This document shows, in pieces, positions 1 through 64,000 of a stretch of DNA of 64,000 nucleotides. Position 1 is the first letter of the stretch. Each line of letters begins with the position of its first letter. The notes under the pieces were generated by a model. That model was not told the origin of the DNA, did not search any database, and saw nothing but the letters and a program-made list of their open reading frames with translations. This DNA comes from Sutcliffiella horikoshii (lineage in GTDB: Bacteria > Bacillota > Bacilli > Bacillales > Bacillaceae_I): NCBI RefSeq assembly GCF_002157855.1, contig NZ_CP020880.1:2480001-2544000 (forward strand), in the 5' to 3' direction. A program made the translations under genes and the position numbers.

Positions 1-408
1 AACAAGTTTTGGGCAATATGATTAGGGGTCGCTTTTTTGTAACGGCTCTTTTTTCTTCGAATAATGCTTTGAATGCCTAAAACACGCATTAATCTATAGA
101 TACGTTTATGGTTATAAGCTTTTCCTAACTTTCGATTCAAAGTAATGGCCACTCTACGATATCCATAAATCCCCTTCACTTTTTGGAATATAGTAGAAAT
201 CTCTTTCATTAACTTTTCACTTTCCCGTTCACGTTTTGAAGGCTCGCGCTTCAACCATTTGTAATAGGCAGACCGGGCAATCTCCGCAATGTCACAGAGC
301 ATCACGATAGAAAATCCTTCTTCCTGTTCCAGTTCCTGAATAGCTAAATATTTCTCCTCATGGCGTACCTGACTTATTTTTGCCTCCTTTCGATCTCCTC
401 TAACTTTT
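1..408 (-). CDS. IS3-family (IS150-like) transposase OrfB frame, partial at window edge
   Basis: This open frame, on the minus strand, runs off the left edge of the window and gives about 120 residues of the OrfB N-terminal part. It contains the stretch KGIYGYRRVAITLNRK, typical of the helix-turn-helix segment before the integrase core of IS3-family transposases. The catalytic DDE core lies outside the window, so activity cannot be judged. The frame is -1 relative to OrfA and stays open back to the A AAA AAG run at 404-410. That fits a programmed -1 frameshift making an OrfAB fusion, as in IS150. No good ATG with a ribosome binding site is seen; an ATA at 375-377 follows AAGGAGG. Confidence 0.85.
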
Positions 409-1048
409 TTAGAAATGCGTTCTCAGCTCGCAATCGTTCATTTTCCCTTTCTAGCCTATGCATCTCTCGTTGTATTTTCTGTTCATGAGAAAGTTCCACT
501 TCTTCCTTTTTCCTCCCACGTTTATCTCGGAGGGCTTCTTCGCCACCATTCTCATACTTTTTAACCCATTGATACACTTGTTGGTAAGAGACCTGGAAGG
601 TCTCAGCTGCCTTATGGAAATCCATGCCGTTCTCTAGATAATAGTGCACAATCTCTATTCGTTCATTTAAGGTAGTTTTTCTTTTGTTAGTCATAGTGAA
701 TTTCCTTCCTTTTGAAGTATCCTTTAACTCTCTATGGCTATTATAATTCTTAATCCACTTTTGGAGGACAGATTTACTTGATATTTCATACTTCCTAACA
801 AGTTCTTTTTGAGAATACCCACCGTTAAGGTATTCATGGACTACCTTCAGCTTATATTCCTTCGAATACGCTTTTGAGGTAGGGTGTAAACCTTTCTCCC
901 CCAGACTTTCATATCTATCGATCCAATTATATATAGTGGATGGACTAACATTATTTATATGGCCTAAATCTGTAATAGTGTGCGTGCGATTTTCCCAGGC
1001 TCTTATGACATTGATTTTGACATCGAAAGAGTTAGCTTTTTTTGACAT
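374..1048 (-). CDS. IS3-family (IS150-like) transposase OrfA
   Basis: A 224-residue protein with repeated helix-turn-helix segments (near residues 20-55, 65-100 and 125-165, each with a YNWIDRY, LQKWIKNY or YQWVKKY-like end). It finishes in a leucine-zipper-like coiled coil (about 185-220) that contains ERENERLRAENAFLKKL. This is the standard layout of OrfA from IS150-type IS3 elements, which binds the terminal repeats and supplies the N-terminus of the OrfAB transposase. The slippery heptamer A AAA AAG lies near its 3' end (404-410), and its stop (374-376) overlaps the OrfB frame. The element sits downstream of ypiB, where B. subtilis continues to ypiF-qcrABC. Confidence 0.9.
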   Translation of the reverse strand: MSKKANSFDVKINVIRAWENRTHTITDLGHINNVSPSTIYNWIDRYESLGEKGLHPTSKAYSKEYKLKVVHEYLNGGYSQKELVRKYEISSKSVLQKWIKNYNSHRELKDTSKGRKFTMTNKRKTTLNERIEIVHYYLENGMDFHKAAETFQVSYQQVYQWVKKYENGGEEALRDKRGRKKEEVELSHEQKIQREMHRLERENERLRAENAFLKKLEEIERRQK

Positions 1049-1091
1049 AATAAATACTCCCCTTAGCAGAAACAGATTTTTAGTTTTTTAT

Positions 1092-1117
1092 CTGTCTACT
1101 TAAAAGGGAGCATATCA
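1092..1117 (-). repeat. Putative right terminal inverted repeat of the IS3-family element
   Basis: Read on the minus strand the element appears to begin TGATATGCTCCC followed by TTTTAAGTAGACAG. This resembles the ends I know of the IS150 group (TG..., a C-rich block, then AAGTTAGACA). The left end is outside the window, so the inverted repeat and target duplication cannot be compared. The outer boundary is placed at 1117 because the flanking 52-bp repeat array resumes immediately afterwards. Confidence 0.6.
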
Positions 1118-1275
1118 TAACGACGATGAAGACTTCTCTTCTCCTTTTTCCTTCTCACTCACGTCTTCATAACGAATATGAGGACCTCTCTTCCCGTGTT
1201 TCCACCTGACTCACGTCTTCATAACGACGATGAGGACTTCTCTTCTCCTTTTTCCTCCTCACTCATGTCTTCAAC
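1118..1275. repeat. 52-bp tandem repeat array a (about 3 units, truncated by the IS)
   Basis: The marker CATAACG, or its variant TCAACC, recurs at 1116, 1168, 1220 and 1272, exactly 52 bp apart. Each unit has a GTCTTCAT...ATGA(A/G)GAC pair of complementary arms and a pyrimidine-rich filler. The unit is homologous to the array at 31540-31755. Because 52 is not a multiple of three, the array is unlikely to be coding. It fills most of the gap between the IS element and the ypiB terminator. Confidence 0.9.
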
Positions 1276-1330
1276 CTAACAATCAAGAATAACCCTGAAG
1301 ACTATTCTAATATTTTTCCATCATTAAAAA

Positions 1331-1353
1331 ACCCCCAACACTTATGTTGGAGG
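1331..1353 (-). terminator. Terminator of ypiB
   Basis: On the minus strand CCTCCAACA, a TAAG loop and TGTTGGGGG form a nine-pair stem followed by TTTTTT, just after the ypiB stop. Confidence 0.85.
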
Positions 1354-1362
1354 TGAAGAATT

Positions 1363-1899
1363 CTATAATCTTTTCAACTGACCTGTAAGTTTACGAAACG
1401 CCTCTTCATCTTGCCGGTCCAACGCTTCATCAATTAATTTCAACAGCTTCTCTTTTTGAAAGGTGTAAATGGATTCTTCTAGCATCCTTTCTGCTAAGAT
1501 CCGATCCTTTTCATTGATTTGGGGCTGTTTAGGCATAAACGGATTATCTTCAAGCACCGCAGCGTATTGTGGGGAATGATAGACTGACCGGAAATTTAAT
1601 TGTATATAAATATCCTCATCACGATTAAGCCTGATGTCATGGAAGGATTTTTCGGCGTCCGTCGTCATGACATTTTCCTTATAGAATCTGAATGGAACTT
1701 CTTCTACACAATGGGTTGACATGATAATTCCCCGTGGACAGAACTGGGCTTGCTCGACAAAGTGAACTTTCTTCATCAACTGGTCATGACTCATTAAATA
1801 GTTTAAAATCCATACACATTCACGTCTTTTTAACTGATAGTTTCCTAAGAACCACCTTATAAAGTCCTTCTTCTCGTTGACAGATACAGGGGTAGCCAC
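1363..1899 (-). CDS. ypiB: YpiB, UPF0302 family protein
   Basis: A 178-residue protein recognised as YpiB of the UPF0302 family by its N-terminal [19 protein letters not shown] region and its place directly downstream of ypiA. The family has a small alpha/beta N-terminal domain and a charged helical C-terminal IDEALDR-type tail. Its molecular function is not known to me. The start is taken as GTG at 1899, nine bases after GGAGGG. In B. subtilis the next genes are ypiF and qcrABC (menaquinol:cytochrome c reductase); here an IS and a repeat array lie in between, and whether qcr follows cannot be seen. Confidence 0.85.
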
Positions 1900-1931
1900 A
1901 ACTATCGTCCCTCCTCTGCGTAGAATATATC

Positions 1932-3191
1932 CTACTCTTGTAAATTTAAATACAGATCTTGCAATTCTATGTTGGTTGGGTCAAGTTGTATTAGTTTTTC
2001 AAAAAGCGGCTTTGCTTCTTCTCGTTTCCCTTCCTCCAATAGGAAGTGTGCATAATCGTAAAGGAAGCTGCTGTCATCTTTAAAAGAAGTATATGCTTGA
2101 CGGTAATGATTTAATGCATCAGAATATTTTTCGGTTTGTTGATAGGCAACAGCTAGGTCCCAATCATATTGCGGATCTGACTCTCCAAAGTTAATGAGTT
2201 CATTTAGGCAGTCTATAACATCTTCATAGCGCTCTTCCTGCAAGAAGATTTTCGTTAAAGTTAAGGCTGCTTCCACATATCCAGGATCGATGGCAATGGC
2301 TTCCCTAAGTAACCTTTCTGCCTCTTGTACATTCTGCTGTTTCATTGCCACTTTGGCTCCGTACACTTGCAGTTCTTTGTTATATTCATTAACCGCTAAT
2401 CCTTCTTTTGCAACACGCAAGCTGTCTTCTAACAATCCTTCGTGTTCATATGCTTTTGCAAGATACAAGTAAAGAGAGGAGTATTCATAATCCATTTCTT
2501 TTACCTGATTAAGTTTTTCGATACTCGTCTTGAAATATCCTGCCTGAAAAGCGGTAAATCCGTATTGAAATAATACGTCAATTTTCAACTCTTTCTGCAA
2601 AGCCTGGTCGAAATAAGGCATCGCTTCTTCAAATTGACCTGTTGCACTGTAACATTCAGCTAGTCTTTCTTGCAGGGAGAACTCAATCTCACCTGCATGC
2701 GGAAGGACTGATTCATAAAATGGAATGGCTTTTTTATAGTCACCTTGAGATAGATACACTTCCCCTAAAGCAAGGCTGATAATTGGTTCATTTGGTGCAA
2801 GTTTTTTGGCAGCAAGTAATTTCTGCTCACTGACCTCAAATAGTCCCTGTGCCTGATACAGGTCTGCAAGAAGAAGCAGAGACTGAATATAGACCTCATC
2901 ATCTTCCGCTATGTTTTCTAATAACCCCATCGCTTCATCTTCTTCATCAAGGTCAATGTGGACTTCAGCCAGTGAAATAATAAGGTCAGACTCATTCGGA
3001 AACTGGTATAGGAGGTTTTGGTAAAGTTGTTTGGCGTCTTCAAGCATGCCAAGTTGCTGATAGATCTGGGCAGTTTGAAACAAATCCTCTTCTCCACATT
3101 TTGATTCGTTTTCTTTCAGGATAGTAAGACCCTGTTCTATGTCCCCGTTATCTATTAGTTCTAGAGCTTTATCAATTACTGTGTAAGACAA
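1932..3191 (-). CDS. ypiA: YpiA, tetratricopeptide repeat protein
   Basis: A 419-residue protein built almost entirely of TPR helix pairs. Examples are [21 protein letters not shown] near residue 35 and [21 protein letters not shown] near residue 135, with further copies to the C-terminus. No signal peptide or membrane segment is visible, so it is probably a cytoplasmic scaffold whose partner is unknown. The start is a TTG at 3191 after GGGAAGTAG; no better ATG lies nearby. It is followed by ypiB after about 30 bases and probably shares its transcript. Identification rests on TPR content plus synteny with B. subtilis ypiA-ypiB. Confidence 0.85.
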
Positions 3192-3235
3192 AATACTACT
3201 TCCCTTCGTTTTTAAAATCCGAAATCACATCTTCT

Positions 3236-4147
3236 TCAAATCTTTTCAGAGAGTAAGAAATGGCCTGGAATGGTTACTGTACATTCTTCTCCAAAGCCTG
3301 GACGAAATAAAACCTCGTCTCCCGCTTTGATAACCGTTCCTTTTTGAACTGTAACTTCTGGAATATGACTATCATAATCCAGATTTTCAATAGTTTCAAT
3401 AATATGGCCTTCTGGTGACAAATAGAGATTATAGTCTAATTCTCCACCGACCCTCAAATCTCCTTTAGACGGGTAGATACCAATTTTCATTAATAGATCC
3501 AAATCAAGAGGACTCCCTTGTTCTGGACACTCGGTGGCATGTGTTAATTTTTCTTCTTTCATGATTAGTTTCCACTCTTTTTTCTTCTTGTTTTTTTTGG
3601 ATGGAGAAATGTTTTGCCAGCACGGCAGAAATGTTACCGGAAATTGATACAAGGCATCTTTTATCCACCCCCATGGGACGGAGGAGAGTTCAGTTGTATC
3701 ATCCATCTGCAAAAAGATAGCAGAAATCTTATAACGCCTGCATTGTCTCACAAAAGAAGGTGTGAGTTTATGGAAGGGAATTCTTACCGCAAAATAATAA
3801 TCAATCGGACTATTTAATAAGAAAGTTCTCGCTCTCTTCAATGTTTGCAATAATTCTTTTTCACGTTGAACGGTAATAAGAGAAAGAAGGGTTGTACAGC
3901 CTTTTTTCAAATAGTTCTCGGTGATGAACTGTTTAAACTGCGGAAACGGCATTTGTTCAAGGTTATCAACCAGCATAACATGTCCGGGTGTCAGCACATA
4001 AGAGGAGATATCCATTCTCATGGATCTTGAATTAGCAAAAGAGCTTTCTTTCATGTAATGGATTTTGCTATCTTTCACTAGCAGATTGGTATGGAGGAGT
4101 GTTGATTTGTTTTTAACTACATTGGCAGCTTCTATTATATATTCCAT
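3236..4147 (-). CDS. Unrecognised protein resembling a degenerate amidohydrolase
   Basis: A 303-residue protein with a clear start (ATG after GAGGGGGATGCT). The N-terminus (EAANVVKNKSTLLHTNLLVKD, then SSYVLTPGHVMLVDN) has the rhythm of the dihydroorotase/adenine deaminase-like amidohydrolase fold: a short beta-sandwich lead followed by the V-x-PG-h segment. However, the metal-binding HxH that should follow PG is absent (GHVMLVD instead). A lysine-rich insertion (SKKNKKKKEWK) sits near residue 190. The C-terminus returns to a beta-rich segment (KGTVIKAGDEVLFRPG), again like composite amidohydrolases. It is probably not an active metal hydrolase. It lies between aroA and ypiA; I do not know a function. 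Confidence 0.6.
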   Translation of the reverse strand: MEYIIEAANVVKNKSTLLHTNLLVKDSKIHYMKESSFANSRSMRMDISSYVLTPGHVMLVDNLEQMPFPQFKQFITENYLKKGCTTLLSLITVQREKELLQTLKRARTFLLNSPIDYYFAVRIPFHKLTPSFVRQCRRYKISAIFLQMDDTTELSSVPWGWIKDALYQFPVTFLPCWQNISPSKKNKKKKEWKLIMKEEKLTHATECPEQGSPLDLDLLMKIGIYPSKGDLRVGGELDYNLYLSPEGHIIETIENLDYDSHIPEVTVQKGTVIKAGDEVLFRPGFGEECTVTIPGHFLLSEKI

Positions 4148-4317
4148 AGCATCCCCCTCTTGTAATGTTCTTAAAACAAGCTATGCTTCTGGATGGGAGA
4201 ATATGCTTTGGATGCGATGTTTTAGGGCATGGAAAAAGTTAGGTTTGCTAGTTGAAGGTCGGGAGTAAGAACTATTAATCAATGTTGCATACCCCCTAGT
4301 GGTATCCAACCTCATAA

Positions 4318-4446
4318 TCGGGCGATATTTCGAATTTACGGGCGATTTTCAGCATCATCAGGCGATAATTTCATTTTACGGGCGATTTTTAAGACTAATC
4401 GGGCGATAATCTAAATTTACGGGCGAAAATGAAATTTCACAGGCTA
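4318..4446. repeat. About 20-bp tandem repeat array e (CGGGCGAT units)
   Basis: CGGGCGA, or the variant CAGGCGA, recurs at 4319, 4339, 4359, 4379, 4400 and 4420, and a CAGGC remnant lies at 4440, giving steps of 20-21 bp. Units alternate between ATCGGGCGATAAT-like and TTTACGGGCGATTTT-like forms, so a 40-bp higher-order period is present. The array occupies the gap between aroA and the gene at 3236-4147. Nothing else is recognised in the rest of the 4148-4543 stretch. Confidence 0.85.
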
Positions 4447-4543
4447 AACGAGTCCCCCATCCTTCGGAAAACTAGTGATATACCCCCTCTTAGCCAACCA
4501 ACGACCCTCAATGTTCAAAGCTACTAAGTACAACAAACTAAAA

Positions 4544-4570
4544 GTGGCCCATCCCAATGGATGGACCCAC
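4544..4570 (-). terminator. Terminator of the aromatic supraoperon
   Basis: Downstream of aroA on the minus strand, GTGG-GT-CCATCC pairs with GGATGG-G-CCAC across an ATTG loop, followed by TTTTAG. It is the first strong terminator after aroA. Confidence 0.8.
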
Positions 4571-4581
4571 TCAACTAAAAT

Positions 4582-5874
4582 TCAACCTCTTCTCAAACTC
4601 TCCATATGCTCAAAGAAGCTCGGGTAAGAAACATTGATTGCCTTATCATTTTGAAGAACTGTCTCGCCTTCTGCAATGAGACTCGCAACGGCCCCCATCA
4701 TACCGATACGGTGATCCCCGTAGCTATCAAGCGTGCAGCCATGCAACCTTATTTTTCCCTTGATAATCATTCCGTCCTCTGTTGCCTCAATGTCTGCCCC
4801 AAGCTTTTTCAGCTCATTAACAACCGTATCAATGCGGTTAGTTTCCTTCACCTTCAGCTCTTCTGCATCCTTGATTACCGTTGTTCCTTCAGCCTGGGTA
4901 GCCATCAAAGCGATGATAGGCACTTCATCAATCAGCCGTGGGATGATATCTCCGCCAATTTCAACACCTTTAAGATCAGAAGACTCAACGGTAATATCGG
5001 CATAAGGTTCCGGTCCATCCTCTATCACATTAGAGTAGGAAAGACTTGCCCCCATATTTTTCAACACCTCTAAAATCCCAGTACGAGTAGGATTCAACCC
5101 TACCCTCTCCAGTGTGATTCTACTACCGGGCACAATCGCACCAGCCACCAGGAAAAACGCTGCAGAAGAAATATCTCCAGGAACAACAATATGCAGATCG
5201 GACACCAGCTTCTGCCCACCAACCAAGCTTACCTTTCCGCCTTCCTCTTCTTTTACTTCCACACCAAACGCACGAAGCATTCTTTCTGTATGATCCCTGG
5301 ATTTAAACGGTTCACTAACAGAGGTTACTCCTTCAGCCTGCAAACCCGCCAACAGAATGGCAGACTTCACTTGGGCGCTTGCGACAGGTGACACGTAATC
5401 AAGACCACGTAAGCCGCCTCCTTGAATAGAGATCGGCGTGAAATTGCCATCTTGGTTCCCTTGTATTCTTGCCCCCATATCACGTAATGGAACCGTCACC
5501 CGTTTCATTGGTCGTTTGGCGATAGACTCGTCCCCTATCAAGACAGAGTGTATTGGCAAACCGGAGAGGATCCCCATCATCAGTCGCGCTGTTGTTCCGG
5601 AATTCCCGACATCCAATATTTCTGATGACTCTCGAAGTCCCTTCAATCCGTTTCCATATACCGTCACATTGGAGCCATTCTGTTCTATCTTCACTCCAAG
5701 CTTGGAGAAACAACTGATTGTACTTAGGCAGTCATCACCTGGGAGGAAATTCTCCACTGTCGTTTTGCCTTTCGCCATAGACCCAAACATGACAGAACGA
5801 TGGGAAATAGATTTATCTCCAGGGATTTGAATGGTTCCTTTTAATCCACTTGCGGTACCTGTAAGTTTTTTCAT
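4582..5874 (-). CDS. aroA: 3-phosphoshikimate 1-carboxyvinyltransferase (EPSP synthase)
   Basis: Joins phosphoenolpyruvate to shikimate 3-phosphate in the shikimate pathway; cytosolic. It is named aroE in B. subtilis. About 430 residues, the usual length. It carries [10 protein letters not shown] near residue 20, SGTTAR near 95, AKRPMKR near 125, SAQVKS near 170, RDHTER near 200 and NPTRTG near 265. The combination GDKS, SAQVK, RxHxE and NxTR is the signature set of class II EPSP synthases, the group described as less glyphosate-sensitive. The start is ATG at 5874, seven bases after AGGAGAG; the upstream in-frame GTG at 5880 is less well placed. Last gene of the supraoperon, after tyrA. Confidence 0.96.
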
Positions 5875-5890
5875 TTTCACTCTCTCCTAA

Positions 5891-7003
5891 CTAGACAATA
5901 TAGGTTTCATACATGGTGTGTTTGCGTAGGCAATCTTCAGCAGATTGGCGATCTTCTTCAGATTGGAAGCTTAGTCTCAGCACTCCATAAATTTCTTCTC
6001 TTGTTTCCATGATTCGGATATTGGTAATGCTTATGTTTTCTTGTGCAAGTATACCGGTAATTTCAGAAATGATACCAGGATAGTCAGGCACATCTACATA
6101 TAAATCGTAAAATGAGGGAATGGCTCCCTTGGACTTTACGGGCAGGCCGTCACGGAATTCCTTAGCCTTGCTAAAATACTCTAGCAAAAAAGCTTCGTTA
6201 TCCTGTGACAAATGATCCCTCACCACTTCCATTTGCTCCATCCATTGATCTAAAAGTGTTAAGATAGTGGCTTTATTATGTATTAAAATGTCTTTCCACA
6301 TGGTTGGGTTACTTGAGGCGATCCTTGTGATATCCCTAAATCCGCCAGCTGCGAGTCTTGAGACAAACGGATTAGTAGACTGCATGTCCTCCGCCTGATG
6401 AACAAGACCTGCTGCGACCACATGAGGAAAATGACTGATGACTCCGGCAACCAGATCATGTTCTTTAGCAGACATGGTGATAAAGTTCGCCTTTGTTCCG
6501 GCAAGCCACATTTTGGTTAAGGCCACTTCTTTAGGATTTGCATCCTCTTTGAATGGAGTAAGTACATAAAAAGCATTTTCAAAAAGGTGGCTTTTGGCAG
6601 CAATCACCCCGCTTTTATGGGAACCTGCCATGGGATGTCCCCCTATGAATGTAACATTATCCTGGGGGAAAAGGGTAGCGGCTAAAGTTGTAATGCTATT
6701 TTTCGTACTTCCTACATCGGTAATCACAACTTGTGGTTTCGAAAATGTAATCCCGCTTAAATGTTTTAACACTTCATTTGCCTGCATGACAGGTACAGAA
6801 ATGACAATAAAATCTGCATCCCTTGCTTCTGCATCATAGTTTTCACAAAAATCGTCGATAACTTTTAACGACTTTGCTAATTTTGCCTGTTGTACATGAA
6901 TATCGTATCCCATTATATAGGCATTTGGATGTTCTTTTTTTATCGCAAGGGCTATGGACCCTCCGATCAGCCCTAGTCCGATCACCAACACTTTCCCGTT
7001 CAC
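5891..7003 (-). CDS. tyrA: Prephenate dehydrogenase
   Basis: Oxidatively decarboxylates prephenate to 4-hydroxyphenylpyruvate using NAD, the committed step to tyrosine. 370 residues: a Rossmann fold with GLGLIGGS near residue 8, the catalytic region with GGHPMAGS near 120 and SHFPHVVAAGL near 190, and a C-terminal ACT domain (about 295-370, starting SFYDLYVDVPDYPGI) of the kind that mediates end-product inhibition. The start is a GTG at 7003 after GGCGGTGAAG. It lies between hisC and aroA in the Bacillus order. Confidence 0.95.
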   Translation of the reverse strand: MNGKVLVIGLGLIGGSIALAIKKEHPNAYIMGYDIHVQQAKLAKSLKVIDDFCENYDAEARDADFIVISVPVMQANEVLKHLSGITFSKPQVVITDVGSTKNSITTLAATLFPQDNVTFIGGHPMAGSHKSGVIAAKSHLFENAFYVLTPFKEDANPKEVALTKMWLAGTKANFITMSAKEHDLVAGVISHFPHVVAAGLVHQAEDMQSTNPFVSRLAAGGFRDITRIASSNPTMWKDILIHNKATILTLLDQWMEQMEVVRDHLSQDNEAFLLEYFSKAKEFRDGLPVKSKGAIPSFYDLYVDVPDYPGIISEITGILAQENISITNIRIMETREEIYGVLRLSFQSEEDRQSAEDCLRKHTMYETYIV

Positions 7004-7060
7004 TACACTTCACCGCCTGATGTCTTTATATATGTAAATAGAGAGGATATCTCCTCTCTA

Positions 7061-8155
7061 TCAAATAGCTTGCTTCATTTTATATTCTTTCAAGTAAGAG
7101 ATGATTTCTGCGTTTTGATCTTTTGTTCCGACTGTAATACGTAAACAAGTCGGATAACCTAAAGCTTTTCCTGAGCGGACAATATACCCTTTTTTCATTA
7201 AGTATTGAAACAATACATCGGAGTCAGTCTGAAAGTCTATTAAGATGAAGTTCCCTTCAGAAGGATAATAAGCAAGCTTCATTTCATCGCAGAATGCGTA
7301 ATATTGCTCTAAACCTTCTTTATTTTTTGATACACAATCTTTAATAAAAGATTGGTCTCCTACTGCAGCCTTTGCAGCGACTTGAGCCAGGGAGTTCGTG
7401 TTAAAAGGTTCCCTTGCCGGTTCGATGAGACGAATAAGCTTTTCATTCGCAATTCCATATCCGATTCGAAAACTTGCAAGGCCGTAAGCTTTCGAGAATG
7501 TACGGGTAATCATAAGGTTTGGGTAGTCTTTTAACAGATTCACCGTTACAGGATAGTCCTCTGATGTGACATACTCCTTGTATGCTTCATCCACAACAAC
7601 TAAAGTGCTGCTAGGGACTTTCTTAATAAATTCTAGAAGCAACTCTTCCTTGATATACGTTCCTGTAGGGTTATTCGGACTGCATAACCAAACGATCGCT
7701 GTATTCTCATCAATGGAGTTAAGCATTTCGTCAAGCTGGTGATAACCATCTTTTAATGGAATTTCTCGAACTTCTGCCCCTTCTATAATGGCGTTGTGCT
7801 TGTATTGTGGGAATGAAGGAGTTGGCATAACAGTATTTTTCCCAGGTTTTAATAGTGCTCGGCAAACAATTTGAATGACCTCATCAGAACCATTTCCGAA
7901 AATAAGCTCTTTTTCTCCTACACCAGTTTGAACTGCAAGTACTTCTCGCAAGTCTCTTGCATAACCATCAGGGTATGTTGCGGACTTGCTAAGCTGTGCT
8001 ATCAATGCCTCTTGTACAGCCGGAGAGCAGCCATAAGGATTCTCGTTGGAAGCGAGTTTCACTATTTTGTCTAACCCTAATTCCCTCTTCACTTCTTCCA
8101 TTGTTTTACCAGGTTGATATGGGGTTAAGTTAAGCAGTTGTTCTTTAATATCCAT
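7061..8155 (-). CDS. hisC: Histidinol-phosphate aminotransferase
   Basis: A fold-type I PLP aminotransferase. In Bacillus it serves histidine synthesis and also transaminates the keto acids of tyrosine and phenylalanine, which explains its place between trpA and tyrA. About 364 residues, with [11 protein letters not shown] near the N-terminus, [17 protein letters not shown] and the PLP lysine in [18 protein letters not shown]. The ATG at 8155 is nine bases after AGGTGA, a ribosome binding site that overlaps the trpA stop, so it is probably coupled to trpA. Confidence 0.94.
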
Positions 8156-8164
8156 CTTCAACAA

Positions 8165-8971
8165 TCACCTTTCTGCTAAAAGTGGAGAAATAAGCTCCTC
8201 TATTTGTTCTTTTAATTCATGCAATGTTTTTTCTTCATCAACTTTAAATTGCTTTTCTTTTTGTTCAATCATTTTTATGAGTGCACTCCCCACCACAAAG
8301 CCATCACAATATGGTTTTAAGGTTTGTATGTGTTCACTCTCTGAAATTCCGAATCCTACTGCAGTCGGAACGTTGCTTTTCTTTTTCACTTCATCAAGAA
8401 AAGCGTATAACTCCTCCGAAAATTCCTTACGCACTCCTGTCACGCCAAGGGATGAGATACAATATAGAAATCCTTGGGCGTGTTCCGTGATCGTATTCAT
8501 CCGATCTTTAGAAGTTGGGGCAACAAGCGATATATACGTAATAGCATGTTCGCTGCATTTCTCTCGTATGCGCCCACTCTCTTCGTACGGAAGGTCAGGA
8601 ATAAGGAGCCCATCAACCTGATTTTGCTTCGCTAAAGCGAAAAAGGATTCTTCTCCTAATTGTAACACAGGATTGAAATACGTAAAGAGTATGATCGGAA
8701 TTTTCAGTCCTCTTCTTCTCATTTCTCCTGCAAGCTCCATGGTGCTCGTTATGGTTGTTTTATGAGCCAAAGCCCGCTTAGAAGCACGTTGTATGACAGG
8801 TCCATCGGCTAACGGATCGGAGTACGGGACTCCAAGCTCTAGCACGGATGCGCCCGCTTCTTCTAAAAGGAGGGCCAGCTTTATCGTCAATTCCGGTGTA
8901 GGGTCTCCAGACATGATAAATGGAATAAACAGCTTGTCATGTTTTGGTAATCTCTCTAGGTACGTTGTCAT
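8165..8971 (-). CDS. trpA: Tryptophan synthase alpha subunit
   Basis: Cleaves indole-3-glycerol phosphate to indole and glyceraldehyde 3-phosphate in the alpha2-beta2 complex with TrpB. 268 residues, a TIM barrel with the signature [18 protein letters not shown] (catalytic Glu and Asp) and a C-terminal phosphate site [10 protein letters not shown] ... [10 protein letters not shown]. The start overlaps the trpB stop by four bases, a typical coupling arrangement. Last of the trp genes proper. Confidence 0.97.
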
Positions 8972-10167
8972 TCTACTGTCCCCTCCATTCTATTCATTAA
9001 TGTATGCACGTCTTTGTCGCCCCGCCCCGATAAACAAACAAGGACCGTTTGATCACTTGGCATCTTTGCCGCTTCTTTATACGCAGTTGCCAGAGCGTGT
9101 GCAGACTCGATTGCCGGGATGATGCCTTCTTCCTTTGCAAGTATATGAAGGGCCTCCAATGCTTCCTCATCCGTCACACTTTGGTACTCCACTCTGTTGC
9201 TGTCTTTCAAATAGGCATGCTCAGGGCCGATACCTGGGTAATCAAGGCCTGCTGAAATGGAATATGGTTCAATGATCTGGCCGTGCTCATCTTGAATAAG
9301 ATAAGTCAGCGATCCATGAATGACTCCTTTTGTCCCTTTCGTTAAGGTAGCAGCATGAAGGGGTGTATCGATACCTTTTCCTGCAGCTTCCACACCGATA
9401 AGTTTTACTGCATCGTCCACAAATGGCGCAAACATTCCAATTGCATTGGAGCCTCCTCCTACACAGGCTACGATTTTGTCTGGCAAACCGCCTTCTCTTT
9501 CTTGGAACTGTCTCTTTGATTCTTCCCCGATCACTCGTTGAAATTCCCTTACCATATATGGATACGGATGGGGACCAACAACCGAGCCAATCATATAAAA
9601 ATGGTCTTCACAATGCTGCACCCAGTAGCGAATAGCTTCATTGGTGGCATCTTTTAGCGTTTTATTGCCGCTTGTAGCAGGTATTACTTCTGCTCCCAGT
9701 AATTTCATACGAAAAACGTTTAGCGCTTGCCGCTCAATGTCCTCTTCCCCCATGAACACCTTGCACTCCAGTCCAAACTTGGCAGCAACCGTTGCGGCTG
9801 CTACTCCATGTTGTCCTGCCCCTGTTTCTGCGATAATCTTCTTTTTGCCCAAGCGCTTAGCAAGTAATGCCTGGCCAATGGCGTTATTTATTTTATGTGC
9901 GCCAGTATGATTCAGATCTTCTCTCTTTAAGTAAATCTTCGCTCCACCAATACGACTTGAAAGTTTTTCAGCGTATGTCAACGCTGTCGGTCTGCCGGAA
10001 TACTCCTTCAAATAATAATGATAGTCTTCTAGAAAGTTTGGATCTTTCAATGCCTCTTGTAAGCCTTGTTCTAATTCTTCCAACGGCAGCATCAATGTTT
10101 CAGGCACATACTTGCCCCCGAACTCTCCAAATCTACCGAAGCTATCTGGTGTTTGTACGTTTGTCAT
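8968..10167 (-). CDS. trpB: Tryptophan synthase beta subunit
   Basis: PLP enzyme that condenses indole with serine. 399 residues; the PLP lysine lies in [15 protein letters not shown], and the cofactor phosphate loop [10 protein letters not shown] lies near residue 230. [14 protein letters not shown] at the N-terminus is typical of TrpB1. It overlaps both neighbours, trpF upstream by 26 bases and trpA downstream by four, as expected in a tightly coupled operon. Confidence 0.97.
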
Positions 10168-10807
10168 GTTCCCTCACCATTCTTTCTATCAGATTCATTT
10201 TTTCTTCACTTTTAGCAAAATTCTCTTCTATTCCACTTGATAGATCGATTCCTTGTGGAGAAAAGGGTAACAACTCTTGTAAGGTCTCTACATTTATCCC
10301 GCCAGCAATCAAATATGGAATATCATTTTCACACGAAACCTTGTCATAAAGCGGGATATGCCCCCAATTGAAGCTTGTTCCCGTCCCACCGTACTGATTG
10401 CCGACCTTCTTATCTACCACAAAACCATCTATCGTTCCAAGGAAAGGTTTTAATTTATCTACAGTAGATTCATCTTCATGGTGGATTACTTTCCAGATAT
10501 CCACATCACTCTCTGCCTTCAAGTCTTTTATAAAAGTCAGGTCCTCATCTCCGTGACACTGAACGACATCGAGCGGAACAGTGCGGATAGCATGAAGGAT
10601 GAACTCTTTACTTTGATTGACAAAGATTCCTACAAGCCGCTTGTTCCGAGGATGAACAAGCGCTACCCATTGTGCCACCTGATCGGGTGTTACCTGGCGC
10701 TTACTCCTCGCAAAAACGAAGCCTAGATAATCTGCGTCGGTCTTTACAGATGCCTCATAATCTTCCAAGCTTTTGTTGCCACAGAATTTCACCTTCGTTT
10801 TAAACAC
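10142..10807 (-). CDS. trpF: Phosphoribosylanthranilate isomerase
   Basis: Amadori rearrangement of phosphoribosylanthranilate in tryptophan synthesis. The barrel begins KVKFCGNKS (the usual KxCG) and has VQCHGDE near residue 80 and the phosphate-binding [10 protein letters not shown] and GIDLSSGIE near the end. The frame is open from a TTG at 10822, but the best start is GTG at 10807, seven bases after GGAGAG and overlapping the last codons of trpC. That leaves about 221 residues. Start choice is uncertain. Confidence 0.93.
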
Positions 10808-11564
10808 GTTCAAGCTCTCCAAATAATCTTCTTACTCCGATCCCTGGGGTTTGGTCTTTCATGAACGCTTCCCCAACCAGCACGGCTTTTGCACCAAACT
10901 CTTTTACTTGGCGCAGGTCCTCTGCAGTCAGTATGCCGCTTTCACTCACAAGCAAGGAAGAGCTTGGTATGTGAGCTGAGAGTTCCTTGGTCGTTTGAAT
11001 ATCTGTTTCAAAGGTTGCTAGATTTCTATTATTGACTCCAATGATCTTTGGAGTGATTGTTTGCAGGAGTTGTGACAACCTATCCAGGCTGTGCACTTCC
11101 ACCAGTACATCTAAGCCTAAATCTGTTGCTTGTTTATATAATGCTGCCAGTTTTTTATCGGTAAGAATTTCCGCTATCAACAAAATCGCATCTGCTCCAA
11201 TACGGGCACTTTCCTCAACTTGAATCGGATCTATAATAAAATCTTTTCTCAGTACAGGAAGGCTTGTTGTTTCCTTTACCATCATCAAATCGTGTTTTGA
11301 ACCTTTAAAATAGGTCTGATCTGTGAGGACGGATATCGCATCCACTCCAACTTTTTCATATTCCGCTCCAATATCGATAGGAGCAAAGCTTTCTTTTAAG
11401 ATCCCCTTTGATGGGGAAGCCTTTTTCATTTCTGCTATCACGCCTATATGACGCTTGGGATTGGCAAGTGCCTCGTAAAAGGAGTAACGCTGTACCTGTT
11501 TCTGGGAAGGAAGCGTTAAATTTTTTACTTCCACCTTTTTCGTCTCGACAATATTAGTTAACAT
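10800..11564 (-). CDS. trpC: Indole-3-glycerol-phosphate synthase
   Basis: Converts CdRP to indole-3-glycerol phosphate. 254 residues, a TIM barrel with the catalytic-lysine motif IAEMKKASPSKG near residue 45, LRKDFIID near 110, IGVNNRNL near 175 and LVSESGI near 205. The ATG at 11564 overlaps the trpD stop by 11 bases. As in other Bacillus species, it is separate from trpF. Confidence 0.96.
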   Translation of the reverse strand: MLTNIVETKKVEVKNLTLPSQKQVQRYSFYEALANPKRHIGVIAEMKKASPSKGILKESFAPIDIGAEYEKVGVDAISVLTDQTYFKGSKHDLMMVKETTSLPVLRKDFIIDPIQVEESARIGADAILLIAEILTDKKLAALYKQATDLGLDVLVEVHSLDRLSQLLQTITPKIIGVNNRNLATFETDIQTTKELSAHIPSSSLLVSESGILTAEDLRQVKEFGAKAVLVGEAFMKDQTPGIGVRRLFGELERV

Positions 11565-12579
11565 GTTCCGTCACCCCTGCCTTCTTTAGTTGCTGTAATA
11601 GTTCGTACGGTTTATTTTCCTCAATTAATTGGAGGGCAAGCTCTACACCCTTATGGATCGTATCGGTAATTCCTGATACATACAGAGCCGCACCAGCATT
11701 CAAACAAACGATATTTCGTGCATTTTCATTGCTTTTGTTTTGAAAAATCTGTTTGATAAGATGGGCACTCTGCAAACTGTTACATACCTGAATGTCTTCC
11801 AGTCGGCCTCGTTCAAACCCAAAATCCTCTGGAGCTATCGTATAAGAGGATATTTTTCCGTTTTTCACTTCCACCACATGCGTGCTTGCAGTAATCGTAA
11901 TTTCATCTAACCCATCTTCCCCAGCTACAATCAATACATGTTCGGAGCCGAGCTCATTTAACACTTCTGCCATCTTATATGCATAATCGGCCGAAAACAC
12001 CCCGATTACTTGTTTTTTACAACGAACAGGATTGGCTAAAGGACCAAGCAGATTAAAGATAGTCCGGAAACCGATTTCCTTTCTAGGAGCGACCGCATGC
12101 TTCATTGCCTCGTGATAGATAGGGGCAAATAGAAAGCTCATTCCGTTTACTTGAAGGTTTTCCGTCGCTTCTTCTAATGTTTGTTGGACAGGAAGTTGCA
12201 ACTGTTCCAACACATCCGCACTACCACTGGAAGAAGAAACTGCCCGATTTCCATGTTTGGCTACTTTTGCCCCGCCGCTTGCCGCCACAATTGCAGAAGC
12301 TGTAGAAATATTGAAGGTAGAGGCGCCATCTCCTCCTGTACCGCATGTGTCTATTAAATGAGGGTGCGTATAAGATATTGGCTTCATGTGGCCTCGCATC
12401 GCTTTTGTGAAACCCAACATCTCATCAAAGCTCTCCCCGCGGAATCTGAGGATAGAGATGAAACTTGCAATCTGACTGGAGGTGACTTCCCCTTTCATCA
12501 TTAGATCCATCGCACTTTCCGCTTCTTCTGCTGTAAGGTTCGCTCCATCTATTAATTTTGTTAAATAGGCTTTAAACAT
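11554..12579 (-). CDS. trpD: Anthranilate phosphoribosyltransferase
   Basis: Transfers phosphoribose from PRPP to anthranilate. About 341 residues with DTCGTGGDGASTFNIST (PRPP site), KHGNRAVSSSSGSADVLE and GEDGLDE. The ATG at 12579 lies inside the end of trpE (ATGTTTAA is both start and stop region) and follows GGGAGGGTCTTGCAGCT. The longer open frame to 12639 would overlap trpE needlessly. No trpG follows; in Bacillus the glutaminase subunit is shared from the folate operon. Confidence 0.95.
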   Translation of the reverse strand: MFKAYLTKLIDGANLTAEEAESAMDLMMKGEVTSSQIASFISILRFRGESFDEMLGFTKAMRGHMKPISYTHPHLIDTCGTGGDGASTFNISTASAIVAASGGAKVAKHGNRAVSSSSGSADVLEQLQLPVQQTLEEATENLQVNGMSFLFAPIYHEAMKHAVAPRKEIGFRTIFNLLGPLANPVRCKKQVIGVFSADYAYKMAEVLNELGSEHVLIVAGEDGLDEITITASTHVVEVKNGKISSYTIAPEDFGFERGRLEDIQVCNSLQSAHLIKQIFQNKSNENARNIVCLNAGAALYVSGITDTIHKGVELALQLIEENKPYELLQQLKKAGVTEHVN

Positions 12580-14086
12580 AGCTGCAAGACCCTCCCGTCT
12601 TTTTTGCAAAATATTTATTTGCTTGTTGGATTGTTTCAATTAATGCTGAGGCTTTATTTACCGTTTCTTTATATTCCAGTTCTGGAACAGAATCTGCCAC
12701 GACACCAGCACCTGCCTGCACATAAAAGCTGTTGCCGCGTTTTTGAATGGTCCGGATGGTAATGCAAGAATCAATGTTTCCGTCAAAACCGATATAACAA
12801 ATAGCTCCTGCGTATGTGTTTCTTACTGTCGGCTCAAGCTCTTGCAGGATCTGCATCGCCCTTACCTTTGGTGCGCCGGAAACTGTTCCAGCAGGAAAAG
12901 CTGCAAGTAATGCTTCTACAGGTGTGTAGCTTGGAGCAAGTTCTGCCTTCACAATCGAAATAAGGTGCATCACCCTTGAAAAATAAACAAGCTCTTTTAT
13001 GACCGGCGTATGGACGGATCCATATTTGGCGACCCTTCCTAAATCGTTTCGCGCAAGATCGACAAGCATATAATGTTCGGCCTGTTCTTTTTCATCTTGC
13101 ATTAGGTCTTTTGCAAGCTGCTGGTCTGCCTCTTCCGTTTTTCCTCTTTTTCTCGTACCGGCAATCGGATGAATCTCTAACTTCTTATCCTGAATTTGTA
13201 TTAACCTCTCGGGAGAACTTCCTATCAGTTCCATTTCGTCATATTTAAGATAAAACAAGTAAGGAGAGGGATTTTGCCTTCTTAGCACTCGGTAAACATC
13301 AAATCCTTCCATGTCAGCTTCCAACTCAAAACGCTGGGAAAGGACACATTGAAAGATGTCACCTGTTTGGATATATTTTTTAATCTTTTCTACATGTTCA
13401 ATGAATCTCTCTTTTGTGTAATTAGACTGAACAGGAAGCTCCGCCTTTTCATTATCTGCTTCCACAAGAGGGTCGCTTTCTTGTCGTTTTCTTATTAGAG
13501 ACACTTTTTCAAGAATTGATTGTTTTGCCTGATTAAATCTATCCTGTAGTTCTTTTTCATTTTCCTCTCCATCTAAACGAATATAATGAATAAAATGTAA
13601 TTCATTTTCCTTATGATCACATACGACTATATCCTCGCAATACAATAGATTTGCTGTGTGTTCTCCTCCGTAAGATGGGTGCATTGGCACTTTTTCGATT
13701 GTCGGGATAAAATCATAACTTAGATAGCCAACTGCTCCCCCTGTAAATCCTACCTTTTTTTCCAGGAGCTTTACTTGCAGTAGTTTGTTAGCTTGTTGGA
13801 TGACTTCATTCAATTCATTTGATTGAAAGAGGATGTGGTTGGTCTTTTCTTCCCGTAAAGAAATGGTGGTATCCTCAGCTGTTATCTTCAAAAATGGATT
13901 CAATCCAATAAAAGAATACCTTGCCCAGTCTGATTTGGGCTCTTTACTTTCTAATAGATAGACCGCTTCTTTTCGTAAAGCCTGAAAGATAGAAACGGGT
14001 GTTAACGTGTCTTCAAAAAAACTTTCCATAATGGGAATGGTTTTATAATGTTTGCTTGCATGTAGGAATTCTGCAAACTGTTGCAT
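12572..14086 (-). CDS. trpE: Anthranilate synthase component I
   Basis: Makes anthranilate from chorismate with an amidotransferase partner. About 504 residues from the ATG at 14086, which follows GGAGGAGATCAG. It carries the N-terminal tryptophan feedback site LLESKEPKSDWARYSFIG, GDIFQCVLSQRFE near 290, PIAGTRKRGKT, HYMLVDLARNDLGR and FPAGTVSGAPKVRAM. The open frame extends 58 codons upstream, but that stretch is the TRAP-controlled leader and is not expected to be translated. Confidence 0.96.
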   Translation of the reverse strand: MQQFAEFLHASKHYKTIPIMESFFEDTLTPVSIFQALRKEAVYLLESKEPKSDWARYSFIGLNPFLKITAEDTTISLREEKTNHILFQSNELNEVIQQANKLLQVKLLEKKVGFTGGAVGYLSYDFIPTIEKVPMHPSYGGEHTANLLYCEDIVVCDHKENELHFIHYIRLDGEENEKELQDRFNQAKQSILEKVSLIRKRQESDPLVEADNEKAELPVQSNYTKERFIEHVEKIKKYIQTGDIFQCVLSQRFELEADMEGFDVYRVLRRQNPSPYLFYLKYDEMELIGSSPERLIQIQDKKLEIHPIAGTRKRGKTEEADQQLAKDLMQDEKEQAEHYMLVDLARNDLGRVAKYGSVHTPVIKELVYFSRVMHLISIVKAELAPSYTPVEALLAAFPAGTVSGAPKVRAMQILQELEPTVRNTYAGAICYIGFDGNIDSCITIRTIQKRGNSFYVQAGAGVVADSVPELEYKETVNKASALIETIQQANKYFAKKTGGSCSYV

Positions 14087-14094
14087 CTGATCTC

Positions 14095-14115
14095 CTCCAT
14101 TTTCACGTAATGGAG
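14095..14115 (-). promoter_or_regulatory. Hairpin that can occlude the trpE ribosome binding site
   Basis: On the minus strand CTCCATT, ACGTGAA and AATGGAG form a seven-pair stem whose 3' arm covers GGAG of the GGAGGAG sequence before trpE. In B. subtilis TRAP binding favours a hairpin that blocks trpE translation. The equivalence here is inferred. Confidence 0.55.
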
Positions 14116-14158
14116 AATGAGTTTGTAACGAGGCGTTACAGAATGAGGAAAAACAAAA

Positions 14159-14186
14159 ACCCAAAGACAGAGGATAGTCTTTGGGT
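14159..14186 (-). terminator. trp leader attenuator terminator
   Basis: On the minus strand a perfect ten-pair stem ACCCAAAGAC / GTCTTTGGGT with an eight-base loop is followed by TTTTGTTTTT. It lies 18 bases after the last TRAP triplet and upstream of trpE, the position of the B. subtilis attenuator. Confidence 0.92.
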
Positions 14187-14204
14187 AGATTTATAGAATA
14201 CATT

Positions 14205-14258
14205 CTAACCTCAGCTAATCTCGACTCATTCTCAGCTATTCTCTTCTCAACTCGGCTC
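14205..14258 (-). promoter_or_regulatory. TRAP binding site: 11 GAG/UAG triplets in the trp leader
   Basis: Reading the minus strand downward from 14258 there are exactly 11 triplets: GAG, GAG, GAG, GAG, TAG, GAG, GAG, GAG, TAG, GAG, TAG. They are separated by two bases each, except one three-base gap (after 14231). This matches the 11-subunit ring of TRAP, whose gene (mtrB) is in this window at 21704-21925. With tryptophan bound, TRAP should wrap this RNA and let the attenuator at 14159-14186 form. Additional irregular TAG and GAG triplets occur further 5' in the leader (about 14280-14335). Confidence 0.93.
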
Positions 14259-14357
14259 AATAATAAAAATATTGGTTTTGGTCTTACTCTTTGGCTCTAT
14301 AGCCCTCAACTTGTTACTCTCTAAACTAATCTCTAAACTGTTTTGTTACTTGTAAGT

Positions 14358-14387
14358 ACTATATGATAGAAGATTGCTAATTGTCAA
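14358..14387 (-). promoter_or_regulatory. Sigma-A-type promoter for the trp operon
   Basis: On the minus strand TTGACA (14382-14387) and TATAGT (14358-14363) are separated by 18 bases. The -35 box overlaps the aroH stop region. The predicted transcript begins near 14351, giving a leader of about 265 bases before trpE. It would supplement read-through from aroC-aroB-aroH. Confidence 0.8.
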
Positions 14388-14757
14388 CCGATAAAGTTTT
14401 TGCAAGGTCCGGTCGTAAGCTTACCGCATCATGCAAGTAAATATGCTGAATGTTCTTTTGCGCGACTTCTGTGTTGACAGTCATCATAATTCTAATACAG
14501 GAAGGCAGTGAGTTCGGTACAGCAATCTCTTTCGTACACATGACAGGGACATAATCCCAGCCTTCAAGATTTCGGAGCGCTTTGGCCGGGAAACATGCCG
14601 TGATATCTGCTGTTACAGAAATAAGAACTTGCGCGACATCTTCGGCCACAATGTTGTTCGCTTCAATCATGTTTGTTAATAATTCTTCTGTTTTACAGAT
14701 GATTTCTTTTTCAGAATTCTCCAGTATGGTTGTTGCGCCTCTTACACCACGAATCAC
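14377..14757 (-). CDS. aroH: Chorismate mutase, AroH type
   Basis: Rearranges chorismate to prephenate for tyrosine and phenylalanine. 126 residues, the monofunctional trimeric AroH class, starting MIRGVRGATTILENSEKEI. It has the active-site features of the B. subtilis enzyme: RGVRGATT arginine region, FPAKALR and VPVMCTKEIAVP. It sits between aroB and the trp leader, and its last codons contain the -35 box of the trp promoter. Confidence 0.95.
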   Translation of the reverse strand: MIRGVRGATTILENSEKEIICKTEELLTNMIEANNIVAEDVAQVLISVTADITACFPAKALRNLEGWDYVPVMCTKEIAVPNSLPSCIRIMMTVNTEVAQKNIQHIYLHDAVSLRPDLAKTLSVDN

Positions 14758-14772
14758 CGAATTCCCCCTTTT

Positions 14773-15867
14773 TTAATAAAATTCTTGTAACGTTTCTAGT
14801 ATGAGTTCATCTGATACGGTACGCAATTCTACATTTCCTACTGACTGTATCAATACCATATGTATATGACTGTTCTGTGTTTTTTTGTCTTTTTTCATCC
14901 AACCTAACAGTTCTTCTGGGGATACAGATGATCTAATCTTTGTTGGAAAACCGTAACGGTTCCACGATTCTATCAAGTCAGCGGTTAGATTAAGGTTGGC
15001 ATTCAGCTTTTCACTTAATCTTGTCGCAAAAAGCATCCCAAGCGCTACCCCGTCTCCATGCGTTATTTTTCCATATCCATAAGCAGCTTCAAGAGCATGA
15101 CCTAATGTATGACCAAAATTCAAGATCGCCCGCAAGCCTGTCTCTTTTTCATCATTGGATACGACTTCCGCTTTGATTTTAATTCCGTTTTCCAAGCATA
15201 CAAGCAGCCGCTCTTCTGTTAGGTCGGCCAGACTTTTAATGTTTTCTTTTATCCAATGATAGAATGCTTCGTCCCAGATAAGGGAATGCTTCACCACTTC
15301 GGCAAAGCCTGAGCGCATTTCACTATCAGGCAGGCTCTTTAAAAAATCCACGTCATATATAACCGCTTCGGGCTGATAAAAGGAGCCAATCATATTCTTC
15401 CCGAGCGGATGATTGATGGCAACCTTCCCTCCGACTGCACTGTCATGGGCAAGGAGTGTGGTAGGAACTTGAATGAATTTGATTCCCCTCATAAAGGTCG
15501 AGGCAACAAACCCCGCAATGTCACCGACCACACCCCCACCAAGAGCGATGATGGCAGAATGGCGGTCCAATCCATTTTCAAGCGCAAATGTCTGAATGGC
15601 ATAATAATTCTCAAATGACTTGGCTTCTTCCCCATTAGGAAGTACATAAGAATGGACGGTAAAGCGTTGCGTTAAACTTAAGACTATTTCAGAAAGGTAC
15701 AGGTCAGCAACTAGATCATCTGTCACAATAAGCACCTTACTTGGTTTCTTTTCAAAAGATCCAAGTAACCGTGGCAGTTGTTCTATTACTCCTTTTCCTA
15801 AAAATACAGGATACTCCTTTGAATCAGTCTGAACGACAACCTGTTTGCTGTTAAAATTTTGCGGCAT
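14773..15867 (-). CDS. aroB: 3-dehydroquinate synthase
   Basis: NAD- and metal-dependent cyclisation of DAHP, the second shikimate-pathway step. About 364 residues; [19 protein letters not shown] (NAD and active site), [14 protein letters not shown] and the zinc ligands in [11 protein letters not shown] are present. The ATG at 15867 (MPQNFNS) is chosen over the upstream frame start at 15888 because it follows AAAGGATGCGAGAAC; it overlaps the aroC stop. Confidence 0.95.
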
Positions 15868-17029
15868 GTTCTCGCATCCTTTGAACATTTTCCTTAATAA
15901 GGTCCATTCTGTCCTGTCCGAACTGTTCTACGATCGCTTGAGCGATTTCCCATGCGACCACTGCTTCCGCCACCACGCTTGCCGCTGGTACCGCACAACT
16001 GTCGGACCGTTCAATGCTAGCCTGGAAGGGCTCTTTTGTATCAATATCAACGCTTTGAAGCGGCTTGTATAGAGTAGGAATTGGTTTCATGACACCTCTT
16101 ACCACAATCGGCATCCCGGTCGTCATGCCGCCTTCAAAACCTCCAAGGTTATTGGATAGACGGTAATAGCCGCGTTCCTCGCTCCAGGCAATCTCATCAT
16201 GAACCTTACTGCCAGGAAGGCTGGCTGCTTGGAACCCAACGCCAAACTCCACACCTTTGAAAGCATTGATGCTCATAATGGATGCTGCAACCTTTGCATC
16301 TAACTTTCGATCATAATGCACGTAACTTCCTACCCCAGCAGGTACGCCCTCGACAATGACCTCGACGATACCGCCAATAGAATCTCCGTTCTCTTTGGCT
16401 GTGTCAATCGCATCCATCATCTGTTGCTCTACTTTTTTATCGTAGCAACGAACTGGAGAAGCTTCAGTTTGCGCTTTTAAGTCATCAAGATTTGAAATAG
16501 ACTGTGGCTCCGCTTTCACGCCACCGATTTCCGTTACATGTCCTGCAACCTTTATACCTAGTTCAGCGAGGAATTTTCTTGCAACAGCACCTGCTGCTAC
16601 CCTTACTGTCGTTTCCCTTGCGGAAGAACGCTCTAGGACATTTCTCATATCACGGTGACCGTATTTAATCGCACCGTTTAAATCAGCGTGTCCAGGTCGG
16701 GGTTTTGTTACCTTGCGCTTCACCTCTTCTTGATCTTCTTGGGAAAGGGGCTCTATCCCCATAATTTTTGTCCAATGCTTCCAATCATCATTTGTTACTG
16801 CCAAAGTTATGGGAGAACCTAACGTTTGACCATGACGAACTCCACTTAGAATATCTACGGTATCCTTTTCTATTTGCATTCTTCGGCCACGGCCATGCCC
16901 CTTCTGTCTTCTTGCCAGATCATCATTAATGTCCTCGACAGTCAGTGGCAGCCCAGCTGGGACACCTTCCAATATGGTTGTCAATTGCGGTCCATGAGAC
17001 TCGCCAGCAGTCAAATATCTCATCGTCAT
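15851..17029 (-). CDS. aroC: Chorismate synthase
   Basis: Makes chorismate from EPSP using reduced FMN. It is named aroF in B. subtilis. About 392 residues, starting [16 protein letters not shown], with [37 protein letters not shown] and [15 protein letters not shown]. Two ATGs (17029 and 17023) follow AGGAGAGG; the first has six-base spacing from AGGAG. First visible gene of the supraoperon; cheR lies just upstream on the same strand. Confidence 0.95.
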
Positions 17030-17241
17030 CAGCCTCTCCTTTATCTCTTTAAAGCTTTTAAGCATGTAAGTGAAATTAATTATGTAATACTATAACACAA
17101 GTGTAGCGGATTGTTCTAGTAAAAAAAAGCAGGTTGTGGGGGAAACGGGGGCAGATTGCGTGGTTTAAAATTTTTCTATTAGACAGTTTGGACGTTTTCC
17201 ATTGTTGTTCGGGCGTATAGAAGCACATAGACAATCTTACG

Positions 17242-18024
17242 TTATACCTTCCTGTAAAAAAATGTGTCGACTACTTCAAAACCGTACTTTGCTGGCTGGA
17301 AGATTTGTTCGGTACTTCCTACAAACAGAATGCCGCCCTTTTTTAAAGCATTACTGAATTTGTGGTAAAGCTGCTCTTTTGCTTCCTCGGTAAAATAAAT
17401 AAGGACGTTGCGGCAGACAATCAAATCGTGGCCAGTTTCAAACGGGTCCGATAGTAGATTTAGTCTTTTATAAATCACCGTATTCTTTATTTCATCTTTA
17501 ACCTTATAAAAACTATCTTGCTTGGTGAAATACTTATTTCTTACTCCAACAGGGACTTCTTGCAGCGATCGTTCCTGGTATGTTGCGAGCTTTGCCCTTG
17601 CAATGACGTTTGAGTCAATATCGGTAGCTTTTATTTTCACATCTTTTAATGTCAGGAAATTGCTTAGGACCATGGAGAGTGTATACGGCTCCTCTCCTGT
17701 CGAACATGCAGCGCTCCAAACCTTCGGACTTTTGTTTTCTTTAATCATGTCAGGAAGAATCTTTTTCTCTAAAATCTCCCAACGTTTGTAATTACGATAA
17801 AACTCAGAAACATTTATGGTCATTCGATCAAGAAATTCGAAAAGTTCTTCCCGATTTTGATCAAGAAGTCTGTAATATTCATTAAAATTCTTCAGGCCCT
17901 TTTTTTCGTAGAGTGAAGTCAGCCTTCTTTTCATCTGCCCTTCTTTATACAATGCCAGGTCAATGCCTGTTTTCCTTTTTATTTGTTCAATAAACTGATT
18001 GTAATCGTCCCTCATGCTATTCAT
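17242..18024 (-). CDS. cheR: Chemotaxis protein methyltransferase CheR
   Basis: Uses SAM to methylate glutamates of chemoreceptors. About 260 residues: the small N-terminal helical domain (1-75), then the methyltransferase fold with [16 protein letters not shown] near residue 105 and [13 protein letters not shown] near 205. It lies between ndk and aroC as in B. subtilis, apart from the main chemotaxis operon. Start at 18024 or at the next ATG (18015) cannot be decided. Confidence 0.94.
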
Positions 18025-18110
18025 CTACTTTCTCTCTATATCTGTAATTTTAGTATAGCTGATTTGAGATTGGAGAGGGGACGTAGCTTCAAAAAATTTT
18101 CCGAAGCACC

Positions 18111-18225
18111 TTCTACACTTAAATTAGTACCTTCTACCGTTTGGACTTCGATCTTCTACATTTCCCAGCATATCTTCTACATTTCCCAAACAACCATCTA
18201 CCCCTTAGCTAAAATGTTCTACAAA
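18111..18225. repeat. 21-bp tandem repeat array f (TTCTAC units)
   Basis: TTCTAC, or ATCTAC once, recurs at 18111, 18132, 18154, 18175, 18196 and 18217, steps of 21-22 bp. Intervening bases vary, though two consecutive units share TTCTACATTTCCCA. It lies between cheR and ndk, upstream of the cheR start. The rest of the 18025-18349 gap contains only the ndk terminator. Confidence 0.85.
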
Positions 18226-18290
18226 TTACCCCTCCCAACTAAAAAAACAGTCACCGCAATTCGTCCACACCATCAAAGAAACATAAAAAA

Positions 18291-18315
18291 CACCCCTCTC
18301 AAACTGAGAAGGGCA
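18291..18315 (-). terminator. Terminator of ndk
   Basis: Minus strand TGCCCTTCTCA, a GTT loop and TGAGAGGGGTG (with one mismatch), followed by TTTTTT. Confidence 0.85.
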
Positions 18316-18349
18316 TTTAAGATAAAGCGTTTTCAATTCATCTTAAAAA

Positions 18350-18796
18350 TTAGTAGATCCAGTTATTTACGTCTCTTTTGTACTCAACAAGACCTTCGCC
18401 ATTGAAGAAAAGACCGATTTCGCGCTCAGCACTCTCGGAAGAATCAGAACCGTGAATGATATTCTTGCCTACGATTACGCCATACTCTCCGCGGATAGTT
18501 CCAGGAGCTGCATCTTTAGGGTTTGTAGCACCCATCATGTGACGCGCGGTAGCGATTACATTTTCACCTTGCCAAACCATTGCGAATACCGGACCAGAAG
18601 TGATGAATTCTACTAGCTCTCCAAAGAAAGGACGTTCTTTATGTTCACCGTAGTGCTCTTCTGCCAATTCAGTTGGAATTTGCATTAATTTTGCACCAAC
18701 AAGTTGGAAACCTTTTTTTTCAAAACGAGAAACGATTTCACCGATAAGGTTACGTTGTACGCCATCAGGCTTTACCATTAAAAATGTTTTTTCCAT
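18350..18796 (-). CDS. ndk: Nucleoside-diphosphate kinase
   Basis: Transfers the gamma phosphate between nucleoside triphosphates and diphosphates. 148 residues, the standard length, starting [17 protein letters not shown]. The phosphohistidine is His115 in [13 protein letters not shown]. It has its own terminator and sits between the hep genes and cheR. Confidence 0.97.
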
Positions 18797-18932
18797 AATA
18801 ATTTCTCCACCCCATTACGATTATGTAAGGTTAGGTAAACCCTAACCTACCAAAATATATCACGGTTTTTATAGTTTCGCAACAGAAGATGGAGAATTAT
18901 CGTAATATTTTACAAAGTTCACGAAATCGGGC

Positions 18933-19895
18933 TTAATATTTACGTTTTCCAATATACTTTGCCACATTGTTGAAGGTGCGTTTGGCAAGTCCGTTTGGGA
19001 GTTTCTCAAGCTCCTTGAAAGCCCTCTCCAAATACCGGTCACTAAGTGCAAAGGAACGGTCAATGGCATCCGATCTTTTGATCAACTCAATGATTTCCTT
19101 TATTTCCGCCGAATTACTGTGTTCGTGAATAGTACGAATTTTTTCGTTTAATGCAGGCGATTCCATGGCATATAGAACAGGCAACGTAATATTCCCCTGT
19201 AGAAGGTCACTTCCGGCAGGTTTCCCGAGTTGTTCTTCTGTGGATGTAAAATCTAATATATCATCTGTAATTTGGAAGGACATTCCAACATAGTAACCAA
19301 ACCAATAAAGGCTCTGATGAACTGATGCTGGGACTCCGGATGTGATGGCACCTAGTTGACAGCTGACGGCAATAAGGATTGCGGTCTTCCTTTTGATTCT
19401 TCGCAAGTATGTCCGCAAGTTCTGATCATAGTTATATTTATCCCGGATCTGTTCAATCTCCCCTTTACAGAGTTCGACAAGCGTATTGGAAAGGATGCGG
19501 TGAGCCTCAATGTCCTCCACTTTTGTCATCATTTCAAGGGATCTTGCAAATATATAGTCGCCCGTGTACATCGCGATACGGTTATCCCACTTTGCTTTTA
19601 TGGTGGACTTGCCTCGCCTTAACTCCGCGTCATCAATAACATCGTCGTGAACAAGGGATGCCATATGCATGAGTTCTAGGGCGACGGCTACATTTTTGAC
19701 CTTATGGATGTCGTAAGCTCCTAATTTTGCGGCCAATAGGACAAAGACCGGTCGAATTCTCTTTCCCCCGGCCTGCAGCAAATGTAACGACGCCTCTTGT
19801 AACAAAGCTCGCTCTGTTTGGATGGTAGCTTCTAATTCATTTTCAATTATTTGTAAATCATTATTTAAAAAGGAATACATCATCTTTAATTTCAT
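18933..19895 (-). CDS. hepT: Heptaprenyl diphosphate synthase component II
   Basis: Catalytic subunit of the two-component prenyl diphosphate synthase that makes the C35 side chain of menaquinone-7. About 320 residues, with both aspartate-rich motifs: DDVIDDAELRRG near residue 85 and QITDDILDFT near 215, plus GGKRIRPVF. The ATG at 19895 (MKLKMMYSF) follows AAAGGTGA at normal distance; the GTG nine bases upstream lies inside that site. Its partner HepS and MenG are immediately upstream in one operon. Confidence 0.95.
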   Translation of the reverse strand: MKLKMMYSFLNNDLQIIENELEATIQTERALLQEASLHLLQAGGKRIRPVFVLLAAKLGAYDIHKVKNVAVALELMHMASLVHDDVIDDAELRRGKSTIKAKWDNRIAMYTGDYIFARSLEMMTKVEDIEAHRILSNTLVELCKGEIEQIRDKYNYDQNLRTYLRRIKRKTAILIAVSCQLGAITSGVPASVHQSLYWFGYYVGMSFQITDDILDFTSTEEQLGKPAGSDLLQGNITLPVLYAMESPALNEKIRTIHEHSNSAEIKEIIELIKRSDAIDRSFALSDRYLERAFKELEKLPNGLAKRTFNNVAKYIGKRKY

Positions 19896-19913
19896 GTAGG
19901 TCACCTTTACAAA

Positions 19914-20627
19914 CTATTTTCTAGGTTTAACTCCTAAATGCATGGCAGCGACTCCACCTGTATATGCCTTAACCTCAACTGGTTGGAAACCTACTTTTTC
20001 ATACATTACTTTTAGCTCTTTCATTCCCGGAAAGTCCTTAGCCGATTCATGTAACCAGGCGTATTCATTATAGCTTTTAGCGAAAACCTTTCCAAGCATC
20101 GGCATTACGTATTGAAAATAAAGAAAATAGACTTGACGGAAGCCTGGCATAGTAGGTTGTGATGTTTCTAGACAAACAACCTTCCCTCCAGGTTTGACCA
20201 CCCTGTACATCTCCTTCAGCACTTGAAAATAGTCAGGAACATTTCGCAAACCGAAACCTATCGTGACATAATCAAAAGAATTATCTTCAAACGGGAGTGC
20301 CATCGCATTTCCATGGATCAATTCAATATTGCTCTTTCCAAGGTTTTTCACTTTTTCTTTGCCAATAGAAAGCATGTTTTCACTAAAGTCCAGGCCAACC
20401 ACTTTCCCACTTGCGCCGACTGCTTCTGCCATGGATATCGTCCAGTCCGCTGTTCCGCAGCATACGTCCAATGCTTTGGCGCCCTCTGCCACATTCATTC
20501 TTTTCATCGTATCCTTTCGCCACGCTACATGACGTTGGAAGCTGATGACGGAATTCATTTTGTCATAGTTTTTATATATTTTTTCAAAAACATTATGAAC
20601 ACGCTCTTCTTTAGATGGATGTTGCAT
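19914..20627 (-). CDS. menG: Demethylmenaquinone methyltransferase
   Basis: SAM-dependent methylation of demethylmenaquinone, the last step of menaquinone synthesis. 237 residues in the UbiE/MenG family: [16 protein letters not shown] (SAM motif I), [25 protein letters not shown] and [14 protein letters not shown]. It is placed between the two subunits of the heptaprenyl diphosphate synthase, so side-chain synthesis and ring methylation are co-expressed. Confidence 0.96.
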
Positions 20628-20630
20628 GGC

Positions 20631-21449
20631 TTACCCTTCTTCCGCATACTTTTTCGATGAAAATGGGATTTCATAAAAAAGTTCTTGTATTCTTGTTTCT
20701 AATTGTTTGTTCATAGCTGGGATGGAATGCGTCAACTGTTCTATTTTTTGTTTAATATGATCAATATACCGATCAATAAGGTATAACATGTAGGTTTCCT
20801 GTTCTTTGGATGCGACATCCTTTTCCCCTTTTGTGAAGGCGATCCTTCGCAATGTTTCAAACAGGAACGTTGATCTTTCGTGACAGAAAAGTTTGCGTTC
20901 TTGAATTAAGCGCTTTAATAAAAGGAAGTTGCCGCTTAATTCTTTCAGAACCGAGTTGGAGAAAAAGCCAGAAACGGATTGAATAAGAGAAGACTCGATT
21001 TTTCCCAGGCTGTCCATTAATGGTTCAATTCCTTCAAGCTCTTTATGATAATAGGCGATTTTATGTTCATTTATTTGCTTTATGGAATGTGCGAGTGTTT
21101 TGATCATGGAAATATCATTAACATCTGCCAGGAGCCTGTAATATAGGCCACTATAAAAATCCCCTGCTAAAACAGTTAATTGACGGCTTTTTTCATCGCC
21201 GTCTTGTAGCTGACCTGCTTTTGCATTTGTCACCAAATCATGGGTATCAAGGGCTATCTGGACAAGCATGGTTGATAATATGTATTGTTCTTTTTTTTCA
21301 TCAGATATATCAATGGATTCCAAGATAGAATAAAGCAGCAATAATTTATCCTCATCAATGGCAGGGTATTCAATATGTTTAATTAAATATGGATGTGTAA
21401 TCAGATTATGTAGTTTCTCTTTTATTATGGATATATGTATATGACTCAC
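20631..21449 (-). CDS. hepS: Heptaprenyl diphosphate synthase component I
   Basis: Non-catalytic partner that sets chain length together with HepT. 272 residues, mostly helical, with no DDxxD motif, as expected for this subunit. Recognised by the N-terminal ITHPYLIKHIEYP region, the QLQDGDEKSRQLTVLAGDFYSGLYYRLLA-type segment near residue 90 and its position before menG-hepT. The 254 bases upstream carry the mtrB terminator and presumably the hep promoter. Confidence 0.92.
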   Translation of the reverse strand: MSHIHISIIKEKLHNLITHPYLIKHIEYPAIDEDKLLLLYSILESIDISDEKKEQYILSTMLVQIALDTHDLVTNAKAGQLQDGDEKSRQLTVLAGDFYSGLYYRLLADVNDISMIKTLAHSIKQINEHKIAYYHKELEGIEPLMDSLGKIESSLIQSVSGFFSNSVLKELSGNFLLLKRLIQERKLFCHERSTFLFETLRRIAFTKGEKDVASKEQETYMLYLIDRYIDHIKQKIEQLTHSIPAMNKQLETRIQELFYEIPFSSKKYAEEG

Positions 21450-21620
21450 TAAAGACCACCCTTGTTCCCTTTTCTTGACTGACGTCGTCCGTTTAACAAA
21501 AGATCTACAGACGATAGAGTCGAACTAAAATAGACAAAGTTAATTATAGCACATTAGTGAAGCATATTGTTAAAATGGGCTATCTTTCTTTAGTTTAACC
21601 CGCTATTGAATAGATAATAA

Positions 21621-21653
21621 GAAAAGCAGAGAAATATTTATTCTTCTGCTTTC
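21621..21653 (-). terminator. Terminator of folE-mtrB
   Basis: Minus strand AAAGCAGA and TCTGCTTT form the stem across an A/T-rich loop, followed by TCTTATT. Modest strength. Confidence 0.6.
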
Positions 21654-21703
21654 TTACTCAGGACATATAATCGCTTTTATAGTATGAAAGTGAATCTTTT
21701 GCC

Positions 21704-21925
21704 TCAGTCTGTTTCCATTTCTCCATGAGAAGATTGGATGAGCGCTTTTCCTCTTATCTTGATTGCGGAGGTATGCTCTGTGAACTGGGCAATCATCACT
21801 TCTCCTCTGTCAAGCTTTTCGGAATGGTGGAAACGAGTGTCTGTTCCTCGTGTAAGTCCAATGACACTAACCCCGTCTTCCTTCGCTTTGATCACAATAA
21901 AGTCGTTCGTGTTAGATTGACTCAT
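21704..21925 (-). CDS. mtrB: trp RNA-binding attenuation protein (TRAP)
   Basis: An 11-subunit ring protein that binds tryptophan and then wraps leader RNAs with G/UAG repeats. 73 residues. The core [20 protein letters not shown] and [14 protein letters not shown] contains the known RNA-contacting Lys, Lys and Arg and the tryptophan pocket. It follows folE by about 30 bases, as in the B. subtilis mtrAB operon. An obvious target, the 11-triplet trp leader at 14205-14258, is in this window. Confidence 0.97.
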
Positions 21926-21955
21926 GACAATCCTCCTTCTAGTTTACAGTATGGG

Positions 21956-22522
21956 TTATCCTTTAATTAAAGATAAAACTTCCGCTCTTGCTGCAGGATC
22001 ATTTTCCAGCACCCCACGGACAGCAGATGTGATTGTCATTGCTCCTGGTTTTTTAACACCACGCATCGTCATGCACATGTGCTCTGCTTCCACTACAACC
22101 ATTACCCCATGTGGATCAAGGGATTCTACAATAGATTCTGCTATGGTAGAAGTAATTCTTTCTTGGAGTTGCGGTCTTTTTGCAACCGCCTCCACTGCAC
22201 GGGCAAGTTTACTGAGGCCAGTCACTTTTCCGCCTTTAGGTATGTATGCCACATGGGCTTTTCCGAAGAAAGGAACTAAGTGATGTTCACACATGGAGAA
22301 GAACGAGATGTCTTTAACAAGTACCAATTCTTCATGCGCTTCCCCGAACACTGTCTTAAAATGCTCTTTAGGGTCTTCATTGAGACCTGCAAACACTTCC
22401 GTGTACATCTTTGCCACACGTTTTGGTGTATCTAGTAGCCCTTCGCGATTAGGATCTTCCCCAATTGCTTCTAAAATCATTCTTACTGCTTCTTCTATTT
22501 GAGCCTTATTAACTTCTGTCAT
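21956..22522 (-). CDS. folE: GTP cyclohydrolase I
   Basis: Zinc enzyme opening GTP to dihydroneopterin triphosphate for folate (mtrA in B. subtilis). 188 residues, with [20 protein letters not shown], the zinc site [20 protein letters not shown] and [12 protein letters not shown]. It is preceded by TAGGAGGATAAATAA. Placed with mtrB between hbs and the hep operon. Confidence 0.96.
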
Positions 22523-22597
22523 TTATTTATCCTCCTACATTACCGCAAAATAGCTGTAATGTGATTCTAGCATAAGTTTTTTTAAAAAAGCAAAAAT

Positions 22598-22624
22598 AAA
22601 GAGGCGCAAACTATGCGCCTCTTT
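22598..22624 (-). terminator. Terminator of hbs
   Basis: Minus strand AAAGAGGCGC / GCGCCTCTTT perfect ten-pair stem followed by ATTTTTG. Confidence 0.92.
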
Positions 22625-22657
22625 AAGATGACATTCATTTGACTATGTAGCTGTCAA

Positions 22658-22930
22658 TTATTTCACAGCATCCTTAAGTGCTTTACCAGGTTTGAAAGCT
22701 GGTACTTTGCTTGCAGCGATTTCAATCTCTTCCCCAGTTTGTGGGTTACGACCTTTACGCGCAGCACGCTCACGTACTTCAAAGTTACCAAAACCGATTA
22801 ATTGTACTTTGTCACCGTTTTTAAGTGCGTCAAGAATTGTATCGAAAACAGCATCAACTGCTTTAGTAGCATCTTTCTTAGAAAGTTCACTAGCTTCAGC
22901 AACTGCATTGATTAAATCTGTCTTGTTCAT
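22658..22930 (-). CDS. hbs: DNA-binding protein HU
   Basis: Histone-like protein that bends and compacts DNA. 90 residues from the ATG at 22930, which follows GGAGGAGGTGAATGGC. Typical [23 protein letters not shown], the [21 protein letters not shown] beta arm, and [16 protein letters not shown]. It sits alone between folE and spoIVA with its own terminator. Confidence 0.97.
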
Positions 22931-22939
22931 GCCATTCAC

Positions 22940-23224
22940 CTCCTCCCAAAGGAGTTATCGCTATTCTAAACCAAAATAGCATTTTAGTCTAGCAAAAGCC
23001 TTTCGTACTAACATTTGTTCACAATTTTGATTGATTCTATACATAGTAGAATCGCTTAATCTTGTAACTAGGCTTATATTAACCCATTAAACACTAGATT
23101 TCAACAAATTTCTCACAAAAAAGTGCTTTTAGAGGAATATTTCGCCAATTAAGAGAAGATTTTCTGTTTGTAGATTAACATAAGAATCCCTTTATATCAA
23201 GCATTTCTCTGTTTTAATACACAA
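22940..23224. other. AT-rich region upstream of hbs, no gene seen
   Basis: About 285 bases of AT-rich sequence between the hbs ribosome binding site and the spoIVA terminator. No open frame with a start site is visible. It should contain the hbs promoter or promoters, but I could not single out a convincing -35/-10 pair. Confidence 0.6.
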
Positions 23225-23225
23225 A

Positions 23226-23268
23226 AAGAGCTTCCCATCTGTGTTATTTCCACAGTTGGGAAGCTCTT
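23226..23268 (-). terminator. Terminator downstream of spoIVA
   Basis: Minus strand AAGAGCTTCCCA ... TGGGAAGCTCTT, a 12-pair stem extended inside by CTGTG/CACAG, followed by TTTTTGTG. It lies beyond the dispersed repeat at 23302-23423, so that repeat is within the spoIVA 3' UTR. Confidence 0.9.
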
Positions 23269-23301
23269 AAACATTTTCGACAGATTTTTATAAACTCCGA
23301 T

Positions 23302-23423
23302 GTTGATTTCCTCAAACGGCTTCGCTTTCCTAGGGGCGCTGCTGGAGCCTCCTCAGCTGCGCCTGCGGGGTCTCCACCTAGCGCTATCTCCCTCAGGGGT
23401 CTTCGACTTTTGCTTCAATCAAC
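23302..23423. repeat. Dispersed repeat element, copy A (122 bp)
   Basis: Begins GTTGATTTCC and ends CAATCAAC, with GGCTTCGCTTTCCTAGGGGC and GGAGCCTCCTC inside. It is the same length as the copy at 62651-62772 and about 90 percent identical by eye. It lies between the spoIVA stop and its terminator and is therefore transcribed. Confidence 0.85.
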
Positions 23424-23434
23424 AGCTAGAAGAC

Positions 23435-24913
23435 TTATAGAATTATCGCGATTAGGCCGCCGGAGCCTTCGTTGATGATTCGCTCTAGTGTTTCTTTTAG
23501 TTTGTATCTAGCGTTTTCAGGCATTAACGATATTTTCGCATGAATTCCTTCTCTAACAATGGAGCTCAGGGAGCGTCCGAAGATATCGGAATTCCAGATA
23601 GATAGTGGATCATCCTCAAAGTCTTGCATCAGGTAGCGGACAAGTTCTTCGCTCTGCTTTTCAGTTCCGATAATCGGGGCAAATTCACTTTCCACATCCA
23701 CTTTAATCATGTGAATAGATGGCGCCACCGCTTTTAATCTAACCCCAAAGCGAGATCCTTGGCGGATAATCTCTGGTTCTTCAAGACTCATATCTGTAAG
23801 AGCAGGAGAGGCAATACCGTAACCTGTCTGTTTCACCATTTTCAGTGCATCTGAAACTTGATCATACTCTGCTTTTGCATATGCAAAGTCTTGCATTAAT
23901 TGCAGCAAGTGATCTTTCCCTCGAATCTCCACTCCCACTACTTCTTTAAGAATGTGATCGTATAGATCGTCTGGAGCATATAGGTCAATTTCCGCGATTC
24001 CCTGACCCATTTCTATTCCAGCAAGGCCGGCCCTGTCGATGAATTCATACTCACTGAATTGGCCCACCACACGGTCCACGTCACGAAGACGTTTAATATC
24101 CTTCACCGTGTCTTTTACAGCCTCTTGGTAGCTTTCACGTAACCAGTGGTTATCCTTAAGGACCATCACCCAGCTCGGAAGGTTTACATTCACTTCAAGT
24201 ACCGGGAACTCAAATAGCGCTTCTCTTAACACATTGTAGACATCGGATTCCCTCATGCTTTCCACACTCATAGCAATGACCGGAATATCATATTTTTCAC
24301 ATAGCTCTCGCTTTAACGCCTCTGTTTCCGGATGATGTGGCTGTACGGTGTTGATTACCATGATGAATGGTTTACCAACTTCTTTTAATTCCTCTACAAC
24401 CCTTTCCTCTGCTTCTATATAATCTCTGCGGGGAATTTCTCCTATGGAGCCGTCTGTTGCAATTACAACGCCAATGGTGGAATGCTCTTGAATTACTTTT
24501 CTAGTACCAATCTCCGCTGCCTCGTGGAACGGGATCGGCTCTTCATACCAAGGGGTATTGATCATTCTTGGACCATTTTCATCTTCATACCCTTTTGCAC
24601 CAGGCACAGTATAGCCCACACAGTCTACAAGACGGATATTTACATCAAGGCCCTCATCTACTTTAACCTTTACTGCCTGGTTAGGAACAAATTTAGGCTC
24701 TGTTGTCATAATCGTTTTACCGGCTGCACTTTGAGGCAGCTCATCTTGAGCACGAGCTTTATCTGACTCGTTTCCTATATTCGGCAGAACCACTAACTCC
24801 ATGAACCTTTTGATGAATGTTGATTTCCCTGTACGAACAGCTCCTACGACCCCTAAATATATATCGCCGCCCGTACGTTCAGCGATATCTTTGAAAATAT
24901 CTACTTTTTCCAA
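23435..24913 (-). CDS. spoIVA: Stage IV sporulation protein A, spore coat basement ATPase
   Basis: Mother-cell protein that polymerises on the forespore outer membrane with SpoVM to make the base layer of the coat, with cortex assembly depending on it. About 492 residues: an N-terminal GTPase-like ATPase domain with Walker A GVVGAVRTGKSTF, then a middle and C-terminal domain ending INEGSGGLIAIIL. The sequence begins EKVDIFKDIAERTGGD, like the family. The best start is TTG at 24913, about seven bases after GGGAGGG; the in-frame ATG at 24931 lies before that site. Confidence 0.96.
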   Translation of the reverse strand: MEKVDIFKDIAERTGGDIYLGVVGAVRTGKSTFIKRFMELVVLPNIGNESDKARAQDELPQSAAGKTIMTTEPKFVPNQAVKVKVDEGLDVNIRLVDCVGYTVPGAKGYEDENGPRMINTPWYEEPIPFHEAAEIGTRKVIQEHSTIGVVIATDGSIGEIPRRDYIEAEERVVEELKEVGKPFIMVINTVQPHHPETEALKRELCEKYDIPVIAMSVESMRESDVYNVLREALFEFPVLEVNVNLPSWVMVLKDNHWLRESYQEAVKDTVKDIKRLRDVDRVVGQFSEYEFIDRAGLAGIEMGQGIAEIDLYAPDDLYDHILKEVVGVEIRGKDHLLQLMQDFAYAKAEYDQVSDALKMVKQTGYGIASPALTDMSLEEPEIIRQGSRFGVRLKAVAPSIHMIKVDVESEFAPIIGTEKQSEELVRYLMQDFEDDPLSIWNSDIFGRSLSSIVREGIHAKISLMPENARYKLKETLERIINEGSGGLIAIIL

Positions 24914-25111
24914 GTGATTCCCTCCCGACATTTATCTTGGGATTTTCATTTTCTAGTAAGGATATAATCTATGACACTATATGTGTATGATGTTGTCCTA
25001 ATTAAATATGACTACTTTAATAGAAAATTCATCCCGTTTCCCTCTTTATTTTTATATATGGTTAATATCATGAATTAGGGGGGCATTATGTTTCATGTAA
25101 ATAAAACAAAA

Positions 25112-25147
25112 AACCCTTCTTTAGAATGTATTCTCTAAAAAAGGGTT
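25112..25147 (-). terminator. Terminator of yphF
   Basis: Minus strand AACCCTTTTTTAGAGAA pairs with TTCTAAAGAAGGGTT, followed by TTTTGTTTT. Confidence 0.88.
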
Positions 25148-25160
25148 CATGACAACTATT

Positions 25161-25892
25161 CTATTCTTTATTTAAAAACACTGGTTCATTGTTCTCATCT
25201 ACCGTGTAGGCAAGCGAGAAAGCAGGTACAAACACGGAATGTTCCACGATAATGTCACGGATGTCATCCCCTGGTTTGTAATTATGTTCATGTTCTTGCA
25301 GAAAATCGTACAAGTCAATAGAATAATCTAACTGAGCTTGTCCTTCGCTATTTAAGACAAACGGCAAGTTTTTACCTGAGATTGGACTCTCTGCAAAAGG
25401 CTCCGATTCATAGCCGAGTTTTTCCCAATCCAATTTGAATGCCTGATCATTAATTACTTCTTTGATCGGAGCATATCCGTTATTTGAACGCTTGTACATA
25501 TCAATTCTAATGTTTATGTCGCGAATCTGCTCGGCCACACGAAGATCAATCAGCTTCACTTTAGGATCTTCTTCCACATCCACAAGCACATAAAGATAGA
25601 CTCCACCACTCTCAAAGGCCGTTCCAGGAGGTTCTTGTATGTACCGTGGAGAAAGTTTATTAAAATCAATTGGATACTTTTGATAGATTGGTGTCTCCAT
25701 GTCCCTGTCTTTTATTGGTAACAAGCCACCGGATGCCTCGCGGTATTGGTCGACTGAGGACTGAACCGCTTCAAGTTGGTCTAAATAAGGGACTTGGTTT
25801 TCCTTTAGACGATCTTGGGGATATAAACAACCTGAAAGGACGCTGCTTACCACCATAAGTCCTACTACTAGAAAGAACCTATTTAATTTCAT
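25161..25892 (-). CDS. yphF: YphF-like lipoprotein
   Basis: A 243-residue protein with a lipoprotein signal: a positively charged start, a hydrophobic stretch VVGLMVVSSV and lipobox LSGC (Cys22), so it is probably anchored on the outer face of the membrane. The remainder has two repeats of a motif with VDQYREASGGLLPIKD and IDMYKRSNNGYAPIKE. These suggest duplicated domains (about 40-120 and 125-240). Neighbour order (spoIVA, yphF, yphE, gpsA) supports the name. Function unknown. Confidence 0.85.
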   Translation of the reverse strand: MKLNRFFLVVGLMVVSSVLSGCLYPQDRLKENQVPYLDQLEAVQSSVDQYREASGGLLPIKDRDMETPIYQKYPIDFNKLSPRYIQEPPGTAFESGGVYLYVLVDVEEDPKVKLIDLRVAEQIRDINIRIDMYKRSNNGYAPIKEVINDQAFKLDWEKLGYESEPFAESPISGKNLPFVLNSEGQAQLDYSIDLYDFLQEHEHNYKPGDDIRDIIVEHSVFVPAFSLAYTVDENNEPVFLNKE

Positions 25893-25913
25893 AAATTATT
25901 CCTTCCTTCATCA

Positions 25914-26120
25914 TTATTGCTCCGGTACAGGACCACTGAATACAACATAAAAAATAATTAAACCGGCAAATAGAATCAATAAAAAAGCAACCGTATTCAA
26001 AATGCCTCTGATAATAGTGTTTTTCACCTTGAATCTAGTAAAATAAACCGTTAAAACGGATATAATCATGAACCCCATCGCTACAAACGAAATCCACATC
26101 TTCATTAATGCAGGTGACAT
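25914..26120 (-). CDS. yphE: YphE, small membrane protein (DUF2768-type)
   Basis: About 68 residues from the ATG at 26120 (MSPALMKMW), eight bases after AGGAG. Two hydrophobic segments (about 8-26 and 39-60) with a short basic loop RFKVKN make it a two-pass membrane protein. It is followed by yphF after 21 bases. Recognised by synteny and by the general look of the DUF2768 family; role unknown. Confidence 0.82.
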   Translation of the reverse strand: MSPALMKMWISFVAMGFMIISVLTVYFTRFKVKNTIIRGILNTVAFLLILFAGLIIFYVVFSGPVPEQ

Positions 26121-26186
26121 CCTCATCTCTCCTTTTCCGTGAAACATTATAGCATAAGATATACATGAAGTGAAACAACAAAAAAA

Positions 26187-26218
26187 GCTGAAGTAAAAGG
26201 GGCCCTTTTTACTTCAGC
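26187..26218 (-). terminator. Strong terminator upstream of yphE
   Basis: Minus strand GCTGAAGTAAAAAGGG / CCCTTTTACTTCAGC, about 15 pairs, then TTTTTTTG. The gpsA transcript already has its own terminator at 26848, so this one points to a further transcript starting in between. Confidence 0.88.
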
Positions 26219-26231
26219 AGTAATAGAAAGA

Positions 26232-26306
26232 CTAAATAATCCAATCCCACAGCTCAACCAGTGATATCCTCATACACATCTTATGCGGCACTTTACATAC
26301 ATGCAT
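26232..26306 (-). CDS. Possible small ORF (24 residues) before a strong terminator
   Basis: On the minus strand an ATG at 26306 opens a frame of 24 residues, MHVCKVPHKMCMRI then SLVELWDWII, ending 14 bases before a strong terminator. The ribosome binding site is poor (AGG nine bases upstream). A GGAGGG at 26367-26372 lies about 60 bases upstream. A GCATA-N17-CATA sequence near 26375-26400 recalls sporulation-type promoters. It may be a real peptide, a small RNA or neither; I do not recognise it. Confidence 0.3.
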   Translation of the reverse strand: MHVCKVPHKMCMRISLVELWDWII

Positions 26307-26477
26307 CGCCAAATGCCTATTTATCGTAAAAAAGCTTGTAAAAATTATGGATTTCTTTCCTGAGCACCCTCCTATGGTTTCTTCCTTATAAGTTATGCAC
26401 TATTAAAGGATGGGTGTTTGTTTATTTTAGTTAACGATTTTCAAAAATATAATACATTAGTTTGTGGTAAATTACCG

Positions 26478-26602
26478 CTGTTCCTTTCCGCAAAAGGCTT
26501 CGCTTTCCGCGGGACGGTGCTTGAGCCTCCTCGCTGCGCTTCAGGGGTCTCAAGCTACCGTTACTCCCCCGCTGGAGTCTCCGCCTTTTGCTCCAATCCA
26601 CA
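26478..26602. repeat. Dispersed repeat element, copy B
   Basis: Diverged copy with GGCTTCGCTTTCCGCGGGAC, GAGCCTCCTCGCTGCGC and the end CTTTTGCTCCAATCCACAGC. The left end reads GCTGTTCCTTTCCG in place of GTTGATTTCCG. It lies between gpsA and yphE, next to copy C in the opposite orientation. Confidence 0.75.
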
Positions 26603-26689
26603 GCTAGAAATTACGTTAAGATATGTTAATGCTTATTCTGAAAACTCGATGAGATAGTTTTTTAAAACTAAGTTGAAAGAGGTCACCTT

Positions 26690-26826
26690 GTTGATTGAAG
26701 TGGAAGGCGCGCAGACGCCGCGGGAGGAAGGGACAGGGAAGACCTCACAGGGCGAATCCCCGAGGAGGCTTCCGGACCGCCCGCAGGCAAGCGAAGCGCC
26801 TGGAACGGAAATCAACCGAATTATAG
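26690..26826. repeat. Dispersed repeat element, copy C (opposite orientation)
   Basis: Begins GTTGATTG and ends GGAACGGAAATCAAC. The interior (GAGGAGGCTTCCGGACCGCC, GGCAAGCGAAGCGC) is the reverse complement of the copy at 42463-42645. It lies between the gpsA terminator and copy B. Apart from these repeats, the sORF and the terminators, nothing is seen in the 760 bases between gpsA and yphE. Confidence 0.8.
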
Positions 26827-26847
26827 ACTTTCTTCTCTTAAACAAAC

Positions 26848-26878
26848 AGAAACCCCTCCGTAATACGAAGGGGTTTCT
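26848..26878 (-). terminator. Terminator of der-gpsA
   Basis: Minus strand AGAAACCCCTTCG / CGGAGGGGTTTCT with a TATTA loop and a following GTTTG, directly after the gpsA stop. Confidence 0.85.
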
Positions 26879-26882
26879 CAGT

Positions 26883-27920
26883 TTACTGGACTCTGTCACC
26901 TAAGAGTTGTGCAAGGTCGTCCAATTCTGTTGTTTTAGAGCGGCTCATCAGTTCATCAACCGCATCCTTTGGATCCACTCCGTCAAATAATACATGATAA
27001 AGTGCAGATGTTAGCGGCATTTTCACTTGGAGCTTTTGGGATAGCTGATATGCGGCCTTGGTGGTACGTACACCTTCCACAACCATTCCCATGCTTTCTA
27101 ATACCTCTTCAAGCTTCATGCCTTTCCCTAACATGTTTCCAGCTCTCCAGTTTCTACTGTGAACACTTGTACATGTTACGATAAGGTCACCCATCCCTGT
27201 CAAGCCAAGGAACGTAAGCGGATTGGCCCCAAGGCAACTTCCGAGGCGAGCAATTTCAGCAAGCCCCCTTGTGATCAAAGCAGCTTTCGCATTATCGCCA
27301 TATCCCAGGCCATCCGTAATACCAGCAGCCAACGCAATGATATTTTTAAGAGATCCACCGATTTCTACTCCTACTACATCACTATTCGTATAGACACGGA
27401 AATGCTGGTTGATGAATAGGTCTTGTACCTTTTCAGCAGCTGCAATATTCAAAGAAGCTGCCGTAACCGTTGTAGGTTGCCTCATGCTTACTTCTTCTGC
27501 ATGGCTGGGACCTGAAAGAACTACAACCGCTTCACGGATAGATTCCGGAAGTTCATCTTCTATCACTTCCGACACCCTTAAATGTGTATCAGGTTCGATT
27601 CCCTTACTTACATGAACAAATAAAGCCGGCGCCTTCAAATAACCTTTTAATTGTTGGCACACTTCCCTCATCGCTTTTGTAGGTACTGCAAGAACGATGG
27701 CTTCTACAGAATCTACCGCCTCTTCCATGGACGTAAATCCTACAATCTTTTCGGATAGCTTAATATTCTTTAAGTATTTTTCATTCGTATGGCTTTGATT
27801 GATTTCATCGATTTGAGCTTGTTTATGCCCCCATAGACGTACTTCGTGATTATTGTCGGCAAGTACCATTGCAAGGGCCGTGCCCCAGCTTCCTGCTCCT
27901 AATACAGCAACCTTTTTCAC
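26883..27920 (-). CDS. gpsA: Glycerol-3-phosphate dehydrogenase [NAD(P)+]
   Basis: Reduces dihydroxyacetone phosphate to sn-glycerol 3-phosphate for phospholipid synthesis; cytosolic. 345 residues. It has the N-terminal dinucleotide fold [26 protein letters not shown], the catalytic lysine region [18 protein letters not shown] near residue 190 and [15 protein letters not shown]. It follows der by 17 bases, so the two are probably co-transcribed. Confidence 0.97.
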
Positions 27921-27937
27921 TGACTCACTCCTCCCTT

Positions 27938-29248
27938 TTACTTTCGTGGACGTGCGATTAGCTTAATAGGTGTTCCTTCAAAACCAAATGCATCTCTAAT
28001 ACGATTTTCCAAGAAACGTTTGTATGAGAAGTGCAGAAGCTCTGGATCATTGACGAAAATAACAAAGGTAGGCGGCTTTACTGCAACCTGTGTCGCATAA
28101 TAGATTTTCAATCGCTGGCCTTTATCAGTTGGCGTCGGGTTCATCGCAACTGCATCCATGATCACATCATTCAACACGGTTGTTATCACACGCATGGAGT
28201 GATTTTCACTTGCGATTTCGATTTTAGGAATAAGTGTATGAACTCGCTTTTTTGTTTTAGCAGATAAGAACACAATCGGTGCATAATCCAAGAACAAGAA
28301 GTGATCTCTAATTTTTTGCTCGAATTCCTTCATGGTCTTCTCATCTTTTTCCACGGCATCCCACTTGTTTACTACAATAACAATGGCTCTGCCCGCTTCA
28401 TGTGCATATCCTGCAATTTTTTTATCCTGTTCAATGATTCCTTCTTCTCCATTGATCACAACTAAAACAACGTCTGAGCGTTCAATCGCACGCAAAGCAC
28501 GTAAAACACTGTACTTTTCAGTCGTCTCGTATACTTTGCCTTTTTTCCGCATACCGGCTGTATCAATAATAACGTAATCTTTCCCGTCATATGAGTAAGG
28601 CGTGTCAATTGCATCTCTTGTTGTACCTGCTACGTCACTAACAATAACACGTTCTTCACCAAGCAACGCGTTCACAAGAGAAGACTTGCCGACGTTTGGA
28701 CGGCCAATTAATGAAAATTTAATGATATCCTCATCATAATCTTCTTCTTCATCTTTCGGGAAGTTCTCGATGACAAAATCAAGCAAGTCTCCAAGTCCTA
28801 ATCCATGTGATCCTGAGATTGGGATCGGCTCACCAAAACCTAGTGCGTAGAAGTCATATAAGGTATCTCTCATGTCAGGATTGTCCACTTTATTAACGGC
28901 AACCACGACAGGCTTTTTAGAACGATAAAGAATTTTTGCAACCTCTTCATCAGCTGAAGTTAACCCTTCACGGCCGTTTGTCATGAAAATGATTACATCC
29001 GCTTCATCAATGGCAATTTCAGCTTGTTCACGAATTTGCGTCATGAACGGTGCATCACTAATTTCTATTCCACCTGTATCAATAATATTAAAATATTGGT
29101 TTAACCATTCTCCAGAACTGTATATTCTATCTCTAGTAACTCCTGGTACATCTTCTACGATGGAAATCCTTTCTCCAACGATTCTGTTAAATATTGTGGA
29201 TTTTCCCACGTTTGGTCTTCCAACGATCGCTACGGTTGGTTTTGGCAT
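27938..29248 (-). CDS. der: Ribosome biogenesis GTPase Der (EngA)
   Basis: Essential double GTPase for 50S subunit assembly. About 436 residues. The first G domain has [15 protein letters not shown] near residue 6 and DTGGIE. The second has [17 protein letters not shown] near 185, DTAGMRKKG and NKWD. A C-terminal KH-like domain ends LIARPRK. The start ATG at 29248 follows GGGAGG by nine bases; the GTG at 29257 is too close to that site. Confidence 0.97.
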
Positions 29249-29372
29249 GGTGACCACCCTCCCATTTTTCTATAAAATTTATGTAATATTTCTTTCATGC
29301 TAATCATTCGATTTTATTAGTCTTTACAAAAGAATGTTTTAGGATACTTTGTTGTATCTTCTAATAAAAGAA

Positions 29373-29392
29373 ACCCTCCTGCAAAGGAAGGT
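29373..29392 (-). terminator. Terminator of the yphA-yphB cassette
   Basis: Minus strand ACCTTCC, a TTTGC loop and GGAGGGT with one mismatch, followed by TTCTTTT. Confidence 0.7.
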
Positions 29393-29464
29393 CTAACTTG
29401 AATAGTTTAACATTATTCCCCGCAATAAGGAAGTCTGACTTTTTGCAAAGCCATTATGTTGGCC

Positions 29465-29650
29465 TTAATGTTTGACAATAATATATAAATCTTCACCCAA
29501 CCCGTGTGCAATTCCGTCTAGTATCGCTTCAAGGTTTGCTGCAATAAATTCCATTTCTTCTTTCGTTTCACAGGTAAAAATAGGTGCTCCTCCAGCTATT
29601 TTGCTTGTATTGGTCGTAATTACAGCAAGTATATATTTCTCAAATTCCAT
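29465..29650 (-). CDS. Small partner protein of the YIEGIA membrane protein (capping-complex type)
   Basis: A 61-residue protein, MEFEKYILAVITTNTSKIAGG then APIFTCETKEEMEFIAANLE. Small proteins of this kind are annotated as the capping complex subunit for YIEGIA and always lie next to a YIEGIA protein, which is the gene just upstream here (one base apart). I believe the B. subtilis counterpart is ypzH but am not certain. No signal or membrane segment. Biochemical role unknown to me. Confidence 0.75.
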   Translation of the reverse strand: MEFEKYILAVITTNTSKIAGGAPIFTCETKEEMEFIAANLEAILDGIAHGLGEDLYIIVKH

Positions 29651-29651
29651 C

Positions 29652-30539
29652 CTACTTGTTCACCTTTTCCTTTAAGTTTTTCGTAGGCATTCTTATAGCA
29701 TTTTCCAAAGTTGGTACCCGTTCTAGAATGGCAATCCCTATTTCTAAGTCCTGTTCTTGTGGTAAAAGGAACACTCCTACACGACCATCATCTAAATCCC
29801 TTTTAGCCAACGGGACAAGTGCTGGCGTACCGGAATCACGGTACACTCCAAGTGCTGTCGACATATCATGGAGAATCGCCTGTCTCTGTCCAAGGTTTGC
29901 TATCGTCGTTCTGGCATTGAAATTTTTCGGTTTTAAAATAAAGCCCATCCCATATTGCAATACTTCTTTTTGACGATCAGGTAATCCAATATTCATAATA
30001 TAGATGTTATCAACATACAAGCCTGCACCATCAAAGTGAGGCTTCACATACTCAATATCTACAATGTCCTTCAACTGCCCACCAGTCATTAATTTATGGG
30101 ATATAAGAGCCGCAGAAATACCAACAAATAATCCTACCCAAATGTTAGCTGCCAAATAAGCAAGCGTGGCCAAAAAAGCAGTAATCATTACTAAATAGTT
30201 TCTTCCTTCAAAAGCAATGGCGATTCCCTCTATATATGTACTTCCTCTTGGTACCAATTCAAATGCATCCAATTCCGTAAGAGTGTTTCTCTCCATATTT
30301 CTTACATCACGAAATTGGGAAGCAGCCAGAGCTAAAAATGTAATAGCCGCAAACTCCTCTTCCATAATGGCTGGCACCGCTATGGTACCTAGACCTGAAG
30401 CAATGAAAGCGAGCGATAAGTGTATGATTTTACCATGCAGATAGGTAGGATATTGCCGATAGTCGGTAACTAGCATATATAGCCTTGTCGCTAAACCTAT
30501 TACCACCCCAAAAATAATGGGCAATGTGTATTCGTTCAT
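29652..30539 (-). CDS. yphB: YIEGIA-family membrane protein (YphB)
   Basis: A 295-residue protein with several hydrophobic segments in the first half (about 5-25, 40-65, 110-150). The signature STYIEGIAIAFEGRNYLVM near residue 100 gives the family its name. The C-terminal third is soluble. It overlaps yphA upstream by four bases and is followed at once by its small partner. Conserved in spore formers beside der; its exact role is not established from sequence. Confidence 0.82.
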   Translation of the reverse strand: MNEYTLPIIFGVVIGLATRLYMLVTDYRQYPTYLHGKIIHLSLAFIASGLGTIAVPAIMEEEFAAITFLALAASQFRDVRNMERNTLTELDAFELVPRGSTYIEGIAIAFEGRNYLVMITAFLATLAYLAANIWVGLFVGISAALISHKLMTGGQLKDIVDIEYVKPHFDGAGLYVDNIYIMNIGLPDRQKEVLQYGMGFILKPKNFNARTTIANLGQRQAILHDMSTALGVYRDSGTPALVPLAKRDLDDGRVGVFLLPQEQDLEIGIAILERVPTLENAIRMPTKNLKEKVNK

Positions 30540-31141
30540 CCTTGTCTCTCCCTTACGCGCTTTTGAATTAAAGAATCTAGGTGTATGGTCAATGTTTCAA
30601 ACATCATCCATGTTGCCATTCCCGCTGAAGACAAAGCAAGAACTGCCAAAAACTCAAAGGACCCAATATCCGAATAGGAAAAGATGCGGTCCGTTACAAT
30701 ACTGCGCAATACCTCACCCAGTAATACCCCCGTAAGCATAAACACGAACCTTTCCCTCTTTGTTTTAAAAAGGAGCAATGATAAATATAAGATAATGACG
30801 GAAAGCAACCAGGTTCTATCTAGAAAAATCCAAACCGGATCATATATTTCAAATATGATAAAACATACATACGCCAACGCGACGGTACAGATGGAGAAAT
30901 AATGTAAAATATATTTTTGCCTTAATGAATTTACTAGCATTATAAGAGCAGTAACAGCCAACACAAGAAACGAGGCGGTTATGGTGAAACCGAACATTTG
31001 TACAGTGGTAGTTGAGCATGCTATTACTACTAGCAAGAGAATAGACATATTTGTTCTGATTGCAGATTTAGGGAAGAAAAACGTAACGATGATCCAACCC
31101 ATCCAACTTAAAAAATAAAAATATTGCCCTGTTGTTTCCAT
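30536..31141 (-). CDS. yphA: YphA-like multi-pass membrane protein
   Basis: About 201 residues from the ATG at 31141 (METTGQYFYF), which follows GGAGGG. Nearly the whole protein is hydrophobic, with six or seven likely membrane segments, and it ends in a short basic tail RVRERQG. It overlaps yphB by ATGA, indicating translational coupling. Identified by position (yphA-yphB-small partner-der). Confidence 0.78.
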   Translation of the reverse strand: METTGQYFYFLSWMGWIIVTFFFPKSAIRTNMSILLLVVIACSTTTVQMFGFTITASFLVLAVTALIMLVNSLRQKYILHYFSICTVALAYVCFIIFEIYDPVWIFLDRTWLLSVIILYLSLLLFKTKRERFVFMLTGVLLGEVLRSIVTDRIFSYSDIGSFEFLAVLALSSAGMATWMMFETLTIHLDSLIQKRVRERQG

Positions 31142-31264
31142 TTTTCTCCCTCCTCTCACCAAATCATTATGCCTAAAAAGAGAGAATACTAATCATTCAT
31201 CACAGTATGTTTTTACCGATTAAGCAAATAATATGAAACAGATTCTGAGAAAAGAGGTGATCAC

Positions 31265-31396
31265 ATGGGAAAAGATAGACAAGAAAGAAAACTGAAAGCC
31301 CAAAAGAGAACGGAATCAGACCGAGATCAATCTCTAAAGTATCCGGGAGCAACAAGTATGGAAGGCCCTGAAGGAGCAAGAGAGCGAAATAAATAA
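31265..31396 (+). CDS. ypzI: YpzI-like small protein
   Basis: A 43-residue, highly charged protein, MGKDRQERKLKAQKRTESDR then DQSLKYPGATSMEGPEGARE. It is preceded by AGGTGAT at a good distance and followed by a terminator. It matches my recollection of the YpzI family, found between yphA and fni in Bacillus. It is divergent from yphA. Function unknown. Confidence 0.8.
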   Translation: MGKDRQERKLKAQKRTESDRDQSLKYPGATSMEGPEGARERNK

Positions 31397-31424
31397 CAAA
31401 AAACGCTAACGCGACCTAAACTCA

Positions 31425-31446
31425 CGTCCCAAAATCTTTTGGGGCG
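31425..31446 (+). terminator. Terminator of ypzI
   Basis: CGTCCCAAAA / TTTTGGGGCG with a two-base TC gap, then TTTCTTGCTTTT. Confidence 0.85.
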
Positions 31447-31539
31447 TTTCTTGCTTTTCAAATAGTTTTGAAATGTTGGCCTTGGCCAGGTCTATCCTTT
31501 GGGTTCATCTTTAACTAATCAACATTGGCTCCATATAGG

Positions 31540-31755
31540 CGATGAGAACATCTCTTCTCCTAATTTCTCGTCACCGAGGTCTTCATAACGTCGATGAAGA
31601 CACCTCTTCCCCTTATTTCTCGTCACCGAGGTCTTCATTACGTCGATGAAGACATCTCTCCCCCTTATTTCTCGTCACCGAGGTCTTCATTACGTCGATG
31701 AAGACACCTCTCCCCTTATTTCTTGTCACCGAGGTCTTCATAACGTCGATGAACT
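31540..31755. repeat. 52-bp tandem repeat array b (about 4 units)
   Basis: CGATGA recurs at 31540, 31592, 31644, 31696 and 31747, steps of 52, 52, 52 and 51. Each unit contains GTCTTCAT, seven bases and ATGAAGAC, an eight-pair stem-loop, plus a pyrimidine-rich CCCCTTATTTCT stretch. The unit is homologous to array a. It lies between the converging genes ypzI and fni; nothing else is seen in that gap apart from their terminators. Confidence 0.92.
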
Positions 31756-31770
31756 TTCCCTCAATAAAAA

Positions 31771-31804
31771 ACGCCTTCTTTCCATTAATTCAGAAAGAAG
31801 GCGT
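31771..31804 (-). terminator. Terminator of fni
   Basis: Minus strand ACGCCTTCTTTC / GAAAGAAGGCGT perfect 12-pair stem, then TTTTTATT. Confidence 0.93.
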
Positions 31805-31818
31805 TGGTTTGTGCATTT

Positions 31819-32883
<1,065 letters not shown>

Positions 32884-32918
32884 TTATCACCTTGACATCA
32901 TTATTTGTATATCATTTA

Positions 32919-34064
32919 TTATTTCTTAAGCTTGCTTAGTTTATCCCCGATCATTTCGCCCAATTGGAAACCGCCAGTGTCCTCTGATTGGTTATACTGA
33001 CTGTAATCCTCTTCTTGTTCCGGCTCTTCCAACTCACGGATGCTTAAGGAGATTCTTTGATCAGCTTCGTTTACATCCAACACTTTTACTTGTACTTTAT
33101 CGCCTTCTGTTAAGACTTCATGCGGTGTACCGATATGCTTGTTGGAGATTTGCGAGATATGAACTAAGCCTTCCACACCAGGAAGTACTTCAACAAAAGC
33201 TCCGAAGGAAACCAGACGTTTTACAACACCTTCTGTTACACTACCTGCAGATAGCTTTTCTGATACTTGGGACCATGGTCCAGGTAATGTTTCTTTAATG
33301 GATAAAGAAATTCTTTCATTGTCGCGATCTACAGAAAGAACTTTAACATTGACCTTTTGGCCTTCAGTCACTACATCTGAAGGTTTTCCTACGTGCTCAT
33401 AGGATAATTGAGAAATATGAACTAATCCATCTACTCCACCGATATCAACAAATGCCCCAAAGTCGGTAATTCGTTGTACGGTGCCTTCAAGCACTTGACC
33501 TGTTTGGATGGTATCTAATAATTGATGTTTTTTATTTTGCATCTCTTCCTCTACTACAGCACGATGGGAAAGGATCACACGATTCTTCTCTTTTTCAAGT
33601 TCTACCACTTTAAACGTTAATGTTTTCCCTTTATAATCGGAAAAGTCATCAACAAAGTAATTTTCAACTAGAGATGCAGGAACAAATCCTCTTACGCCAA
33701 GGTCAACTACAAGTCCACCTTTGACAACATCTTTGATTTCAGCTTCGAACACTTCTTTGGATTCGAATTTCTTTTGCAGATCTTCCCACGCCAAGTCAGC
33801 ATCCACCGCTTTTTTAGATAGTACTAGTAATTCTTCTTCTACCTTTGTAACTTTAAGTTGAAGTTCCTGGCCTTCTGAAACGACATCTGTCGCTTTTTCA
33901 ACATGAAGGCTGGATAGTTCACTTATTGGGATGATACCATCTAGCTTGCTGCCCTCAATTGATACAAGGACCTGTTTTTCTTCTACTTTTGTAACTGTTC
34001 CAGTCACTGTGTTGCCAACCTCTAAATTGTTAACTTCTACTTGATTCATGTCTTCCACCATCAT
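32919..34064 (-). CDS. ypfD: S1-domain RNA-binding protein, ribosomal protein S1 homologue
   Basis: About 381 residues with four S1 domains, at roughly 12-80, 98-165, 185-255 and 270-340. The last two carry the clear S1 pattern GAFVDIGGVDGLVHISQ and GAFVEVLPGVEGLVHISQ. The C-terminus is acidic, then basic (GDKLSKLKK). In Bacillus this protein is the S1 counterpart but is not essential for translation. The start ATG at 34064 follows GGAGGAGGT. A long structured leader precedes it. Confidence 0.93.
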   Translation of the reverse strand: MMVEDMNQVEVNNLEVGNTVTGTVTKVEEKQVLVSIEGSKLDGIIPISELSSLHVEKATDVVSEGQELQLKVTKVEEELLVLSKKAVDADLAWEDLQKKFESKEVFEAEIKDVVKGGLVVDLGVRGFVPASLVENYFVDDFSDYKGKTLTFKVVELEKEKNRVILSHRAVVEEEMQNKKHQLLDTIQTGQVLEGTVQRITDFGAFVDIGGVDGLVHISQLSYEHVGKPSDVVTEGQKVNVKVLSVDRDNERISLSIKETLPGPWSQVSEKLSAGSVTEGVVKRLVSFGAFVEVLPGVEGLVHISQISNKHIGTPHEVLTEGDKVQVKVLDVNEADQRISLSIRELEEPEQEEDYSQYNQSEDTGGFQLGEMIGDKLSKLKK

Positions 34065-34079
34065 TATTACCTCCTCCAT

Positions 34080-34310
34080 ACAAACCAGCTAATCCATTAT
34101 TTATGTAAGTAACGGTAGACGTTACGTAAGCATGCCGGCATTTGCCTTTGCATGCGAACTTAACAAAAGTTGCATTTGTTTCGTGTAATAATTCATAAAT
34201 TAACGGATGTTAACTTACTTGATTGATCAGACAGATCAATTAGAACTGCCAGGTGATAAATTAGCAGAAATAGCTTTAACAAATTCCTACATAATTTAGC
34301 TTCCTTCTAC
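34080..34310 (-). promoter_or_regulatory. Structured leader of ypfD
   Basis: If transcription starts at the promoter at 34317-34345, the mRNA has about 245 untranslated bases. On the minus strand these include TTGATC/GATCAA, GCATGC...GCATGC around GGCAAATGCC, and GTAACG TCTAC CGTTAC hairpins, the last close to the ribosome binding site. No known riboswitch class is recognised. Confidence 0.4.
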
Positions 34311-34316
34311 TAACTT

Positions 34317-34345
34317 CTAATAAATAGGACATTTTGTCAAGTCAA
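34317..34345 (-). promoter_or_regulatory. Putative sigma-A promoter for ypfD
   Basis: Minus strand TTGACT (34340-34345), 17-base spacer, TATTAG (34317-34322), just after plsC. Confidence 0.5.
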
Positions 34346-34355
34346 AACTCTTAAA

Positions 34356-34937
34356 CTATCTGTTTTTTTCGATAAGTTCTTTTATGGAATCCATTACCAC
34401 TAAAGTTGCTTCTTCTGCCGAGATTTTCTCCAGACGGTGTTGGGTAAAATCGATAGGCTTGCCATACACCACTTTCAGGGGTTGAAACTTCTTGTAAGGT
34501 CCGATGACCGCGCACGGTACTACTGTTGCTTCGGAACGGAGTGCAAAAAATCCTGCACCTGCCAAACCCTTGCCCAACTCACCTGTTTTACTTCTCGTAC
34601 CCTCAGGAAAAAGTCCTAAAACATGCCCCTCTTTCAGCACTTTCAAAGCTTTTCTCAATGCTTCCCTATCACTCATTCCTCTTTTTACTGGAAAAGCATG
34701 CAACTTTGGAAGAATGGTTTTCAGAATGGGTACATGAAAGATCTCTTCTTTTGCCATAAAGTGAACGGTTCTAGGTGAAGTAATTCCGACTACCGGGGGG
34801 TCCAAATTATCTATATGATTGGAACAGATTAATACGGAACCTTCTTTAGGTATATTTTCACTGCCCACCACCTTAATGCGGTACAGTGGCTTAAGCACAA
34901 CAGAAACGATGAACTTGGCAAATGAGTAAAATGTCAT
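34356..34937 (-). CDS. plsC: 1-acyl-sn-glycerol-3-phosphate acyltransferase family protein
   Basis: Adds the second acyl chain to make phosphatidic acid at the cytoplasmic membrane. 193 residues, with the acyltransferase motifs SNHIDNLDPP (HxxxxD), FPVKRGMSDREALRKAL and LFPEGTRSKTG. A short hydrophobic N-terminus could associate with the membrane. It lies two bases from cmk. This cmk-plsC-ypfD order is common in bacilli, although B. subtilis 168 lacks plsC at this spot. Confidence 0.9.
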   Translation of the reverse strand: MTFYSFAKFIVSVVLKPLYRIKVVGSENIPKEGSVLICSNHIDNLDPPVVGITSPRTVHFMAKEEIFHVPILKTILPKLHAFPVKRGMSDREALRKALKVLKEGHVLGLFPEGTRSKTGELGKGLAGAGFFALRSEATVVPCAVIGPYKKFQPLKVVYGKPIDFTQHRLEKISAEEATLVVMDSIKELIEKNR

Positions 34938-34939
34938 GG

Positions 34940-35623
34940 TTATCTAGTCTCCTCATTTTGATGAACCAAATCCATGATTTTCTCTACAACTTGATCAATA
35001 TTCAAGGAAGTGGTATCAATTTCTTTCGCGTCTTCTGCCTTTTGTAATGGGGCAATTTCACGCTCGGAGTCAAGCTTATCTCTTCTAGCAATTTCTTCTT
35101 TCAGTTTTTCAAGATCTGAGTTAAAGCCCTTTGATAGATTTTCGGCATGTCTTCTATGTGCCCTTTCGTCTACAGAGGCCAAAAGGAAGACTTTTATTTC
35201 AGCATTTGGAAGAACATGAGTCCCGATATCCCTTCCATCCATCACTACTCCGCCTCTTTTAGCTAGTACTCTTTGTCTTGCAACCATTTCTTCACGAACA
35301 TGTTTATGCTTGGCAACAATGGATACATTATTTGTCACTTCATGTGTGCGGATTTGCTCTGTTACATCCTCATCATTTATGTACACATGCTGCGATTGAT
35401 TGTTTGCAATTCGAAGATCAATATCCATCTTTTCTACTAGTTGTTGTAAAGATACCTCGTCTTCAAGGTTAACATCCTTTCTAATTGCTTGGAATGTCAC
35501 CGCTCTATACATAGCGCCTGTATCAATGTATAAATAACCTAATTTGTCTGCTACAATTTTTGCTACCGTACTTTTACCTGCCGCTGCAGGACCATCAATT
35601 GCTATAGATAATTGTTGTTTCAT
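34940..35623 (-). CDS. cmk: Cytidylate kinase
   Basis: Phosphorylates CMP and dCMP. 227 residues with the P-loop [32 protein letters not shown], the CMP-binding [14 protein letters not shown] and the lid [12 protein letters not shown] recognisable ATG follows GGAGGAAC. Upstream gene of the cmk-plsC pair. Confidence 0.97.
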
Positions 35624-35668
35624 AGTTCCTCCTGAATGTACCTTTTATCATTTTTTTACATGAAAAAA

Positions 35669-35682
35669 GCAGGTCACCCTGC
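35669..35682 (-). terminator. Terminator of ypfB
   Basis: Minus strand GCAGG, GTGA loop, CCTGC, then TTTTTTC. Confidence 0.8.
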
Positions 35683-35721
35683 ATATTTTCTTAGACTTAT
35701 TTCATGTATATTTTATCATAC

Positions 35722-35904
35722 TCATCTACTTTGGTCGAATGTTTCTATATGTTCTATTATCTTCATACCGCCTACTCCCTCATACTGAATGACCTTACTT
35801 AAAAAAGGGCCTGAATCGGTATATAACAAGAGTCCTTGTGCACAGATGAGACAGATTAATTGGATGACGATCAGTTTGATAATGATCCTTTCCACTCTTT
35901 TCAT
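35722..35904 (-). CDS. ypfB: YpfB, small single-pass membrane protein
   Basis: About 60 residues from the ATG at 35904 (MKRVERIIIK), which follows GAAGGAGAATAAT. A basic N-terminus and one hydrophobic helix (about 6-28), then a short outward-facing tail ending EHIETFDQSR. Named from position between motI and cmk; role unknown. Its own terminator separates it from cmk. Confidence 0.75.
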   Translation of the reverse strand: MKRVERIIIKLIVIQLICLICAQGLLLYTDSGPFLSKVIQYEGVGGMKIIEHIETFDQSR

Positions 35905-35967
35905 ATTATTCTCCTTCACTTTTACCAATCTCTATACTACTATCAGTATGGATGGATTTGGAAGGGA

Positions 35968-36630
35968 TTATGCTAAAGAATGAGTTTTTCTTAATAAGAG
36001 TTGCTGTTCAAAGCAGTACTTCATAATGATTTGTCTTTGCACTTCATTAACAGGATCAAATTGCAATGATACTTTCCACCTATTCTTTGCCTTATCCTCC
36101 ACTAACCTAATGATTTTACTTTTGAGTTTTAAATAATGGATTTCTCCATTATTTAAATGAATGACAAATGTGGTGAAAATATGACCCTTTTCAGGCAGAC
36201 TGGCTTTTTCTGGCAAAATTAGTGCAGCACCTCCTGCACTAATATCGTGCGTGACCGTGACGAAAGGAGTAAAATGAAAGGAAAGCGGATGAACCGATAC
36301 ATCCATATTACTTTCGACCCTCACATACTGTCTCCTCTGAACTTTCAATACCTGGTGGTACCCTGGAAAGGACAATTGTACCATTGGTATTGCTTGTTTC
36401 ATTCTTCCGAGGACTTCGCTTTCAAATGTATATGCTACACCTTCATCTGTCACATATGTAATGAGTAATTGTGTACCATTCAATATGTATGTCGTTCTCC
36501 CGTTCTCCATGTGTGATGGATAGTCGACATAAAACTCTCTCTCTTTTACTTCCTGTACTTTACATCTATATTTTTCAACTTTATCATCGTTTCTCACTTG
36601 CAGCGTTAGTACGACCCCTGGTTTTAACAA
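35968..36630 (-). CDS. motI: PilZ-domain c-di-GMP receptor, flagellar brake (YpfA/MotI)
   Basis: In B. subtilis this protein binds cyclic di-GMP and then disengages the flagellar stator MotA. 220 residues: N-terminal YcgR-like beta domain (1-95), then PilZ with RRQYVRV near 105 and DISAGGAALIL near 140, the two motifs that contact c-di-GMP. The start is TTG at 36630 after GGGAGGCAGTTTT; no ATG is available nearby. Confidence 0.9.
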   Translation of the reverse strand: MLKPGVVLTLQVRNDDKVEKYRCKVQEVKEREFYVDYPSHMENGRTTYILNGTQLLITYVTDEGVAYTFESEVLGRMKQAIPMVQLSFPGYHQVLKVQRRQYVRVESNMDVSVHPLSFHFTPFVTVTHDISAGGAALILPEKASLPEKGHIFTTFVIHLNNGEIHYLKLKSKIIRLVEDKAKNRWKVSLQFDPVNEVQRQIIMKYCFEQQLLLRKTHSLA

Positions 36631-36693
36631 AAAACTGCCTCCCTTAATAAAACCGTTCTCTCTATATACTTATTAAACCATTTTACGAAAAAA

Positions 36694-36719
36694 AGGAAAA
36701 GCCAATTTTGACTTTTCCT
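36694..36719 (-). terminator. Terminator of sleB-ypeB
   Basis: Minus strand AGGAAAAG, a ten-base loop, CTTTTCCT and TTTTTC. Confidence 0.85.
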
Positions 36720-36727
36720 CCATATAA

Positions 36728-38068
36728 TTACAAATCATATAACAGTTCCGGGTTTTTTAATTTTTCCACTTTTTCTTCACGTCCATCATTGGCATTGATG
36801 AAGATCTGATAGGTGTCATTATCGATTGTCCCCAGAAACTCATAACACAGTACCTCTTCGCCAAGATCATTGTTGATAATGGCAAGGGAATCCTCCATGA
36901 TCATTACCTTTTCATTGATTCTCTGCGTTGCTTCTTCAAATGAAATCCCAGGTTCAGGTATTTCTCTTAGGTGGTGGGACATCAAGTAATCTTTAGCAGA
37001 AAAGCCGACAATCTCACCTGTTTCAAGACTGACTTTCATCTTGATGGAATCTGGATATATCCGCACTCCATCTACATTTGACACGAATGTAAAGATACCA
37101 AGCTTTTTGTATTCTACACTCTCATATAAATCCAGCGTGTCAAACTTATTCTGTTTCAAAAAGTTTCTGGCTTTCTCCGTTGCTTCGTTTAAGCTGATGT
37201 TCTTCTTTTTCGATTCTTTATTTTGGACCAAGTAAATAGGTATACCACCCTTTTTGGCAATATCCATGAATGTGTCCTGTTGATTTTTATCAACAATTTT
37301 CAAACTGTAAAAACCAAACTTGGAGCCTTCGCCATTTTCAGTTATGGTGATTTTTTCGTTTCCTTCAAGTTCTAAGTATTTATCGGCAATCTTTTTTGCT
37401 TCTTCTTCTGTTATCGTTTTTCCTGAAAGCTGGCTGAAATTCTTATCTTCCTGATTCATGGAGGTAAAAGTCGGTCCGAAGTCTGCTTCATCATAACCTT
37501 CCACGTTTTTTTCGACCGTTTTAAAGCCATCAATAATCGTATTATCCTGAGGCTGATCTTTGGCAGAAAGTGCAAGTTCTACATCCATCCAGCGCAAATT
37601 GTTGCTCATGACCATGCTCTGAACTCTTCTCAGCTCTTGTTTTATTTCATCCGATTTTTGATAGAGCGCTTGAAGTGTATTATATTCTTCATCCGTTAAA
37701 GGATTTTTGTCCAAGTCCCTAACCGCCACTTGATACGTATAGTCCCCTGTATTGGTCAAAAACTCTTCCGTTTTGTTAAAAGGCAGGAGTGTCAATGGTA
37801 ACTGTCCAACATCGTTCTGCGCTTCTGATGTGATTCTCCATACCTCGGCAAAGGATGGCGAAAGTTGCTCTCTTGAACTCATTGCCAAGGTTGTTCCAAT
37901 TTTGTCATGCAACAAATCTACATGATAGACAAGGTCATGAAAAGCACGCTGATAATTGTTTTCCGCATTAATGAGGACTGCGTTTTTATCTTGATGCTCT
38001 TGATAACCCCAATAGCCTGTTCCTGCTACTGCAATTGCTAAAACAGCGATGATAACAAGTCTCAACAT
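36728..38068 (-). CDS. ypeB: Germination protein YpeB
   Basis: Partner that SleB needs for accumulation and activity in the dormant spore. 446 residues: an N-terminal membrane anchor or uncleaved signal (about 2-22), a helical domain, and C-terminal PepSY-like repeats (for example SGKTITEEEAKKIADKYLELE and ISLNEATEKARNFLKQ). The ATG at 38068 follows AGAGGGTGAAG. It is 18 bases after sleB in one operon. Confidence 0.95.
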   Translation of the reverse strand: MLRLVIIAVLAIAVAGTGYWGYQEHQDKNAVLINAENNYQRAFHDLVYHVDLLHDKIGTTLAMSSREQLSPSFAEVWRITSEAQNDVGQLPLTLLPFNKTEEFLTNTGDYTYQVAVRDLDKNPLTDEEYNTLQALYQKSDEIKQELRRVQSMVMSNNLRWMDVELALSAKDQPQDNTIIDGFKTVEKNVEGYDEADFGPTFTSMNQEDKNFSQLSGKTITEEEAKKIADKYLELEGNEKITITENGEGSKFGFYSLKIVDKNQQDTFMDIAKKGGIPIYLVQNKESKKKNISLNEATEKARNFLKQNKFDTLDLYESVEYKKLGIFTFVSNVDGVRIYPDSIKMKVSLETGEIVGFSAKDYLMSHHLREIPEPGISFEEATQRINEKVMIMEDSLAIINNDLGEEVLCYEFLGTIDNDTYQIFINANDGREEKVEKLKNPELLYDL

Positions 38069-38086
38069 AATTCTTCACCCTCTTCT

Positions 38087-39142
38087 TTAGTCACAGAAAA
38101 TGTGCTTTCCAATTCGCTTAATTTGTGGACGTCCCCAAATCCAACCACTTGTTGCCGTATCAGGATTAAAATAATACGTTGCTCCTTCCGATGGATCCAT
38201 TCCATTGATCGCATCGATGACCGCTCTTTTCGCCGTTTCATTTGGAGTAAGCCAAATTTGACCGTCAGCAACAGCTGTGAACGCAAGCGGTTCAAAGATT
38301 ACCCCGGATACTGTATTTGGGAAAGTAGGTGAATTAATACGGTTCAGGATTACGGCAGCTACCGCAATCTGACCTTCATACGGTTCCCCACGCGCTTCTC
38401 CATAAACGGCATTTGCCATCAATTGAATATCATTTTCGGAAAACCCACCAGGCATATTGGTTGCACTCTGTGCTTCTCCTTCATCTTCTGCCGGTTGGTC
38501 TTCAGGAGCTGCCTGTTCTTCAGGAGCTGGTTCAGGTTGTTCCTGTTCCGGCGCTGGTTGCTGCTCTGGTGCTGGCTGCTGCTCTGGTGCCGGCTGCTCT
38601 TGTTGTTGTCCTGGAGCAGGTTGTTGTTGATTAGGTGCAGGTTTTGCTTGATCCTTTTGCGGTGTCGGAGTTTGCTTTTGATATTGAGTTTTTTGCTTTT
38701 CCCACTGATTTGTAGCCCCTTGCTTTGCTTTTTCAACAGTCGCTTGGGAAGGTTCTACTTGATACTTTAGTTCCATACCGCCATAATGCGTGAACTTTCT
38801 ACCTGAATTGATCTGCTGATGGACCCAATCTTTATAGAACTTTGTCGACTTATGAAGCATTTCTTTCGTTTTTGGCCCGACTAATCCATCTACATGATCT
38901 AGGCCAAACTCCTGCTGAAAGTTTTTCACAGCCCAGTATGTGCTCCATCCATATACCCCATCAATCCTTGCATGGTAATAACCGTTATACTGGAGGCGGG
39001 CTTGCAATTCGACAACATCATTCCCTGTCGCGCCTTTTTGGATGATTTGTTCAGAAAAGGCATTGACTGAGTTTTGATTTATCGAAAATAACATACATGT
39101 GCTAAAAAGAAACATACATGAAATTATTAGTAACCGTTTCAC
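38087..39142 (-). CDS. sleB: Spore cortex-lytic enzyme SleB
   Basis: Lytic transglycosylase that degrades muramic-lactam cortex at germination. 351 residues: signal peptide (1-29, ending NAF), peptidoglycan-binding domain with GATGNDVVELQARLQYNGYY (about 38-95), a long Pro/Gln/Glu linker (about 150-225) and the C-terminal catalytic domain beginning LMANAVYGEARGEPYEGQ (probable catalytic Glu) and ending KHIFCD. The linker, with repeats of APEQQP, is longer than in B. subtilis. Start is GTG at 39142 after AAAGGAGG. Confidence 0.95.
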   Translation of the reverse strand: MKRLLIISCMFLFSTCMLFSINQNSVNAFSEQIIQKGATGNDVVELQARLQYNGYYHARIDGVYGWSTYWAVKNFQQEFGLDHVDGLVGPKTKEMLHKSTKFYKDWVHQQINSGRKFTHYGGMELKYQVEPSQATVEKAKQGATNQWEKQKTQYQKQTPTPQKDQAKPAPNQQQPAPGQQQEQPAPEQQPAPEQQPAPEQEQPEPAPEEQAAPEDQPAEDEGEAQSATNMPGGFSENDIQLMANAVYGEARGEPYEGQIAVAAVILNRINSPTFPNTVSGVIFEPLAFTAVADGQIWLTPNETAKRAVIDAINGMDPSEGATYYFNPDTATSGWIWGRPQIKRIGKHIFCD

Positions 39143-39269
39143 CTTACATTTCCTCCTTTGTCTTCTTTAAACAATTGTTACAATGTATTTTCTGTAGATA
39201 TTGGTATTTTATACAGATACATTTGGAGAAAAGAGGTATTCCATAATATGGATTGATTCTACATAAAAA

Positions 39270-39315
39270 ATAGCCCGGCACAAACGTTATTGTATTTAAC
39301 GTTTGTGCGAGCTAT
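39270..39315 (-). terminator. Terminator of prsW
   Basis: Minus strand ATAGCTCGCACAAACGTTA pairs with TAACGTTTGTGCCGGGCTAT, then TTTTTT. It overlaps the last codon of prsW. Confidence 0.9.
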
Positions 39316-39962
39316 ATTTCTACAGTATTTGCGAGCTTTACTTTTCTTAGGCCAAGCCACCATAAAAAAATCATAAATGGAACCATATATAATCCCCAAT
39401 ATTTCTGAGAGAGAATAATCATATCATACATTCCGTGCAAGAAAATCGGAGTGAATAAAGACAACGTAAGGCATATCCGTTTATGCTTAATATTCGTGTT
39501 AAATTTCCCTTTTCCAATATAATAGCCCATAATCACGCCAAATAAAGCATGACTGGAGACAGGGAGAATAGCTCTGCCAAAGGCGAGTTCCACTCCATTT
39601 GCAATCAAGAAGAGAATATTCTCTGCTGTAGCGAAGCCTAAAGATACAGCTACACCATATACAATTCCGTCGTAATGCTCATCAAAATGGAGATTTTGAT
39701 AGACAAGATATATGAGGATAAACCACTTGAAGAATTCTTCAAGAAGACCCGACATAAGGAAAGCTTTTACTAAATGTGAGGAGACCCCAAGCTCGAGTTC
39801 AATTACGTACTGTATAAACATTAGCGGAAACACAAGCAGTGCACCAAACATAAATATTTTAAATACATAGGTGATTGGTTCTTTTTCAAAAGTATCCTTT
39901 AAATAAAAATAAGACAATAATGCTAAGCCTGGAGCAATCCCGGCGGATACAACTGCCAGCAT
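39312..39962 (-). CDS. prsW: Membrane protease PrsW
   Basis: Site-1 protease family. In B. subtilis it cleaves anti-sigma factor RsiW. About 216 residues from the ATG at 39962 ([15 protein letters not shown]), which follows CGAGGC. It is multi-pass, with the glutamate motif [20 protein letters not shown] and HGMYD. The upstream TTG at 39980 lacks a good site and the family start is at the ATG. Divergent from ansA. Confidence 0.93.
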
Positions 39963-40103
39963 AAATAAGCCTCGTTTCAATCTGTTTTTTTTTATCGTAT
40001 CATGTTATCGTAATTAATGAAATAAGATGTCTAAACTTTTGGAAATTGTTTGTAAAATATAAAGATTAAAGAGAAAGCTTAAACTAATGAGGTGCATACG
40101 ACA

Positions 40104-41078
40104 ATGAAAAAGAAAATCATGATTATTCACACAGGTGGGACAATCTCGATGTCAGAGGACGAACAAACCGGCGCAGTATCGCCAGGTGAACGAAATCCTT
40201 TGACCACCATCCCTTTAATCGTTGACTCTAACATTCATATTGAAAGTCATGAACTATTTAATCTTCCTTCCCCACATATAACATCACAACACATGCTTTT
40301 GCTTTCCAAATTTATTGATCAACAGGTTATGGAACAAGGTATCGAGGGGTTTGTGGTTACGCACGGAACGGATACTTTAGAGGAAACTGCCTTTTTCCTT
40401 GATTTAACAGTCCAAACACGGGTTCCAATCGTGCTGACTGGAGCAATGCGTTCAAGCAACGAAATTGGTTCTGACGGCCCTTATAATCTCCTTTCGTCTG
40501 TAAAGGTTGCGGCTAGCGAAGAAGCTAAGAATAAAGGCGTGCTCGTTGTGCTGAATGATGAAGTACATACCGCCAAGAACGTAACAAAGACACATACATC
40601 TAATATCGCAACATTTCAAAGCCCTCAATATGGTCCAATTGGGATTGTAACTAAACGAGGAGCATTTTTTCACCATTCTCCCGTTTCCGAAGACAAATAC
40701 CGGGTAGATGCCATCACGAAAAACGTCATGCTTTTAAAAGCATATGCCGGCATGGATTCAAGTATTTTTCATGCATTAAAAGATATGCAAGTGGACGGCG
40801 TAATCTTAGAAGCACTTGGACAAGGTAATATTCCCCCAACAGCTGTGGAAGGAATTAAGTCTTTAAGGGAAGCAAACATCCCAGTTGTGATGGTATCACG
40901 TTGCTTTAACGGAATAGTGCAGGATATTTATGGCTATGAAGGGGGCGGACGCAGGTTAAAAGAGCTTGGCGTAATATTCTCGAATGGACTGAACGGGCAA
41001 AAAGCCAGAATAAAACTGATGATTGCATTAGAAAGTACGAATAACCCTGATAAACTGCAGGAATTATTTTTAAGATAA
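40104..41078 (+). CDS. ansA: L-asparaginase
   Basis: Hydrolyses asparagine to aspartate and ammonia. About 324 residues from the ATG at 40104 (MKKKIMIIHTGGTISM), nine bases after GAGGTG. Both active-site threonine motifs are present: IHTGGTISM and VTHGTDTLEETAFFLDLT. No signal peptide, so it is the cytoplasmic type I enzyme. It stands alone on the plus strand between prsW and a repeat array; the B. subtilis segment lacks it here. Confidence 0.93.
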   Translation: MKKKIMIIHTGGTISMSEDEQTGAVSPGERNPLTTIPLIVDSNIHIESHELFNLPSPHITSQHMLLLSKFIDQQVMEQGIEGFVVTHGTDTLEETAFFLDLTVQTRVPIVLTGAMRSSNEIGSDGPYNLLSSVKVAASEEAKNKGVLVVLNDEVHTAKNVTKTHTSNIATFQSPQYGPIGIVTKRGAFFHHSPVSEDKYRVDAITKNVMLLKAYAGMDSSIFHALKDMQVDGVILEALGQGNIPPTAVEGIKSLREANIPVVMVSRCFNGIVQDIYGYEGGGRRLKELGVIFSNGLNGQKARIKLMIALESTNNPDKLQELFLR

Positions 41079-41102
41079 GATGAAGTATTTGTATAGGAAA
41101 AC

Positions 41103-41380
41103 GCCTTCTCTGTTACCGTTGTTGAGCTTCACGTCTTGCTTCGGGCGCTGAGGAGCCTTCTCTGTTACCGTTTTCGAATTCCACAGCTTGCTTCGGGCGC
41201 TGAGGAGCCTTCTCTGTTACCGTTTTCGGGGTTCACAGCTTGCTTCGGGCGCTAAGGAGCCTTCTCTGTTACCGTTTTCGAATTCCACAGCTTTCTTCGG
41301 ACGTTGAGGAGCCTTCTCTGTTACCGTTTTCGGGGTTCACAGCTTGCTTCGGGTGTTGAGGAGCCTTCTCTGTTACCGTT
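41103..41380. repeat. 52-bp tandem repeat array c (about 5.3 units)
   Basis: GCCTTCTCTGTTACCGTT recurs at 41103, 41155, 41207, 41259, 41311 and 41363, exactly 52 bp each time. The rest of the unit (TTCACAGCTTGCTTCGGGCG) varies little. It lies between the converging genes ansA and ypdA. The sequence is not obviously related to arrays a and b. Confidence 0.95.
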
Positions 41381-41390
41381 AACAAATTCT

Positions 41391-41429
41391 GATTGTGATT
41401 TGAGGCTTAGATAGCACCAAATCACAATC
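41391..41429. terminator. Perfect 12-pair hairpin between ansA and ypdA
   Basis: GATTGTGATTTG and CAAATCACAATC flank a 15-base loop between two converging genes. No strong T run on either strand, so it is a weak or bidirectional terminator at best. Confidence 0.5.
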
Positions 41430-41443
41430 TCTAACTAAAATAC

Positions 41444-42412
41444 CTATTCTCTCTCCTTAATACATTCCGCGATCATACCGCCATGAAAGCGACCGTTTTC
41501 AATAAAGATCTCATTTGCATTATTACCTGCTGCAATAACACCTGCAATAAAAATCCCCGATACGTTTGTTTCCATCGTTTCCTCGTTAAAGGTGGGACGT
41601 CCTGTCTCTTCATCTATCCCGACGCCCATCTTCGTCAAGAAGGAATGGTCTGGATGATACCCAATCATGGCAAACACGTGATCATTATAGATCGTTTGCT
41701 CCTCACCATCTTTATTAACAAATGAAATCTCTTTCTCGGTAATGTTAGTCACATTAGATTCAAATTCCATTCGAATGGTGCCATTACGTACTAACGCATC
41801 AAATTCCGGAAGAATCCATGGTTTCACACTTGACGAATATGTCTCCCCACGGTAGATGACTGCTACATGTGCATCTGCTTTTACTAATTCTAATGCTGCA
41901 TCCACACTAGAGTTCTTCCCCCCAATGACAGCGACATGCTTATCGAAATAAGGATGCCCTTCCTTGAAGTAATGCGACACTTTATCTAAGTCAGCCCCAG
42001 GCACATCCAGTTTATTGTGGTTATCATAATAGCCAGTCGCAATGATGACATGTTTTGTGGAGTAGGATTGTTTGGATGTATGTACGATAAATGAACCGTC
42101 CTGAACTTTTTCCACATGTTCTACTAATTCAAACGCGTTCACTTCAATTTTCTTTCTCTTCACTACTTCCCGATAGTAAGTCAGAGCTTGTATTCTGACT
42201 GGTTTTCTATTTTCTGTGATAAAAGGCACTTCTCCTATCTCGAGCTTCTCGCTTGAGCTGAAGAAGGTTTGGTGCGTTGGGTAATTGTAGATGGCATTTA
42301 CAATGTTTCCTTTTTCTATGACAAGCGGGGATAGTCCTGCATCCTTTAGTGCAATGGCTGCTGCCAGTCCGCATGGACCACCGCCGACAATGATGGCATC
42401 TCTGTTTATCAC
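41444..42412 (-). CDS. ypdA: YpdA family FAD/NAD(P) oxidoreductase, putative bacillithiol disulfide reductase
   Basis: The family reduces oxidised bacillithiol in the bacillithiol redox cycle. 322 residues in a thioredoxin-reductase-like fold: FAD site IIVGGGPCGLAAAIALK at the N-terminus, NADPH site VAVIGGKNSSVDAALEL near 165 and a C-terminal FAD motif IFIAGVIAAG. It lacks the CxxC pair of thioredoxin reductases. The start is GTG at 42412 with only a weak GGAG upstream. Confidence 0.92.
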   Translation of the reverse strand: MINRDAIIVGGGPCGLAAAIALKDAGLSPLVIEKGNIVNAIYNYPTHQTFFSSSEKLEIGEVPFITENRKPVRIQALTYYREVVKRKKIEVNAFELVEHVEKVQDGSFIVHTSKQSYSTKHVIIATGYYDNHNKLDVPGADLDKVSHYFKEGHPYFDKHVAVIGGKNSSVDAALELVKADAHVAVIYRGETYSSSVKPWILPEFDALVRNGTIRMEFESNVTNITEKEISFVNKDGEEQTIYNDHVFAMIGYHPDHSFLTKMGVGIDEETGRPTFNEETMETNVSGIFIAGVIAAGNNANEIFIENGRFHGGMIAECIKERE

Positions 42413-42462
42413 CGTTGTTCAACTCCGTATTTTTAAATTCGAGGGATTTTATTTTATACTTT

Positions 42463-42645
42463 GTTGATCTCCGTTACAGGCTCTTCGCTTTCCGCGGGCG
42501 GTCCGGGAGCCTCCTCGGCTTCGCCTGCGGGGTCTCCCCTGTCCCTTCCTCCCGCAGGACAAGGAAGACTTCGACAGCAATACATCGCACGAAGAAAATG
42601 CGATAGCATTTTCGAGGAGTCTTCGAGCCTTCCACTCCGATCAAC
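42463..42645. repeat. Dispersed repeat element, copy D (with an internal extension)
   Basis: Starts GTTGATCTCCG and ends CTCCGATCAAC. The core CTTCGCTTTCCGCGGGCGG and GGAGCCTCCTCGGCTTCGCC is shared with the other copies. This copy is about 60 bp longer than A and F because of an extra block around 42570-42625 that contains AAATGCGATAGCATTTTCG-like inverted sequence. It fills the ypdA-gudB gap. Confidence 0.8.
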
Positions 42646-42677
42646 AAGGGATTTACTTATATTTTAGGAAATCAGAA

Positions 42678-42706
42678 AATCCCCCATCACTATATGATAG
42701 GGGATT
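42678..42706 (-). terminator. Terminator of gudB
   Basis: Minus strand AATCCCCTATCA / TGATGGGGGATT followed by TTCTGATTT. Confidence 0.85.
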
Positions 42707-42725
42707 GTGAAAGCTTAAGCAAATA

Positions 42726-44006
42726 TTAAATCCAGCCTCTAAAGCGGGATGCTTCGGCCATTTTACGTGCACCGACCATGTATGCGGATAGTCGCATGTC
42801 TACACGGCGGCTTTGTGATGTATCGTATACATTGTTGAACGATTTCACCATTACTTTTTCAAGCTTTTCTTCTACTTCTTCTTCTGTCCAGTAGTAACCC
42901 TGGTTATTTTGTACCCACTCAAAATAGGATACTGTTACTCCACCCGCACTTGCAAGCACATCGGGAACAAGAAGAATGCCACGGTCCGTAAGGATTTGTG
43001 TACCTTCAATAGTTGTGGGTCCATTCGCTGCCTCTACTACAATTTTAGCGCGGATATTATGTGCGTTCTCTTCCGTAATTTGGTTTTCAATCGCTGCCGG
43101 AACCAAAATATCACATTCAAGCTCAAGCAATTCTTTGTTGGTAATCGTGTTGTTGAAAAGTTTTGTAACCGTTCCGAAGCTGTCACGACGATCTAACAAA
43201 TAGTCGATATCCAAACCGTTTGGATCATACAGTCCGCCGTATGCATCAGAAATACCTACAACCTTTGCCCCTGCATCATGCATGAACTTGGAAAGGTAAC
43301 TACCCGCATTACCGAAACCTTGTACAACTACGCGAGCTCCTTCAATATTAATTCCTTTTTTCTTCGCTGCTTCACGAATGCAGATGGTAACCCCTTTAGC
43401 TGTAGCTGATTCACGGCCATGTGAGCCACCTAATACTAGAGGTTTTCCTGTAATAAATCCAGGAGAATTAAATTCATCGATTCTGCTATATTCATCCATC
43501 ATCCAGGCCATAATTTGGGAGTTAGTGAACACGTCTGGAGCAGGAATATCTTTTGTTGGTCCTACTATTTGGCTGATTGCACGAACATAGCCACGGCTTA
43601 GTCTTTCTAGTTCTCTAAATGACATTTCACGGGGATCACAGACAATCCCGCCTTTACCGCCACCGTATGGAAGATCCACTATTCCACATTTTAAGCTCAT
43701 CCAGATGGATAGTGCTTTAACTTCTTTTTCAGAGACATTTGGATGGAAACGAATTCCACCTTTAGTTGGTCCAACTGCATCATTATGTTGTGCGCGATAT
43801 CCAGTAAAGATCTTCACAGATCCATCATCCATCCGGACAGGGATTTTCACCGTAAGCATACGCAAAGGTTCTTTAAGTAATTCATAGACTTCTTCGGGAT
43901 AGCCTAGCCTTTCTAATGCTTTATGTATAACAACTTGTGTCGATTTTAATACATCTAACTTGTCTTCGTTAGAACTTTTTTTATCATTGCTTTTCTCGGC
44001 TACCAT
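42726..44006 (-). CDS. gudB: NAD-specific glutamate dehydrogenase
   Basis: Oxidative deamination of glutamate to 2-oxoglutarate. 426 residues with the substrate lysine motif DLPYGGGKGGIVCDP, VFTNSQIMAWMMDEYS and the NAD fold VVVQGFGNAGSYLSKF. The N-terminal region around KEVKALSIWMSLKCG shows no tandem three-residue duplication like the one that inactivates gudB in B. subtilis 168, so the enzyme should be active. The start follows AGGAGG. Position beside ypdA and mecB supports gudB over rocG. Confidence 0.95.
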   Translation of the reverse strand: MVAEKSNDKKSSNEDKLDVLKSTQVVIHKALERLGYPEEVYELLKEPLRMLTVKIPVRMDDGSVKIFTGYRAQHNDAVGPTKGGIRFHPNVSEKEVKALSIWMSLKCGIVDLPYGGGKGGIVCDPREMSFRELERLSRGYVRAISQIVGPTKDIPAPDVFTNSQIMAWMMDEYSRIDEFNSPGFITGKPLVLGGSHGRESATAKGVTICIREAAKKKGINIEGARVVVQGFGNAGSYLSKFMHDAGAKVVGISDAYGGLYDPNGLDIDYLLDRRDSFGTVTKLFNNTITNKELLELECDILVPAAIENQITEENAHNIRAKIVVEAANGPTTIEGTQILTDRGILLVPDVLASAGGVTVSYFEWVQNNQGYYWTEEEVEEKLEKVMVKSFNNVYDTSQSRRVDMRLSAYMVGARKMAEASRFRGWI

Positions 44007-44206
44007 AAGTAAACCTCCTAGATTGTCTCACATAATAAGATTGAAATAGTCCATCTTCATGACATAGTATACACCTTACTTCAACTTATGCAAAGATAGA
44101 AAATAAACTTTTATTAAAAAAATGTAACCGATTACAAAACGTAAGAAATATCAGAAAATACTTACAGCCTACACTACAAAATGATCTATGTAGAATAGGC
44201 TGCTTT

Positions 44207-44797
44207 CTAATTAAAATAAGAATTTATTTGCTTCATAGCGGATTGTTTCATAATCAATTTTCCATATTCTTCTATTCGGTGCGTCGTCATGGTCGATGGT
44301 GTGCCGTATTCAGATAATAGTGCAATTAAGGTGTCGATATCCATGTTTGCATCCACATCTTCTTCCATCAGGAGAAGATAGAACATATGATCATGCGAAT
44401 AAATGGTACCGCCATTTATATTGAGGCTTTGAAGCCTTTTGGCTAAATCGATTAAGTGGTCGAAAGATTGAAATACATAAAACAGTTCTTGGCATTCATC
44501 TACTGTCACTTGCATCTCTATATAATCATCATTGAACTCTTCTTCTATTTCCTCGTGGTCTGTTGATGTTACAATTACCACCATACCCTGAGCTTGAAGG
44601 GCATATACTTCCACATTCAATGATCCACTCACTTCAAAACCCAGCTCCGCACTAGCTTCATCAATCATGTCACGAAACAGCTGATGAACCTTTTGCGAAT
44701 CTTTCCATAAATCCTCTTTTGTTAACCCGCGATCTTCCAAGTCATCAAATGTGAGGAATATCTTTATCTTGTTGTAGTTTAAACGTTCCAGCCGCAT
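44207..44797 (-). CDS. mecB: MecA-family adaptor protein (YpbH/MecB)
   Basis: MecA paralogue that delivers substrates to the ClpC chaperone-protease. 196 residues, with the N-terminal substrate-binding part MRLERLNYNKIKIFLTFDDL (1-70), an acidic linker (EEIEEEFNDD) and the C-terminal ClpC-binding domain (about 105-196). The start follows GGGAGGAG. Position upstream of gudB is as in B. subtilis, so mecB rather than mecA. Confidence 0.9.
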   Translation of the reverse strand: MRLERLNYNKIKIFLTFDDLEDRGLTKEDLWKDSQKVHQLFRDMIDEASAELGFEVSGSLNVEVYALQAQGMVVIVTSTDHEEIEEEFNDDYIEMQVTVDECQELFYVFQSFDHLIDLAKRLQSLNINGGTIYSHDHMFYLLLMEEDVDANMDIDTLIALLSEYGTPSTMTTHRIEEYGKLIMKQSAMKQINSYFN

Positions 44798-44896
44798 GAA
44801 AGACTCCTCCCAACCTTTAACACCATAGAACTTATTACATTTTATGATAAAAGGTGTAAGTTGGTTCGTGAGTAATTCGTATTGTTGCAGATGAAA

Positions 44897-45811
44897 TCAG
44901 TTCATTCTGACCCTTAGCCAATCTTCCCATTCTTTCATTGAGTTTCCGATAAGGTGATCAGCGTATTTGTGTTTTTTAATTTCTGGCATTTTATCCACTG
45001 CGGTACCTCCCAACCCAATCAAGAGGTCCGGATATTGTTCTTTAAGCGCTGTCACCATTTCTAATGTTTTTGGCAGGTTGATGGACAATGTACATGACAG
45101 GAATAAAAATTTCGGCTGTACTTCTTTTAAAACAATATGAATATCTTCATCGGCAATACTTGTTCCTAAGTATATGGTTTCAAAGCCTTTTCTACGCACA
45201 AACAGTGTATATATCAATAATCCCAGTTCATGCCATTCACCAGGTCCGCATACTGACACGGTTTTAGGTAAAAATCCATTCACTGGTAATCCATGAAGAA
45301 TCATTCCTATTCTAGAACGCAAAAATGCAGACGCAAAGTGTTCATGTGCACTTGATATTTCATGATTTTCCCACATGTCACCAACCTTCACTAATAGCGT
45401 CCCCAAAATATCTATTAACACTTTTTCTACAGAATATAAACTGAATATTTTATCCATTAATTCATGAGCTTGACCTTCATTGAACTCCAATAGAGCTTCT
45501 AGTAATTGGTTTAGCAAATCAGTAGATAAATCTTCTTGATCTGTATGTTGTGTAGAATCTGATTCCAAAAGAGCCTGATTGTTTTTTTCAAGAAGTGAAA
45601 CAGCTTGACTGATGGTGAAGCCTTTATTTACCCTCTGTATTAGCCACTTCAGTATTTTGATATGCTCTTCCGTGTATAATCGGTGCCCGGACTCATTCCT
45701 TACGGGAGCGATGATCTGATATCTTCTTTCCCAAGCCCTTAATGTACCCGGTTGGATACCCAGCATTTTGGATGCTGCCTTAATATTGTATTTACCTTCA
45801 TTATTTGCCAT
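44897..45811 (-). CDS. MerR-type regulator with cobalamin-binding domain (CarH/LitR-like)
   Basis: About 304 residues: N-terminal MerR helix-turn-helix with YNIKAASKMLGIQPGTLRAWERRY (about 8-75), a helical B12-binding cap (about 100-180) and a Rossmann-like cobalamin domain (about 185-300). The cap has W-x9-EH (WENHEISSAHEH) and the fold has E-x-H-x-x-G (EWHELG) with the cobalt-ligating histidine. Both motifs mark CarH and LitR, adenosylcobalamin photoreceptors that repress in the dark and release DNA in light. The start ATG 45811 is fixed by the promoter at 45849-45877. It sits between ypbG and mecB and is absent there in B. subtilis. No carotenoid genes are nearby. Confidence 0.88.
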   Translation of the reverse strand: MANNEGKYNIKAASKMLGIQPGTLRAWERRYQIIAPVRNESGHRLYTEEHIKILKWLIQRVNKGFTISQAVSLLEKNNQALLESDSTQHTDQEDLSTDLLNQLLEALLEFNEGQAHELMDKIFSLYSVEKVLIDILGTLLVKVGDMWENHEISSAHEHFASAFLRSRIGMILHGLPVNGFLPKTVSVCGPGEWHELGLLIYTLFVRRKGFETIYLGTSIADEDIHIVLKEVQPKFLFLSCTLSINLPKTLEMVTALKEQYPDLLIGLGGTAVDKMPEIKKHKYADHLIGNSMKEWEDWLRVRMN

Positions 45812-45848
45812 ACAGATCCCTTTCTCTCTTTTCAAAATCATTACTTGC

Positions 45849-45877
45849 ATTATATAGCACGAATGATACTGTGTAAA
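45849..45877 (-). promoter_or_regulatory. Sigma-A promoter of the B12-binding regulator
   Basis: Minus strand TTTACA (45872-45877), 17 bases, TATAAT (45849-45854). Predicted start near 45842, about 30 bases before the ATG at 45811. Confidence 0.8.
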
Positions 45878-45899
45878 CTTTGTATAGGTTTTGAATAGG
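45867..45899 (-). promoter_or_regulatory. Three 11-bp direct repeats, putative CarH-type operator
   Basis: Minus strand CCTATTCAAAA, CCTATACAAAG and TTTACACAGTA are adjacent 11-bp blocks sharing T at position 3 and CA at positions 7-8. The last two fit nnTnnACAnnn. The third block contains the -35 box. CarH of Thermus is known to bind three tandem 11-bp repeats overlapping a -35 element, so autoregulation is inferred. Confidence 0.6.
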
Positions 45900-45948
45900 T
45901 GTCATCTTTTCTGAGAGACTTAAGAAAGTTATGCCAACAAAGTAAAAA

Positions 45949-45974
45949 GCGGCACCTGAAAATCAGGCCTCCGC
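45949..45974 (-). terminator. Terminator of ypbG
   Basis: Minus strand GCGGAGGCCTGA / TCAGGTGCCGC followed by TTTTTAC; it overlaps the last codons of ypbG. Confidence 0.8.
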
Positions 45975-46739
45975 TCGTGTAGTAACAGTCAAAATATGTG
46001 TTTCAGGCGGGGCACCAAGCCTAAGCGGCACTAAAGAAGTCCCAAATCCATTACTGATTAACTGTGTTGTATGAGGCAATTGAGTCAGTCTTCCTTTTTC
46101 ATGAGGACCGAAACCAAAAATTCTAATTTGCCCCCCGTGCGTATGCCCGCTTAAGACAAGGCTGATATTTTCTCCATCTGCAAACTTCTCAACAATTTCA
46201 GGTTCATGACTGACCAAGATCTTAAAACTGTCGCTCTCCGTTTCTTCTAGAGCGGTGGCAAGATCGTCCCGTTCATGGACCAGGTCGTCCACCCCAACTA
46301 ATTCCAGTCGGTCACCAAGTTCACTTTCGAACAAATAGCTGGTGTTATCTAATATTTTCACTCCTTGTTGAAGAAGCAGGGAGTCTAATTCGTGATAATC
46401 TACTTCATAGTCATTATTTCCCCATACGAAAAAAACAATGCCCAGTTCCTTTAGTTGTTCAATATTTTCAGAAACTTGTGATAGAGGCACTTTCTTTTCT
46501 GTTAAGTCCCCACCAATAATCACCAAATCTATGTTGTTTATTTTATTAATGAACTCAGCACTGATTTTCCGTTTATGTATATCTGAAATAAAGAAGATTC
46601 TTATTTTACCAAAGCTTTGCGGAAAATCTGGAAATGCAAGAGTTTGCTCTATAATATTCTCTTGCATTGCTTGCTTATACATATAGAAAAGAAGTGATAC
46701 TCCAAAAAGAGCCACCACTCCAAGTATGATCCATATCAT
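45963..46739 (-). CDS. ypbG: YpbG-like membrane-anchored metallophosphoesterase
   Basis: About 258 residues from the ATG at 46739 (MIWIILGVVALFG), which follows AAGGGGAAG. One N-terminal membrane helix, then a calcineurin-like domain with FFISDIHKR, IGGDLTEK, VWGNNDYE, ILVSHEPE and SGHTHGGQIRIFG. These are all the usual metal ligands, so it should be active. The substrate is unknown. Found between ypbF and the MerR-type gene. Confidence 0.9.
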   Translation of the reverse strand: MIWIILGVVALFGVSLLFYMYKQAMQENIIEQTLAFPDFPQSFGKIRIFFISDIHKRKISAEFINKINNIDLVIIGGDLTEKKVPLSQVSENIEQLKELGIVFFVWGNNDYEVDYHELDSLLLQQGVKILDNTSYLFESELGDRLELVGVDDLVHERDDLATALEETESDSFKILVSHEPEIVEKFADGENISLVLSGHTHGGQIRIFGFGPHEKGRLTQLPHTTQLISNGFGTSLVPLRLGAPPETHILTVTTRAEA

Positions 46740-46807
46740 CTCGAACTTCCCCTTTTGTGCATAATTGTAATCCAACTATATCACACTATCCAAAATTTGT
46801 AGCAAAC

Positions 46808-47269
46808 TCACTTTGTCTCATGATATAAATTGATATCAAACTCTTTTTTCATAAGATCAAATACTTGGTGTCGTTGCTTCCAGTCTGCAGGCTTTGGCCA
46901 ATAGTCATCACTTCGTTTTACCATTTCCTTTCTGAGGTCATGGTACTCTTTTTCTGCCTTATCTTTTTTATATAGCAAGTACTTAATCATCCCAATCTGA
47001 TAGCCAATAAACATGACAATCCAAAAATGAATGGAGCGATCAAAAAAGTAGGAAATGCTTGCTGAATAAGAAGCGGATTGCTTGAAAATAAAGAAGTAAA
47101 TGTACATTAAAAATAAACCTAGAGTAATGCAACAGGACATTCTCCATCTCCATTCCCTCTTTTTAAATGTATCTTGTTTTCGTTTTTTGTCTACTAAGAG
47201 TTGTAGTGTTTGTTTTGTTGCTTCGTCTGTATGATGGTTGAGCGTCTTTATTGCATGTTCCACTGTCAT
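46808..47269 (-). CDS. ypbF: YpbF, membrane protein of unknown function
   Basis: A 153-residue protein: a charged N-terminal part rich in Thr and Lys (1-40), two hydrophobic segments (about 45-65 and 80-98) and a charged C-terminal tail with KKDKAEKEYHDLRKEM. Named from position between ypbG and ypbE. The start is uncertain because GAAGGG is very close to the ATG at 47269; the GTG two codons later is an alternative. Confidence 0.78.
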   Translation of the reverse strand: MTVEHAIKTLNHHTDEATKQTLQLLVDKKRKQDTFKKREWRWRMSCCITLGLFLMYIYFFIFKQSASYSASISYFFDRSIHFWIVMFIGYQIGMIKYLLYKKDKAEKEYHDLRKEMVKRSDDYWPKPADWKQRHQVFDLMKKEFDINLYHETK

Positions 47270-47360
47270 CCCTTCTTTCCAACCTGTCCTACTAAAAAAC
47301 TATGCAGAACACATCCACTCTATGATTTACTAATGGAAATGTTGAGGGGATAATTAAAAA

Positions 47361-47384
47361 AACCAGGCAGTAAACCGCCTAGTT
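47361..47384 (-). terminator. Terminator of the recS-ypbD-ypbE transcript
   Basis: Minus strand AACTAGGC / GCCTGGTT with one mismatch, then TTTTTTTAA. It lies beyond the palindromic remnant at 47423-47466. Confidence 0.8.
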
Positions 47385-47422
47385 TTAAACTACAAAATTT
47401 TAGTTGTTGGGTAAACGACGGT

Positions 47423-47466
47423 GTTGATTTCCGCAGGCAAGCGAAGCGTATGGAACGGAAATCAAC
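47423..47466. repeat. Dispersed repeat element, copy E (44-bp palindromic remnant)
   Basis: GTTGATTTCCG and CGGAAATCAAC are perfect 11-bp inverted ends around GCAAGCGAAGCGTATGG. It retains only the outer parts of the larger element. It lies between the ypbE stop and its terminator. Confidence 0.85.
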
Positions 47467-47503
47467 GGTATTATGCTTTCTTAATCTTTATATGTCTATA
47501 AGG

Positions 47504-48205
47504 TTATCTATTAATCGGAATGAGAAGCTTTTGCCCGACGTTTACTTGGCCGTTCACAAGGTTATTGTGATCACTGATGATACTTTCTCCTTCTCTGCTG
47601 CTGAAGTATTTCATGGATATTCGGTAGAGTGTTTCACTTTCTTGGACAATATGCTCTACATATGTCACATTGGATGATTCTTCTTCCACTTCCTCTTCCG
47701 CAACGTCCTTTTCTTCGGTTTCCGGTTGTGATGCAGGAGCTGAATCATTTTGTTCAGAAGTACTTTTGCTTTCTGTCTTCTCTGCATTTTTACCTGGACC
47801 ATCTGCTTCATTCTCTTGGTCTACAACCTCTTTAGCTTCTTCATCCTTGGTAGACACCTGTTCCGCTTCAACAGGCGTTTCCTCGTCATTCTCTTCAACG
47901 TTGTCTACTGTACTTGCCGAAACATTGGTAGGAATAGAGATTTGCTCTACGTTCTTAACTGCTGGCGTAAACATCTTATCTAAGAAATTTGTCTCCTGAT
48001 TATTAAAATGAATAGCCATAATACTGATAGGAATTAACAAAAATAATACGCCTATCAGCCTGACGAACGGAAAGTTCACTTTCCATTTTGTTTTTTTACT
48101 TCTTTTTTGTGCGTGAAGCTCACTTCTGGATGGGAGTTTGTTTGATTCTTTTTGTACTTCTTCCCGTAACCCGTCTGCTTGATCTAACCCTTTATTGTTC
48201 TCCAT
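47504..48205 (-). CDS. ypbE: YpbE, LysM-domain membrane protein
   Basis: A 233-residue protein: a basic cytoplasmic N-terminus (1-45), one membrane helix (about 46-66), a long acidic low-complexity stretch rich in Glu, Asp, Ser and Thr (about 95-180), and a C-terminal LysM domain (about 182-231, VEHIVQESETLYRISMKYF ... LLIPINR). LysM suggests attachment to cell-wall peptidoglycan. It overlaps ypbD by 14 bases, so they are coupled. Confidence 0.88.
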   Translation of the reverse strand: MENNKGLDQADGLREEVQKESNKLPSRSELHAQKRSKKTKWKVNFPFVRLIGVLFLLIPISIMAIHFNNQETNFLDKMFTPAVKNVEQISIPTNVSASTVDNVEENDEETPVEAEQVSTKDEEAKEVVDQENEADGPGKNAEKTESKSTSEQNDSAPASQPETEEKDVAEEEVEEESSNVTYVEHIVQESETLYRISMKYFSSREGESIISDHNNLVNGQVNVGQKLLIPINR

Positions 48206-48815
48206 CTCTTACCACTCCCGTCTTCCACTTGTTATTATTTTTCAAATAGTCTGCTCTAATTTTGCAAGCAAGCAACATATCAATCAGGAAATGGGCCCAA
48301 ATGGTAACCCATAGACTGCCTGTGACTTCATAGGTGTATCCTAAAATAAAGCTGATAATTACGACCGAGATGAACAATACCCATTTGTGCAAATACCTGA
48401 TATGAAGAGCTGCAAACAAAATACTGGCAACCCATATCCCAAAATGAGTTTGAATCACTCCTCTAAAAAGGAACTCTTCTGCAAAGGATATTATGAATGC
48501 TAAAAGAATGATGTGCGGGAAGGACCTTGTCTGAAACATTTTCTCATTAATACCGCCATCATCTAAAAGGCTTTTAGGCACCAATTTCATGAGTAAAAGA
48601 TCTGCGCCTACCACAATTAGTGCGACGCTTGTTCCAATGACAAAAATGTTTACTGGCTGCCATGCAAATATTTGTTTAATGGATTCCAAACTGTTAAACA
48701 AAAAATAGGCCAGTACTAGTCCGATAACAAAAAATGCAATTTGAGAAAGATAGAGATGATATAAAAGCTCTCTAGGGTTCATATGTTTAATGATTTCTGC
48801 TTGTCTGTTTTTCAA
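48192..48815 (-). CDS. ypbD: CPBP-family intramembrane protease (YpbD)
   Basis: A 207-residue multi-pass membrane protein of the CAAX/CPBP (Abi) family, with AEEFLFRGVIQTHFG near 110 (EExxxR), AALHIRYLH near 140 and IWAHFLIDM near 185 carrying the expected histidines. The substrate is unknown. The start is TTG at 48815, overlapping the recS stop (TTGA), with AGGAAG upstream. Confidence 0.9.
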   Translation of the reverse strand: MKNRQAEIIKHMNPRELLYHLYLSQIAFFVIGLVLAYFLFNSLESIKQIFAWQPVNIFVIGTSVALIVVGADLLLMKLVPKSLLDDGGINEKMFQTRSFPHIILLAFIISFAEEFLFRGVIQTHFGIWVASILFAALHIRYLHKWVLFISVVIISFILGYTYEVTGSLWVTIWAHFLIDMLLACKIRADYLKNNNKWKTGVVRDGEQ

Positions 48816-50347
48816 TTCTCATCTTCCTGCCAAAATATTTTTTTCAAAACCTTCTCCCAGGTTACAGGTTGCTGGTCTACATCACTTTTTGAAGTGAATT
48901 TTATTTCCCGACTATAACTGTCCATATTCAATCCACAGTTATCGCAACATTGCTGTATAGGAGTGGACATCTCTTCATCAAAATAATGCAGCAACTCTTT
49001 TCTCCTGCAAAGAGCTGTGGTAGTCCAATTATTAAACTCCTTAAGCTTCGAACGTTTCATGGTAGTTCGTTTGTCAATTCTGCTTTGTATCTCTTCTATG
49101 CATGGTTGAAGAGAGGCGATATTCAGTTTCCCGTGTTTGTGTAAGAACTCGTTTAGTTGAAAAAAGAGATACCTCCAATAGGACTCCTGCTCTGGATATT
49201 GTTCTACCCATTCTTTCATTTGTTTTTTTGATATGGATTCTATTTCACCGTATTCATTGACCAGGTTTTGAAGGATATAAGATACCCACTCTTGGTCAGG
49301 CAATTCATTGCCTATTATGAACTCTGGCAGCATCGCATCTTCCTTACTTTTGAGCAAGATTGCAATACTTTGGTTTCCCCCTCTTCCTGCACGTCCAATT
49401 TCCTGCACAAAAGACTCCATTTGAGTTGGCTGGTGGTAGTGAAGAACATACCGTACATTACTTTTATTTATACCCATCCCAAAAGCGCTTGTACAACAGA
49501 TTAGGTCAACCTGATCCATCAAAAACTGTTGTTGAATTAAAATTCGTTGCTCTTGTGATAATCCGGCATGATAATATGCGACCTTGTTTATTCCATTTTC
49601 CGTTAGGTATTCATAAAGTTCTTCCGTCTTTGTTCTGCTCGAAAAATAGATGATGCCTGGAGGTTGCAAGTCGGTTATCAATTCAAGTAACCGTTCCCTT
49701 TTTTCTTGGTTATTGACTACTTCTTCCACTTTTAATGCTATGTTAGGTCTGTCCAATGAATTGATGTGAAAAACAGGTTCTGACATGCCTAAAAATGCTT
49801 GAATATCTTGTATGACGGCTTTTGTTGCAGTTGCAGTCAAGGCCAATGTGGGCGGTTCTCCAAGGATTTTATTTACCGTTCCCAATTTCAGATAATCCGT
49901 CCGAAAGTCATGCCCCCATTGAGAAACACAATGTGCTTCATCTACTACAAACAAATCAATACGAACTGTTTGGAGTTTCTTGATCCATTTATCTACCTGA
50001 AGCATTTCTGGTGAGATAAAAAGGAATTTATAAGAATTCAAGTCAACGGATAACAGCTTTTCTTTTTCTGAGAAGGTCAAAAATGAGTTTAACGCGACGA
50101 CACTTTTTTCTCCACTTGACCTAAGTTGCTGTACCTGGTCTTCCATTAGGGATAATAATGGGGAAACGATGACGACGGTGCCCCCAAGAGCGTAACCTGG
50201 AAGTTGATAACATAGAGATTTACCCCCTCCTGTAGGAAGTAACGCGATGACATCTTTTTTGCTTAGGACATCCTGGATAATTTCTTTTTGACCCGGTCTA
50301 AAAGAAGAAAAGCCGGTTTTAACTTCCAGCAGAGTGTCTAGGTTCAT
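48812..50347 (-). CDS. recS: RecQ-family ATP-dependent DNA helicase (RecS type)
   Basis: 3'-5' DNA helicase in recombination and repair. 511 residues: Walker A LLPTGGGKSLCYQLPG near 37, DEAH box VVDEAHCVSQWGHDFRTDY near 135, motif III TATA, motif VI QEIGRAGRGG near 315, and a C-terminal zinc-type cysteine set including QCCDNCGLN. It is short and ends without an HRDC domain, like B. subtilis RecS (YpbC) rather than RecQ. It overlaps ypbB upstream by 29 bases. Confidence 0.93.
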   Translation of the reverse strand: MNLDTLLEVKTGFSSFRPGQKEIIQDVLSKKDVIALLPTGGGKSLCYQLPGYALGGTVVIVSPLLSLMEDQVQQLRSSGEKSVVALNSFLTFSEKEKLLSVDLNSYKFLFISPEMLQVDKWIKKLQTVRIDLFVVDEAHCVSQWGHDFRTDYLKLGTVNKILGEPPTLALTATATKAVIQDIQAFLGMSEPVFHINSLDRPNIALKVEEVVNNQEKRERLLELITDLQPPGIIYFSSRTKTEELYEYLTENGINKVAYYHAGLSQEQRILIQQQFLMDQVDLICCTSAFGMGINKSNVRYVLHYHQPTQMESFVQEIGRAGRGGNQSIAILLKSKEDAMLPEFIIGNELPDQEWVSYILQNLVNEYGEIESISKKQMKEWVEQYPEQESYWRYLFFQLNEFLHKHGKLNIASLQPCIEEIQSRIDKRTTMKRSKLKEFNNWTTTALCRRKELLHYFDEEMSTPIQQCCDNCGLNMDSYSREIKFTSKSDVDQQPVTWEKVLKKIFWQEDEN

Positions 50348-51413
50348 CGCTATCCCCCATCCTTGTTAGTACTAACCTTATTTGAAAATAACTGATATCA
50401 TGATTGTTTAACTGCTCTTTAATTCTGCGAAGTTGGTGTGTTTGCAAATCATGAATAACAGCCTGGATTGCTGCTATGTCTTCCTCTTTTACATAAGGAA
50501 TTAGCGAAAATTCACGAATCTGCATGGCAATCTCTACAACGTGATCTTCAATGGTACTTTCCTTCAATCTCCGTATATTGGCAATCTCCGGTAAACTGAG
50601 TCCTTGATGAAGCAACTTTAAACTTTTTTGTGTGGTTTCAGTAAGCAGTGGTCTCTCCAGCAAATCACGACAAATAATAAAAAGACTATTGTAGATTGAA
50701 GCCGCGCCTTTTTCCTCTAAGCTTTGAATTAAAAAGTGCAGAGCTGATTGGAACTCCACGTGAATCCAGGCGGAGTCTTTTTTTAAACTTTTTGCTATTT
50801 GCTCATCTGTATTTCCTGTATGTCGATAACCAGATAGTTTGAGTGCAAAGACAGTCGCTTGATTAGTCGGTAATTGAGTAAGCAAACTGTTTGTTTCCTT
50901 AAACAAATCGTTTAATAACTGTTTTTTTGAACTGCCATTTTGACTCAATAAATAATTTTTTACCCACCTTTGGATAGATTCGTCATACTGTATAGGGATA
51001 AATGTACTTTCTTTCCCTGCCAAATTAGACATAGTTTGAACAAGCAGAGAATATCTCTTCCAAAAAGTCAAACTTTTATCTTTGTATGCATATCCATTTA
51101 AATAAGGAGCTAAATAATAAAGTTTTTCGCCATCTGACAACTGCTTTTTACCTTTGTCTGTAACTTTGTAATGCTCGCTATGTACTTCACGAATAAGTTG
51201 TTCCGCCTGTAAAAAATGTATGGTTTGTTGAAGAAAGTTTCTGTTTAGATCGGGAAAAAGTCCATATACATTAACCAATGAGAAGATATTGGCATCCTGT
51301 ATAGTTTGCGAAGATTTCTTTCCTCTAAATAAATGGTATATCGCTGAATTGCTCCGTTCTCCTCTAAATGAATCAAGGCATTTCAGACACAAATATTCGA
51401 ATGATTTCATCAA
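50319..51413 (-). CDS. ypbB: YpbB, helix-turn-helix protein
   Basis: About 364 residues. The N-terminal half is unrecognised. A C-terminal helix-turn-helix (about 285-340, LLHQGLSLPEIANIRRLKESTIEDHV) resembles the RQC-type HTH found at the end of many RecQ helicases. Since it precedes and overlaps recS, the two may act together as a split helicase. The start is TTG 51413 or ATG 51410 after AAGGTG; the longer frame to 51443 has no site. Confidence 0.82.
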   Translation of the reverse strand: MMKSFEYLCLKCLDSFRGERSNSAIYHLFRGKKSSQTIQDANIFSLVNVYGLFPDLNRNFLQQTIHFLQAEQLIREVHSEHYKVTDKGKKQLSDGEKLYYLAPYLNGYAYKDKSLTFWKRYSLLVQTMSNLAGKESTFIPIQYDESIQRWVKNYLLSQNGSSKKQLLNDLFKETNSLLTQLPTNQATVFALKLSGYRHTGNTDEQIAKSLKKDSAWIHVEFQSALHFLIQSLEEKGAASIYNSLFIICRDLLERPLLTETTQKSLKLLHQGLSLPEIANIRRLKESTIEDHVVEIAMQIREFSLIPYVKEEDIAAIQAVIHDLQTHQLRRIKEQLNNHDISYFQIRLVLTRMGDSDEPRHSAGS

Positions 51414-51553
51414 ATTTCTACACCTTTCTTCCCCTACAGTCATTTTATCAAAATTTTGTAAAGGATGACATGTTTATCACATCTTTTCGTCGGGTAATCT
51501 AACAATATGTTTCAAAACCCTTGTGTGATAAGCATTCTCATTGAGTTTTCTAT

Positions 51554-51582
51554 TGAAAAGTTGGGAAAACAGTTTTACAATA
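51554..51582 (+). promoter_or_regulatory. Sigma-A promoter of fer
   Basis: TTGAAA (51554-51559), 17 bases, TACAAT (51577-51582), about 80 bases before the fer start. Confidence 0.75.
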
Positions 51583-51637
51583 TAAATTATAAGGAATTGG
51601 CTTCCAACTAAATATTGGAAATCATTTAATTGACTAG

Positions 51638-51910
<273 letters not shown>

Positions 51911-51921
51911 TTATAAGAAAT

Positions 51922-51952
51922 GAAGCCCCGATCCTTATGGAATCGGGGCTTC
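51922..51952. terminator. Bidirectional terminator between fer and ribU
   Basis: GAAGCCCCGAT / ATCGGGGCTTC perfect 11-pair stem, with T-rich sequence after it on the plus strand and after it on the minus strand. Confidence 0.92.
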
Positions 51953-51965
51953 TTCTTTATTTTAT

Positions 51966-52550
51966 TTAAACATTCTTTATTTCTAACTGACGATCGAGCC
52001 AAATTGCAAGCTTCTTATATAATAATAAGAACAAGAAAGTGACAATCAACCCTTTGATTATATTAAAAGGTAGGATACCCTTCACAATTCCTTCAATCAT
52101 TTGAGCGGAAGACCCAGATGGGACATTAAGGAAATATGTGAATGCAGGTAAGAAAATATAATAGTTGAGTACACTCATGATCAATGCCATGGATACTGTA
52201 CCCGCAACCAAACCTAATCCTAATCCTTTGGTTGTACGAATTTTATTAAAGATGAAATAAGTCGGCAGTATAAATAATACCCCTGCAGTGAAATTAGCCA
52301 ACTGTCCAACAGGAACTCCTGTCATACTTCCTTGCACAATATAATGCAAGATATTTTTGATTGCTTCGACTGTAATACCAGCCACCGGCCCAAAGATAAT
52401 GGCTGCAAGCAATGCCGGGACGTCACTGAAGTCCACGGATAAAAATGGCGGTAACAAAGGTAGTGGAAAGCTTAGCCACATAAGCAGATAGGAAATACCA
52501 CTTAACATCCCTACTGTTACCATTTTTTTGACGCGATTTGATTGATTCAT
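51966..52550 (-). CDS. ribU: Riboflavin ECF transporter S component (RibU/FmnP)
   Basis: Membrane substrate-binding subunit for riboflavin uptake, working with the shared ECF energising module. 194 residues, six membrane segments, with SFPLPLLPPFLSVDFSDVPALLAA near 25-50, characteristic of RibU. An FMN riboswitch lies upstream on the same strand, confirming the substrate. The start ATG at 52550 follows AGGAGAG, which can pair with TCTCC just upstream. Confidence 0.95.
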   Translation of the reverse strand: MNQSNRVKKMVTVGMLSGISYLLMWLSFPLPLLPPFLSVDFSDVPALLAAIIFGPVAGITVEAIKNILHYIVQGSMTGVPVGQLANFTAGVLFILPTYFIFNKIRTTKGLGLGLVAGTVSMALIMSVLNYYIFLPAFTYFLNVPSGSSAQMIEGIVKGILPFNIIKGLIVTFLFLLLYKKLAIWLDRQLEIKNV

Positions 52551-52732
52551 TCTTCTTCTCTCCTTTTCAAATGGAGATCCACCTCGTACGAAAAGAGAGA
52601 ATTCAAAGATGTGTGTTTATTTCTTGATGCAAATCCACGCAAATAACCGTTTGTCAAAATGAACAAACGGGAGTACGAAGGCATCAGGAAATAAGCATCG
52701 AAACGAAGAAATTTCGACAACTTTGAACCTCC

Positions 52733-52860
52733 ATCTTCTCCCATCCAGACTATACTGTCGGCTTTGGAATCGCACCAAATCCTGCCCCAACATCAGGCTC
52801 GCGGGCTTAGAGAATACATCTCATCACCGCCGATCGGGAATTTCACCCTGCCCCGAAGAT
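52733..52860 (-). ncRNA. FMN riboswitch (RFN element)
   Basis: On the minus strand the element starts ATCTTCGGGGCAGGGTGAAA, has TTCCCGATCGGCGGTGAT and GCGAGCC, and closes with CAGTATAGTCTGGATGGGAG and GAAGAT. The first and last six bases pair as P1. These are the conserved blocks of the RFN element. About 180 bases separate it from ribU. They contain a CCGTTTGT/ACAAACGG hairpin and a TCTCC/GGAGA pair over the ribosome binding site. Confidence 0.95.
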
Positions 52861-52958
52861 AGATCATATTATTAACTTACGAGTTTATTATACTCAAAAA
52901 ATAGTAAAAAGGGAAGAGAAGTGAATTGTTATTCATTTTTTATAGGAATTTTGAAACA

Positions 52959-52972
52959 ATAAGCGCTTACAT
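52959..52972 (+). promoter_or_regulatory. Possible cre (CcpA) site upstream of serA
   Basis: The reverse complement reads TGTAAGCGCTTATT, close to the TGWAANCGNTNWCA consensus except at the last two positions. It lies about 24 bases upstream of the serA -35 box. Confidence 0.4.
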
Positions 52973-52995
52973 AGGTTCGACCTGTTGTAAAGTCA

Positions 52996-53024
52996 TTGAC
53001 ATGCTTCCTGATAGATGATAAATT
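52996..53024 (+). promoter_or_regulatory. Sigma-A promoter of serA
   Basis: TTGACA (52996-53001), 17 bases, TAAATT (53019-53024), about 40 bases before the ATG. Confidence 0.8.
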
Positions 53025-53064
53025 ATCAGAAATTTTATAATATTTTTTTGGAGGGATTGCATTT

Positions 53065-54639
53065 ATGTTTCATGTGCTCGTTGCAGATTCTATAAGTTCA
53101 GAAGGACTGACCCCGCTCTTAGAAGCGGAAAATGTTAAAGTATATCGGAAAGATCGGGAAGAAGACAACTACAATCCAGAAGACATCGATGCACTACTCG
53201 TACGAAGTGCCACCCAGGTGGATGATGCCCTTCTCTCTTCTCTTTCCAATCTCCAAGTAGTCGCTAGGGCGGGAGTTGGCGTGGATAATATTGATATAAC
53301 CGCTGCAACCAAAAGAGGCGTGGTCGTCATAAATGCACCAGACGGGAATACCATTTCCACTGCAGAACACACTTTTGCCATGATTTCTTCATTAGTCCGT
53401 CACATACCTCAAGCAAACATGAATGTGAAAGGTGCCCAATGGAGCAGAAAGAAGTTTATTGGGACAGAGCTATTCGGAAAGACCCTTGGAATCGTGGGAT
53501 TTGGCCGAATTGGCGGTGAAATTGCCAAGCGTGCAAAAGCTTTCCAGATGAAAGTAGTGGTATATGATCCCTTTTTAACTGACACGCGGGCTGAGAAATT
53601 AAGTGTTATCTCCTTACCTTTAGACGAAGTGATGAAGCAGGCGGATATCATTACCGTACATACACCTCTCACGAAAGAAACAAAAGGTTTGTTCAATAAA
53701 GAAAATATCCCTCAATTAAAGAAAGGCGTTTATCTTGTTAATTGTGCACGTGGTGGAATTATTGATGAAGAAGCATTGCTCCACCATTTGAACACAGGAC
53801 ATGTTGCCGGTGCTGCCCTTGATGTATTTGAAGTAGAGCCACCAACCAATCATGATCTTGTACAGCATGAGCATGTAATTGTCACACCGCACCTTGGAGC
53901 ATCAACAAAAGAAGCACAATACAATGTCGCTTTCCAAGTTTCAAAAGATGTGCTGGCTTATTTAAATGGCCAATCGGTAAATACCAGCATCAACTTGCCT
54001 ACTATTCCAAAAGAAATTTATAAAAAGATTCAACCGTTCTATCAACTCGGAAAAACTTTGGGTTCCATTCTTTCTCAATCTGCCAAAACACCAATTGAAG
54101 AGATTACAGCAACGTATGCCGGCGTTATAACGGAGTGGGAAACATCTATTTTGACTAAAAGTATTATTGCAGGGTTTTTGCGAAATCGTGTGGATACGAC
54201 TGTTAACGAAGTGAATGCTGCTACCATTGCGAAAGAACGTGGTATCAGTTATGGAGAAAAACATCAAACAGACAGTTATGGATACTCCAATATCATTCAA
54301 GTGGAAGCGCAGGGAAAAGATGTAAACTTAGTAGTAAGGGCGACATTCATTGAAGGTTTTGGCGCTAGAATTGTTCATATGAATGGATTTGACATTGACT
54401 TTGCACCTAGCGGCCATTTGCTCTATGTGCAGCATACGGATCGTCCTGGTGTCATCGGACAACTCGGGCTCATTTTTGGTAAACATGAAACAAATATTGC
54501 TACGATGCATGTGGGACGGATGCTACAGGGCGGAAAAGCAATTATGATGCTTTCTTTTGACCAACCGCTTGAAAAAGTGCTCATAGATGAAATCCTTCTC
54601 ATACCGGATATTTCTTCTGCGATTATATTAGAGTTATAG
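53065..54639 (+). CDS. serA: D-3-phosphoglycerate dehydrogenase
   Basis: First step of serine synthesis, oxidising 3-phosphoglycerate with NAD. 524 residues of the long form: catalytic and nucleotide domains (GIVGFGRIGGEIAKRAK near 145; NCARGGIIDE with the active arginine; HLGAST with the catalytic His), an intervening domain (about 315-445) and a C-terminal ACT domain (about 450-524, LLYVQHTDRPGVIGQLG) for serine feedback. The start follows GGAGGGATTGCATTT. Confidence 0.97.
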   Translation: MFHVLVADSISSEGLTPLLEAENVKVYRKDREEDNYNPEDIDALLVRSATQVDDALLSSLSNLQVVARAGVGVDNIDITAATKRGVVVINAPDGNTISTAEHTFAMISSLVRHIPQANMNVKGAQWSRKKFIGTELFGKTLGIVGFGRIGGEIAKRAKAFQMKVVVYDPFLTDTRAEKLSVISLPLDEVMKQADIITVHTPLTKETKGLFNKENIPQLKKGVYLVNCARGGIIDEEALLHHLNTGHVAGAALDVFEVEPPTNHDLVQHEHVIVTPHLGASTKEAQYNVAFQVSKDVLAYLNGQSVNTSINLPTIPKEIYKKIQPFYQLGKTLGSILSQSAKTPIEEITATYAGVITEWETSILTKSIIAGFLRNRVDTTVNEVNAATIAKERGISYGEKHQTDSYGYSNIIQVEAQGKDVNLVVRATFIEGFGARIVHMNGFDIDFAPSGHLLYVQHTDRPGVIGQLGLIFGKHETNIATMHVGRMLQGGKAIMMLSFDQPLEKVLIDEILLIPDISSAIILEL

Positions 54640-54676
54640 CAATTATTGGGAATGAAATTGTTCCCTACCATAAATT

Positions 54677-54700
54677 ATCCCCTTACTTTTTTAAGGGGAT
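54677..54700 (+). terminator. Terminator of serA
   Basis: ATCCCCTTA / TAAGGGGAT with a CTTTTT loop and a weak T tail. A near copy, CCCCTTACTTTTGTAAGGGG, lies at 56886-56908 beyond the transposase remnants. Confidence 0.7.
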
Positions 54701-54759
54701 TCTGACTGTAGAAAAACTAGCGGTAATTCCAGGTTGTCTTCAGTTTTTTGTGGAACGAT

Positions 54760-55062
54760 ATACATGTGTATTTTAATATGAATATAGATAACACGTCAGA
54801 TACCGATGCCTTTGTAACTCCTGGAAACGTTCATGACTCTGTTCCCTATCCCTCACGCCTAGACCGTCAAATCAAACGCTTTGGATTTATAGTGGAACCT
54901 GTAGCACTTGATTCTGGCTATTGCTATCTTACCAAACCGATTTGTAAGGGATTATCAGATAGAAAGATATTTGGAGTAATTGCACATAGAAGGTTTCAAC
55001 CGACCAAAGGTCTCTTTCCAAAATGGAAATTCACCTATCAGCCAAAGGCCCGGTTGGGCTAG
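54760..55062 (+). pseudogene. IS1182-like transposase fragment, middle part
   Basis: The translation SDTDAFVTPGNVHDSVPYPS ... ALDSGY ... IFGVIAHRRFQPTKGLFPKW matches the central catalytic part of IS1182-type DDE transposases as I know them. It has no proper start. It breaks off after KWKFTY, where the family would continue for well over 100 residues, and meets a stop at 55060-55062. A C-terminal piece of the same kind lies at 56704-56790 on the same strand, so this looks like one half of a split element. Confidence 0.85.
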
Positions 55063-55200
55063 GTATGTAGGAACCTTTTTCTCTCAGGTAGGATGCGAAA
55101 TTAAACCAAATGTTCGACCAAAATATATGTAGAGTTTCTCTGCAAGCTGACGAGCACTAATAAGTGCTCGTTTTTGGAGTCTACACCTATTATCACCAAG

Positions 55201-56646
55201 TTAATTATTATCTTTGGTATAGGTATGTTTGCTGTTCGTAAGTTTCTGTAAATCTTCTCTATATAAAGTATCCTTCAATTCCTGCATTTTAAATGGAATT
55301 AATGGTGAAAGATAGGGAACACCTACTGATTTTAGGCTCACCATATAAATTATTTGCAGGGTTATAGCAATAATTAACCCGGTAAATCCAAAAAAATTAG
55401 CAGTAAGCAAAAATATGATTCTTAGAGTGTTATCAACTACTACGAGCCCTCTGTTTGCCCCTAAGAAACTTGAGAGAGTTGTTATCCCAATGACGATTAG
55501 ACTGACTGGATGGATTAATTTTGCCGTAACGGCTGTTTCGCCAATTACGATTGTTCCGATTAAAGAAACCAAAATTACTGCCGTTTGCGGAAGCCGGAAC
55601 GAAACATCGACTAGTATTCTTATCAAAAATATTAGAATGATAATTTCCCAAAAGGTCGGCAACAGCTCATCCTTAGAAATGATTGCTTCTGAAATCTTTT
55701 TTGGCAGATCATCTTTGTGAAAATTGGCTAACGCTATATAAACAGCAGGCAGATATACTCCCATCAAAAATGCAAACAATCTCATTGTCCGGCTAGTAAA
55801 CCTGCCCAATGGAATGTGATATTCATCAGGTGCCTGAAGAAATTCGACAAATAGAGCAGGAGCTATGATGGCAAAAGGGTATCCATCAACAATAACGGCT
55901 ACTCTTCCTTCAAATAAGGAAGAGACCACTCCGTCAATTCTTTCGGAATGCCTTATTCGTGGAAAAATAGACCTTGGCTTTCCCTCTAATACATCCTCTA
56001 CTACTCTTTCACTGAGGACATACTTTATCCTAAGACTATTTATTCTCTTTTTAACTTTTTTTAATATTCCTTTATCCACAATTCCTTCAATGTATAAGAT
56101 AGAAACTGATGTTGGGGAAATTGAGCCCAACTCTATTGTATCTACACAAAAATCGAGAGTTTTTATTGAACTTCTTATCAGATTGATATTTGTTTTCATT
56201 TTTTCAGTTAATCCAATTTGGGGACCTCTTGCGCTACGTTCTCCTACTGTTGCTTCGATGCTTCTTTCCGCCCACTTAGGAGATGGGATGATGATCCCTT
56301 GTTGATACTCGTTTATCAGTAAGACAGCACTCCCCTGTACAATGGCATCGGTCAGCTCTTTATACTTAGTAGTGGTCTTCACATCTGCCGATTCAATGAT
56401 TCTTCCCATTATCTTATCTATGAGTAATTCCTTCATACATACAGTCTTAAAGGTTTCCAATAAAGGCTTGACCACATGTTCCTGAATCAGATCTAAATCA
56501 ATGATTCCGTCTAGATAGACAACAGCCATTTCGGCAGAACCCTTGTAACCCACCTTTAAATTACGTACTTTAAGATCGGATGTATGGTGAAAAGAATTTT
56601 GGATATTTCTGATATTTTCTTCAAGGCATTTTTCTATGTTAAGCAT
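55201..56646 (-). CDS. GerA-family spore germination protein, A subunit (orphan)
   Basis: About 481 residues from ATG 56646, which follows GGGAGG. GerA-type subunits form part of nutrient germinant receptors in the spore inner membrane. The soluble N-terminal part (1-260) includes DLKVRNLKVGYKGSAEMAVVY and ARGPQIGLTEKM-like segments. Next comes the conserved FEGRVAVIVDGYPFAIIAP near 250, then about five membrane helices (SRTMRLFAFLMGVYLPAVYI onward). No gerB or gerC partner lies beside it, which is unusual; spoVAF-like single subunits exist. The gene sits between two pieces of a transposase on the opposite strand. Confidence 0.9.
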   Translation of the reverse strand: MLNIEKCLEENIRNIQNSFHHTSDLKVRNLKVGYKGSAEMAVVYLDGIIDLDLIQEHVVKPLLETFKTVCMKELLIDKIMGRIIESADVKTTTKYKELTDAIVQGSAVLLINEYQQGIIIPSPKWAERSIEATVGERSARGPQIGLTEKMKTNINLIRSSIKTLDFCVDTIELGSISPTSVSILYIEGIVDKGILKKVKKRINSLRIKYVLSERVVEDVLEGKPRSIFPRIRHSERIDGVVSSLFEGRVAVIVDGYPFAIIAPALFVEFLQAPDEYHIPLGRFTSRTMRLFAFLMGVYLPAVYIALANFHKDDLPKKISEAIISKDELLPTFWEIIILIFLIRILVDVSFRLPQTAVILVSLIGTIVIGETAVTAKLIHPVSLIVIGITTLSSFLGANRGLVVVDNTLRIIFLLTANFFGFTGLIIAITLQIIYMVSLKSVGVPYLSPLIPFKMQELKDTLYREDLQKLTNSKHTYTKDNN

Positions 56647-56703
56647 AATACTACCTCCCTTACAGGTAGTATTAGGAAATATCAAAATACTATACTTTTG
56701 TCG

Positions 56704-56790
56704 ATGCAGGCGATGCTTACTTTCTTTGCATTAAATCTAAAGAAGATGGCCAACTGGACAGGGAGAGGTCCAGCGATAGCCTATAAATAG
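56704..56790 (+). pseudogene. IS1182-like transposase fragment, C-terminal end
   Basis: The translation MQAMLTFFALNLKKMANW then TGRGPAIAYK and a stop resembles the end of IS1182-type transposases (LTFAAxNLKKLAxW). It is in the same orientation and in correct order relative to the fragment at 54760-55062, with the gerA-type gene in between. Confidence 0.7.
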
Positions 56791-56835
56791 TATTCAGGAA
56801 GTCTATCTTTTCATATCAAATTTAACTAAATATTA

Positions 56836-56873
56836 AAAAGGGATTTGGAATGTGAACATTCCGAACCCCTTTT
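56836..56873. terminator. Terminator hairpin beyond the transposase remnant
   Basis: AAAGGGATTTGGAATGT and ACATTCCGAACCCCTTT form a long stem with a GA loop. T-rich sequence follows on both strands. A second small hairpin, CCCCTTACTTTTGTAAGGGG, lies at 56886-56908. Confidence 0.75.
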
Positions 56874-56945
56874 GTTTATAAACTGTGTCCCCTTACTTTT
56901 GTAAGGGGGATTTTTAATGCCATTATTTTTATTGAGTGGACAGGA

Positions 56946-57758
56946 TTAACCTAATTCTACCTCGCTGCGTTCTCCTCTATTAAAGGTCATAATTGTTTTG
57001 TATCCTACTTCTTTTGCAAGCTTTACGGCTTGTTCATAATCGGCGCCAACGTGTTCTGGCACATGGGCATCCGAGGAGAGGACAATAGGCACTCCTTTGT
57101 CATGACAAAGTTTCAGCAAGCGTTTATCTGGATATAATTCTCCAACAGGCTTCCTCAGTCCAGCAGTACTTATTTCTACACAAGTTTTAGAGTTAGCTAG
57201 AGCCGAAGCTGCCCGCTCATACTGCTCTAAAAGAAATTCTTCGTCCTTTGGCACGTATTTGAAAATCTTTACTAGATCTAGATGTCCTATTATATCGAAC
57301 ATATTTGACTCAGCAAGAGTAACTACTTGATCAAAATATTTCGTATACACCTCATTGGTATCGCGGCGGTCCCATTCTTTACGAAACTCGGCCAAGTCAA
57401 TCCCAAAGTCCCCTACCCAATGTATGGAACCGATCACATAGTCAAAAGGATAAGCATCGATAAATTTTTTCATCTCGGCATGCTTGCCAGGTGTATAATC
57501 CATTTCAATGGACATTTTCACATTGATATCTTCATTCCAGGCCTGTTGGAAAAGTTGATAATATTCGGCCATATCATAATATCTTCGTTCCTCCACCCAG
57601 GGGTTGCTGAGAATATCTTTTGTTTGATAGAAATGATAGGCATGTTCTGAGATACCAAACTCTTCTATCTCTTTTTGTTGAGCTACCTTTGTAAATTGTT
57701 TTAGGTATTCTAGAGTTAATGTTCCTCTTTCCAAATGGTTATGATAATCTGTCAGCAT
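56946..57758 (-). CDS. PHP-domain phosphoesterase, histidinol-phosphatase (HisJ/HisK) type
   Basis: About 270 residues from ATG 57758 (MLTDYHNHLERGTL), which follows GAGAGGGGACAGTTT. Metal ligands of the PHP fold are all visible: DYHNH at the start, GISEHAYHF near 40, SIEMDYTPG near 95, IGSIHWVGD near 120, IGHLDLVK near 175 and SSDAHVPEHVG near 235. Members dephosphorylate histidinol phosphate or related substrates; the exact substrate is not shown. The longer open frame upstream is not needed. Confidence 0.85.
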   Translation of the reverse strand: MLTDYHNHLERGTLTLEYLKQFTKVAQQKEIEEFGISEHAYHFYQTKDILSNPWVEERRYYDMAEYYQLFQQAWNEDINVKMSIEMDYTPGKHAEMKKFIDAYPFDYVIGSIHWVGDFGIDLAEFRKEWDRRDTNEVYTKYFDQVVTLAESNMFDIIGHLDLVKIFKYVPKDEEFLLEQYERAASALANSKTCVEISTAGLRKPVGELYPDKRLLKLCHDKGVPIVLSSDAHVPEHVGADYEQAVKLAKEVGYKTIMTFNRGERSEVELG

Positions 57759-57840
57759 AAACTGTCCCCTCTCATCTTTTTTGCTAATTATACTATTAAT
57801 ATAAAGAGAGATGGGTTGTATTTTCAAAAAATTCATAAAA

Positions 57841-57863
57841 AAGGGTGCCTAATCAGCACCTTT
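57841..57863 (-). terminator. Terminator of the gntP-bdhA-small gene transcript
   Basis: Minus strand AAAGGTGC / GCACCCTT, then TTTTATG. It overlaps the last codons of the small gene at 57849-58013. Confidence 0.8.
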
Positions 57864-58013
57864 TTCTTCATCATTTAATAATGGTGTACTATCTCCTAAA
57901 TTGTATAGGCTACCGTCTTGGTGATCTGTTTCATGGTAGAACTTCTGCTCAAGCTTAAGGTTTGCAGTAGTAGCCTCATCTGCTGTCTTACTTTTCACGT
58001 CTTTTTTCACCAT
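57849..58013 (-). CDS. Small hydrophilic protein, not recognised
   Basis: A 54-residue protein, MVKKDVKSKTADEATTANL then KLEQKFYHETDHQDGSLYNL, ending LLNDEEKGAD. The ATG at 58013 follows GGAGGTGGC at a good distance, just past the bdhA stop, so translation looks real. No membrane segment or known motif. Its stop lies inside the terminator hairpin. Being last in the gntP-bdhA transcript, it may belong to that function, but this is a guess. Confidence 0.6.
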   Translation of the reverse strand: MVKKDVKSKTADEATTANLKLEQKFYHETDHQDGSLYNLGDSTPLLNDEEKGAD

Positions 58014-58026
58014 GCCACCTCCGTAT

Positions 58027-58803
58027 TTATTGAGCGGTGTATCCTCCATCCAACACAACCGCTTGACCTGTCACACCTTTTGCTTTATCGCTTGCTAAAA
58101 ACAAAGCATAGTCTGCAATTTCATCTACCGATAATAAACGTTTCTGCGGTACAAGCGGATAAATGACCAACTCCAACGCCTTTTCCAATGGAATGCTTCT
58201 TGTGTTTGCAAGATCTTGCAGCTGATTTCTAACAAGTGGTGTATCCACATAACCCGGGCATAAAGCATTGACAGTGATTCCATGCTCTGCTCCTTCTAAT
58301 GCGGCAACTTTTGTTAAACCTACCACACCATGTTTAGCGCTGTTGTAGCCGGCTTTTCCGGCAAAACCTATCAAGCCATTGATGGATGCCATGTTTAGGA
58401 TTCTTCCAAACCCGTTCTTTTTCATCAATGGAAAAACATGCTTAGTCGCCATAAACGGTGCGATGAGCATTATTTTTAGCAATAACTCATATTTTTCAGT
58501 TGAGAACTCTTCAATTGGCGCCACGTGTTGCATCCCTGCATTATTAATTAAAATATCCAGTGACCCAAAGTGTTCATATGTCTGATCCAATGCGCTTTTT
58601 ACCTCTTCTTCTTTTGTCACATCGCATTTTACTCCAAATACTTCATATCCTTTGTCTTTCAACTGTTTGACCGCTTTTTCAATTCCTTCTTCGTTAATAT
58701 CAGAAATAGCAACTTTCGCTCCATTTTCAGCAAAACGCTCTCCGATTTCATACCCTATTCCTTGTGCTGCCCCTGTAATGAATACTACTTTATTCTCAAC
58801 CAT
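58027..58803 (-). CDS. bdhA: 3-hydroxybutyrate dehydrogenase (short-chain dehydrogenase)
   Basis: Oxidises 3-hydroxybutyrate to acetoacetate with NAD. 258 residues of the classical SDR fold: FITGAAQGIGYEIGERF (cofactor), NNAGMQHVAPIEEF, the catalytic NMASINGLIGFAGKAGYNSAKHG (Ser, Tyr, Lys), CPGYVDTPLVRNQL, and GGYTAQ at the end. The HVAPIEEF segment and the downstream position after a GntP permease match 3-hydroxybutyrate operons. The start follows AAGGAGGAAGGAAA. Confidence 0.88.
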   Translation of the reverse strand: MVENKVVFITGAAQGIGYEIGERFAENGAKVAISDINEEGIEKAVKQLKDKGYEVFGVKCDVTKEEEVKSALDQTYEHFGSLDILINNAGMQHVAPIEEFSTEKYELLLKIMLIAPFMATKHVFPLMKKNGFGRILNMASINGLIGFAGKAGYNSAKHGVVGLTKVAALEGAEHGITVNALCPGYVDTPLVRNQLQDLANTRSIPLEKALELVIYPLVPQKRLLSVDEIADYALFLASDKAKGVTGQAVVLDGGYTAQ

Positions 58804-58823
58804 TTTCCTTCCTCCTTTTTGAT

Positions 58824-60110
58824 TTACATAATTCCGATGCTTGCCATAATGATAGCTACGACAACCGCTACCGTAGGGATTAATAGTGCGACCACTGCGA
58901 TGTCTTTGTATGAATCTTTATGGGTAAGACCTGTTACCGCAAATAGCGTAAGCAATGCGCCATTATGAGGCAAAATGGATGCTCCAGAGGCAAGTGCTGC
59001 GATTCTGTGAAAGGCATCTGGATTCATCCCGGTAGACTGAGCTAATTGATAATACTGATCCCCTAACGCTTCTAAGGCAATTCCCATTCCTCCTGAAGCA
59101 GATCCAGTTATCATCGCCATTAATTGAACAGACAGTGCCTCAGAAATTAGGGGGTTTCCTTTTACTCCTAACAGAATATCCGTCAACGTTTCAAATCCGG
59201 GAGCCGCTGTAACAACTGCTCCAAACCCTACAGCTGCACTAGTGTTGATAATGGCCATTACAGAACCTGAAGCCCCGCCATTGATTGCACCTATGAAAGT
59301 TTTGAATTTCTTGATATTAAATAGCATGATAGCTAAAGTCCCCACTATTAACGACGGTATGATGTCCCATTTGAAGACATTGAGGGTAATTACAACAATC
59401 ACTAAAGGAAGAAAAGACAATATCCAGTTAGGCAACTCTTCTTCTTTGATTTGTTTTACCTCTTGGCCACCTTTCGGCTCGTCAAATGTATCTCCCGCTT
59501 TGGTTAATCTGCCTTCCCTCCACTTTAAATAAAAATATCCCCCCACTGCCATTATTAATCCTGCTACAATCCCCATAATCGGCGCAGAAAGTGGAGTAGA
59601 TTTAAAGTAAGGAATAGGAATTAAGTTTTGAATTTGAGGGGTCCCTGGCAAAGCAGTCATCGTAAAGGTGAATGCCCCTAATGCAAATGTACCTGGCAGC
59701 AACTTTCTAGAAATATCTGCTTCTCTGAATAAGGCAATAGCGAGCGGATAGATAGCAAATACCACAACAAATAAACTCACCCCGCCATATGTCAGAACAG
59801 CTGCAGCAATTAACACTCCAAGAATGGCTCTCTTTTTTCCTATCAACTTGGTAATTTTAAATGCGACAGCTTGAGCTGCACCGGTATCTTCCATCAATTT
59901 TCCAAAAATAGCCCCAAGCAAGAATACTGGAAACCACTGTTTTGCAAAGTCGACAAAACCAGTCATATACGTTTGGGTATAGGCTGGCAAGAGATCTAAA
60001 CCGCTTAATAACGCAACTACCGCAGAAACAAGTGGAGCTATCCAGATGATGGACCATCCGAGGTAGGCAAGTAACATCAATAGTACCAGTCCAACGATAA
60101 TACTGAACAT
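58824..60110 (-). CDS. GntP-family permease
   Basis: About 428 residues from ATG 60110 (MFSIIVGLVLLMLLAYLGWS), which follows AAAGGAGGG. Twelve or so membrane segments, with FGKLMEDTGAAQAVAFK, TALPGTPQIQNLIP and a C-terminal GASILPHNGALLTLFAVTGL, all typical of GntP/citrate-like organic acid permeases. With bdhA directly downstream it probably imports 3-hydroxybutyrate or a related hydroxy acid rather than gluconate; that is inferred from context. Confidence 0.88.
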   Translation of the reverse strand: MFSIIVGLVLLMLLAYLGWSIIWIAPLVSAVVALLSGLDLLPAYTQTYMTGFVDFAKQWFPVFLLGAIFGKLMEDTGAAQAVAFKITKLIGKKRAILGVLIAAAVLTYGGVSLFVVVFAIYPLAIALFREADISRKLLPGTFALGAFTFTMTALPGTPQIQNLIPIPYFKSTPLSAPIMGIVAGLIMAVGGYFYLKWREGRLTKAGDTFDEPKGGQEVKQIKEEELPNWILSFLPLVIVVITLNVFKWDIIPSLIVGTLAIMLFNIKKFKTFIGAINGGASGSVMAIINTSAAVGFGAVVTAAPGFETLTDILLGVKGNPLISEALSVQLMAMITGSASGGMGIALEALGDQYYQLAQSTGMNPDAFHRIAALASGASILPHNGALLTLFAVTGLTHKDSYKDIAVVALLIPTVAVVVAIIMASIGIM

Positions 60111-60284
60111 ATATATATACCCTCCTTTATGTGGGAGAAATGGGATTCTTCTATATATGGAGGTAGTATTTGCTTTTTGTATTGGAAATATGTACATGTA
60201 GGGTTGGTGTGAGAGCATTATTTGTTGGGGTTTTTGTGTTTAGGCAGCCTTTTAAAATTAGGTAACTAGGTAGTTTCTATTTGC

Positions 60285-60548
60285 CCGAAGGAGCGTGCAT
60301 AGTACCTTAGAAGTCTTATAGGAGGAGTCTATTTAACCGAAGCTCCGGCTATAGCTGCTCTTTGGGCTTATAGAGCCCTTCTATACGACCGAAGCTCCGA
60401 CTATAGCTGTTCTTTAGTCTTTTAGAACCCTTCTATACGACCGAAGCTCTGACTATAGCTGTTCTTTAGTCTTTTAGAACCCTTCTATACGACCGAAACT
60501 CCGGCTAGAGTTGCTCTTTGGGCTTATAGAACCCTTCTATACGACCGT
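60285..60548. repeat. 52-bp tandem repeat array d (about 5 units)
   Basis: CCGAA(G/A), or CCGTA in the last unit, recurs at 60285, 60337, 60389, 60441, 60493 and 60545, exactly 52 bp apart. Middle units read CCGAAGCTCCGACTATAGCT followed by GTTCTTTAGTCTTTTAGAAC. The sequence differs from arrays a-c although the unit length is the same. It lies between rsiX and the GntP permease; no gene is seen in the 500-base gap. Confidence 0.93.
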
Positions 60549-60600
60549 ATCAACTGTTCCAAAAGAATTTTCGAGCAAAGAGACGACATAAAAGTAAAAA

Positions 60601-60620
60601 AGCGTGCTCATCTGCACGCT
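60601..60620 (-). terminator. Terminator of sigX-rsiX
   Basis: Minus strand AGCGTGC, loop, GCACGCT, then TTTTTAC. Confidence 0.9.
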
Positions 60621-60628
60621 TTTCATAC

Positions 60629-61900
60629 TTACTCGCTATACGGTATAGGATTCGGAGAGTAAGGCACGCTTACCTCTTCATTGAGTGTGATAGTCCCAAT
60701 CATCCCATCTTGAGAAGATTCAAAGACCACACCCCTTAATCCAAATTCTTTTGCTACCATCATCATCGCCTCAAGGGCAAAGATGGTTTCGTCATTATTT
60801 TCAAGTACGCTGCTATCTGCCAGCTTAATGCGAACTACAGCACCATCACTTTCTAGCCCCAATCCCTCCACTTTCACCGTATCCGGAATAGATGGCTCTA
60901 GTATACTGGTATCAGCTTGCTCTGGGGCACTTATCATCGCCGTGAGAGCATCTCCGATTGAAAGATATCTTTCATGCCCGGGGACAAGTAAAGGAAGGCT
61001 ACCTGTGTGGTATTTGAAATAAGCGCGCTTGTTTTTAGTCTGTAACTCTATCGGACCATTATATACATCGTTGCCAACTTGCACACCTTTAGTTGATCCA
61101 TTATCACTAAACAAAATATGAGTATAATTAGTACTGAAAGTATCACTAAGTTCTTTTGAGAACATAATGTCTTGATAAGATGTTAAACCTTTAGCCATAT
61201 CCGTTACATCTAAGATTGGCATCGCCCTATCTAACCCTATGTCACCTTCTGAAATTTTTACATTGTCATTGATAGTTGGCACATTAACCCCATAGTCCTC
61301 GTATGCTATTCCTCCCCGCACCTTATTGAGAGCATCCACATAAGTGTCATTTTCACCACGAGGAACAATCACAGTCAATGGTGTGCTGGAACCACCATGT
61401 TCAAAATTATCCGCCTCAATTAAGGACACGCCAATGGTTACAGCGTACTCTGATTCTATATTATAAGAAGGTGTAACAAAACTCTTCCCCTCCGCTGAAC
61501 TAATCTCAGCTGCGGCAAAGTCATTAGATTCCTCTTCACCTTCTGCCTTCAGTGAAGATTCTACCTCTTCCTCGAGGGCTTCCCTGCTGGTCACTGCGGC
61601 AGAATCCTCTGCACTATCATCTGCATTCATTGTTGCGGTGTCCATACTTTCTTCTGAACTGCTGTCAGATCCACTTAAGCTCATGTCGAACTGAATGTTG
61701 TTTACGAACATAGGTGCAACCAACGCGAACAGCACTAATGCCGCAACTAATGCAAAAGCAGGTACTATTTTCGAACGCCGCGGTGAATTTACTAGTTTTG
61801 GCTGTATTTCTTTATATATTTGTTTCGGGTCACGATCATCTTTAATTTTAGGCATTTGCCTTAACAACTTTTCGATTTGGTCTTCATCATTATGACGCAT
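60629..61900 (-). CDS. rsiX: Anti-sigma-X factor RsiX
   Basis: Holds the ECF sigma factor SigX at the membrane until a signal releases it. 423 residues: N-terminal cytoplasmic SigX-binding part (1-45, DEDQIEKLLRQMPKIKDDRD), one membrane helix (about 48-68), an acidic Ser/Glu-rich stretch (about 75-130) and an extracytoplasmic region. Recognised mainly by its 11-base overlap with sigX. The acidic stretch is unusually long. Confidence 0.9.
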   Translation of the reverse strand: MRHNDEDQIEKLLRQMPKIKDDRDPKQIYKEIQPKLVNSPRRSKIVPAFALVAALVLFALVAPMFVNNIQFDMSLSGSDSSSEESMDTATMNADDSAEDSAAVTSREALEEEVESSLKAEGEEESNDFAAAEISSAEGKSFVTPSYNIESEYAVTIGVSLIEADNFEHGGSSTPLTVIVPRGENDTYVDALNKVRGGIAYEDYGVNVPTINDNVKISEGDIGLDRAMPILDVTDMAKGLTSYQDIMFSKELSDTFSTNYTHILFSDNGSTKGVQVGNDVYNGPIELQTKNKRAYFKYHTGSLPLLVPGHERYLSIGDALTAMISAPEQADTSILEPSIPDTVKVEGLGLESDGAVVRIKLADSSVLENNDETIFALEAMMMVAKEFGLRGVVFESSQDGMIGTITLNEEVSVPYSPNPIPYSE

Positions 61901-62426
61901 TGCTGTTTCCTCCTTTCTCTTGAAGTTCTTCCATATATGCCTTCAAGACCTTTAAGGCTCTATGTTGAGTAGTTTTCACCTTACTTTCCGTCCAGCCGAG
62001 AATTTGAGCTGTTTCTTGAATAGTAAGGGCTTGTATGTACCGCAAGATAAGGACTAGTCGGTGATCGACTTTACATTTATCCAAACACCGGTACATTTGT
62101 TGAACTTGTTCATTTTGTACGGCTATCTCTTCAGGAAGTGGAGCGTGATCTTTTACCTGTTGTTTATTCCAGTCGAAAGTTTCAAGTAGTTTGTTTTTCC
62201 ATCCTTTTTGTTTGCGAAAGGAATCAATGGCAACATGCTTGGCAATTGAAAAGAGCCAGGTCTTTTCACTGCTTTTCCCTTCAAAACGGTCATAGGAACG
62301 TAAAACTTTTATATAAACTTCTTGAACGAGGTCTTCCGCTTGCTCCTTGTTGTTCACCATGTAATATAAGAACTGATAAACATCTTGGTGATATTTTTCA
62401 TAGAGCTCTTGAAAAACGGTATTCAT
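61890..62426 (-). CDS. sigX: RNA polymerase ECF sigma factor SigX
   Basis: A 178-residue ECF sigma factor. Region 2 contains YYMVNNKEQAEDLVQEVYIKV and KTWLFSIAKHVAIDSFRK; region 4 has LVLILRYIQALTIQETAQIL and TESKVKTTQHRALK. In B. subtilis SigX controls cell-envelope charge and modification genes. It overlaps rsiX. A matching autoregulatory promoter lies upstream at 62451-62477. Confidence 0.95.
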   Translation of the reverse strand: MNTVFQELYEKYHQDVYQFLYYMVNNKEQAEDLVQEVYIKVLRSYDRFEGKSSEKTWLFSIAKHVAIDSFRKQKGWKNKLLETFDWNKQQVKDHAPLPEEIAVQNEQVQQMYRCLDKCKVDHRLVLILRYIQALTIQETAQILGWTESKVKTTQHRALKVLKAYMEELQEKGGNSNAS

Positions 62427-62450
62427 AGTTTCCCTCCGTTCATTTCATTA

Positions 62451-62477
62451 GTCGTATATTGTAGTAAGAAAGTTACA
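62451..62477 (-). promoter_or_regulatory. SigX-type ECF promoter of sigX-rsiX
   Basis: Minus strand TGTAAC (62472-62477), 17 bases, CGAC (62451-62454), the known SigX/SigW-type consensus, just before sigX. Confidence 0.85.
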
Positions 62478-62650
62478 TTACAAATATATTAAAAAAATTA
62501 CAATTTGACTAGGGTTATTTGGTAATTATTTCTTTTGGTTTTATGTGTAATTTAAGTATAAGGGATGTCCATTTAGGATTATAGGGATTTTTGTAGGCTT
62601 TTCCAAAGAGGTTATATACATATTTCGACCTATTTTTGTATGACACCGCG

Positions 62651-62772
62651 GTTGATTTCCGCAAATGGCTTCGCTTTCCTAGGGGCGCTGCTGGAGCCTC
62701 CTCGGCTTCGCCTGTGTGGTATCCACCTAGCGCTATCTCCCTCAAGAGTCTTCGCCTTTTGCTCCAATCAAC
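62651..62772. repeat. Dispersed repeat element, copy F (122 bp)
   Basis: GTTGATTTCCGCAAATGGCT at the left end and GCTCCAATCAAC at the right; almost identical to copy A. It lies between sigX and the ECF-transporter gene, beyond the latter's terminator. Nothing else is seen in the rest of the 62478-62819 stretch. Confidence 0.85.
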
Positions 62773-62819
62773 AGCTAGAAACTCCTATCAATTTCGCTTC
62801 ACCTTTTACATAGTAAAAA

Positions 62820-62842
62820 CGCCAATCCACAGAGGATTGGCG
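62820..62842 (-). terminator. Terminator of the ECF S component gene
   Basis: Minus strand CGCCAATCC / GGATTGGCG nine-pair stem followed by TTTTTAC. Confidence 0.92.
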
Positions 62843-62850
62843 CTTCCGTA

Positions 62851-63408
62851 TCATTTCTTGTAGGCGTTGCTCATTTGATATTGTGCCAGGCTCTCTTTTC
62901 TTTTAATGATGAATGGAGCTCTTTCGTTTAAGAGTTTGGAAAGGATTGGATAAAGAACAATGAAGAAAACGACATTTCCGACTGCATGGTTGATATCAAA
63001 TGGTAGTCCAGCAAGATAATATGGCCAAAATGGAAATCCTCCGACAATCATGTTTTGTATGGAGAAAACAAAACCGAAAAACAGCCCGCAAAGCCCAGCA
63101 TAGATGGAAAGTATGAATACTGGGATTCTTTTAAACCAAATCCCAATTGCACCACTTAACAACCCAATTATTGACCATGCAAAGATTTGTGTGAATGTCC
63201 ACATGCCAGTACCAAGAACTAGGTTCGTTGCAAAGGTCGTACCTACTGCAAGAATTACACCTGAAACCGGCCCCATCCAAAAAGCACAAATTATGATGAT
63301 TGCCGTCACTGGCTGGACGTTAGGTATCGATGCGAAAACAATTCTCCCTACTACACAAAGGGCTATTAAAACACCAAGAAGAGCTATTTTTCTGGTTGCC
63401 ATCATCAT
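62851..63408 (-). CDS. ECF transporter S component, vitamin type (possibly cobalamin)
   Basis: A 185-residue protein with six membrane segments in the ECF S-component pattern, starting MMMATRKIALLGVLIALCVV. It contains FASIPNVQPVTAIIIICAFWMGPVSG and the C-terminal GLPFDINHAVGNVVFF segment. It should bind a vitamin and use the shared EcfAA'T module. The DUF4430 lipoprotein encoded just upstream (four-base overlap) shares a fold with the transcobalamin C-terminal domain, so cobalamin is a reasonable but unproven substrate. Confidence 0.8.
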   Translation of the reverse strand: MMMATRKIALLGVLIALCVVGRIVFASIPNVQPVTAIIIICAFWMGPVSGVILAVGTTFATNLVLGTGMWTFTQIFAWSIIGLLSGAIGIWFKRIPVFILSIYAGLCGLFFGFVFSIQNMIVGGFPFWPYYLAGLPFDINHAVGNVVFFIVLYPILSKLLNERAPFIIKRKESLAQYQMSNAYKK

Positions 63409-63827
63409 TCCACCTTTTGATAGTCAAAATGAACTTCGTCGTTCTCCTCTAGCGTGTAATCACTTGCTCCTACCATTAAGCTTTCGCCGTTAACGGAGAT
63501 GTTCCAATAATAATCAGATTCTTCCTCAGATCCCAGACCGTCGATTCCAACGATGAAATCTCCTCCAAATCCTGTAGCAAGCTCAAAGTTACGATCCATG
63601 ACTTCCATCAAAGACTCACCTTCTTCAAACTCAACTGTCTCCTCACTGATTACTTCTTCGCCTTCTTTCGTTAGTTTAATCGTGGTGGAAAGTTGGCTTT
63701 CTTGTTGTTCTTCTGTTTCAACAGGAGTCTCATTACTAGTTGACTGATTTGTTTCATTGCCTGCATTAGCGCAGCCTGTAATGGCAAGAGTTAATGATAG
63801 TAATAGTGTAAGTAAAAGTTTATTCAT
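63405..63827 (-). CDS. DUF4430 (transcobalamin-like C-terminal domain) lipoprotein
   Basis: About 140 residues from ATG 63827 (MNKLLLTLLLSLTLA), which follows AAGGGG. Lipoprotein signal with lipobox AITGC (Cys19), a Thr/Glu/Gln-rich spacer (about 20-45), then a DUF4430 domain: VEFEEGESLMEVMDRNFELA, GFGGDFIVGIDGLG and YYWNISVNGESLMVGASDYT. The domain is known as a small cobalamin- or intrinsic-factor-like module. It probably acts as a surface substrate binder for the S component encoded next. Confidence 0.82.
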   Translation of the reverse strand: MNKLLLTLLLSLTLAITGCANAGNETNQSTSNETPVETEEQQESQLSTTIKLTKEGEEVISEETVEFEEGESLMEVMDRNFELATGFGGDFIVGIDGLGSEEESDYYWNISVNGESLMVGASDYTLEENDEVHFDYQKVE

Positions 63828-63941
63828 CTGTTTTTTCCCCTTATGTAATAAATTTGCCGTGCAAGTTGTAAATCCGTGAATGATTCTCTTCCTAACTTTA
63901 CCGCTAATGTCCCAATCGATCTGTGTTGAGCAAAACAAAAA

Positions 63942-63966
63942 ACCTCATCCAATTTCAGGATGAGGT
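63942..63966 (-). terminator. Terminator upstream of the DUF4430 lipoprotein gene
   Basis: Minus strand ACCTCATCC / GGATGAGGT nine-pair stem followed by TTTTTTGTTTT. It lies about 115 bases before the lipoprotein start and on its strand, so it may end the previous gene or be the switch of a riboswitch beyond the window. Confidence 0.85.
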
Positions 63967-64000
63967 GATAACGGCAATGTCATAATACGACATATAAAGA

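Follow-up and report, generated by a model that had tools for sequence, protein, structure and literature searches.

In the 64,000 nucleotides of Sutcliffiella horikoshii DNA analysed here (contig NZ_CP020880.1, positions 2,480,001 to 2,544,000; hereafter the window), a gene for a MerR-type regulator with a cobalamin-binding domain raises two questions: which genes would such a regulator control, and does it work in the way described for its relative in Thermus thermophilus? A first-pass annotation of the sequence had considered a light regulator within the mecB-ypbG cluster unexpected. The comparison with 45 orthologues, carried under the record names Sutcliffiella, Metabacillus, Peribacillus, Rossellomorea, Robertmurraya, Fictibacillus, Domibacillus, Alkalihalobacillus and Bacillus, does not bear this out. 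In all 45, litR is flanked by ypb genes or recQ on one side and by mecB, gudB or ypdA on the other (neighbour matches to YpbG in 40 and to MecB in 43), and the setting is shared by eight genera besides 'Bacillus'. These counts come from related genomes and are not independent, since L063 and L064 are recorded under one strain name and several of the orthologue loci come from genomes that carry G handles below; one of the original 46 loci (L076; 25% identity, Acidobacteriota) was excluded from all counts. The placement of litR is therefore inherited rather than odd, and the regulator must consequently act on other targets in trans. Also in the window, an FMN riboswitch (52729-52864, minus strand) is located upstream of a membrane-protein ORF (51966-52550, minus strand), probably a riboflavin transporter gene, which we take to be ribU.

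Protein family and cobalamin motifs

The litR gene (44897-45811, minus strand) encodes 304 amino acids comprising a MerR helix-turn-helix and a B12-binding domain. The probable start is the ATG at 45811 and the stop lies at 44897; the sequence AAAGGG shortly 5' of this ATG (45818-45823, minus strand) reads as a likely ribosome-binding site. In a profile search, the Pfam models MerR_1, B12-binding_2 and B12-binding each scored above their cut-offs, and the domain order, i.e. a MerR DNA-binding domain (45587-45790, minus strand; residues 9-76 of the 305-codon reading 45814-44900) followed by the four-helix and Rossmann subdomains of the B12-binding part, is that of class I CarH/LitR proteins. 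The top sequence matches in the PDB were chains of Thermus thermophilus LitR/CarH (E 7e-28 and 9e-28). Thermus CarH also ranked first (match 5c8d, approximately 29% identity across the fold match) in a fold search with an AlphaFold model built on an alignment of 20 orthologues (mean pLDDT 83.8, pTM 0.64). Full-chain TM-scores against Thermus CarH were just about 0.5, with high rmsd, whereas the C-terminal domain alone reached a TMt of 0.81 against 3whp, a difference that we attribute to domain placement. Against the NCBIfam CarH equivalog NF052513 the protein scored 141.9 bits, below a cut-off of 400 that suits the narrow group of that model, and it is not filed under this equivalog.

The description of a CarH/LitR-like MerR-B12 protein with both motifs tied to adenosylcobalamin (AdoCbl) was upheld, as in addition to the Pfam domains the window protein contains W-x9-EH (WENHEISSAHEH, 45338-45373, minus strand; residues 148-159 of the 305-codon reading) and E-x-H-x-x-G (EWHELG, 45221-45238, minus strand; residues 193-198). 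The former, which according to PMC8156234 caps the adenosyl group and is lacking in MetH, is present in the window and in 45/45 orthologues. The short form of the latter is likewise found in every orthologue, and the long B12 motif as given in PMC8156234, ExHx2Gx41SxV/Tx22-27GG, in the window and 43 of the 45. Cobalamin adenosyltransferase (PF01923) occurs in 16/16 genomes of the genus and does not discriminate between them.

The first-pass annotation had also proposed verifying the cobalt-ligand histidine by alignment. The histidine of EWHELG aligns with that of GERHEIG in Thermus CarH, while the position of Thermus His132, the residue after the tryptophan, is glutamate in the window and in 44/45 orthologues, and glycine in the remaining one. 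In Thermus CarH, light is described to shift His132 onto cobalt (PMC10442372), and the H132A variant stayed mostly tetrameric after light in that study, which itself mentions an earlier report of disassembly (PMC10442372). His132 is a part of the Thermus mechanism rather than a defining class I motif. Since it is not conserved among the orthologues, release from DNA cannot proceed here exactly as in Thermus CarH. Photolysed CarH of Bacillus megaterium (CarHBm) is described as giving dimers instead of monomers (PMC8156234), which makes it plausible that LitR of Bacillaceae leaves DNA by a different release route from Thermus CarH. Further, the residue preceding EH is histidine in 20/20 aligned LitR sequences and glutamate in Thermus CarH.

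The operator at litR

Three adjacent 11-bp direct repeats precede litR on the minus strand (45899-45867), matching 11 of 12 core bases: CCTATTCAAAA at 45889-45899, with the core TnnTCA and one mismatch to nnTnnACAnnn (TCA for ACA), CCTATACAAAG at 45878-45888, which matches the pattern, and TTTACACAGTA at 45867-45877, which includes the -35 hexamer TTTACA (45877-45872). The -10 hexamer TATAAT (45849-45854, minus strand), a consensus match only, follows at 17 bp. The combination TTTACA-17-TATAAT (45877-45849) was the top of 14 sigma-70-like matches in 4 kb where 14.1 were expected by chance, and the promoter call by itself is not significant. The earlier claim that three nnTnnACAnnn repeats overlap the litR promoter was confirmed, and with it litR has the predicted operator of tandem 11-bp direct repeats over the promoter that belongs to class I.

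To score the operator, we counted the 12 core bases of three tandem nnTnnACAnnn units in the 250 bp upstream of each orthologue, on either strand, and used dinucleotide shuffles (n=1350) as background. A triple with at least 10/12 was found in 41/45 promoters compared to 57/1350 shuffles, and one with at least 11/12 in 35/45 compared to 1/1350. Absence of the repeats upstream of orthologous genes had been named in advance as evidence against the annotation, and conservation in 41 of the 45 at this threshold answers that point in its favour. The four promoters below 10/12 belong to Bacillus sp. cl95, two Fictibacillus and one Domibacillus, and a second Domibacillus (L071) is doubtful, scoring 9 on the plus strand only and 10 on either strand. 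Most Rossellomorea litR promoters have a fourth repeat in register; litR of the genus Sutcliffiella has three. Taken together, this makes it likely from the operator sequence that litR is autoregulated via its own triple operator.

Predicted targets in trans

Scanning the own genome with the core pattern TATACAAANTTTACAC at three mismatches was useless (268 matches versus 312 for the reversed control), and the scan was replaced by a comparison across the genus, in which 16 genomes were scanned for a degenerate form of the triple, allowing one mismatch at most. This gave 81 sites versus 25 with the reversed pattern. In the two genomes without an intact LitR, G004 and G011, there were 9 pattern sites against 7 in the reversed control. 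In another 16 genomes outside the genus, reached via the orthologue loci, the pattern again preceded crtN and mgsR, along with sites that were not assigned to a gene.

Several sites were set aside: TATACAAAATCTATACA at G000:C1:147200, which recurs also in the LitR-less G011; TATACAAAGCATACACA at G000:C1:2864987, which is within an MBL-fold ORF; a site within an ORF at G000:C1:1384793; and one near small ORFs at G000:C1:2437581. Two other candidates are weak and were not counted in the regulon. Directly upstream of a secreted Endonuclease_1 gene lie two clean repeats (L148:5339-5366, minus strand; G000:C1:663338-663365), which recur in 9 genomes of the genus inside a generally conserved promoter block. 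In two Metabacillus genomes, a LitR-type triple (L234:2622-2649 and L236:2542-2569) lies in the gap between a DUF4397 gene and a divergently oriented glyoxalase-family gene.

The first-pass annotation had left the targets of the regulator unknown. It was accurate in noting that carotenoid genes are not near litR; matching operators are, however, found elsewhere in the same genome, at two carotenoid operons. At crtN-crtN-crtM, the triple (G000:C1:1307845-1307877, reverse orientation) overlaps a TATAAT and is present in 14/14 genomes of the genus that have crtN and an intact LitR (13 at 12/12 and one at 11/12), as well as in 13/13 outside the genus at at least 11/12, six of these at 12/12. G011 has crtN and lacks a LitR orthologue, and its crtN promoter scores 8/12, i.e. 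chance level. The second, a convergent operon, runs from a CruF-like gene through genes for an acyltransferase and a glycosyltransferase to a crtP-like desaturase gene. Its triple (G000:C1:1315998-1316025) is present in 14/14 genus genomes, always at 11/12. Like the photoreceptor type itself and its likely autoregulation, carotenoid control by LitR is of a kind already known, here from B. megaterium, with Sutcliffiella as a predicted new case. Besides these operons, the genome has a second crtM-type gene (PF00494) adjoining an ABC transporter (G000:C1:2340228-2340983; L146:8178-9020); the other 15 genus genomes have at most one PF00494 gene each.

A further triple (G000:C1:2863172-2863199) lies at a gene of the Spx/MgsR family (L149:4229-4621), whose product passes TIGR01617 with 125.8 bits over a cut-off of 75 and also the Spx subfamily model NF002459 (137.9 over 123). 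A yqgX-like or MidA-like gene adjoins it in 27/27 loci within and outside the genus, and yqgX and mgsR are presumably adjacent in B. subtilis as well. The product has CxxC at C13/C16, R17 and RRPI from residue 94, the positions described for B. subtilis MgsR (PMC7235348), while the other family member in this genome has its CxxC at 10 and 13, as in Spx. Because of these residues and the constant neighbour, we name the gene the mgsR orthologue. Its triple is present in 13/13 genus genomes, all at 12/12, and in 14/14 outside the genus at at least 11/12, 12 of them at 12/12 (orthologues with at least 56% identity). Complete triples thus number 25/27 for mgsR, 19/27 for crtN and 0/14 for cruF (all 11/12), and of these three sites in trans the one at mgsR is the most strictly conserved. 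In G003 (80% complete), G004 and G011 the search for an mgsR orthologue returned paralogues only, at no more than 47% identity, and outside the genus G025 and G030 have the spx paralogue only.

The strongest competing explanation concerns this site. LitR could control only itself and the carotenoid genes, the mgsR site being conserved as a promoter or for another regulator and mgsR answering to sigma-B, as in B. subtilis, where mgsR is described as solely sigma-B-dependent and positively autoregulated (PMC7235348). We regard this as unlikely, given that neither of the other trans sites is as well conserved as the mgsR triple, which persists, at 12/12 and 11/12, in G029 and G031, two genomes with no crtN match at E 1e-100.

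The spx paralogues served as a negative control, which within the genus scored 7-9/12 (17 of 19 loci). Outside the genus (n=10), four score 11, four 10 and two 9, and six of the eight higher-scoring promoters belong to the Rossellomorea group. Either spx is a weaker LitR target there, or the control may fail through shared descent; these repeats were not counted in the regulon. In the Rossellomorea group (L329-L334), two clean, partly conserved 11-bp repeats are located 150-200 bp upstream of spx, in L333 also nearer, within triples of 10-11/12.

The LitR of G004 is 68% identical to that of the window, but the tryptophan of Wx9EH is replaced by leucine and the glycine of ExHxxG by serine. Searches of this genome found no litR operator (best 7/12), no PF00494 gene and no mgsR orthologue. 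Such joint loss in G004, and a pattern count near that of the control in G004 and G011 together, are to be expected if LitR reads these sites. The G004 locus itself (L017; G004:C1:2021234-2022145, ORF from 1501) represents a degenerate litR orthologue in a genome without crtM-type genes.

Proposed mechanism and known systems

With good confidence, we take the litR product to be a CarH/LitR-type (class I) photoreceptor and repressor acting at litR, crtN, cruF and mgsR. The protein family, motifs, operator sequence, conservation and genome-wide placement are observed; from them we infer AdoCbl binding, the light response, the direction of regulation and LitR as the reader of the repeats. By analogy with CarH, AdoCbl-bound LitR would in the dark oligomerise on the three, or in some genera four, 11-bp repeats and block RNA polymerase. 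In the light, cleavage of the Co-C bond would loosen the LitR oligomer and open the promoters, here the four operator-marked ones of litR, crtN-crtN-crtM, cruF-acyltransferase-glycosyltransferase-crtP and the mgsR orthologue. Light would then lead to more carotenoid synthesis, to more MgsR and to more LitR, the last allowing a fast reset in the dark.

Two other readings address the signal and the reader. LitR might serve as a cobalamin-supply sensor through which pigment and stress genes respond to the amount of AdoCbl, with light being of minor importance; AdoCbl would be read in either case, and the histidine needed for efficient light break-up of the Thermus tetramer (PMC10442372) is replaced throughout the orthologues. 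We consider this improbable, as the adenosyl cap absent from MetH (PMC8156234) is kept in all 45 orthologues, carotenoid targets suit light protection, and B. megaterium LitR is reported to work as a light sensor (PMC6739363, PMC9758184). It is highly improbable that another protein, such as a different MerR regulator, recognises the repeats, with LitR merely co-resident: although LitR binding is itself deduced, promoter repeats of MerR type are not unique to LitR and weaker matches occur at spx promoters outside the genus, 11-bp direct repeats with a T/ACA core are the CarH arrangement (PMC8156234), the triple sits at the promoter of LitR itself, and the sites vanish together with LitR in G011 and with the LitR motifs in G004.

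Returning to the light-controlled repressor, we lean slightly towards a broader interpretation in which LitR acts in Bacillaceae as a general light-stress regulator and more than a switch for pigments, with mgsR turned on by light, and releases DNA without the His132 switch, perhaps via the invariant histidine before EH. Our confidence is held down because two claims are joined here and because the spx paralogues outside the genus do not give a clean control. If this interpretation is true, light directly switches on a thiol-redox regulator of RNA polymerase that answers to sigma-B in B. subtilis. The earlier suggestion that the photoreceptor may control a new regulon stands in part: the conserved operator at an MgsR/Spx-family gene speaks for it. 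No paper naming MgsR together with LitR or CarH was found among the open-access papers searched, and as far as those papers go the predicted LitR-mgsR link appears to be new. The analysis adds a regulon predicted from operators that are conserved across about thirty Bacillaceae genomes. It also points to a probable direct link between a B12 photoreceptor and an MgsR/Spx-type stress regulator, a link retained by two genomes that gave no crtN match, and shows that throughout the clade another residue replaces the histidine central to the accepted light-switch mechanism of Thermus. As judged by sequence comparison, the conserved mgsR operator and the missing His132 set this LitR apart as a variant.

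Among the closest known systems is LitR of Bacillus (Priestia) megaterium QM B1551 (CarHBm), likewise from a Gram-positive bacterium. In addition to the crt genes, it reportedly represses its own gene, according to a 2015 study, and we know of no case in which mgsR is its target. CarHBm is described as an AdoB12-based light-dependent repressor that places crt genes under light control (PMC6739363, PMC9758184). Its operator has four 11-bp repeats (PMC8156234), like most Rossellomorea litR promoters and unlike the three of Sutcliffiella. Thermus thermophilus CarH/LitR shares the domain order, Wx9EH and ExHxxG with the window protein and is its best PDB match in sequence and fold; its operator, as described in PMC8156234, has three tandem 11-bp repeats with a T/ACA core, as at the litR of the window. 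The two proteins differ in having only about 29% identity, in His132 versus glutamate, and in glutamate versus histidine before EH, and the extra conserved A of nAnnTnnACAn from the Thermus CarH comparison is not in every repeat here. B. subtilis MgsR (YqgZ), in turn, resembles the mgsR product of L149:4229-4621 in family as well as in C13, C16, R17 and RRPI from 94, but whereas its gene is described as exclusively sigma-B-driven (PMC7235348), the mgsR promoter region here bears a LitR-type triple.
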